From Methylobacter sp. (lineage in GTDB: Bacteria > Pseudomonadota > Gammaproteobacteria > Methylococcales > Methylomonadaceae), in the NCBI GenBank assembly GCA_004299305.1, contig SCPZ01000139.1, positions 1 to 33,236 on the forward strand: a stretch of 33,236 nt of DNA, given 5' to 3'. The first letter of the stretch is position 1; the number at the start of each line of letters is the position of its first letter. Under the pieces are notes generated by a model, which worked only from the letters and a program-made list of their open reading frames with translations, made no database searches and was not told where the DNA came from. The position numbers and the translations under genes are program-made. This document shows, one piece after another, positions 1 through 33,236 of this stretch.

Positions 1-110
1 ACGGATAGGACTGATTTACACGGATTTTTAGTTCGCCCCCAGTTTGTTTGCACTCTTAAATCAGTGTTTATCCGTTTAATCGGTGTCATCCGTGTTCTAT
101 TGTGCATACG
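1..110. repeat. Dispersed intergenic repeat copy (ATCCGTGTTCTAT family)
   Basis: Non-coding stretch downstream of flgL. It contains several ATCCGT/ATCGGTGT-type words and ends in ATCCGTGTTCTAT near 88-100. A related sequence with the words ATCAGTGTTATCC and GCGTTCTAT lies at about 27030-27052, after the formate dehydrogenase operon. Nothing coding is visible between 1 and 192. The similarity is seen directly; that it is a genome-wide dispersed repeat is inferred from only two copies. Confidence 0.45.
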
Positions 111-192
111 CTGAATAGTTACAATACCTTTAAATATAATTTCTGTGCAACTACTCAGTAGCTATACTGCGAGCGGTCACGAATAGTTACTG

Positions 193-1551
193 TTATGCAA
201 GATAATTAAATAACGACAATTTTTTTACTTGGGCGAAAGTCTGCTGGGCTGCCTGTAACGCCGTAGATTGCAATTGATACTTGCTGATTGCATCGGCATA
301 ATCAAGATCCTGGGTTTCGGAAAGCGTTGACTTAGTGTCCAATATAAATTTTTCATTTTGGGATTCTTGACTATCCAAAACATTCAGCCTCACGCCAACA
401 CTGGTTCTTGCCTCCAAAAAACTACTCCGTGCGGTATCGAGATCGGTTAAAACATCGCCAAGTTGCTTTTGAAAAACTTGCACCGGCGCTACGGGCAAAT
501 CGGCTCCCGCCTTGCTCTGTCCATTACTAAAACCGGCATCCGTTAAAAATGTTCCTGACCTATTATTAATTTGTACGCTGTTGACAGCGCCTGGGGCTAG
601 TGAAACAAACTCGATTCTATTACCGTTACTCCGCGCCCGAATAGCAGCAGGCGCCGATGAACCGGTTGCTGTAAGTTGCTTATTAACTTCGGCGGCAATC
701 GCATCTACATTGGCAAAACTTTTACCGCTCAAGTCTATTGTTGAGGTATGAGAGGATAATGTTGGCGGCACAGTAGACGGCAGTTGTTCCACACTGGAAA
801 CCAGGTCAAATGTAGTGGTACCCAGAGCTTGAGGAGGATTATTGTAATCCAAACCATAACGTAAAAATCTGTCGCCGGTGATTGCGCCGGGGGTGGCATC
901 AAAAGTAGCGCCCAAGCTCGCAGACAACGACTTTAAGGTATTAAAAATACTACGTTTGCCATTCTCATCCGCAGCCGGACTACTCGAATTTATATTTTCA
1001 AATACATCAAGCCCCAAATCGCCATCGGCAACCTGCCGGGTAGGACTAATTTGCACGACTCGCTGCTGTGGACCGCCTTGATAAACATATTCACCTGTTG
1101 CAGGGTGTTCCACAAAAGCGGGTATCTTGGAAAGATGACCTGAAAAAATAAATTCACCATTGGCATTTTGGGTATTGGCGACCCCGGCCAACGCTTGAAC
1201 TAACTGGTCCACTTCAATCTTGATCGATAGCCTGTCACTGCTGCTTAGGCTATCGTTCATACCTTGTATGGTCAATTCTTTGGCGCGATCCAATAGATTA
1301 CCCGAGGTTTCCAGTGCAGAGTCCTCAATATTCAATCGCCCACGCACAGTAGCAATATTACTTTGATACTGATTTGTTTTTGCAATCGTTGAATCTAAAT
1401 CCAATACCCTCACCGCTGCCGCCGGATCTTCAGCAGGAGCTGACACTTTGAGCCCGGAACTTAATTGCTGCTGTATCTTAGCCAACTTAGTTTGCTGATT
1501 GGCCATCCCATTAACACTAAGCTGTTGTGCCCACGCCGTTGAAATTCTCAT
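193..1551 (-). CDS. flgL: Flagellar hook-associated protein 3 (hook-filament junction)
   Basis: FlgL is a flagellin-like protein that joins the hook cap region to the filament outside the cell, next to FlgK. The N-terminal segment (about residues 1-110, beginning MRISTAWAQQ, with many heptad-like Gln/Leu/Ser positions) and the C-terminal helix (about 380-452, ending SLFNYLA) resemble the paired D0/D1 helices of flagellin-family proteins. At 452 residues it is longer than the enterobacterial protein (a little over 300), the extra length being in the central variable domain. A GGAG ribosome site lies about 9 nt upstream of the ATG. It is the last gene of the flgG-L unit and starts 11 nt after the flgK stop. 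Assignment is strong from the N-terminus plus operon position. Confidence 0.93.
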   Translation of the reverse strand: MRISTAWAQQLSVNGMANQQTKLAKIQQQLSSGLKVSAPAEDPAAAVRVLDLDSTIAKTNQYQSNIATVRGRLNIEDSALETSGNLLDRAKELTIQGMNDSLSSSDRLSIKIEVDQLVQALAGVANTQNANGEFIFSGHLSKIPAFVEHPATGEYVYQGGPQQRVVQISPTRQVADGDLGLDVFENINSSSPAADENGKRSIFNTLKSLSASLGATFDATPGAITGDRFLRYGLDYNNPPQALGTTTFDLVSSVEQLPSTVPPTLSSHTSTIDLSGKSFANVDAIAAEVNKQLTATGSSAPAAIRARSNGNRIEFVSLAPGAVNSVQINNRSGTFLTDAGFSNGQSKAGADLPVAPVQVFQKQLGDVLTDLDTARSSFLEARTSVGVRLNVLDSQESQNEKFILDTKSTLSETQDLDYADAISKYQLQSTALQAAQQTFAQVKKLSLFNYLA

Positions 1552-1562
1552 CGCTATCGCTC

Positions 1563-3404
1563 CTATCTAACTGCGCCTATCAAAGTATCAAATAAGGACT
1601 TCACTATTGAAATTGATTGTGCCGACGCCTGATACGCTTGTTGGAACTTTATTAGGTTAGCGGCCTCTTCGTCCAAATTCACACCAGCCAAACTCTCCCT
1701 GGACCCCTTAGCCTGATTTAACAAAGCTTCCTGCGCCGAAGAACCCAATTCAGCGGCGCGCGTCAAGGTTCCGACACCGGAAACGATTTGACCATAAGCG
1801 CCATTAAATGAGGCGCTCCCGCCTAACATTCTCAATTGATTGCCAAGATCCGCCAGTTGCAATGCATTTCTATTATCACCAGGCATAGGGCCGTTGATAG
1901 TGACGTAAACAGGATTACCTAATGCATCTACAACAGGAACACCCAATTCATCAAGTTTTGGCACCGGTTTATTGGTCGCGGGATCAACTTCTATATTGGT
2001 GGCTGCCGCGATTTTTCTCGGGTCATCAATAGCAACCCCAATTTCACGGGCCGCACTATAAGTCGGCCTGGTTAGAAACTCATCCCCGACCGATATGGTT
2101 TTGCCATTCAAATCAACGGTTATATCGATACCCGGCAAATCGGTTGCGTCGATATTGGCGGGTTGGTCCGCTGCAAACGACAAGGCAAACACATTGGCTA
2201 CAGGAGGCACAGTAGGGCCGGCCGTAAGATTAATTACTTGATTATCCCTCGCCCTGGTCAAGGTGTAATTCACCCCGCCGGCATACTTCAAAGTAAAATC
2301 ACTGTAATCCAGGTTTGCCGCTGCCGATGGCTTGACATTGACATCCTGGAAACTAGCCGTAACGACAGCATTACCACTATTACGCGAATTCTGTATCACA
2401 GGAATGGAAGTAGCGGAAAAATTAAATACGTCCGCACCCGGCAGTCCGCTTAGATCAAAACCTTTTTTATGCAGCGCATTAAAGTCCATTGCCAAACCGG
2501 CTGCTACCCGACCCAGCTGTTGCTGCGCCGGATCCAACACTTCATCCCTAAATCTTAGTGAACCCGCCAACGAACCGCCGCTAATTTGACTGGTTATATC
2601 CGTGATTCCATTGGCCGTCTTAATCCCGATTCCCATTTTAGTTGGATCAAATTGAGACTGAAGCGTGGTAAAGCTTGCCGCCCCGCCATTAAGAACCAGC
2701 GCCTGTCCATTACCGATAAAAACACTAGAAGCACCGTCCTTCTGAGGGAGCACCGAAACATTGACGATTTCGGCCAACTTTGACAGCAAAGCATCCTGTT
2801 TATCCAATAAATCATTGGGCTTTCTTAAGCCTTGTGTTTTACCCAGATCGGCTGTGATTTGTACATTAAGATCGGCTATTGACTTGGCTAAGGAGTTAAT
2901 ATCGTTAACCATGGCTCCCATATCGTTATTATTCTGCGTGCGTATTTCTTCAAATCTGCCGCTCATCGTATTGAAGCTTTGCGCTAGATTACTCGATTCA
3001 GACAACAACACCTGCCGGGAAGGAATTGACGCCGGGTCATTCGCCACTTCATTCACCGCATTAAAAAAACGATTCATAACCGGGGCAATGCCGGTAGTCG
3101 GGTCGGCCATAAGATTATCAACGCTCGTAGCAAGCTGATGGTAATGATCTACATCCCCAAATGCGGAAAGACTGGAACTCAATTGTTTATTAATAAACTG
3201 GTCATAACTGCGCGTGACATTAGTAACGTTTACGCCCTGACCGATATAGCCGTCACCGGTAAATTGTGCAGGTTTAGTACCCTGCTCCACGCGTTGACGG
3301 CTATAACCCTCTGTATTGACATTGGAAATATTATGCTGAACCGTTTCCAAAGAGCGCTGGGCAGCCATCAAGCCTGACAATGATGTTGCTAATAATCCAC
3401 CCAT
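1563..3404 (-). CDS. flgK: Flagellar hook-associated protein 1
   Basis: FlgK is the first junction protein between hook and filament, exported through the flagellar type III apparatus. The start MGGLLATSLSGLMAAQRSLETVQHN followed by NISNVNTEGYSRQRV is the classic rod/hook/HAP N-terminal signature (residues 1-40). The C-terminus (about 570-613, with NLIKFQQAYQASAQ) is the matching C-terminal D0 helix. 613 residues is within the normal range for the family. A strong AGGAGGG ribosome site lies 6-7 nt before the ATG. It sits between flgJ and flgL with short gaps, as in most gammaproteobacteria. I saw no convincing promoter in the 46-nt gap in front of it, so it is probably transcribed from the flgG promoter. 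Confidence 0.95.
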   Translation of the reverse strand: MGGLLATSLSGLMAAQRSLETVQHNISNVNTEGYSRQRVEQGTKPAQFTGDGYIGQGVNVTNVTRSYDQFINKQLSSSLSAFGDVDHYHQLATSVDNLMADPTTGIAPVMNRFFNAVNEVANDPASIPSRQVLLSESSNLAQSFNTMSGRFEEIRTQNNNDMGAMVNDINSLAKSIADLNVQITADLGKTQGLRKPNDLLDKQDALLSKLAEIVNVSVLPQKDGASSVFIGNGQALVLNGGAASFTTLQSQFDPTKMGIGIKTANGITDITSQISGGSLAGSLRFRDEVLDPAQQQLGRVAAGLAMDFNALHKKGFDLSGLPGADVFNFSATSIPVIQNSRNSGNAVVTASFQDVNVKPSAAANLDYSDFTLKYAGGVNYTLTRARDNQVINLTAGPTVPPVANVFALSFAADQPANIDATDLPGIDITVDLNGKTISVGDEFLTRPTYSAAREIGVAIDDPRKIAAATNIEVDPATNKPVPKLDELGVPVVDALGNPVYVTINGPMPGDNRNALQLADLGNQLRMLGGSASFNGAYGQIVSGVGTLTRAAELGSSAQEALLNQAKGSRESLAGVNLDEEAANLIKFQQAYQASAQSISIVKSLFDTLIGAVR

Positions 3405-3450
3405 AATACCCTCCTGTTCTGCGCGTTAGATGCCGAACTTGATCTGCTCA

Positions 3451-4512
3451 TTAATTGTTCATCGCCATGATTACATCGGGCTCAAATTCGGCCATCGTAT
3501 TGCCTTGATAAATGCTCATTACCTTGTCGGCATATCTCGGATCGGTTGCATAACCCGCCCGTTGCAATTCATGCATATACTGTTCCGCATTACCCACTTT
3601 CTTTAAGGCATCGCCATAACGCGGGTTATCTTTTATAAAGTCCACATAGTCCTTAAAACTTTCTTCGAATGAATCGTAGGATCTAAACCCGGCATTAACT
3701 TTTTTAGCAATACCCTGATCAAATTCCAAAGTCACCACTTTAGCTTGTTTACCCTGCCAAGCTTTATCCGCTTTAATATTAAACAAATTAAAACTGTTGC
3801 TGCCATTGCTGTTTTTTATTACAGAACGCCCCCAACCGCTTTCCAGCGCGGCTTGCGCCAAGAGAACCTTGGGTTCCACGCCCAATTCCCTGGCCGCCTG
3901 GACGGCTAAAGGATGCAAACGCCTGACAAACTCTTCCGCCGACTGTATCGGCTGTGCATGATCGGCGCTTAATGCGCCGGATTGCGCAGGAAAAACACGA
4001 TCAGCATTGAACGGAAATTCAGTCATCTCATCAAGTGGACGTCGGTCCTGAACATAAGGAGACACCTTAACTAGGCCATCATCTGCAAGCCCCTCGGTTT
4101 TATTGCTCAATTGCTGCCGATTAAGGCCATGAACCTGTTCAGAACCGTTAGCCGATATGCCCCCCGACCTGTTCAGGTAATCTTCAATACCTTGCTTATC
4201 ATGTTTAGGCTTATCGGGGCTCAATTGCTTGACGATTAAGTCAGCCAAACCGACGCCGGGCGACCCCGACAAATGCACGGCTAACTGCTGATCATACATA
4301 TCGCTATAAAACTTGCTTTGATCGCTATCCATAGCGCCGTCTGCCAGCTTTGCCGCACGCATACTTTTAAGCACATTATTTAGAAAAATCGATTCAAATT
4401 GCTTGGCGACTTCCTTCAACGCTTCCGGCGACTCTTTCCTGGCTTGGCCTTTTAATTTAGCCAAGCCATTGAAGTCGGTATAAACATCAGCATTTTGTGG
4501 TCCGTTTAACAT
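3451..4512 (-). CDS. flgJ: Flagellar rod assembly protein / peptidoglycan hydrolase FlgJ
   Basis: This is a two-domain FlgJ that caps the growing rod and cuts peptidoglycan in the periplasm so the rod can pass. The rod-cap domain lies at about residues 25-100 (KEVAKQFESIFLNNVLKSMR, then the GVGLADLIVKQL segment). A polar linker follows at about 100-190. The C-terminal glucosaminidase/muramidase domain (about 190-340) has the catalytic Glu in ALESGWG (Glu224) and a downstream FNLFNIKADKAW motif. At 353 residues it is the long, enzyme-bearing form typical of gammaproteobacteria, not the short form lacking the hydrolase. A GGAGGT ribosome site precedes the ATG. It lies between flgI and flgK. Confidence 0.95.
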   Translation of the reverse strand: MLNGPQNADVYTDFNGLAKLKGQARKESPEALKEVAKQFESIFLNNVLKSMRAAKLADGAMDSDQSKFYSDMYDQQLAVHLSGSPGVGLADLIVKQLSPDKPKHDKQGIEDYLNRSGGISANGSEQVHGLNRQQLSNKTEGLADDGLVKVSPYVQDRRPLDEMTEFPFNADRVFPAQSGALSADHAQPIQSAEEFVRRLHPLAVQAARELGVEPKVLLAQAALESGWGRSVIKNSNGSNSFNLFNIKADKAWQGKQAKVVTLEFDQGIAKKVNAGFRSYDSFEESFKDYVDFIKDNPRYGDALKKVGNAEQYMHELQRAGYATDPRYADKVMSIYQGNTMAEFEPDVIMAMNN

Positions 4513-4553
4513 AGCAACCTCCGCCTAAATAATGCGCTTAAAAACTGACAATT

Positions 4554-5657
4554 TTAGATAACAATTAATTCGGCATGTAAGGAGCCGGCTGATTTCAGCG
4601 CTTCCAGAATAGCCACCAAATCGCTAGGCGCAGCACCTACATCGTTGACCGCCTTAACAATTTCATCGAGGGAAACGCCGGGATTAAACACAAACATATG
4701 GTTTTTCTCTTCTTCAATCTTTATATTCGATTTCGGTGTAACCACCGTTTGACCGCCGGATAATGCATTGGGCTGACTGACCTGGGGATTTTCACTGATA
4801 GTGACGGTCAAACTGCCATGAGACACCGCCGCAGGCTGGACCCGGACCTTACCGTTAATGACGACAGTCCCGGTACGAGAGTTAATAATGACACGCGCCG
4901 GTGCATCATCTGGAATGACCATCATGTTTTCGACCACCGAAGCAAACGTCACTTTTTGATTAGGATCTAAAGGCGCGTTAACCCTCACCGAAGTCGCATC
5001 GATCGCCTTTGCGGCATTAGCCCCCAATACCTTGTTAATAGACTCCGCCATACGGTTGGCGGTGGTGAAATCCGACGTGTGTAGGTTAAAGATCAACGCA
5101 TCGCCTTCACCAAAGGACGTGTTAACAGTGCGCTCGACTGTTGCCCCATTAGGAATACGGCCCACATTGGGATTATTGACCGTGATACTTGAACCATCCT
5201 GGCCTGAAGCGCTCAAACCGCTTACCACCAAACTACCCTGAGCAATCGCATAGACCTGTCCATCAGCCCCTTTCAACGGACTCATTAACAAGGTTCCGCC
5301 GCGTAAACTTTTGGCATCGCCCAGCGAAGAAACGGTGACGTCAATCGCCTGGCCTGGCTTAGAAAATGCGGGCAGCTCGGCTTGAATAGAGACCGCCGCA
5401 ATGTTTTTTGCTTTAGGATCAACGCCGGGAGGCAAGGTCAAGCCAAGACGCGCCAACATACTGCGTAAGCTTTGCCCGGTAAATGTAGTTTTATCGCCGG
5501 ATTTATCCAATCCGACCACCAAGCCGTAGCCTACCAACTGATTGCTGCGCACGCCTTCAATAGAGGCAATATCCTTGATACGTTCAGCGCCAACCGGCCC
5601 GCTGTAGGCAATAGCCAATAAAACCAGGCAAATAAAGCGCTTATATAGTGTGTTCAT
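4554..5657 (-). CDS. flgI: Flagellar P-ring protein precursor
   Basis: FlgI forms the P ring, the bushing around the rod in the peptidoglycan layer. The N-terminus ([20 protein letters not shown], cleavage probably after VGA at about residue 24) is a Sec signal peptide, consistent with its known export to the periplasm independently of the flagellar secretion system. The mature start [20 protein letters not shown] and the [11 protein letters not shown] segment are highly characteristic, as is the C-terminal [19 protein letters not shown] region. 367 residues matches the family. An AAGGA ribosome site lies close upstream. The flgH stop is 15 nt before its ATG. P-ring assembly depends on FlgA, encoded divergently at 13089. 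Confidence 0.96.
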
Positions 5658-5672
5658 GTCCTTATCCTTAAC

Positions 5673-6377
5673 TTAGAATGGAAACCACGGACTTTGCAGA
5701 ATTCTTGACAGCCAACCCATTTTACTGGCGTCAGCCATGGCGCCCTCGCCTACGTACATAATGGTTACATCGGCCACTTTGTCCGAGGTGATAATATTGG
5801 ATGAATTTATATCGACCGGCCTGACAATACCGGACAACCTGATGAATTCATCGCCCTGGTTTAAGGTAACTCTTTTCTCGCCCCGTACACTTAAATTGCC
5901 GTTGGGTAACAGCTCGACAACCGTAACGGAAATATTACCGCTTAAACTATTGCTTTGATCCGCCGCGCCTGTTCCTTTAAATTCTTTTTGGGATGCCAGC
6001 GAGGTTTGAATGTTCTGCCCCGTCAACGTAGATGCCGCAATACCAAACATTGAGGGAACCTCGGCTGACATTGAGGTATCTTTTTTAGTGTTAAGATCGT
6101 CAGCTTTTTTCGCCTGGGTTTTCTCCAGCAGGGTAATCGTTATAATATCCCCAACCCTTTTTGCCGTGTGATCTTCAAACAGGCGCATATCGTAACCGGA
6201 CTGGTAGATTGACCCGCTGTTTTGCACCGGCGGCCTTAAATCAGCCGGGGCAACAGGTGCAAATGCGGGATCTCTTTGCGGTATGGAGGTACAAGCCTCC
6301 AACAGCGACAGAGTGACCGCAACAAGGCAAAACGCCGAACTGCGGCCCACTGTATAACTTGATTTTTGAGTCATCAT
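5673..6377 (-). CDS. flgH: Flagellar L-ring lipoprotein
   Basis: FlgH makes the L ring in the outer membrane. The N-terminus has a lipoprotein signal: a hydrophobic stretch (about residues 14-25) followed by LLEAC with the lipidated Cys at residue 29. Downstream, DMRLFEDHTAKRVGDIITITLLE and the later GNLSVRGEKRVTLNQGDEFIRLSGIVRP block are the conserved FlgH core. 234 residues is typical. Two adjacent ATG codons open the frame; the first was taken because a GAGGTGAGGG ribosome site precedes it. The gene is tightly placed between flgG and flgI. Confidence 0.96.
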   Translation of the reverse strand: MMTQKSSYTVGRSSAFCLVAVTLSLLEACTSIPQRDPAFAPVAPADLRPPVQNSGSIYQSGYDMRLFEDHTAKRVGDIITITLLEKTQAKKADDLNTKKDTSMSAEVPSMFGIAASTLTGQNIQTSLASQKEFKGTGAADQSNSLSGNISVTVVELLPNGNLSVRGEKRVTLNQGDEFIRLSGIVRPVDINSSNIITSDKVADVTIMYVGEGAMADASKMGWLSRILQSPWFPF

Positions 6378-6392
6378 GCCCTCACCTCTAAC

Positions 6393-7187
6393 TTATAATT
6401 GTTGCGTCACAAAGGACAGCATCTGGTCGGTTGTCGAAATCGCCTTGGAGTTCATCTCGTAAGCCCGTTGCGTTTCAATCATGTTGACCAGCTCCTCAAC
6501 GACATTGACATTGGAGGTTTCCAAGGAGTTTTGAACCAATGTGCCAAATTCTCCCTGCCCCGGCGTTCCCACTATCGGCGCGCCGCTGGAAGCGGATTCC
6601 CGGTAAAGGTTTTCGCCAACCGCCTCCAATCCGGTAGGATTGATAAAACTAGCCGTCTGGATTTGCCCCAATACGACCGGCGTAGCAGAGCCCGGTTGTA
6701 AAACGGACACCGTGCCGTCAGTGCCGATAGTGAAGCTACCTGGCAGCGCATCGGCAGGCACAGTAATCGCCGGATTCAGCGTTAATCCGCCTGAAGTGAC
6801 CAACTGCCCTGTTGAGTCTAACTTCAAAGAGCCGTCGCGGGTGTAATTGGTATCGCCATTAGGCATTAAAATTTGCAGGAAGCCCCGGCCATTAATTGCC
6901 ACATCCAAGGCATTTTCTGTAGGCTGAACATTGCCCTGCGTGTGCAGCTTTTCGGTAGCCACGGTTCTTACACCAGTTCCTAACTGCAAGCCTGTCGGCA
7001 ATTGGGTGTTTTGAGTAGATTGCGCGCCGACCTGACGGATATTTTGATACATAAGGTCTTCAAAAACGGCCCTGCCCCTTTTAAATCCCGTGGTATTGAC
7101 GTTCGCCAAGTTATTGGAAATAACCGCCATTCTTGTTTGCTGGGCATCCAGGCCGGATTTAGCTACCCATAATGCGCGTTCTGTCAT
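6393..7187 (-). CDS. flgG: Flagellar basal-body distal rod protein
   Basis: FlgG builds the distal rod. The N-terminus ([20 protein letters not shown], then [26 protein letters not shown]) and the C-terminus ([23 protein letters not shown]) are the family hallmarks, and 264 residues is close to the usual 260. The conserved LQLGTGVRT segment is present. It has an AAGGAG ribosome site. It opens the second minus-strand unit (flgG to flgL): a TGGCAT-N6-TGCTT sigma-54-like site lies at 7230-7246 and a terminator-bearing repeat plus a toxin-antitoxin module separates it from flgF. Confidence 0.97.
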
Positions 7188-7229
7188 GATAATCTCCTTA
7201 GTGCCAATTTATTGTCTTACTTAAATTGT

Positions 7230-7246
7230 AAGCACGGTTCATGCCA
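7230..7246 (-). promoter_or_regulatory. Sigma-54 type promoter for flgG
   Basis: Read on the minus strand the site is TGGCAT-GAACCG-TGCTT, with the invariant GG and GC dinucleotides exactly 10 nt apart. It shares TGGCAT and TGCTT with the sites in front of flgB and flgA. The predicted transcript would start near 7220, about 33 nt before the flgG ATG. It implies an independent flgGHIJKL transcription unit. Confidence 0.75.
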
Positions 7247-7268
7247 TATTTACTTGAACGTCAAAAAA

Positions 7269-7324
7269 CCAACGCGTTTCCCAAAAAAAAGCCGAGCTAG
7301 GCTCGGCGTTTCTGAAAATTACTC
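7269..7324. repeat. Direct repeat R1 flanking higBA (terminator-bearing)
   Basis: A 56-nt segment starting CCAACGCGTTTCCC and ending GAAAATTACTC. It is nearly identical to 8175-8231 (one single-base indel and a few substitutions). The two copies are in the same orientation and bracket the higBA module. Confidence 0.85.
7283..7307 (-). terminator. Rho-independent terminator downstream of higA
   Basis: On the minus strand a perfect 7-bp stem GCCGAGC/GCTCGGC with a 3-nt loop is followed by eight T. It lies about 135 nt beyond the higA stop and upstream of the flgG promoter, so it should end higBA transcripts before flgG. Confidence 0.8.
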
Positions 7325-7351
7325 CTAATCTTGCGCTGGCTGCGCTGTTTT

Positions 7352-7425
7352 CCAAACTCCAGCTTGGGAGTCTTGGAAGCTCCAGTTTCCTGTCTCGCGA
7401 AGCTGGAGCTTGGGAACTAGCAAAA
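7352..7425. repeat. Palindromic AGCTCCAGCTTGGGA-type intergenic repeat
   Basis: It contains an inverted repeat AAGCTCCAG (7377-7385) / CTGGAGCTT (7403-7411) and a further CTCCAGCTTGGGAG word. Its right edge GCTTGGGAAC-T-AGCAAAA (7408-7425) recurs with one mismatch at 8146-8163 on the other side of higBA. Non-coding as far as I can see. Confidence 0.6.
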
Positions 7426-7442
7426 CCCGACCCAGCTGAAAC

Positions 7443-7799
7443 CTAAGCCGCCTCGCGCGGTAACACCTCGCGCTCAATAGTAGGTAATGCTTTTTGTTTG
7501 GCAATGCGCAAATCATAACCTATTTGCAGGTTAAGCCAGAATTGGGCCGAAGTACCGAAATAACGCGCTAGACGCAATGCCGTTTCAGGGGTGATAGCAC
7601 GACGTTCACGCACAATGTCATTGATGCGGGTAGACGGAACTTTAAGCGCCAATGCCAACGCATTTGCAGTCATGCCAAGCGGTGCCAAAAACTCTTCGCG
7701 CAGAATTTCTCCAGGATGGATGGGTGGCAGCTTACCCAGATGGGTATCGGCCAAGTTAGAAAAGTCGAGTGTGTCCAAGTCTTCAATATGAATGGTCAT
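7443..7799 (-). CDS. higA: HigA-family antitoxin (XRE-type HTH)
   Basis: This is the antitoxin and autorepressor of a type II toxin-antitoxin pair. After an acidic N-terminal tail (IEDLDTLDF), the HPGEILREEFLAPLGMTANALA segment (about residues 28-50) starts a helix-turn-helix domain that runs to about 95, with the VPSTRINDIVRERRAITPETALRLARYFGTS pattern typical of HigA/VapI antidotes. 118 residues is slightly longer than the common 95-105. A strong AAAGGAGG ribosome site precedes the ATG. It follows the toxin gene by 12 nt, the toxin-first order characteristic of higBA. It sits between two flagellar transcription units and has no evident role in motility. Confidence 0.9.
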   Translation of the reverse strand: MTIHIEDLDTLDFSNLADTHLGKLPPIHPGEILREEFLAPLGMTANALALALKVPSTRINDIVRERRAITPETALRLARYFGTSAQFWLNLQIGYDLRIAKQKALPTIEREVLPREAA

Positions 7800-7811
7800 G
7801 GTAGTCCTCCT

Positions 7812-8093
7812 TTAGTGGTAATCAATAATTTCAACGTCATAGGCGTGGCCGTTTTCAAATCGAAAACACAAGCGCCATTGCCCATTAATACGCAAGCTAA
7901 ACAGCCCGGAACGATCACCGCGCAAGGCTTCCAGCCGGTTGCCCGGCGGCACGCGTAAATCATCAAGCCGTTCAGCCTTATCCAGCATATCCAGTTTTCG
8001 TCGCGCCACCTGAAGCACATCGGACGGAAGCTTACGTTCCCGCTCATTGGCGAACACAGCTGCTGTGGTTTTATTGGCAAATGTTTTAATCAT
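7812..8093 (-). CDS. higB: HigB-family toxin (RelE-like mRNA interferase)
   Basis: HigB proteins are ribosome-dependent mRNA nucleases neutralised by HigA. The 93-residue product starting MIKTFANKTTAAVF has the family pattern: LPSDVLQVARRKLDMLDKAERLDDLRVPPGNRLEALRGDRSGLFSLRINGQWRLCFRF, then HAYDVEIIDYH at the C-terminus. Basic residues in RLEALRGDR and the INGQWRLCF strand fit the RelE-fold active region. A longer frame with an ATG at 8126 exists, but the start at 8093 fits HigB length and homology, and the extra residues would lie over the probable operator. The predicted toxin is intact, so the module is probably functional. Confidence 0.9.
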   Translation of the reverse strand: MIKTFANKTTAAVFANERERKLPSDVLQVARRKLDMLDKAERLDDLRVPPGNRLEALRGDRSGLFSLRINGQWRLCFRFENGHAYDVEIIDYH

Positions 8094-8105
8094 GAGGATA
8101 AGAAT

Positions 8106-8136
8106 ATAACGCAATACGTTAAACATAAAGCGTTAT
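8106..8136. promoter_or_regulatory. Probable HigA operator/promoter region
   Basis: An inverted repeat ATAACGC (8106-8112) / GCGTTAT (8130-8136) lies immediately upstream of higB, with a further AACG...CGTT pair at 8108-8120 inside it. HigA antitoxins repress their own promoters through palindromes in this position. The palindrome is seen; its binding by HigA is inferred. Confidence 0.55.
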
Positions 8137-8174
8137 TACACCGGCGCTTGGGAACCAGCAAAAATCAGGAAAAT

Positions 8175-8231
8175 CCAACGCGTTTCCCCAAAAAAAAGCC
8201 GAGCTAGGCTCGGCATTCCTGAAAATTACTC
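8175..8231. repeat. Direct repeat R2 flanking higBA (terminator-bearing)
   Basis: A 57-nt copy of the segment at 7269-7324, same orientation. It lies between the flgF stop and the higB promoter. The short word GCTTGGGAACCAGCAAAA just left of it (8146-8163) is also duplicated on the other side of higBA. Confidence 0.85.
8190..8214 (-). terminator. Rho-independent terminator downstream of flgF
   Basis: On the minus strand it has the same 7-bp stem, 3-nt loop and eight-T tail as the copy at 7283-7307. It begins about 45 nt past the flgF stop and should end the flgBCDEF transcript. Confidence 0.8.
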
Positions 8232-8258
8232 ATACTCATAGAAAATTCCATTAGTTTC

Positions 8259-9002
8259 CTAACCCATTTGCATCAGCTTAGCGCCTACTGCTGAGTTTTC
8301 ATCTACGCTCTTCATAACCTTAGTTTGCAACTCGAAATTTCTCGCCAACTCAATCATCTCCACCATAGCAGAAATCGCATTCACGTTGCTGCCTTCCAAA
8401 ACGCCCTGCGCCAAGCTGACGTCAGCATTGGCTGCCACAGGTTTGCCATCTTTAGCATGTAACAAACCATCATTCAGCTTTTCCAGATTTCCCGCATCCA
8501 ACTTAACTAACTTGATCCGGCCAACCTCCACCTGAGTTGTCGCGTTGCCGGCGCCCAGCGGAATAATGCTGATAGTGCCATCACGACCTATCGTCATCTT
8601 TTCGGCAGGCTGGATAGTAATCGGCCCATCTTGCCCCAGCACTTGTAAACCCGCTCCGGTCTGTAACAAGCCTTCAGGAGTAACGCGCAGGTCACCGGCT
8701 CGCGTGTAAGCCTCTTTACCATCAGCGCCTTGAACGGCAAGATAACCCTCACCGTTAATAGCTACATCCAGATCGGCGCCTGTTGTCTGTATCGCGCCGG
8801 GGGTAAGATCCAGCCCCGGCTTTTCGTTCATTGCATAAACCCGGGTAGGATAGCCGGCCCCCGTTAAAGGCCGACTACGAAACTGCTCCAAATCCGATTT
8901 GAAACCGGTAGTTTGGGTATTCGCCATATTATTGGCGTTTACCGTTTGAGCTATCAGCGTCTGCTTAGCGCCGCTCATTGCAATATACAAACTACGATCC
9001 AT
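8259..9002 (-). CDS. flgF: Flagellar basal-body proximal rod protein
   Basis: FlgF is a rod subunit exported by the flagellar secretion system. The N-terminus MDRSLYIAMSGAKQTLIAQTVNANNMANTQTTGFKSDLEQFRS and the C-terminus SNVNAISAMVEMIELARNFELQTKVMKSVDENSAVG are standard FlgF. 247 residues is the usual size. An AGGGGAG ribosome site precedes the ATG. It is the last gene of the flgB-F unit and is followed by a clear terminator. Confidence 0.96.
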   Translation of the reverse strand: MDRSLYIAMSGAKQTLIAQTVNANNMANTQTTGFKSDLEQFRSRPLTGAGYPTRVYAMNEKPGLDLTPGAIQTTGADLDVAINGEGYLAVQGADGKEAYTRAGDLRVTPEGLLQTGAGLQVLGQDGPITIQPAEKMTIGRDGTISIIPLGAGNATTQVEVGRIKLVKLDAGNLEKLNDGLLHAKDGKPVAANADVSLAQGVLEGSNVNAISAMVEMIELARNFELQTKVMKSVDENSAVGAKLMQMG

Positions 9003-9048
9003 AACAGCTCCCCTTTAGCTTAAAACCAGATACCAACCAAGATCAAAA

Positions 9049-11295
9049 CTATGCACGCAGAATAGTTTCTACCAAGGTTTTTTCGGTGGTGATGGTTTGC
9101 GAGTTAGCTTGGTAAGCCTGCTGCGCAACAATCAACTTAACCAACTGCTCGGATAAATCCACGTTGGACCCTTCCAAAGCCGCAGATTGAATCCCCCCGA
9201 AATTATTATCGCCGGCCGCACCGTAAATAGGCGCCCCAGAGTCTGACGTCTTACCCCAGGTTGTATCGCCTAACTTAGCCAACGCTTGATTACTCTGAAA
9301 CCGTGCCAATGCCACCTGGCCTAATACCTTGGAGCCGCCATTAGTGTACCTGGCAAACACCACGCCGGTGTCATCAACATCAATGCCGGACAAATTACCG
9401 GTAGGCAAACCATCTTGACCTGAGGCCTCAATACTAAAAGGCTTGGTAAACTGGGTACTCCCGGTAAAATCTATATCAAACGCCATTGGATTAACACTTG
9501 AGCTAGGATTAGTAAGCCCTAAATCAATAGACCCAAAATCCACCTTGGTCGTTTTCGCGGGGCCGGCAGCGGTAGCGGCAGCGTTAATCGCAACGTTATA
9601 ATTATTAGCCGCTGCCTGCGCATTAACCGCTTCAGAGGCCGCAACATTCGCAAGCAGCGCAGCAGCATCGGCTGTAGCAGCATCAACAACAGCCGCTGCT
9701 GCATCGGCATACGCAACGGCAGCTTTTTGCGCAGTAGCGGCAGCCGTTTTAAGCGCCTCTGCCGCACCTGCGGCAACAGGAGAGCTATTGGGAACGGAAG
9801 CTGAAGCGGCAAAAGCATCGGCGGCCGCCTTGGCAGACCTGGCCTGGGCAAGAGCCGCTTGCGCAACGCTGGAGGTGGCGGTGGCAACGGCAGTGTTATA
9901 ACTGTTGCGCGCATTCTCGGCAAGAACCGCGTCAGAAGCCGCTTTAGCGGCGTCGGCAGCAGCTTGAGAACCATTAGCGGGAGTAGGATCGGCTGCATAA
10001 TTAGCAGCCGATCCAGAAGCAGTAGTGGCGGATTCAGATGCGGTAGTTGCGGCCGCCGCCCAGGCTAGAGCAAGATTTGCTGCAGTCGGAATAGCATTGG
10101 CAGCCGAAACTGTCGCCGCAGATGCTGCGGCAGTGGCGGCGCTAGAGTCGGCCACACTTGCAAGATCTGCGGCAGCCTGAGCCTGAAGCGGGTCAATCGC
10201 CGCAGCCGCAGCCGCAGCCGCAGCCGCAGCCGTATCCGTTTTTGCCAGTGCTGAATTGTCTGCGGCTGTGTTTGCTTCGTTTGGAAAGGCTGGATCATTT
10301 GAATTTAGTGGCTGAGTAAGTGCGGCAGCCGCATAGATTGGAGACACCCCCGTTGCCGTAGCAGATGCAGTAGCCGTACCGGCAACCGCTGTTTCTCCTG
10401 CCGTCACAACCGCCGCAGAAACAGCGGTTGCCGCATGAACACCGACCTCGCTAAGCACTCCTGCCGAAGTAAAAATCATCGGTATGGGTAATCCGGGCGT
10501 ATTCACTGTTGCCGCCACTGTTGATGCCGGCGCAGCTAACGGCGGTACAGCCTGCCCCCCCGTTGTAATGCCGAAATTATCGAGAAATAAATAAGCATTC
10601 CATACATTAGCTACCGGTGTTTTTACATAATAGGTTGATGCGATATGCGCATTACCCTGAGTATCATAAGTCGTGATCGATGTTGTATTGTTATAGGATG
10701 CAGGATTGGTAGGATCGAATGTTGAAACCGTCGGTACATTGGCCCCCCCGTTGATATTCAATTTCAGGTCGATATTCCCGGTAGCGGCGGGCAAGCCCAG
10801 GGAGGTATCAATAGTCAGCGGCCTAAAAACACCGACACTAAAACCCTCGGCAGCGGTAGTGCCGTTAGCGGCAAACGCTAGTAAATACTGGCCCTGATCG
10901 TTAATCACATTGCCGGTATTGTCTAATTGGAAAGCGCCGTTGCGGGTATAGGCCGTGGGTATTGAAGGATCCACGGCTGCTGTCGGATTTTTAGGATCAG
11001 GAAGATTCACCTTGTCCGCCAATGTAAAAAAACCGTTGCCCCGGATTGCAAGATCAAGGCTGTTTTGGGTCGACTCGATGTTGCCATCTTTAAATTGCTG
11101 CGCCACTTCCGTAACCCTGACTCCAGCGCCTGTTTGAATCTTATTGTTTCCGCCGATACTGGACGCATACACGTCTGCAAACTCCGCCCGTGATTCTTTA
11201 AAACCGGTCGTTTGCGAGTTGGCAATGTTATTGCCGGTTACTTGTAAATTCGTTGATGAGGCTTTTAAGCCACTTAATGCTGTTGCGAAACTCAT
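9049..11295 (-). CDS. flgE: Flagellar hook protein with large alanine-rich insertion
   Basis: FlgE is the structural subunit of the flagellar hook. The start is the ATG at 11295, preceded by a GGGGGTG ribosome site and giving MSFATALSGLKASSTNLQVTG; an in-frame ATG 14 codons upstream overlaps flgD and gives a poor N-terminus. Residues 1-285 and about 580-748 match FlgE, including SGIDVDDTGVVFARYTNG, NVDLSEQLVKLIVAQQAYQ and a C-terminal ETILRA. Between them lies a stretch of about 295 residues (about 286-580) made mostly of Ala with Ser, Thr, Asp, Asn and Lys, including an uninterrupted run of 11 Ala. At 748 residues the protein is nearly double the roughly 400 of enterobacterial FlgE. The insertion falls in the surface-exposed central domain. 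The reading frame is open throughout, so it appears functional. Confidence 0.95.
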   Translation of the reverse strand: MSFATALSGLKASSTNLQVTGNNIANSQTTGFKESRAEFADVYASSIGGNNKIQTGAGVRVTEVAQQFKDGNIESTQNSLDLAIRGNGFFTLADKVNLPDPKNPTAAVDPSIPTAYTRNGAFQLDNTGNVINDQGQYLLAFAANGTTAAEGFSVGVFRPLTIDTSLGLPAATGNIDLKLNINGGANVPTVSTFDPTNPASYNNTTSITTYDTQGNAHIASTYYVKTPVANVWNAYLFLDNFGITTGGQAVPPLAAPASTVAATVNTPGLPIPMIFTSAGVLSEVGVHAATAVSAAVVTAGETAVAGTATASATATGVSPIYAAAALTQPLNSNDPAFPNEANTAADNSALAKTDTAAAAAAAAAAAIDPLQAQAAADLASVADSSAATAAASAATVSAANAIPTAANLALAWAAAATTASESATTASGSAANYAADPTPANGSQAAADAAKAASDAVLAENARNSYNTAVATATSSVAQAALAQARSAKAAADAFAASASVPNSSPVAAGAAEALKTAAATAQKAAVAYADAAAAVVDAATADAAALLANVAASEAVNAQAAANNYNVAINAAATAAGPAKTTKVDFGSIDLGLTNPSSSVNPMAFDIDFTGSTQFTKPFSIEASGQDGLPTGNLSGIDVDDTGVVFARYTNGGSKVLGQVALARFQSNQALAKLGDTTWGKTSDSGAPIYGAAGDNNFGGIQSAALEGSNVDLSEQLVKLIVAQQAYQANSQTITTEKTLVETILRA
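10198..10232. repeat. Hexanucleotide microsatellite (GCAGCC)n inside flgE
   Basis: About five tandem copies of CGCAGC-type hexamers encode the uninterrupted alanine run of FlgE. Because the unit is six bases, changes in copy number would add or remove two Ala without breaking the frame. Confidence 0.85.
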
Positions 11296-11296
11296 G

Positions 11297-11989
11297 TTAC
11301 ACCCCCAAAATTTGTTTAATTTTATTAAAATCAACACTGTCCAAACCGGTCAGGTTAACCTTTAAACCATTTGCGCCACTGCCCATGGATACACTATCGA
11401 CTCGCGAATTAATATCCGTTTCCATCCCAGTGTTTTTCCCATCGATATAAGCTGTCGCGTCAATTTTATATACGCCCGGACTAGCCATTACCCCATTTTC
11501 ATTCAGGCCATCCCAGACAAAAGGCATTGTTCCTGCACCATGAGCGCCCAACTCCATATTTCTTACGATTTCACCGGTAGTTGCATCGGTTACCGACACA
11601 TTAACGCTGGTTGCGGTATCCGATACATTGATATTGCCCGTTATCTCCCCCCCGACGTCCAACAAGCCCTTCGACCCCGGAGCCAAGACATTCCGCCCTA
11701 CTAAACTCGTTGCCTGCAATGCCTGACTGGAAGTAATTGCACCGGCAAAATCACCAAATGACTTTTGTAAATCCTGAATTCCCGATACCGTTCCAAACTG
11801 CGCTATTTGCGTCAAAAATTGGCCGTTTTCCATCGGGCTTGATGGGTCCTGGTGAGTCATCTGCGTGGTCATTAACTTTAAAAACTGCTCCTGACCTAAT
11901 GACGTTTTTTTAGGCGTTGTCGTCGCCGTCTCCGATTTGGGTACTACAGTGTATTTACTGTAGTCATTTATTGCATTTGCTATAGCCAT
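11297..11989 (-). CDS. flgD: Flagellar hook assembly (cap) protein
   Basis: FlgD forms the temporary cap under which hook subunits polymerise. The N-terminal region (about residues 30-90) has the conserved LGQEQFLKLMTTQMTHQDPSSPMENGQFLTQIAQF block. The C-terminal half has the FLIG-like/Ig-type strands, including the VWDGLNENG motif near residues 157-165. 230 residues is normal. An AAGGGG ribosome site precedes the start. The flgE ATG follows its stop by 1 nt, indicating translational coupling of cap and hook protein. Confidence 0.96.
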   Translation of the reverse strand: MAIANAINDYSKYTVVPKSETATTTPKKTSLGQEQFLKLMTTQMTHQDPSSPMENGQFLTQIAQFGTVSGIQDLQKSFGDFAGAITSSQALQATSLVGRNVLAPGSKGLLDVGGEITGNINVSDTATSVNVSVTDATTGEIVRNMELGAHGAGTMPFVWDGLNENGVMASPGVYKIDATAYIDGKNTGMETDINSRVDSVSMGSGANGLKVNLTGLDSVDFNKIKQILGV

Positions 11990-12000
11990 TTCTTATCCCC

Positions 12001-12417
12001 TTACTGCCCCATTTTTAAGGTCTGAAGCATCATCTGCTTTGCGGTATTCAGCACCTCTATGTTGTTTTGATAAGATCGCGATGCCGACATCATATTGGCC
12101 ATTTCTTCAACCGTATTAACATTCGATTTAAAGATGTAACCGTCTTTATTGGCCATAGGATGATTCGGGGCATACTCCATAACAGGCGCGTCATTGCCTT
12201 CAACTATGCCCAGCACCTTTACCTTACTCAAGCCATGCTGTTTATCCATGGCATTATTTAATTCAGCGGCAAATACCGGCTGCCTGGATTTATAAACGTC
12301 AGCGGCACTGTTGCCGACACTGTTCGCATTTGAGATATTACTGGCAACCAGATTGAGTCTTAACGATTGAGCATTCATGCCGCTGCCGGCAATATCGAAT
12401 ATACTAAAAGAAGCCAT
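12001..12417 (-). CDS. flgC: Flagellar basal-body rod protein FlgC
   Basis: FlgC is a proximal rod subunit. MASFSIFDIAGSGMNAQSLRLNLVASNISNANSVG at the N-terminus and the C-terminal NTVEEMANMMSASRSYQNNIEVLNTAKQMMLQTLKMG are family signatures. 138 residues matches the usual 134-140. A GAGAGGG ribosome site overlaps the end of flgB, and the start lies 2 nt after the flgB stop. Confidence 0.96.
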   Translation of the reverse strand: MASFSIFDIAGSGMNAQSLRLNLVASNISNANSVGNSAADVYKSRQPVFAAELNNAMDKQHGLSKVKVLGIVEGNDAPVMEYAPNHPMANKDGYIFKSNVNTVEEMANMMSASRSYQNNIEVLNTAKQMMLQTLKMGQ

Positions 12418-12419
12418 GA

Positions 12420-12812
12420 TTATTGCCCTCTCACAGCGGTCATCAGACCGGAAAATTTACTGTTAATAAACTGTAAACTGGCCTCATACTGCACCGCGTT
12501 TTCAGAATATTTAGCTTGTTCAATATGAACTTCGACGGTATTGCCATCTAATGACACTTGATGGGGATTCCTATACATTAGATTAGCGCCGAGCAATTGT
12601 TCCGGCGGTACAATATGCGCCACATGAGTACGTTCCATGCTCACGCCTGAAGGCATACTCTGTTTTAAAACCGACTTAAAATCCACATCACGCGCTTTAA
12701 AGTTGGGCGTATCTGCGTTTGCTAAATTAGAAGCCAATATCTCGCTTCGTTTTTCTCGCAAAGCTAAAGCCTTAGGGCTAATGCCAAGCGCTGTATTAAA
12801 ATTAATAGCCAT
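12420..12812 (-). CDS. flgB: Flagellar basal-body rod protein FlgB
   Basis: FlgB is the most proximal rod subunit and the first gene of the minus-strand rod/hook unit. The start chosen is the ATG at 12812, which has a perfect AGGAGGT ribosome site and gives MAINFNTALGISPKALALREKRSEILASNLANADTPNFKARDVDF. An in-frame ATG 15 codons upstream lacks these features and would overlap the promoter. 130 residues is typical. The C-terminal QYEASLQFINSKFSGLMTAVRG helix is conserved. A sigma-54-like site at 12845-12861 would give a leader of about 23 nt. Confidence 0.95.
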   Translation of the reverse strand: MAINFNTALGISPKALALREKRSEILASNLANADTPNFKARDVDFKSVLKQSMPSGVSMERTHVAHIVPPEQLLGANLMYRNPHQVSLDGNTVEVHIEQAKYSENAVQYEASLQFINSKFSGLMTAVRGQ

Positions 12813-12844
12813 GATATACCTCCTGATTACTTGTACAAAGACAG

Positions 12845-12861
12845 AAGCACTCCACATGCCA
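12845..12861 (-). promoter_or_regulatory. Sigma-54 type promoter for flgB
   Basis: On the minus strand the site reads TGGCAT-GTGGAG-TGCTT, with GG and GC 10 nt apart. It is the same core as at flgG and flgA. The transcript should start near 12835, just upstream of the AGGAGGT ribosome site of flgB. Confidence 0.8.
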
Positions 12862-13035
12862 AAATAATATATACAATTAAAATCAATTAGATATATTTAC
12901 TAACAAATCATTTAGCGCTTATCCATAGTCGCCACACTTAAAATAATTGACTCATTCGGCAAAAAATAGCCGCCGTAAGATCCGCAGACAGACAAAGCGC
13001 CGCGTCAATAAATTGACTGGCTCTAAAAAATAACG

Positions 13036-13052
13036 TGGCATTCATCATGCTT
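13036..13052 (+). promoter_or_regulatory. Sigma-54 type promoter for flgA
   Basis: The site reads TGGCAT-TCATCA-TGCTT with the obligatory GG-N10-GC spacing. The transcript should start near 13062, about 27 nt before the flgA ATG. Divergent from the flgB site about 175 bp away, so one activator region could serve both. Confidence 0.8.
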
Positions 13053-13088
13053 AGATAACTTACATAAGTCATAAAACAGGCCTTAACG

Positions 13089-13787
13089 ATGATAAAAAAT
13101 ACCTCCCTGATTTTGGCATTGGCCTTTATTATTTCCAGCACGGCTCATGCGGAACCGGGTTCGCAATCACTCGAATCTATTGACGTAGCCGTTAAAAGCT
13201 ATATTGCACAAAATATAAATCTGGCGGGCGAATATGAAGTCAGCCTAATTCCATTGGACGCGCGCTTAAACTTGCCTCAATGCGCCGAACCATTGGAAGT
13301 ATTCACAACAACGGATCTCATTAAGGCAGGCAGAACAACTGTCGGCGTGCGCTGTAATACAGAAAAAAAATGGTCTATTTTTACCTCAGTCATCATTAAG
13401 ACTTATCAAAAGGTTGTAGTCTTGTCTCAACCGATACAACGCGGCGAAATCGTTACCCGACAACATCTTGCCATTGAAAAAAGAGAGGTATCCAATCTCA
13501 GGGATGATTTTGTCACCCAAATAGAACAAGTTGAAAATAAGCAAGCTTCACGTCAACTGGAGACAGGAACCATTCTTAGCTTAAGAACTCTTGTCGAACC
13601 CAAACTTATCAAAAGGGGGGACAAAGTTATTATCAGCACAACAAAACCGGATTTCTCAATTAGAATGAACGGGGTAGCGATGATGGACGGCACCAAAGGA
13701 CAACTTATCAGGGTTAAAAACCAAAACTCGGGACGCATCATTAATGCAACCGTTATCGAGCCAGGATTGGTCTCTGTTAATTATTAA
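13089..13787 (+). CDS. flgA: Flagellar P-ring assembly chaperone
   Basis: FlgA is a periplasmic chaperone needed for FlgI to assemble into the P ring. Residues 1-21 (MIKNTSLILALAFIISSTAHA) form a Sec signal peptide. The C-terminal SAF domain is recognisable: VVVLSQPIQRGEIVTRQHLAIEKREV, then a KRGDKVIISTTKPDFSIRMNGVAMMDGTKGQLIRVKNQNSGRIINATVIEPGLVSVNY tail, the most conserved part of FlgA. 232 residues is typical. It is divergent from flgB and followed by flgM and flgN, the usual gammaproteobacterial layout. Confidence 0.95.
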   Translation: MIKNTSLILALAFIISSTAHAEPGSQSLESIDVAVKSYIAQNINLAGEYEVSLIPLDARLNLPQCAEPLEVFTTTDLIKAGRTTVGVRCNTEKKWSIFTSVIIKTYQKVVVLSQPIQRGEIVTRQHLAIEKREVSNLRDDFVTQIEQVENKQASRQLETGTILSLRTLVEPKLIKRGDKVIISTTKPDFSIRMNGVAMMDGTKGQLIRVKNQNSGRIINATVIEPGLVSVNY

Positions 13788-13815
13788 ACCTAGACATAAA
13801 CCCGTAATAAACAGT

Positions 13816-13842
13816 TAAAGTTTTTCACCGTACTGCCGATAG
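13816..13842 (+). promoter_or_regulatory. Sigma-28 (FliA) promoter for flgM
   Basis: TAAAGTTT at 13816-13823, an 11-nt spacer and GCCGATAG at 13835-13842 match the flagellar sigma-28 consensus (TAAAGTTT-N11-GCCGATAA) at all but the last base. It lies 37 nt before the flgM ATG. It implies that the anti-sigma factor gene is driven by the sigma factor it inhibits, as known in enterics. Confidence 0.9.
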
Positions 13843-13879
13843 GAATCTCAGGTAAATAAAGATATTTAAGGAATTTAAC

Positions 13880-14197
13880 ATGGCTATCGAAATCACGGGC
13901 AGGATAAGCGGTCCGTCGTTTGTCAAATCGCCCCCAAAACCTGATGTTGATGGTGAAAATGGTGAACAAAAAGTCACCGTTACAAACACAGAAAAACATG
14001 ACAGTATTGCGCTTACGGCTGCAACACAAGAAATAAAAAAGGCTTTGGGTTCACCCTCAGCATCGCCTGTAGACAGCGACCGGGTTAACTCCGTAAAAAA
14101 AGCCCTTGCTGACGGAAATTACCCGATAGATGCTAAGCAAACTGCAAAGAAACTGATTCAATTTGAGAAGTTAATCTCTAAAGAAAATAGTACATAA
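13880..14197 (+). CDS. flgM: Anti-sigma-28 factor FlgM
   Basis: FlgM binds and holds FliA (sigma-28) inactive until the hook is finished and FlgM is secreted through it. The 105-residue product has an unstructured, polar N-terminal half and a conserved C-terminal part (about residues 60-100: VDSDRVNSVKKALADGNYPIDAKQTAKKLIQFEKLI), which matches the sigma-binding helices of the family. The N-terminal MAIEITGRISGP is also typical. It has its own sigma-28 promoter and could also be reached by read-through from flgA. The flgN start follows its stop by 2 nt. Confidence 0.94.
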   Translation: MAIEITGRISGPSFVKSPPKPDVDGENGEQKVTVTNTEKHDSIALTAATQEIKKALGSPSASPVDSDRVNSVKKALADGNYPIDAKQTAKKLIQFEKLISKENST

Positions 14198-14199
14198 TC

Positions 14200-14694
14200 A
14201 TGATAGAAAAAATATATCCCATTACAGAAAAATTAATCGTTAATGCACTACAACTGGCGCAACAGCTTCATCAGGAACTCAATCGAGAGGCTGAGGCCTT
14301 AAAGAAAACACAAAATACTGAGCTGATTAACAATATCGCTGCCAATAAAAAGCAGTTGGCGGGGCAGCTTGAGCAATTTAACACACAAATGGCTCAAGTT
14401 TTGGCAACCGAAAAGCTGCCCAACAGTCAGGAAGGTATTAATGAATATTTTAGCAGGGCAGAAACAGTCGGCCTGTTAACCGCCGAGTCTATCGACAACT
14501 GGTCTCGGCTCATGCTTGTTTGCGCCGAGTGCAGAACCATGAACGAACAAAACGGCGCCAGTATCGATCTTTTATCTCGCCACACCAAACGCTCGCTGGA
14601 CATTTTAAAAGGCAAACCGGAATTTGCAAATACCTATGGCTCTGATGGCTCGGCCAAAAGTGACCGCTATACCCGCACCCTGATTTCGGTATAA
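14200..14694 (+). CDS. flgN: Flagellar export chaperone FlgN-like protein
   Basis: FlgN proteins are cytoplasmic chaperones for the hook-associated proteins FlgK and FlgL. Sequence conservation in this family is low. The call rests on position directly behind flgM, the size (164 residues) and a largely helical, Gln/Leu/Glu-rich composition suited to a coiled coil (about residues 10-75, ALQLAQQLHQELNREAEALKK and onward). The conserved C-terminal IDLLSRHTKRSLDILKG block (about 122-140) resembles the substrate-binding part of FlgN. No rival assignment suggested itself. Confidence 0.85.
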   Translation: MIEKIYPITEKLIVNALQLAQQLHQELNREAEALKKTQNTELINNIAANKKQLAGQLEQFNTQMAQVLATEKLPNSQEGINEYFSRAETVGLLTAESIDNWSRLMLVCAECRTMNEQNGASIDLLSRHTKRSLDILKGKPEFANTYGSDGSAKSDRYTRTLISV

Positions 14695-14805
14695 TTTCCA
14701 AGTTATGCGTAGCGTACCTATAAAGCTTACCTGGAAAAACAACACCTCCTTTCGACATATCAGTGCGCTCTAATATCTATCTATGGTAGAATTAGCCCTG
14801 TTTAT

Positions 14806-14882
14806 GCCCCGATAGCTCAGCAGGATAGAGCGGTCCCCTCCTAAGGGACAGGCCGGTGGTTCAAATCCGCCTCGGGGCACCA
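14806..14882 (+). tRNA. tRNA-Arg, anticodon CCU
   Basis: The acceptor arms GCCCCGA (14806-14812) and TCGGGGC (14872-14878) pair completely and the 3' CCA is encoded (14880-14882). The D arm is AGCTC...GAGC. The anticodon stem GTCCC/GGGAC encloses the loop CTCCTAA, so the anticodon (14840-14842) is CCT, reading AGG. The T arm has the standard GGTTCAAATCC loop region. tRNA genes of this kind are common island integration sites, but no integrase is visible nearby. Confidence 0.96.
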
Positions 14883-15090
14883 CCTATATCAACTACCTAC
14901 AACACTCTTGCACACGTCAACCCTGCAACAAAAAGACTCCAGCCACACCCATCTCTATCAAAACGCCAATATTACCGCATTCAACTCGAGACCCGTTGTT
15001 TGGCGCGTTTTTTTTATTTAACCTCACACACTTTTTATTAAGCTGTAAGACGCTTGTCAACAGCAACCTTTTATTGAGACTCTAACTAAT
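14883..15090. other. Intergenic region between tRNA-Arg and rhlE
   Basis: No convincing gene. A weak CGCCAA ... TTGGCG inverted repeat with a long loop, followed by an eight-T run near 15009-15016, might serve as a terminator for the tRNA transcript. No duplicated tRNA end (attachment site) was seen in this stretch. Confidence 0.3.
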
Positions 15091-16350
15091 ATGCCATTTA
15101 CCACCCTCGGTTTATCTGACCCACTGCTGCGCGCCATTGCTGATGCGGGCTATACCACACCCTCCCCGATCCAGTCACAAGCTATTCCAGCCGTTTTAGG
15201 CGGCCATGATGTTCTGGCTGCCGCCCAGACAGGAACAGGGAAAACAGCAGGATTTACCCTGCCTATCCTGCATCGCTTATCGCAAAAGGCTTACGGCAAT
15301 AACCGGCCGGTCAGGGTCTTGATACTGACTCCAACCAGAGAACTTGCCGCACAAATAGGCGAATCGGTCAGCAAGTATGGAGCCCATTTGCATCCCCGTT
15401 TAAAATCCGAAGTTGTCTTTGGCGGAGTAAAAATCAACCCGCAAATGATGAGATTAAGAGGCGGCGTAGATATATTAGTGGCCACACCGGGTCGACTTTT
15501 AGACTTAGTCAACCAGAATGCAGTAAAACTCGATCAAGTTGAAACACTAATACTTGATGAAGCCGACCGCATGTTGGACATGGGTTTCATCCGGGATATT
15601 CGTAAAATTGTTGCACTACTGCCCAAAAAACGACAAAACCTGCTCTTTTCAGCAACCTTTTCAGAAGATATACGCAAACTCACCACAGGACTGCTGGTTA
15701 ATCCGGTAAAAATCGAAGTCGCACCGCGCAACACTGCCGCAGAATTGGTTGAGCAGATCGCTTACCTGGTTAATAAAGCCAACAAAACCGAACTGCTTTG
15801 TCATTTGATAAAAACCAATAATTGGCAACAGGTTTTGGTATTCACTACCACCAAACATGGCGCGAACCGACTCACCGAAAAACTCAACAAGGTTGACATT
15901 AAAGCTGCGGCCATACACGGCAACAAAAGCCAGGGTGCTAGAACCAGTGCATTGTCAGGTTTTAAAGCCGGTGAAATCAGGGTATTGGTAGCAACAGACG
16001 TAGCGGCACGCGGCATTGATATTAACCTGTTGCCGCATGTAGTCAATTTTGAACTGCCCAGAGCACCGGAAGATTACGTTCATAGAATTGGCCGAACCGG
16101 GCGAGCGGGCGAGGAAGGCCAAGCCATATCATTAGTATCCCATGATGAATACAATGCCTTGCGCTTAGTTGAAAAGTTGATCGGCAAGGCCGTCAAACGC
16201 GAACAAATTGTCGGCTTCGAAGCCTCCGCAGTTGCTCCGCCGATGCCACCCGAGGAACCACGCGCCCCACGCCCAAGCAGAAATTCAAATCAAGCTCGCA
16301 AGCCAGGTGGTAATCAGAGCAGGAATAAGCCTAGAGCAAGAACTGCGTAG
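15091..16350 (+). CDS. rhlE: DEAD-box ATP-dependent RNA helicase, RhlE type
   Basis: This is an RNA helicase acting in RNA decay and ribosome assembly. Motifs in order: Q motif [13 protein letters not shown] (21-33), Walker [10 protein letters not shown] (44-52), PTREL (81-85), ATPGR (131-135), DEAD (156-159), SAT (187-189), [11 protein letters not shown] and [10 protein letters not shown] toward the end of the second RecA domain. The C-terminal tail (about 385-419) is basic and rich in Arg, Asn, Pro and Ser, as in RhlE. 419 residues is normal. There is no strong ribosome site before the ATG, which was chosen because [16 protein letters not shown] is the typical RhlE start. Confidence 0.93.
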
Positions 16351-16357
16351 ATAAATC

Positions 16358-16385
16358 GGGGTGACGGGATTGTACCCGTCACCCC
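16358..16385. repeat. Perfect 11-bp stem-loop after rhlE
   Basis: GGGGTGACGGG (16358-16368) pairs completely with CCCGTCACCCC (16375-16385) around a 6-nt loop, starting 7 nt after the rhlE stop. There is no T run, so it is either a factor-assisted terminator/mRNA end stabiliser or a REP-like element. Confidence 0.6.
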
Positions 16386-16439
16386 ACACCAGCGGACGAT
16401 ATACAGTTTCTATCACAGACAATTATCCCGCCCTTTACT

Positions 16440-16560
16440 TGGCACCCAAAAACTCCCGCACGCCGTTTTTCCCGGTCATCATCACAACCGCCAACACAGC
16501 CCCATAGATAATTTGCCGCATATTGGCGGCAATGCTTTGCAGGAAATTGCCTAAGGTTGT
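16440..16560 (-). pseudogene. Short orphan coding fragment, possible membrane-protein C-terminus
   Basis: Read on the minus strand, one frame from about 16557 to a TAA near 16438 encodes about 40 residues including NMRQIIYGAVLAVVMMTG and ending REFLGAK. The hydrophobic stretch looks like the last membrane helix of a transport permease, but it has no start and is cut off on its upstream side about 50 bp from the IS element. I do not recognise the parent gene. It may be a decayed remnant, or chance. Confidence 0.25.
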
Positions 16561-16604
16561 CCAATTAAATATCTTTCAGCCAGTAATGACCATAAGCGGG
16601 CATG

Positions 16605-17452
16605 AGTGCGTGTTTTAAAAGTAGCCAGTACCTGAAAAAATTTGAAAAATGGCAAATTTTTTTTGCCATGTCCAAACGAAAACGCCCTAAACGCTACCCG
16701 ACCGATTTAAACGCCCGTAAATGGAATTTGATCCGTGCACTGTTACCAGCAGCCTTGCCCGGTGGTCGACCAAGGCAAGTAAATCTTCGCAAGGTGATCA
16801 ATGCCATTTTCTATATCGCCCGGAGTGGCTGCGCTTGGCGCTTGTTACCGATGGACTACTTTCCGCCGCATCAAACGGTCTACGGGTATTTTCGGCGTTG
16901 GACCAAAGACGGCACATGGGAGAGGATTCACGATACGCTACGAGCTGATGTTCGACGAAAAGCGGGACGACATAAGCACCCTACAGCGGGAAGCATAGAT
17001 AGCCAAAGTGTTAAAACAACGGCTTTAGCGGACATCAAAGGTTATGATACCGCCAAGTGTATCCAAGGACGCAAGCGGCATATCCTTGTCGATACCTTGG
17101 GACTGATCATGGTAACAGCTGCTAATGTACCCGAGCGGGAAGGAGCGAAGCTTATTTTGCAATCACTGACGGGGAGCTGCAAAAAAATACGCCGCATTTG
17201 GGTAGACGGGGGATACAACGGTAAAGCATTCACCGCTTGGGTTGCTGAATGCTTCCGTATAATCCGGGCCGTCGTACTTCGCCCTCAGGGGACTTCAGGG
17301 TTTAAATTATTGCCCCGCCGCTGGGTTGTGGAACGGACCTTTGCTTGGCTTTATCGTTATCGCCGTTAAGGCATTTATCCATATCGTCATGATTAATTTA
17401 ATGATAAACAGGCTGGCTCGGGCTTAACCTGAGACCTTTTGAGACACGCACT
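16605..17452 (+). mobile_element. Degraded IS5-family insertion sequence, about 848 bp
   Basis: The terminal inverted repeats are AGTGCGTGTTTTAAAAG at the left (16605-16621) and, on the opposite strand, AGTGCGTGTCTCAAAAG at the right (17436-17452), 15 of 17 matching. One transposase gene lies between them. The immediate flanks (TGA at the left, TTA at the right if the ends are trimmed by one base) do not form a clear target duplication. The transposase gene carries an internal deletion near its end, so the copy is probably immobile. Confidence 0.8.
16668..17369 (+). pseudogene. IS5-family DDE transposase, C-terminally disrupted
   Basis: The ATG at 16668 gives MSKRKRPKRYPTDLN and 233 residues; an upstream in-frame ATG at 16602 lies in the terminal repeat and is unlikely. 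The N-terminal DUF4096-like part (WNLIRALLPAALPGGRPR, then FYIARSGCAWRLLP) is typical of IS5 relatives. The catalytic triad is present: Asp111 (GSIDSQSVKT), Asp180 (WVDGGYNG) and Glu222 (VVERTFAW). Translation stops at WLYRYRR, where the family continues with LSKDYE and about 30 more residues. The missing end is still in the DNA in another frame: from about 17372 it reads AFIHIVMINLMINRLARA then stop. So a deletion of a few tens of bases removed about a dozen codons and shifted the frame. Confidence 0.85.
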
Positions 17453-17496
17453 TAACTTGTGAAGTTATTTTATGCGCATTCCTAAGCCAACAACCG

Positions 17497-18885
17497 TCAT
17501 CCCCACTGCGATTTACGAACATTAAAATTGCGTCCCTTAATTTTGCCGTTTCTCAAGCAAGCCAAAGCCTTATCGACACTGCCGCGCTTGATAGCCACAT
17601 AAGCATGGGCATCAAAAATATCGATTTTGCCCACTTCGCTGCCGGCAATCCCAACCTCACCGGTTAAAGCGCCCAGTATATCTCCAGGACGCACTTTATT
17701 TTTGCGTCCGCCATCTATCCATAAGGTCACCATCGGCGGTTCAAAACGCTGTTCCAGGCTCATTTGAAACGGCGCGACTTCATCCCATTTGGCGGGAATA
17801 GCCTGATAGTCTTCGATGGCTTTAACTCGGTTTAATTCCTGTTCCGTACATAGACTTAACGACAATCCCTTGTTACCGGCGCGACCGGTGCGCCCGATTC
17901 GATGCACGTAAATTTCCGCATCCCAAGGCAATTCATAGTTAATCACCGCCTGCATATCCTTAATGTCCAGGCCTCGTGCGGCCACATCGGTCGCCACCAA
18001 AACCGAGCAACTCTTATTGGCAAAACGCACCAGCACTTGGTCCCGGTGTTTTTGCTCCAAATCGCCATGCAACGCCTGCACCGAGAAACCGCTGTTTTCC
18101 AATGAAGCGGCAACATCTTGGCAATCTCGTTTGGTATTGCAAAAAACCACGGTCGATTCAGGCCGGTAATACGATAAAAGATAACCCAGCGCGTTGATCC
18201 TTTTCGACTTTTCCACCTGATAAAAACGCTGCTCAATATCGCTGTCGTGATGACTGGTTTCAATGCTGACGGAAACCGGCTTAAATTGGAATTTCTGGCT
18301 CATCTCCCGAATAGGATCGGCGTAAGTTGCCGAAAACAATAACGTTTGCCGATGCGTCGGTGCGTATGAAATTACGTCGGAAATGGCCTCTTCAAAGCCC
18401 ATATCGAGCATCCGGTCGGCCTCATCCAGCACCAGCACCTTTAAATTACTCAAACGTAAACTGCGTTTGCGCAAATGCTCCTGCAACCGCCCCGGCGTAC
18501 CGACCACCACATGAACGCCATGCTCCAACGAGCCCAGCTGCGGCCCGAAAGGCACACCGCCGCACAAGGTCAGCACTTTGATGTTTTGCGTAAACCGGGC
18601 TAATCTTCGAATCTCTTTACAGACTTGGTCGGCAAGTTCCCTGGTTGGACAAACAACCATCGCCTGAACCCTGAAACTGTTCAAATCCAACTTGGACAAC
18701 AAACCGATACCAAAAGCAGCCGTTTTACCACTGCCGGTTTTAGCCTGTGCAATCACATCCCTGCCCTCAAGAATATGCGGCAGACTCTCCGCTTGGATAG
18801 GGGTTAAGTGGGTATAACCCAGGGATTCAATATTTTCAAGCAGGGCGGGTTTTAACGGCAGGGAAGAAAAATCAGCAGTGTTCAC
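17497..18885 (-). CDS. dbpA: ATP-dependent RNA helicase specific for 23S rRNA
   Basis: DbpA is a DEAD-box helicase targeted to hairpin 92 of 23S rRNA during large-subunit assembly. Motifs: Q motif YTHLTPIQAESLP (24-36), Walker A AKTGSGKT (48-55), PTRELADQ (80-87), GTPGR (129-133), DEAD (154-157), SAT near 190, [11 protein letters not shown] and [10 protein letters not shown] in the second RecA domain. The C-terminal domain (about 385-462, starting VTLWIDGGRKNKVRPGDILGALTGEVGI) is the RNA-binding domain that separates DbpA from other DEAD-box proteins. 462 residues matches the family. The gene converges with the IS element. Confidence 0.95.
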   Translation of the reverse strand: MNTADFSSLPLKPALLENIESLGYTHLTPIQAESLPHILEGRDVIAQAKTGSGKTAAFGIGLLSKLDLNSFRVQAMVVCPTRELADQVCKEIRRLARFTQNIKVLTLCGGVPFGPQLGSLEHGVHVVVGTPGRLQEHLRKRSLRLSNLKVLVLDEADRMLDMGFEEAISDVISYAPTHRQTLLFSATYADPIREMSQKFQFKPVSVSIETSHHDSDIEQRFYQVEKSKRINALGYLLSYYRPESTVVFCNTKRDCQDVAASLENSGFSVQALHGDLEQKHRDQVLVRFANKSCSVLVATDVAARGLDIKDMQAVINYELPWDAEIYVHRIGRTGRAGNKGLSLSLCTEQELNRVKAIEDYQAIPAKWDEVAPFQMSLEQRFEPPMVTLWIDGGRKNKVRPGDILGALTGEVGIAGSEVGKIDIFDAHAYVAIKRGSVDKALACLRNGKIKGRNFNVRKSQWG

Positions 18886-19134
18886 AAGGACTCTTTAGGC
18901 TTAAGCGAATGACAGCGAACTGCCGTCATTTGATTGCGTATGATACCAGATACTGGCTTATGAAGGGGGCGAGATTGGACTCTGGGTATCGTTATAAGTG
19001 CGGAAATTTCGCAATAACCAGCAAGCAAAATAAAACGCCGACTGTATAGTTGCAGCAAATGCTCATAAAATTAAGTTCGCCAAGCATGGCAATAAAGCGA
19101 TAGCATTATCATAATGAAGACTGCGGGGAGATTT
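18886..19134. other. Intergenic region between dbpA and the first Uma2 gene
   Basis: The genes on either side diverge, so promoters for both should lie here. I found no clear sigma-70 pair, hairpin or RNA gene. Confidence 0.4.
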
Positions 19135-19692
19135 ATGTTAAGTCTAGCCATTAAACAAGACACTTATCAGGACATTATCGATTTGCCGGAAAACATGGTC
19201 GGCGAAATCATTAACGGTCGATTGGAAACCCATCCTCGACCTGCACCTAAACATGCCGTAGCTTCTTCGTCTATTGGCGCAGAATTGGTTTCTCCATTTC
19301 AAAAAGGACGAAATGGCCCTGGGGGCTGGTGGATTATTGACGAACCGGAATGCCATTTGGGCCCTGATATTTTAGTCCCCGACTTGGCTGGTTGGCGAAG
19401 GCAAAAAATGCCGACTTTGCCAACAACAGCATGGTTTGATGTGGTTCCAGACTGGATTTGTGAGGTCTTATCGCCATCAACGGCACGCTTGGATCGCATT
19501 GTTAAGATGCCCATCTACGCATCGCTCGGCGTTGCTTACCTCTGGCTAGTCGACCCTATCTTGCAAACACTGGAAGCCTATGAATTGCATGACCAACGTT
19601 GGTTATTAATCGGTTCTTATGCCGACGACCAACAAATAGCCGTTGCTCCATTTGGAGAACATACTTTTTTACTTTCTGACTTATGGGAATAA
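19135..19692 (+). CDS. Uma2-family putative endonuclease (copy 1)
   Basis: Uma2 (DUF820) proteins have a PD-(D/E)XK nuclease fold; their cellular role is unsettled. The start at 19135 was preferred because GGGGAG lies just upstream; an ATG seven codons earlier has no ribosome site. Conserved points: MVGEIINGRLETHPRPAPKHA near the N-terminus, GPDILVPDLAGWRR in the middle (Asp of the metal site), PDWICEVLSPSTARLDRIVKMPIYA (Glu and Lys of the active site), then GVAYLWLVDP. 185 residues is normal. The gene at 32333 is a close paralogue. Confidence 0.85.
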   Translation: MLSLAIKQDTYQDIIDLPENMVGEIINGRLETHPRPAPKHAVASSSIGAELVSPFQKGRNGPGGWWIIDEPECHLGPDILVPDLAGWRRQKMPTLPTTAWFDVVPDWICEVLSPSTARLDRIVKMPIYASLGVAYLWLVDPILQTLEAYELHDQRWLLIGSYADDQQIAVAPFGEHTFLLSDLWE

Positions 19693-19702
19693 CAAATCAT
19701 CC

Positions 19703-20101
19703 ATGAAAATCAAATACTCATCCTCTATTTTCGGCCTCGCTTTAATTATCGTTATTTCAGGCTGCGCCACGGAGCCGGAAAAACCGCTTGAACAAGCCGA
19801 GCCCACACCGCTTGTTAGCGACTACCCTACCCGCGACCGCGTAGAATACGTTTTAAACTGCGTCGCCCAACACGGCGGCCTGACCTATATCACCCAATAT
19901 GCCTGCGGCTGCAAAATCGACAAAATTGCTGAAAAACTGAATTTTTCTGAATACGAGTCCGCCAAAACCTTTACTTATTTGACTAAAGGACAAACCGGCG
20001 ATGCAGCATCGGCCATGCGCGACCCCGCTCAATCCAAAGACTTGAGAAAACGACTTAAAGACGCTGAAGCATATGCCGAGAAAAGCTGTTTTGTGAAATA
20101 A
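19703..20101 (+). CDS. Small Cys-containing lipoprotein of unknown function
   Basis: Not recognised as a named family. From the ATG at 19703 the 132-residue product begins with a lipoprotein signal (KIKYSSSIFGLALIIVISGC, lipidated Cys21). A short Pro/Glu-rich linker follows, then a domain with four more Cys (Cys53, Cys68, Cys70, Cys129) in the pattern LNCVAQHGG ... YACGCKIDKIA ... KSCF. The end is Lys/Asp-rich and helical. The Cys-X-Cys pair could form disulfides or bind metal or haem, but no CXXCH motif is present. It starts 10 nt after the Uma2 stop, and a terminator follows 12 nt after its own stop. A periplasmic outer-membrane-anchored role is likely; the function is unknown. Confidence 0.75.
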   Translation: MKIKYSSSIFGLALIIVISGCATEPEKPLEQAEPTPLVSDYPTRDRVEYVLNCVAQHGGLTYITQYACGCKIDKIAEKLNFSEYESAKTFTYLTKGQTGDAASAMRDPAQSKDLRKRLKDAEAYAEKSCFVK

Positions 20102-20113
20102 AACAGCAATTAA

Positions 20114-20135
20114 GGGCGGCCAAGACCGCCCTTTT
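20114..20135 (+). terminator. Rho-independent terminator after the lipoprotein gene
   Basis: A perfect 6-bp stem GGGCGG/CCGCCC with a 6-nt loop is followed by TTTT, 12 nt past the lipoprotein stop codon. Confidence 0.85.
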
Positions 20136-20274
20136 AGTTAGACGCTAAACCAAACAAAACTTCTTTATTTTTAACTGGGAATCACCTTGCCCGCCCACCG
20201 AAATATATCGCATAACTTGCAGGCAACCGGGCCACTATTATTTTGCACCGATAGACAAATGGCGCCACCCCAAC

Positions 20275-20622
20275 TTATCCAAAAGTAGAACCATTCCAGC
20301 CCCATAAATTAGCAGCGCAATTGCTAAACTCAATATAAACACGCTCAGCAGGAAGCTGTAAGTTGCTTGCCAACAACTGACTGATAGCAGCCGAAAGCGA
20401 CTTGGCTTGTTGAGCGCTAAGACCGATACTTTTACACTCGACAAAAGCCAATGCTTCATTGCTGCCCCCAAACAGCATATCCTTGTCGCCCGTTAACTCA
20501 ACCATGACATAACGTTCAGGTTTGCCGGTTTCTTTGGCAAGCAGTTGTGAAAATTGGCTTAATAATTTTGCGGACGGTTCTTTATCGATTGCAATATTGG
20601 TTGTTAATTTCAAATACGGCAT
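20275..20622 (-). CDS. MIF-like tautomerase family protein
   Basis: The 115-residue protein has the features of the macrophage-migration-inhibitory-factor/tautomerase superfamily: Pro directly after the initiator Met (MPYLKLTTN), which would be the catalytic base once Met is removed; the ERYVMVELTGDKDMLFGGSNEALAFVECKSIG block (about residues 36-67); and the AERVYIEFSNCAANLWGWNGSTFG end. 115 residues is the MIF length, as opposed to the short 4-oxalocrotonate type. Known members tautomerise phenylpyruvate in vitro, but the bacterial substrate is usually unknown. It stands alone on the minus strand, divergent from the formate dehydrogenase operon. Confidence 0.87.
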   Translation of the reverse strand: MPYLKLTTNIAIDKEPSAKLLSQFSQLLAKETGKPERYVMVELTGDKDMLFGGSNEALAFVECKSIGLSAQQAKSLSAAISQLLASNLQLPAERVYIEFSNCAANLWGWNGSTFG

Positions 20623-20861
20623 AAAATCCTCTCTTCTATGTGGTTAAGACTAATAATGTACTCTAACTAGCGCTGGAAATTAGCGCTTAATTGTTTATAA
20701 AAATCCAACGCTGCCCTGAAACACGAGCTTATATGTAAACAGTCTGTTACCTAAAAACAGACATATCGTTTTAAAGCGCAGTGTTTGAAAAATATTCATT
20801 ATAAATAGATACATAACTGATATTTTTAAAACACTTACAGTTTTTGTCCATTTAGACCATT
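20623..20861. other. Intergenic region upstream of the formate dehydrogenase operon
   Basis: AT-rich and non-coding. Apart from the promoter described at 20862-20890, I see no RNA gene or clear operator. Confidence 0.4.
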
Positions 20862-20890
20862 TTTACACTCAAAATATCTTGTGCTATGCT
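20862..20890 (+). promoter_or_regulatory. Sigma-70 type promoter for the fds operon
   Basis: TTTACA (20862-20867) and TATGCT (20885-20890) are separated by exactly 17 nt, about 75 nt upstream of the first start codon. The match is 5 of 6 at -35 and 4 of 6 at -10. No other candidate in this AT-rich region is as good. Confidence 0.6.
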
Positions 20891-20962
20891 ACCCGGCACA
20901 CTTAAATATGCAACAGTCAGGAACTGCCGTTGTTTTAATCCGGATGGATTCTCCATATTGAG

Positions 20963-21445
20963 ATGATCATGACTGAATCAGGCAACACGCAATCAATCGT
21001 GCAAGAAATAATCGCCGCGCTCAAAGACAAGCCAGGCGCTCTTTTACCTATCTTGCATGGTGTTCAAAATGCTCTTGGTTATATACCTGCTGAAAACATC
21101 CCAGACATCGCCACAGCACTTAACCTTTCCCGCGCCGAAGTTCACGGCGTCATCAGCTTTTACCACTATTTCAGGGACACCCCGCCAGGCAAACAAACCA
21201 TTCACCTTTGCCGGGCGGAATCTTGCCAAGCCATGGGCGGAAGACAGCTGGAAGAGCATGTTAAAAGCAAGCTGGGCATTGATTTTCATGAAACGACCGC
21301 AGACGGCAAATTCTCCCTTGAACCTGTTTACTGTTTAGGGAACTGCGCCTGTTCACCGGCTATGCAAATCGGCAAGGAAATTTACGGTCGCGTAACATCG
21401 GACAGCTTTGATGCAACCATCACTAATCCAGAGGCATCAGCATGA
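20963..21445 (+). CDS. fdsG: NAD-dependent formate dehydrogenase gamma subunit
   Basis: FdsG resembles NuoE and carries one 2Fe-2S cluster in the soluble formate dehydrogenase. Cluster ligands are visible as CRAESC (Cys83, Cys88) and CLGNC (Cys124, Cys128). The N-terminal helical part ([18 protein letters not shown] ... [15 protein letters not shown]-like) is typical of NuoE-type subunits. 160 residues is the usual size. Two ATG codons, 20963 and 20969, are possible; the second has a better-placed GAG. Its end overlaps the fdsB start by 4 nt, indicating coupled translation. Confidence 0.93.
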
Positions 21446-22995
21446 GTATCACTATTTATGTTCCGTGCGATTCCAGCGCTGCATCACTGGGCGCTAATCG
21501 CGTTGCTGCGGCTATTACCCAAGAAGCCGCAAAACGCGGCATTGCTATTAATCTGGTTCGTAACGGCTCAAGAGGCATGTACTGGCTGGAGCCGCTGGTT
21601 GAAGTGGCAAGCGCTAAAGGCCGCGTGGCCTATGGTCCTGTCCAACCCAACGACGTATCGGGTTTGTTCGATGCCGACTTTACAGAAGGCGGCGTACATG
21701 CGCTAAGTTTAGGCCTGACTGAAGAGCTGGATTATTTCAAGAAACAGCAACGCCTAACCTTTGCCCGCATCGGCAAAACCGATCCCGCCAATTTAACTGA
21801 TTATATTGAAAATGACGGTTATCGCGGTTTGAAAAATGCGCTAGCCATGACGCAAGAACAAATCGTCCAAGCAGTAACCGACTCGGGCTTACGCGGTCGC
21901 GGCGGCGCAGCCTTTCCAACCGGCATAAAATGGAAGACCGTACTCAACACCGCATCGCTGCAAAAATACATTATCTGCAATGCCGACGAAGGCGATTCCG
22001 GCACCTTCTCCGACCGCATGGTCATGGAAGGCGATCCTTTCGTGTTAATCGAAGGCATGACTATTGCCGGTTTAGGCGTCGACGCAACGCAAGGTTATAT
22101 CTATCTGCGCATAGAATATCCGCACGCTTTTGACGTGCTGAATGCCGCAATTGCGACTGCTTATGAAGCCGGCTATTTGGGCGAAAACATTCAAGGCAGC
22201 GGCAAGACTTTCCACTTGGAAGTCAGACAAGGCGCAGGCGCTTATGTCTGCGGCGAAGAAACATCATTAATGGAAAGCCTGGAAGGAAAACGCGGCTTGG
22301 TGCGTTTCAAACCGCCCTTACCCGCCATTAAAGGCTTGTTCGGCCAACCTACTGTCGTCAACAACGTTATTTCCCTGGCTTCAATACCGGTTATTTTGGA
22401 TAAAGGCGGCGATTATTACCGCGATTTCGGCATGGGCCGTTCGCGCGGCACCTTGCCGGTGCAATTGGCGGGCAACATCAAACGCCCCGGCTTGGTCGAG
22501 CTGGGCTTCGGTTTGACTTTGCGCGAACTACTCTACGATTTCGGCGGCGGTTCCGCTTCCGGAAGACCGATTCGCGCCGTCCAGGTAGGCGGCCCGCTCG
22601 GCGCTTATCTGCCCGAATCGCAATTCGACACCCCGTTAGATTACGAGGCCTTTGCCGCCATTTGGGCGGTAGTAGGACATGGCGGCATTGTCGTTTTCGA
22701 CGATACCGTCAACATGGCTGAAATGGCCCGCTATAGCATGGAATTTTGTAAAGAAGAATCTTGCGGCAAGTGTACGCCTTGCCGCATCGGCTCCACCCGT
22801 GGCGTAGAAGTCATGGACGACATTATTAACGGTCGCAACCTCGACAAAAATATCCCTTTGTTACGTGATCTTTGCGACACCTTACTCAACGGCTCCCTCT
22901 GTGCATTAGGCGGTATGACGCCCTACCCTGTACTGAGCGCTTTAAACCATTTTCCTGAGGATTTCGGGGTAAATGAAAAAGCCACTGCCGCCTGA
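21442..22995 (+). CDS. fdsB: NAD-dependent formate dehydrogenase beta subunit (NADH-binding)
   Basis: FdsB is a NuoF-like flavoprotein that passes electrons from formate to NAD+. The N-terminal part (1-110) resembles the thioredoxin-like domain fused to NuoF in formate dehydrogenases and hydrogenases. The FMN/NADH site includes [17 protein letters not shown] (about 151-167) and [20 protein letters not shown]. The 4Fe-4S ligands are SCGKCTPC (Cys441, Cys444, Cys447) plus a later Cys in NGSLCALGG. 517 residues matches FdsB. It sits between fdsG and fdsA with minimal spacing. Confidence 0.95.
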
Positions 22996-23016
22996 TAATG
23001 ATTTGAGGAGATTACA

Positions 23017-25866
23017 ATGTCGATGAATAAAGAAAAAGATTTTGGCACACCAGCCGCTACCAGCGAAAACATGGTTACGCTGGAAATTGATGGTTTTCAG
23101 GTAACGGCTCCGGCAGGAACCTCGGTCATGCGAGCCGCGGCAAGCATTGGCATTGAAATCCCCAAATTATGCGCAACCGACAGCATCGAACCGTTCGGTT
23201 CGTGCCGTCTTTGCCTAGTGCAAATAGAAGGCGCCAGAGGCTTGCCCGCATCATGCACAACGCCCGTTGCCGAAGGTTTAAAAATCGTCACCCAGAATAA
23301 AAAACTGGCCGACGTGCGTCGCGGCATCATGGAACTGTATATTTCCGATCACCCGCTAGACTGCTTGACCTGCTCGGCCAATGGCGATTGTGAACTGCAA
23401 GACATGGCGGGGGCAGTCGGTTTGCGCGAAGTGCGTTACAACCCGGTTGAAACGCACCTGAACGCGACCAAAGACCACAGCAACCCTTACTTCAGCTTCG
23501 ACCCCAGCAAATGTATCGTTTGTTCACGCTGCGTCAGGGCTTGTGAAGAAACCCAAGGCACATTCGCATTAACGATTGACGGTCGCGGCTTCGATTCGAA
23601 AGTATCGCCCAGTCAAAACCAGCCTTTCCTGGATTCCGAATGCGTTTCCTGCGGTGCTTGCGTGCAAGCCTGCCCGACCGCAACCTTGATGGAAAAAGCG
23701 GTGATCGACAACGGCCAGCCCGAACATGCAATCGTGACCACCTGCGCTTATTGCGGTGTCGGTTGCTCATTCCGGGCGGAAATGAAAGGCGAACAAGTCA
23801 TCCGCATGGTTCCCGCGAAAGACGGCAAAGCCAACCATGGCCATTCCTGCGTCAAAGGCCGTTTTGCGTTCGGTTATGCGACCCACAAAGACCGCATCAC
23901 TAAGCCGATGATCCGCGCCAGCATTAAAGATGCCTGGAAAGAAGTTAGCTGGGAAGAAGCGATTAGCTATGCCGCGTCGGAATTAAAACGCATCCAGACA
24001 AAATACGGCAAAGACTCGATCGGCGGCATTACCTCTTCGCGCTGCACCAATGAAGAAACCTATTTGGTGCAAAAACTGATCCGGGCCGGCTTCGGCAATA
24101 ACAACGTCGATACCTGCGCACGGGTTTGCCATTCACCGACCGGTTACGGCCTAAAACAAACGTTCGGCGAAGCGTCCGGTACCCAGGACTTCGACTCAGT
24201 CATGAAAGCCGATGTGATTATGGTGATCGGCGTCAATCCGACCGACGGCCATCCGGTGTTCGGCTCGCAAATGAAAAAACGCCTGCGTCAAGGCGCGAAA
24301 CTGATCGTCGTCGATCCGCGTGAAATCGACCTGGTCAAAACCCCGCATGTCAAAGCCAGTCATCACCTGAAACTGCGTCCCGGCACCAATGTCGCGATGA
24401 TCAATGCGTTGGCTCATGTTGTCGTGACCGAAAACCTGATGGATGAAGGCTTTGTCAATGCGCGTTGCGATGTTGCCGCTTTCGCTAAATGGAAAACCTT
24501 TATTAGCGATGAACGCCATTCGCCGGAAGCTTCTGAAGCCATTACCGGCATTCCTGCCACCGAACTCAGGGCCGCTGCACGGCTTTACGCTACAGCAGGA
24601 AACGGCGCAATTTATTACGGCTTGGGCGTAACCGAACATAGCCAAGGCTCCACCACGGTTATCGGCATTGCCAACCTGGCGATGGCGACCGGCAACCTGG
24701 GCCATGACGGTGCCGGCGTAAATCCATTGCGCGGACAAAACAACGTGCAGGGCTCTTGCGATATGGGCTCGTTCCCGCATGAATTCCCCGGTTATCGCCA
24801 TGTCTCCGATCCAGCAACGCACAAGCTGTTTGAAAACGCATGGCAGGCCGAGCTCAGTGCAGAGCCGGGCTTACGAATCCCGAACATGTTCGAGGCAGCG
24901 CTGGACCACAGTTTTATGGGACTGTACTGCGAAGGCGAAGACATTGCCCAATCCGACCCGGACATTAAACACGTTCATGCCGCGTTACGGGCTATGGAAT
25001 GCGTGATCGTTCAAGATATATTCCTGAACGAAACCGCCAAATTCGCGCATGTTTTCCTACCGGGCTCATCATTCCTGGAAAAGAACGGCACCTTTACCAA
25101 TGCCGAACGCCGCATTTCGCCGGTACGTAAAGTCATGTCGCCGTTGGCAGGCTACCAGGATTGGGAAGTGACTCAAATGCTGGCTAATGCAATGGGGTAT
25201 CCGATGAATTACAGCCATCCGTCGGAAATCATGGATGAAATCGCACGGCTTACGCCCAGCTTTACCGGCGTCAGCTACGAAAAAATCGAACGTCTCGGCA
25301 GCGTGCAATGGCCGTGCAATGATGAAGCGCCTGAAGGTACGCCGATTATGCATACCGATCATTTCTTGCGCGAAAACGGTAAAGGCTTGTTTATGCTGAC
25401 CGAATTTGTCCCTACGACAGAACGTGTAACCGGAAAATATCCGCTGATTCTGACCACCGGTCGTATTTTGTCGCAATATAATGTCGGCGCACAAACACGC
25501 CGTACCGAAAATGTCGCCTGGCATTCGGAAGATCGCCTGGAAATTCATCCGCACGATGCCGAAGATCGCGGCGTAAACAGCGGCGACTGGGTCGGGATTA
25601 AAAGCCGCGCCGGTGAGACCGTATTGCGTGCCTTGGTAACCGATCGCGTGCAACCGGGCGTTGTTTATACCACCTTCCATTTCCCTGAATCCGGCGCCAA
25701 CGTGATCACCACCGACAACTCCGATTGGGCGACCAACTGCCCGGAATACAAAGTGACGGCCGTGCAAATCACCAAAGTCAGCCAACCTTCGGAATGGCAA
25801 CAGCAATACAGCGCCTTTTCGGAACAACAGCTCGAACTGCTGGAACAAGGAACAGGTCATGACTGA
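23017..25866 (+). CDS. fdsA: NAD-dependent formate dehydrogenase alpha subunit (Mo/W catalytic)
   Basis: FdsA oxidises formate to CO2 at a bis-pterin molybdenum or tungsten centre in the cytoplasm. The N-terminal NuoG-like part carries a 2Fe-2S site (Cys52, 63, 66, 80), a His-ligated cluster (His112, Cys116, 119, 125), and two ferredoxin-type 4Fe-4S sites (CIVCSRCVRAC, 166-176; CVSCGACVQAC, 209-219). The FdhF-like part follows, with a further 4Fe-4S site (Cys243, 246, 250, 278) and the metal ligand Cys371 in CARVCHSPTG. This is cysteine, not selenocysteine. The C-terminal pterin-binding domain begins near PLILTTGRILSQYN. 949 residues is normal. Codon use is richer in G+C than in the flagellar genes, as expected for a well-expressed enzyme. 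Confidence 0.96.
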   Translation: MSMNKEKDFGTPAATSENMVTLEIDGFQVTAPAGTSVMRAAASIGIEIPKLCATDSIEPFGSCRLCLVQIEGARGLPASCTTPVAEGLKIVTQNKKLADVRRGIMELYISDHPLDCLTCSANGDCELQDMAGAVGLREVRYNPVETHLNATKDHSNPYFSFDPSKCIVCSRCVRACEETQGTFALTIDGRGFDSKVSPSQNQPFLDSECVSCGACVQACPTATLMEKAVIDNGQPEHAIVTTCAYCGVGCSFRAEMKGEQVIRMVPAKDGKANHGHSCVKGRFAFGYATHKDRITKPMIRASIKDAWKEVSWEEAISYAASELKRIQTKYGKDSIGGITSSRCTNEETYLVQKLIRAGFGNNNVDTCARVCHSPTGYGLKQTFGEASGTQDFDSVMKADVIMVIGVNPTDGHPVFGSQMKKRLRQGAKLIVVDPREIDLVKTPHVKASHHLKLRPGTNVAMINALAHVVVTENLMDEGFVNARCDVAAFAKWKTFISDERHSPEASEAITGIPATELRAAARLYATAGNGAIYYGLGVTEHSQGSTTVIGIANLAMATGNLGHDGAGVNPLRGQNNVQGSCDMGSFPHEFPGYRHVSDPATHKLFENAWQAELSAEPGLRIPNMFEAALDHSFMGLYCEGEDIAQSDPDIKHVHAALRAMECVIVQDIFLNETAKFAHVFLPGSSFLEKNGTFTNAERRISPVRKVMSPLAGYQDWEVTQMLANAMGYPMNYSHPSEIMDEIARLTPSFTGVSYEKIERLGSVQWPCNDEAPEGTPIMHTDHFLRENGKGLFMLTEFVPTTERVTGKYPLILTTGRILSQYNVGAQTRRTENVAWHSEDRLEIHPHDAEDRGVNSGDWVGIKSRAGETVLRALVTDRVQPGVVYTTFHFPESGANVITTDNSDWATNCPEYKVTAVQITKVSQPSEWQQQYSAFSEQQLELLEQGTGHD

Positions 25867-25913
25867 CGGCGCTGCCGCCGGTTTTCGGCTGCATGGATAC
25901 AGGAAATAAATCA

Positions 25914-26768
25914 ATGCAAGGAGCGATTGCCGAGCCGTTATCATTGGAATTAGGCTGGCCCAGCTATCAACAAACCACCGTTGATCGCTGGCGCGACGGA
26001 CAGCATGACCAACGGCAAGACTATATTGCCGAAGAAGTGCCGATTTCCCTGATCTACAATGGGGTGCCGCATGTTGTCATGCTGGCAACCCCAACCAATC
26101 TTGAAGAATTCGCGCTGGGTTTCAGTATTACCGAAGGCATTATTAAAAGCCCGCAAGAACTATTATCGGCGCGAGTTTATAACCGCTCAAACGGTATTGA
26201 AGTCCAGATAAAAATTCCTGACCAACGCTTCCAATGCATGTCAGATAAAGGCCGTAATTTAACCGGCCGCACCGGTTGCGGCTTGTGCGGCGCAAGCACC
26301 TTAAAACAAGCCATCCGTCAACCATGCCCGGTTAACAAGGGCTTGACCCTGTCTGCGACCGAGTTACGTTCCGCTTTAACGGACATCAAGCAACACCAAA
26401 AACTGAACCAATTAACCGGCGCTGTCCATGCCGCAGCTTGGGCCGTCCCCGGGCAAGGCATTTTGGATATCAGGGAAGACGTAGGACGGCATAACGCGTT
26501 GGATAAATTGATCGGTTTTTTATTGCGTACCGGCAAAGATTTATCCGCAGGCTTTGTAATCGTTACCAGCCGCGCCAGTTATGAAATGGTGCAAAAAACC
26601 GCATGGGTCGGTATTACCCTGCTTGCAGCCATCTCCGCGCCTACCGGATTAGCCATACGCTTGGCTGATGAGGCAGGCCTCACCTTAATCGGTTTTGCCC
26701 GTGATGATCAACATGTAGTTTATACCCATCCGCAACGCTTAACCCATAGCAACTCTCTGTGTGATTAA
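25914..26768 (+). CDS. fdhD: Formate dehydrogenase sulfurtransferase FdhD (FdsC)
   Basis: FdhD transfers sulfur from a cysteine desulfurase to the molybdenum cofactor of formate dehydrogenase, making the enzyme active. The Cys-X2-Cys active motif is seen as GCGLCGAS (about residues 121-128). Other conserved points are EEFALGFSITEGII, the DIREDVGRHNALDKLIG block and FVIVTSRASYEMVQK. The ATG at 25914 has AGGAAA upstream at a suitable distance; the in-frame ATG at 25893 lacks one. It follows fdsA by about 45 nt and precedes fdsD, the order known from fds operons. Confidence 0.95.
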   Translation: MQGAIAEPLSLELGWPSYQQTTVDRWRDGQHDQRQDYIAEEVPISLIYNGVPHVVMLATPTNLEEFALGFSITEGIIKSPQELLSARVYNRSNGIEVQIKIPDQRFQCMSDKGRNLTGRTGCGLCGASTLKQAIRQPCPVNKGLTLSATELRSALTDIKQHQKLNQLTGAVHAAAWAVPGQGILDIREDVGRHNALDKLIGFLLRTGKDLSAGFVIVTSRASYEMVQKTAWVGITLLAAISAPTGLAIRLADEAGLTLIGFARDDQHVVYTHPQRLTHSNSLCD

Positions 26769-26770
26769 CG

Positions 26771-26983
26771 ATGAAAATAGAAAGACTTATTAAAATGGCC
26801 AACGACATAGGCAATTTCTTTAACTCGGAAACCGATAAAGAAATCGCTGCGGAAGGCGTAAAAAATCACATCTTAAGATCCTGGGATCCAAGAATGCGTA
26901 AAGCGATTATTGCCTATTGCCAAGAAGATGGTTCTGAGTTAAGCAGTCTAGTCAAAGCAGCCGTTACCAGACTTGCGGCTTAA
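26771..26983 (+). CDS. fdsD: Formate dehydrogenase delta subunit
   Basis: FdsD is the small non-catalytic subunit of soluble NAD-linked formate dehydrogenases, important for stable activity. The 70-residue protein matches the family: KIERLIKMANDIGNFFNSE, then EIAAEGVKNHILRSWDPRMRKAIIAY. It starts 2 nt after the fdhD stop and closes the operon. No factor-independent terminator was seen after it, though a repeat-like inverted structure follows at 26998-27052. Confidence 0.93.
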   Translation: MKIERLIKMANDIGNFFNSETDKEIAAEGVKNHILRSWDPRMRKAIIAYCQEDGSELSSLVKAAVTRLAA

Positions 26984-26997
26984 AAAACGATGTATTC

Positions 26998-27052
26998 ATA
27001 GAACACGGAAATTCCGTATAAATCCGTCATATCAGTGTTATCCGCGTTCTAT
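26998..27052. repeat. Inverted repeat related to the window-start repeat
   Basis: ATAGAACACGG (26998-27008) and CCGCGTTCTAT (27042-27052) are inverted copies with one mismatch. The enclosed ATCCGT and ATCAGTGTTATCC words recur at 55-100. It lies between the convergent fdsD and NlpC/P60 genes. Confidence 0.55.
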
Positions 27053-27104
27053 CGACTGAGCATTTACAAACAATCTCCAATAATCTATAAGCCGTTCAAT
27101 GCCG

Positions 27105-27614
27105 CTATGGACGGCGCGCACAACTAAACCTATTTCCCCAATAACGATTTTTAAGACTGGACACCGACACTTTTCCGGTACTCTGGCTAGGGGCGTGAAT
27201 AAACTCGTCATTATTGACATAAATACCGACGTGAGAAAACGGCTTGCCGTTGGTGTTAAAGAAAACCAAATCACCGGAATGAAGCTCATTTTTCGGAACC
27301 TGTGTCAGGGACTCGGCCATCCCCTGAACCGTACGCGGCAATGATATGCCCTGATGCTCGTAGACATGTTTAACAAAACCGCTGCAATCGAACCCCTCCT
27401 CGGGTGAACTTTTACCGTAATGGTAAGGCGTACCCTGCAAACTCAACGCATAACTTAGCATTGGCGAATAATCCACAGAAGACTGGGGTTCAGGAAGACT
27501 AGCGCAACCTGAAAACAATACTATCGCAGTAAGAAAAACACCCCGAATAAAAAAACAATAATAGTTTTTAGCGGCTAATGTGCTCACAAATTCATAACCT
27601 ATTTCATAGACCAA
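27105..27614 (-). CDS. NlpC/P60 family peptidoglycan endopeptidase lipoprotein
   Basis: This is a periplasmic cysteine peptidase that probably cuts peptide crosslinks or stem peptides of peptidoglycan. The N-terminus has a hydrophobic segment and a lipobox LFSGC (Cys37). The catalytic domain (about 50-165) has the NlpC/P60 residues: Cys77 in FDCSGF, His128 in FSHVGIY and His140 in FIHAPSQ. GDLVFFNTNG and WGNRFSCARRP are also typical (MepS/Spr-like). 169 residues is usual. The start is uncertain: the region before the membrane segment is long for a signal peptide, and a GTG at about residue 10 may be the true start. Confidence 0.9.
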   Translation of the reverse strand: MVYEIGYEFVSTLAAKNYYCFFIRGVFLTAIVLFSGCASLPEPQSSVDYSPMLSYALSLQGTPYHYGKSSPEEGFDCSGFVKHVYEHQGISLPRTVQGMAESLTQVPKNELHSGDLVFFNTNGKPFSHVGIYVNNDEFIHAPSQSTGKVSVSSLKNRYWGNRFSCARRP

Positions 27615-27978
27615 GTAACAACTCTTGGTAAGGATAGGCCATTACAAGCTAAATGGCTATGTGACAGAATTCGTTACACCGCTACTTGACCTTATAATTT
27701 TCGAAGCCGTTTCCGGCTATCCTACTTTAGAAATTCGGCTACCAACTAAGACGAGACACACTACAAATACCCCCCAACCCCAACTTAAAACTGTCCCGGC
27801 TTATGTTGGTAGCCACCAGCGTCTTCCCGTTTAAGCATGGACAGTTTAAACGGGAAGCTCGCAAATACTATAAAGCGTCATCAAAACTTAACCGTTCTGT
27901 CATTCGATGTTCATAAATTCGACACAAAACTGACACCTTTATTGATTAAGGTATTCACATCTTTATTCAGCCATGTGA
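27615..27978. other. Intergenic region between the NlpC/P60 and olsB-like genes
   Basis: No gene is supported. The one open frame here has no homology I recognise. Near the right part is an inverted repeat (see 27823-27857). The segment after it is AT-rich and presumably holds the promoter of the lipid gene cluster, but I could not identify a clear pair of boxes. Confidence 0.4.
27823..27857. repeat. 12-bp perfect inverted repeat
   Basis: CTTCCCGTTTAA (27823-27834) and TTAAACGGGAAG (27846-27857) pair completely around an 11-nt loop. There is no T run after it. It could be an operator, a terminator-like structure or a decayed repeat. Confidence 0.6.
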
Positions 27979-28827
27979 ATGCCCATGAAAAAAACAGATG
28001 CCGCAATACAATTTAAGCCTGCCAGACGACTGGAATGTTTTGTTATAGCCAAGGATGGCGTGTATGCCGCAGGCCAGCCGGAAGCTGGCGCGGCGGTAGA
28101 CTCAGAGGCGTTAATAAAAGAAGCCCAGGCCTTGCGTTTCCGCGTATTTGCCAAGGAAATGGGTGCCAAGCTCAAAACCGAATCGGAAGGCCTGGATTAT
28201 GATGAAGTCGATAGCTATTGCGATCATTTGATTGTGTATGACAACGTCAATAAAAAAATAGTCGGCTATACACGTTTGCTTAATCAAGATCAGGCGGAAC
28301 GACTCGGAAGCTTTTATTCTCAAAGTGAATTCAATCTCGATCAAGTCTTAACATTACCAGGCCGTTTCCTGGAAATAGGCAGGACTTGCGTTGCTCCTGA
28401 TTATCGCGGCAGCGCTGTATTAACAACGCTTTGGTCGGCACTGGTGCAATACGCACTTGACGGGCAATTTAATTATTTACTCGGTTGCGCCAGCATTACT
28501 CCCGGTCCCAGCGGCTTTGCCGTCGATGCGGTTTACCGGAATATCGATGCCAAAAATATTGCGCCCTCCTCGCTTCAGGTCAAACCCAGCATCCCGGTAC
28601 CTAACGAATTAAGATGCGAACGGGATGAATCGGGCATTCCCCCCTTACTGAAGGCTTATTTTCGTTTCGGCGCGGTAGTCTGCGGTGAGCCTTGCTGGGA
28701 TGAAGACTTTAACTGCATGGATTTGTTCATGTTACTGCCGCTTGACCAATTGCAAGAGCGCTACAGCAAACACTATATGAGAGGCTATCAGGCTGGCAAT
28801 GAAATTGAAAATACGGCTGTACTATAA
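27979..28827 (+). CDS. olsB: OlsB-like ornithine N-acyltransferase (GNAT, Acetyltransf_5)
   Basis: OlsB attaches a 3-hydroxy fatty acid from acyl carrier protein to the alpha-amino group of ornithine, giving lyso-ornithine lipid. The sequence shows the family pattern: EAQALRFRVFAKEMGA (about residues 47-62), YCDHLIVYD, IVGYTRLL, FLEIGRTCVAPDYRGSAVLTTLW and YLLGCASI. The next gene encodes a PlsC-type acyltransferase, as in olsBA, which supports the call. 282 residues fits. The related acyltransferases linked to PEP-CTERM/exosortase systems are the main alternative, but no exosortase is visible here. Two close ATG codons (27979 and 27985) are possible starts. Confidence 0.75.
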   Translation: MPMKKTDAAIQFKPARRLECFVIAKDGVYAAGQPEAGAAVDSEALIKEAQALRFRVFAKEMGAKLKTESEGLDYDEVDSYCDHLIVYDNVNKKIVGYTRLLNQDQAERLGSFYSQSEFNLDQVLTLPGRFLEIGRTCVAPDYRGSAVLTTLWSALVQYALDGQFNYLLGCASITPGPSGFAVDAVYRNIDAKNIAPSSLQVKPSIPVPNELRCERDESGIPPLLKAYFRFGAVVCGEPCWDEDFNCMDLFMLLPLDQLQERYSKHYMRGYQAGNEIENTAVL

Positions 28828-29608
28828 ACTTTTCCTGGTCGCTATCCTGTTTATCAATGGGTTGATCATAGCAGCAGGCATTTTTCCCACGCTTGGTTTC
28901 TTATATTCGGCGCGCGATGCAAAAATCAAGCGGGATGCCCTCAAAACCCGTTGGCTGCAAAGGTTCAGCGCTATTGTTAACCTGCATATCATCAAAGAGG
29001 GTGAACTGCCGGAACGACGCGCCATGCTGGTCGGCAATCACATCTCCTGGCTGGACATCATCGTTATCGGCCAATATTTACCGGCTTTTTTTGTTGCCAA
29101 AAATGACATTTCACGTTGGCCTGTTATCGGTTATCTGGCCAGACAGGGCGGCACTATTTTTATTCGTCGCGGCGACAAACAGCATATCAGGACGACTGCC
29201 GAAAAAATGGTCTGGTTGTTAAAACAAAACAGCAATATTATCGCTTTTCCTGAAGGAACCACGACTAACGGTGACGAGGTTTTGCACTTTCATTCGTCCT
29301 TATTTCAACCCGCATTATTAACTAGGTCGGCTATTCAACCCGTAGCCCTTCAATATCAAGGCGCAGCCAAGGAACACGCGCCTTTTGTCGGCGACGACGC
29401 CTTTGTGCCGCATTTACTCAACATGCTGAGCCTGGATAAAATCGAGGTTCGACTTAGCTTTCTTCCTGTCATTAACGGCTCAGGAAAAAGCCGACATTCC
29501 GTCAGTCTTGAAGCAAGAGACATGATATGGGAGAAAATTTCCGAATGTTCACCATTGGCTAATTCAGACAGGGAATGCATTGAAACCATCCAACGGCGAA
29601 TCATGTAA
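28799..29608 (+). CDS. olsA: OlsA/PlsC-like 1-acyl-glycerol-3-phosphate acyltransferase
   Basis: This is a membrane-associated acyltransferase that would add the second acyl chain to lyso-ornithine lipid (OlsA) or to lysophosphatidate (PlsC). Residues 8-35 form a membrane segment. The H-X4-D catalytic motif is NHISWLD (His81, Asp86), the glycerol-phosphate-type motif is FIRRGD (about 121-126), and FPEGTTTNG (150-158) is the third motif. 269 residues is normal. It starts 29 nt inside the end of the olsB-like gene, so the two are translated together. Overlap and gene order favour the ornithine-lipid role over a general PlsC. Confidence 0.82.
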   Translation: MKLKIRLYYKLFLVAILFINGLIIAAGIFPTLGFLYSARDAKIKRDALKTRWLQRFSAIVNLHIIKEGELPERRAMLVGNHISWLDIIVIGQYLPAFFVAKNDISRWPVIGYLARQGGTIFIRRGDKQHIRTTAEKMVWLLKQNSNIIAFPEGTTTNGDEVLHFHSSLFQPALLTRSAIQPVALQYQGAAKEHAPFVGDDAFVPHLLNMLSLDKIEVRLSFLPVINGSGKSRHSVSLEARDMIWEKISECSPLANSDRECIETIQRRIM

Positions 29609-29628
29609 CCTCAACCACAAGGTACGAT

Positions 29629-30141
29629 ATGAAAATTCTAAGTCTAATGAAAACTGCTGATATTTTTACTGTCGGAAATCTGTGCTGCGGCATCGTCTCG
29701 ATTTTGCTGGCTATTGACGGTTTTTTTGAGTTAAGCGCATTGCTGCTGTTTTTAGCGGTGGTGTTTGATGTGCTTGACGGAAAAATAGCGGGACTCCTGC
29801 ACCAAAAGAATCTGTTCGGCAAACAAATCGATTCCATGTCTGACCTGGTATCTTTTGGCGTCGCCCCCGCCTTGTTATTTTATTCACTGGGCTCCCCCGG
29901 AATTTTAGGCATCTTAGTGGCATTGTTTTTTGTCGCTTGCGGGATGCTTCGGCTTGCACGCTATAATATTTCGGAAGGAGCGGGTTTCGAAGGCGTTCCT
30001 ATTAGCGTGAATGGCGTCCTGTTTCCGATACTTTTCCTGCTTTTTAGCAGCTTCCCCCAAACCCTGAATTATTGGCCGCTAGTCTTTTTAATCCAAGGTT
30101 TCCTGATGATTTCCACTTTAAAAGTGTCTCGAATATTCTAA
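29629..30141 (+). CDS. CDP-alcohol phosphatidyltransferase (PssA-like, short form)
   Basis: This is an integral membrane enzyme that joins a CDP-diacylglycerol phosphatidyl group to an alcohol, most likely serine. The motif D-X2-D-G-X2-A-R-X8-G-X3-D-X3-D is readable as Asp47, Asp50-Gly51, Ala54, Gly64, Asp68 and Asp72, followed by LVSFGVAPALLFY, which is typical of phosphatidylserine synthases. One motif position is unusual: Gly55 replaces the usual Arg. At 170 residues it resembles the short Bacillus-type enzyme. Four to five hydrophobic segments are apparent. AAGG lies before the ATG. It starts 20 nt after the OlsA-like gene, forming a membrane-lipid cluster. Confidence 0.82.
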   Translation: MKILSLMKTADIFTVGNLCCGIVSILLAIDGFFELSALLLFLAVVFDVLDGKIAGLLHQKNLFGKQIDSMSDLVSFGVAPALLFYSLGSPGILGILVALFFVACGMLRLARYNISEGAGFEGVPISVNGVLFPILFLLFSSFPQTLNYWPLVFLIQGFLMISTLKVSRIF

Positions 30142-30264
30142 CCTGCTCCTAAATTTTCCCCATTGAATAAAGCCGGTATGAAAAAAGAATTATTGTCGCA
30201 GCCCGTTTTTCCGGGAATGGGGTTATATTTGTCTTTTATAGACTGTAACGGCTGATTCGGATTT

Positions 30265-31281
30265 ATGACTGGCATTAAATTCCCTGAACTTGAACAACTT
30301 GAACGCATTATTGAGCAATTCGGCGACCGGGCTCAAACCGAGGTAGTAGAACGGATTCAATACCAAGATCATGAATTTCCGATTCATTGCATTACGCTAG
30401 GCTCAACCCAGCCCGATGTGCCTGTATTAGCCTTTTTTGGCGGCGTGCATGGACTGGAGAAGATCGGTTCTGAAGTCATCCTGTCTTATATGGAAACTAT
30501 CGGCCAATTATTGGACTGGGATCAGGAATTCCTGGCCCGGCTTGAGAAATCCCGGCTGGTTTTTGTACCCCTGGTCAACCCGGTTGGCGTCTATCTAGGC
30601 ACACGCTGCAATGGCAACGGCGTTGATTTGATGCGCAATTCGCCTGTAGAAAGCGCGGGCGCAACCCGTATTTTCAGCGGTCACCGTATCACGCCTCGCC
30701 TGCCCTGGTATCGAGGCGACGAGTCAAAAATGGAAAAGGAAGCGCAAGCTTTGTGCCGGGTCGTCGATCGACACCTGTTCAACTCATCGTTATCCATTGC
30801 CCTGGATTTGCATTCAGGTTTCGGCATTCAAGACCGTTTATGGTTCCCCTACGCCTCGCGCCTTACCCCGTTTGCCTTTCTTGCTGAAACTTTGGCCTTA
30901 AAAGAACTGTTCGACCGCTGCTATCAACACCACATATATAGAATTGAACCGACCTGCCAGGAATATATGATTAACGGCGACCTGTGGGATTACCTGTTCG
31001 ATGATTTTGTCCAGCGCTTTGAGGCCGAACGATTATTCCTGCCCTTGACGCTGGAAATGGGTTCATGGCTTTGGCTGCGCAAAAGCCCGATGCATCTATT
31101 CTCACGACACGGCTTGTTTCACCCGCTCCTGCCTCACCGGCAGCAACGGATTTTTCGACGGCATTTCATGCTGTTTGATTTTTTATTCCGCAGCCTTCTG
31201 TATCCGGAAAAATGGACGCAACTGAAACCGAAACAAAAGGCCGCCTATGAAAAAAAGGCATTAGGTCTTTGGTATGGCTAA
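30265..31281 (+). CDS. M14-family zinc carboxypeptidase-like protein
   Basis: The zinc and catalytic residues of M14 metallopeptidases can be placed: His62 and Glu65 in GGVHGLEK, an NPVG...NGVDLMRN block (about 105-125) for substrate binding, His173 in LDLHSGFG, and the catalytic Glu254 in LTLEMGSW. 338 residues. There is no signal peptide, so it should be cytoplasmic. It could be a peptidase, a peptidoglycan-peptide amidase, or a succinylglutamate-desuccinylase-like deacylase; the sequence does not decide. The next gene overlaps its end by 8 nt, pointing to a linked function with the hydrolase. Confidence 0.83.
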   Translation: MTGIKFPELEQLERIIEQFGDRAQTEVVERIQYQDHEFPIHCITLGSTQPDVPVLAFFGGVHGLEKIGSEVILSYMETIGQLLDWDQEFLARLEKSRLVFVPLVNPVGVYLGTRCNGNGVDLMRNSPVESAGATRIFSGHRITPRLPWYRGDESKMEKEAQALCRVVDRHLFNSSLSIALDLHSGFGIQDRLWFPYASRLTPFAFLAETLALKELFDRCYQHHIYRIEPTCQEYMINGDLWDYLFDDFVQRFEAERLFLPLTLEMGSWLWLRKSPMHLFSRHGLFHPLLPHRQQRIFRRHFMLFDFLFRSLLYPEKWTQLKPKQKAAYEKKALGLWYG

Positions 31282-32047
31282 AACACTGGGAAAAAACTGG
31301 ATCCTGCTTCGAGGCCTGGCGCGTGAATCGGCGCACTGGGGCGATTTCATTCCTCTTTTACAAGCAGCATTTCCAAACGCTCAAATAACACTGCTGGATT
31401 TACCCGGTACCGGTTGCTTTCACCGGGAAACCAGTCCCAGCACAATCAAGGCGATAACCGACAGCGTGCGGCGCAATGCCCTAGCTCAAGGCCACATACA
31501 ACAACCGGTAACGATTCTGGCGCTTTCGCTGGGGGCAATGGTCGCCTGGGAATGGATGCGCCGCTATCCCGAGGATATTTGCGGTGCAACCCTGATGAAC
31601 ACCAGCCTTGCCGATTTAAACCCCTTTTATCAGCGACTACGCTGGCAAAGTTACCGGGACTTTATCGCACTAACAATGACGCGCGACCTGTATAAACGGG
31701 AATCGGCGATTTTGCAGTTGACCAGTAATCGCCGAAACCAGCATAACCGGACAGCTCAAGCCTGGAAAAACATACAAAGCCAACGCCCTATCAGTTTTAA
31801 AAACAGCTTCCGCCAGATTATAGCGGCTGCAAGCTATCGCGCCGGAGATATAAAACCGGAGCAGCCGGTGTTATTATTAAACGGGCAAGGCGATCGATTA
31901 GTGTCGCCTGTCTGCTCAGAGACGATACATAAAAAATGGAACCTGGAACTTCGCCGCCATCTCTGGGCAGGCCATGACCTGACCCTGGATGACGGCGCAT
32001 GGGTGACAATGCAACTGAAAGATTGGGTCGATGGGTTTCCCGTTTAA
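31274..32047 (+). CDS. Alpha/beta-fold hydrolase
   Basis: A cytoplasmic hydrolase of unknown substrate. Nucleophile elbow: ALSLG with Ser85 (Ala in place of the usual first Gly). Acid: Asp207 in NGQGDRLVSP. Base: His234 in WAGHDLTLDD. The N-terminal NWILLRGLARESAHWGDFIPLL and LLDLPGTG (oxyanion and strand regions) are typical of the fold. 257 residues is usual. The translational overlap with the M14 gene suggests the two act on the same compound or are co-regulated. It could be an esterase, lipase or amidase. Confidence 0.83.
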   Translation: MAKTLGKNWILLRGLARESAHWGDFIPLLQAAFPNAQITLLDLPGTGCFHRETSPSTIKAITDSVRRNALAQGHIQQPVTILALSLGAMVAWEWMRRYPEDICGATLMNTSLADLNPFYQRLRWQSYRDFIALTMTRDLYKRESAILQLTSNRRNQHNRTAQAWKNIQSQRPISFKNSFRQIIAAASYRAGDIKPEQPVLLLNGQGDRLVSPVCSETIHKKWNLELRRHLWAGHDLTLDDGAWVTMQLKDWVDGFPV

Positions 32048-32087
32048 GAATGAAAACCAAATAATTTGGTAACTACTCACCCTAAGG

Positions 32088-32166
32088 TTCAAAGCCAGCT
32101 TTGAACTTAGGCATCCACGCTTTCTGGAGTCCAAAGCTGGCTTTGGATAGCTCAAAGTCGGCTTTG
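32088..32166. repeat. Cluster of three CAAAGC-type palindromes
   Basis: TTCAAAGCCAGCTTTGAA (32088-32105), CCAAAGCTGGCTTTGG (32131-32146) and CAAAGTCGGCTTTG (32153-32166) are three related near-perfect palindromes in 79 nt, just after the hydrolase gene. They could act as a transcript end or belong to a repeat family. Confidence 0.75.
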
Positions 32167-32201
32167 CGATTTAATAAGGTGTGAGAAGTTGCATAACTTG
32201 A

Positions 32202-32234
32202 ACAGATAACATCCCTCTAAGGGATGTTATCTGT
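32202..32234. repeat. Perfect 15-bp stem-loop
   Basis: ACAGATAACATCCCT (32202-32216) and its exact reverse complement (32220-32234) enclose a 3-nt CTA loop. It is not followed by a T run. A stem this long with a minimal loop is unlikely by chance; it could be a bidirectional terminator, a REP-like unit, or the processed hairpin of an RNA. Confidence 0.75.
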
Positions 32235-32332
32235 AAATCGGACCCTTTAAATTAGAGCTCAAATGCTTGAGTTATTTAGTTTTCATTCCTAAAGACACCA
32301 ACACAACGGCCTAACGCCACAAAAGGAAAGCC

Positions 32333-32899
32333 ATGAATCAACCCGCCTACAAATTTGCAACCTATGAAGACCTGTTTGATTTACCCGAACATATCATCGG
32401 TGAAATCATAGCCGGACAACTGATCACCCAACCACGGCCAGCCCCAAAACATGCGCTTGCAGGCTCTAGCCTGGGCATGTCAGTCGGCGCTTCTTACCAT
32501 CAGGGACAAGGCGGGCCAGGCGGCTGGTGGATTTTAGATGAACCGGAACTACATCTGGGTTCGGACATCTTAGTGCCGGATCTTGCAGGCTGGCGACGCA
32601 CACGGATGCCTGTATTGCCGAAAACCGCTTATTTTGAAATAGCCCCGGATTGGGTGTGCGAAGTGCTGTCACCGTCAACCGCCCGCATTGACCGCGTACA
32701 AAAAATGCCGCTTTACGCGCAAAACCAAGTTGCCTATTTATGGTTGATTGATCCAGAGTTACGCACCTTAGAAGCCTATCTATTGCAGAACGGACATTGG
32801 TTATTAGAAACCGCGCTAAAAGATGACGAAGCGGTTTGTGTGCCGCCTTTCGATGGCATCAGCTTTTCGCTAGGCGGACTTTGGGCGGTGGAAGATTAA
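32333..32899 (+). CDS. Uma2-family putative endonuclease (copy 2)
   Basis: A close paralogue of the gene at 19135. The 188 residues share HIIGEIIAGQLITQPRPAPKHA, GPGGWWILDEPELHLGSDILVPDLAGWRR, PDWVCEVLSPSTARIDRVQKMPLYA and QVAYLWLIDP with it. The PD-(D/E)XK-type metal and catalytic residues (Asp in SDILVPDL, Glu in CEVLSP, Lys in QKMP) are intact. GGAAAG lies before the ATG. The gene stands alone between palindrome-rich segments, typical of these genes, which are often present in many dispersed copies. Function is unproven. Confidence 0.85.
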   Translation: MNQPAYKFATYEDLFDLPEHIIGEIIAGQLITQPRPAPKHALAGSSLGMSVGASYHQGQGGPGGWWILDEPELHLGSDILVPDLAGWRRTRMPVLPKTAYFEIAPDWVCEVLSPSTARIDRVQKMPLYAQNQVAYLWLIDPELRTLEAYLLQNGHWLLETALKDDEAVCVPPFDGISFSLGGLWAVED

Positions 32900-32918
32900 A
32901 ACTTTTGGCTGCCAACTT

Positions 32919-33066
32919 AGGAATGCGCACGAAATAACTTCGACAACTAGCTCCCTCTCCTGCTGGACGACGGCACGGATGCAGGAGGTAGAGTAACGCA
33001 GGAGCAGTTACCGAGAGGGCTGGGGTGAGGAGAATAAAATGCATAAGTTATTTCATGCTCGTTCCT
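32919..33066. mobile_element. MITE-like element with about 22-bp imperfect terminal inverted repeats
   Basis: The left end (32919-32940, starting AGGAATGCGC and ending AATAACTT) and the right end (33045-33066) are inverted copies agreeing at about 19 of 22 positions, 148 bp apart overall. The interior has no coding capacity and contains a CCCTCTCC...GGAGCAG...GAGAGGGCTGGGG stem-forming segment. Nothing identifies a parent transposon. Confidence 0.5.
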
Positions 33067-33236
33067 TAAGTAACTCGCAATAAATACCCCCCAGCCCGAA
33101 TAGTTCCCACGCCGGAGCGCTCATCTTTATACACAAGCATCCAAGTAACTCGTCATACCCGCCGGGAAGCGGGTATCCAGTGCCATGGATGGCAAGCTGC
33201 ATACGTCCATGTAGCCTGGATCCCGGCAATCCCTGC
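33067..33236. repeat. Intergenic palindromic repeat, cut by the window end
   Basis: TACCCGC (33156-33162) and GCGGGTA (33169-33175) form a stem, followed by ATCCAG and, further on, CCTGGATCCCGG, a layout common to dispersed repeats that begin with CGTCATACCC. An upstream GTTCCCACGC word resembles another repeat. No gene is visible from 32900 to the end. Confidence 0.5.

Follow-up and report, generated by a model that had tools for sequence, protein, structure and literature searches.

The hook protein FlgE encoded in the window (the whole 33,236-nucleotide stretch of Methylobacter sp. DNA analysed here) carries an alanine-rich insert of about 295 residues that contains two tandem copies of a module of about 105 residues. 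In our reading, to which we give a probability of roughly 60%, the insert is an extra outer hook domain, grown from domain D2 out of repeated alanine-cored helical units, that widens the hook and may brace it. The insert is real, as are its internal repeat, a series of length steps among relatives, the constraint on its coding sequence and its occurrence within FlgE only in the genomes searched.

A single open frame runs through the whole of flgE, insert included, starting at an ATG at position 11295; a GTG further upstream would make a protein of 762 residues. Three Pfam families (FlgE_D2, LlgE_F_G_D1 and Flg_bbr_C) are matched above their curated cut-offs, and the N-terminal Flg_bb_rod family is absent from the Pfam matches of this protein. 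The FlgE_D2 match, the only one in the organism's own genome (a 4.49-Mb draft assembly of 144 contigs, of which the window is contig 19), covers residues 180-313 and ends at position 96 of the 142 in the profile, and so stops just within the insert. Both ends of the protein are ordinary FlgE. For alignment of the FlgE core to PDB structures the insert-free relative L037 was used, of which residues 1-454 of 455 align to Salmonella FlgE (6jzt) with an E-value of 3.7e-63. The features are collected in Table 1.

Table 1. Features of flgE and its immediate neighbours, in window coordinates.
Feature	Position	Strand	Basis or remark
flgD, hook cap, directly upstream of flgE	11297..11989	minus	Pfam FlgD, FlgD_ig, FLgD_tudor
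flgE, hook protein	9049..11295	minus	748 aa (with stop); Pfam FlgE_D2, Flg_bbr_C, LlgE_F_G_D1
N-terminal core (D0, D1 and the start of D2), residues 1-284	10444..11295	minus	Alignment with insert-free FlgE
Ala-rich insert, residues 285-581, placed within D2	9553..10443	minus	Boundaries uncertain by 1-2 residues
N-terminal part of insert, residues 285-369 (85 residues)	10189..10443	minus	Proposed ascending segments; predicted helix 286-315
Perfect 6-base tandem array coding poly-Ala run (residues 356-366)	10199..10232	minus	
Module 1, residues 370-476, helices A1, B1, C1	9868..10188	minus	More divergent copy; profile matches
Predicted continuous helix C1-A2, residues 442-499 (439-499 in insert model)	9799..9972	minus	AlphaFold2
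Module 2, residues 477-576, helices A2, B2, C2	9568..9867	minus	Profile matches
C-terminal core (remainder of D2, then D1 and D0), residues 582-748	9052..9552	minus	Pfam and alignment
flgF, directly downstream of flgE	8259..9002	minus	Named by position and Pfam FlgE/F/G families

The original prediction had placed an alanine-rich insertion of about 295 residues at positions 9555-10440, which is correct give or take one or two residues; six of the 21 Methylobacter FlgE proteins that are complete do not have the stretch. Alanine accounts for 129 of the 297 insert residues (~43%) and cysteine for none. Residues 286-581 are 43.6% Ala, 8.8% Thr and 8.4% Ser, and the rest of FlgE is 11.3% Ala. The term "low-complexity" originally applied to the segment fits its Ala-dominated composition, but not the two tandem module copies inside it. 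All four Ala codons are used (GCT 38, GCG 34, GCC 34, GCA 23), and codon slippage was rejected on this ground; a simple tandem DNA repeat was likewise rejected, as Tandem Repeats Finder (TRF) reports only three short arrays in the window flgE. Across eight pairs of proteins, dN/dS is 0.16-0.56 in the insert and 0.04-0.19 in the core, so that the insert is constrained, more loosely than the core. The use of all four codons together with these dN/dS values argues that the insert is neither an artefact nor a product of slippage.

The internal repeat is detectable in the window protein itself. Segments 367-476 and 477-581 align with a score of 126 (z 4.1), which none of 500 shuffled pairs reached, the best scoring 125; the shuffles preserve composition, not helical periodicity. 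The repeat is plainer in L041, the 1024-residue FlgE of genome G013, whose gene contains three 237-base DNA copies spaced 324 and 306 bases apart, along with a 93-base duplication and short arrays (TRF). Four modules, A to D, are present in that protein. Pairwise scores among B, C and D lie 10-16 SD above shuffles, with 5.8 SD for A and B and 4.5 SD for A and D. Module 2 of the window resembles L041 modules B, C and D (z 10.1, 5.7 and 15.3) and not module A (z -0.2), and module 1 of the window scores z 3.9-6.1 against all four.

A profile of these six modules (two from the window, four from L041) was run on 51 FlgE proteins and found one full-length copy in each of eight FlgE of about 600 residues, two in L003 and one in L082, in addition to its own six source modules; the best score among 24 x 50 proteins with shuffled inserts, in which helical periodicity is not kept, was -2.2 bits. 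A profile from L041 alone finds window module 1 at E 0.0039 and module 2 at 6e-6. When the profile is made instead from the eight single modules, module 2 of the window is found at 2.6e-14 and module 1 weakly, at 0.095, along with both L003 modules, three of the four in L041 and one in L082 (1.3e-7). Among the twelve genus FlgE of about 600 residues, L012 matched the module profiles weakly, and L013, L014 and L019 had no module match in the profile searches. An earlier alignment (A3), which set the N-terminal segment of one-module relatives against helices B1-C1 of module 1, was replaced by one in which the flanks were kept (A4). Searched at E<=0.001, the organism's own genome has the module in FlgE and nowhere else. 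In 251 genomes of the order, all 13 module matches at E<=1e-8, from eight genomes, lie within FlgE, six of them being the profile's own source sequences.

Beyond the edge of FlgE_D2, database searches agree with the original description of the insert as unlike any known FlgE domain. Pfam searched up to E 10 returns the three flagellar families alone and nothing further for the insert, the PHROGs scan has no match for it, and no PDB sequence matches the module profile up to E 1. A phage origin was also considered and rejected, both the PHROGs and the viral-contig scans being empty (no relatives confirmed among 600 pattern matches).

The insert changes length in whole steps within the genus. Of 23 Methylobacter genomes searched, 22 matched and 21 yielded a complete FlgE (G008 had no match, and G018 only a 152-residue frame). 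Six of these proteins are 453-462 residues long and lack the insert, twelve are 596-616, two are 745 and 748, and one is 1024. Alignment with the nearest relatives, the check originally proposed, therefore shows an insert common to 15 of the 21. Its size is 145-165, 295, 298 or 574 residues in the 14 of these 15 proteins in which the edges were located; the exact site edges were found by script in four of the six insert-free proteins. A second two-module FlgE (L003, in G019) is 68% identical to the window FlgE over residues 1-748. In 17 genus proteins (six with zero modules, eight with one, two with two and one with four; L012, L013, L014 and L019 omitted), FlgE length equals 457.4 + 142.7 x modules, with a residual SD of 3.7 residues. 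Counting those four as one-module proteins gives a slope of 142.8 and a maximum residual of 14. A one-module FlgE is also what a culturable M. tundripaludum strain (L033) has. The ladder beyond one step comprises three genomes.

Each step is larger than the module. The N-terminal part of the insert measures 42-51 residues in the eight one-module relatives, 85 in the window, 89 in L003 and 142 in the four-module L041, with a fitted slope of 34 residues per module. Each step of about 143 residues is thus one module of about 105 residues plus an N-terminal segment of about 34. The suggestion that the Ala segment grew by repeat expansion is right as to the repetition, but the growth proceeds by whole steps of about 143 residues and involves no expansion of Ala codons. 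A P-x-x-Y linker motif was considered as a counter of storeys and dropped, since two of the one-module proteins also have one occurrence of the pattern and the window has two.

The insert had been described as probably helical, and AlphaFold2 likewise predicts helices. A model of the whole protein built from 12 sequences gives the helices 286-315, 318-326, 343-366, 370-381, 386-400, 402-435, 442-499, 506-534 and 539-577, but its core is badly modelled (mean pLDDT 45.4, pTM 0.40). Block pLDDT in this model is 85-88 over residues 291-310 and 83-93 over 481-570, except for 71 at 501-510. A second model, of the insert with short flanks (343 residues, 10 rows; mean pLDDT 64.4, pTM 0.53), gives helices at 277-315, 354-391, 398-435, 439-499, 506-534 and 539-576, with pLDDT 67-88 over 402-581. 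Long helices, and a helix of about 60 residues joining modules 1 and 2, are thus predicted with modest confidence in both models; a second climbing helix is predicted at 343-366 in the whole-protein model and is missing from the insert model. The original prediction allowed that the segment might have a known fold, but Foldseek searches with the insert model, itself of modest confidence, gave seven matches, none with E below 6. With the whole model, hook proteins ranked highest, one alone with E below 0.001.

Alanine-rich coiled coils make helix contacts lined with Ala, and spectrin repeats offer a precedent for the predicted architecture: they are about 105 residues long, with three helices and a conserved Trp, and helix C of one repeat continues into helix A of the next. 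The secondary structure predicted for the modules is compatible with such a repeat, in which about 106 residues form three helices and helix C runs on as the next helix A. However, module 2 lacks Trp, Pfam gives no spectrin match for the insert at E-values up to 10, and no fold match is significant. In an alignment of 17 modules, near-invariant Ala residues lie 3-4 apart in helices B and C, a spacing that would suit heptad core positions of an alanine-rich antiparallel coiled coil but is not significant in helix A. Permutation p-values for Ala periodicity at periods of 3.4-3.7, uncorrected for the number of tests, are 0.002 for B, 0.03 for C and 0.45 for A; at exactly 3.5 residues they are 0.018, 0.17 and 0.25. 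For the periodicity of polar positions they are 0.0035, 0.003 and 0.05, respectively.

The original prediction had placed the insertion in the central domain, and alignment through L037, across a variable loop, indeed puts it at about residues 240-247 of Salmonella FlgE. Salmonella D2 comprises residues 144-284 (PMC6769732), so that by alignment the insert lies inside D2, the outermost Salmonella domain. Extra outer domains inserted in D2 occur in other hooks as well. In Campylobacter jejuni, FlgE (865 residues) has two large ones, D3 and D4 (PMC5069557, PMC5097172), and the hook is 28 nm wide, compared with 18 nm in Salmonella (PMC5097172, PMC5069557); deletion of D3/D4 left very poor motility, with mostly short stubs and broken flagella (PMC5097172). 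Caulobacter crescentus FlgE (591 residues) bears an extra D3 on D2, in almost the same position as in Campylobacter, and its hook is likewise wider, at 24.5 nm (PMC5069557). The domains themselves differ, however, from the Methylobacter insert. Those of Campylobacter are described as alpha/beta and beta domains, with no modular repeats in that description, and that of Caulobacter as a single segment forming a half-barrel of beta strands with short helices (PMC5069557). A Campylobacter/Salmonella chimera had D3/D4 placed at Salmonella residues 167/168 (PMC5069557); compared with about 240-247 here, this looks like another D2 loop. No sequence match, and with a model of modest confidence no fold match, to the Campylobacter and Caulobacter domains was found for the Methylobacter insert, and its aligned site differs from 167/168. 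The giant flagellins of Bermanella and Oleibacter likewise have an outer part enlarged by internal duplication and insertion, and electron microscopy shows a thicker filament (PMC6248924). The likeness is one of description; they differ in belonging to the filament and in having one duplication (PMC6248924).

We propose that the chain would leave D2, climb via the N-terminal segments and come back down along the tandem modules into D2, each helix C running on without a break as helix A of the following module. The window FlgE would then represent two steps. The main reason for this reading is that the N-terminal part grows with the modules: if the chain is to return to the root that it left, each added three-helix layer would call for one extra climbing segment. 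As the climbing and descending parts would grow together, further steps would leave both ends in place at the D2 root. An alpha-helix rises 0.15 nm per residue, and from predicted helices of 29-39 residues the height of a layer would be about 4-6 nm. About 120 copies of FlgE form a hook (PMC5069557); the inserts might therefore surround it with helical rods, which would make it wider and give its subunits further contacts, an effect that D3/D4, though unrelated, have in Campylobacter. The climb-and-descend path, the rod geometry and a wider or stiffer hook are what we infer; by analogy with Campylobacter D3/D4 and the giant flagellins, the most likely effect of the insert would be to widen and brace the hook. 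More tentatively, hook thickness in the genus may itself be stepwise, with four-helix storeys (a climbing helix plus a module) gained or lost whole (0, 1, 2, 4) and with outer radius and bending stiffness increasing at each storey, by up to about 4-6 nm. In L041, the 93-base tandem duplication (positions 4042-4227), separate from the 237-base copies, lies in the N-terminal part of the insert and apparently doubles a climbing segment.

A tree of the FlgE core (L080, L082 and L083 omitted) bears on the history of these steps. The four-module FlgE falls among one-module proteins (node support 71-93). The window protein groups with two one-module proteins (support 100), and the other two-module protein is next to another pair of one-module proteins (95); forms that lack the insert are scattered, with weak support (28-38) at the deep nodes. 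This interleaving of long and short forms suggests that copy number probably changed repeatedly, whether by gain, by loss or by recombination. A tree of the modules themselves clusters module 1 of the window with the first module of L003 (support 78), and one doubling may therefore predate the species split or have been shared by recombination.

Several other explanations of the insert deserve consideration. An artefact of assembly or sequencing, a possibility raised by the original prediction and consistent with a draft genome of 144 contigs, has a negligible probability: relatives bear homologous inserts, in 15 of the 21 complete genus FlgE and including the two-module protein of G019, and a single open frame runs throughout flgE. 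It is improbable that the insert is instead a disordered, low-complexity brush of Ala, Ser and Thr that shields the hook or is merely tolerated, its repeats being left over from duplication. Its composition (44% Ala, 17% Ser plus Thr), its faster evolution relative to the core (dN/dS 0.16-0.56 against 0.04-0.19) and an AlphaFold pLDDT below 50 for residues 328-407 speak for such a brush. However, helices B and C have conserved periodic positions, the helices of module 2 are confidently predicted, full-length module matches occur in proteins outside the profile, and length changes in whole steps.

It may be that the insert is a display scaffold, whose surface, rich in Ser and Thr, carries glycans or attaches to mucus, partner cells or other surfaces, with copy number altering adhesion or escape from phages and grazers, not mechanics. 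Copy-number differences are common in surface-exposed features, and here the number varies between close species; in Campylobacter, the variable central regions of FlgE have been ascribed to antigenic variation (PMC5097172). No adhesin or phage family was matched in Pfam or PHROGs, however, and the viral-contig scan confirmed none of 600 pattern matches as relatives; we regard this explanation as unlikely. A neutral ratchet, in which in-frame duplications in an outer loop do no harm to hook assembly and drift up and down in number, would account for the six complete genus FlgE that have no insert and for the interleaving of long and short forms on the core tree. It too seems an unlikely account, as the insert is under constraint by dN/dS and its periodic pattern is conserved, and as the N-terminal part lengthens along with module number, which would be unexpected from independent duplications.

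The hook is a universal joint, and its stiffness must suit the motor and the style of swimming. Close relatives with 0, 1, 2 or 4 modules form a natural dose series on the role of the hook exterior; the solved hooks with extra FlgE domains considered here (Campylobacter and Caulobacter) each have a different, fixed one. The series also shows how a protein that has to be exported unfolded, and to assemble nonetheless, can acquire a large domain. Hypervariable outer domains of FlgE are already known (PMC5069557), and a methanotroph proteome includes FlgE (PMC13274458); among the matches listed, no published report of such a FlgE module was found in the open literature. What is new is the predicted Ala-cored helical module, its site elsewhere in D2 and the copy-number series within one genus.

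Beyond the genus, 86 of 151 genomes of the family matched at E<=1e-40, and most FlgE frames among the matches listed are about 420-500 residues long. Long FlgE recur in a few other genera of the family, chiefly g14, where four proteins (L073, L075, L079 and L080) of 588-729 residues have inserts that look helical by eye, with no more than 32-34 Ala per 100 residues. These inserts have no match to the module profile, and may possibly represent an independent helical outer domain. L081 (G132, genus g3), a FlgE of 661 residues, has an Ala-rich insert (48 Ala in 100 residues) with no match to the module profile; L087, from the same branch, is 461 residues long. L082 (G160, genus g13) has one module copy, found at E 1.3e-7 with a profile that excludes L082. 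The Ala-rich stretch of both L081 and L082 precedes the F-x-S-x-G-x-L strand, whereas the Methylobacter insert comes after it, which places theirs in an adjacent loop of D2. For the L082 match, the possible origins are an old relative at a different site, a moved module or convergence.

Among 281 class-level genomes, at least 12 FlgE frames of other Gammaproteobacteria reach 600 residues. Those twelve were examined with three shorter frames; 11 of the 12 are 590-765 residues long, and L107 (frame 865), which is 422 residues from its first Met, was left unjudged. The middle parts of the 15 proteins are 7-17% Ala, peaking locally at 30 per 100. The idea that the Ala module is a common feature of long FlgE was rejected, as none of the 15 scored above the module-profile limits (0 and 5 bits).

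In the window, the rod-hook genes follow the order flgD, flgE, flgF, flgG on the minus strand, with flgF and flgG named by position. Between these last two, on the same strand, lie two genes: that at 7812-8126 encodes a HigB-like toxin, and that at 7443-7799 a helix-turn-helix protein, presumably the antitoxin. The flgF-flgG spacing looks short in G019, and the pair therefore appears to have been inserted in the window operon. An IS4/5-family transposase (Pfam DUF4096 and DDE_Tnp_1) is encoded near the flagellar cluster, on the plus strand at 16602-17369.
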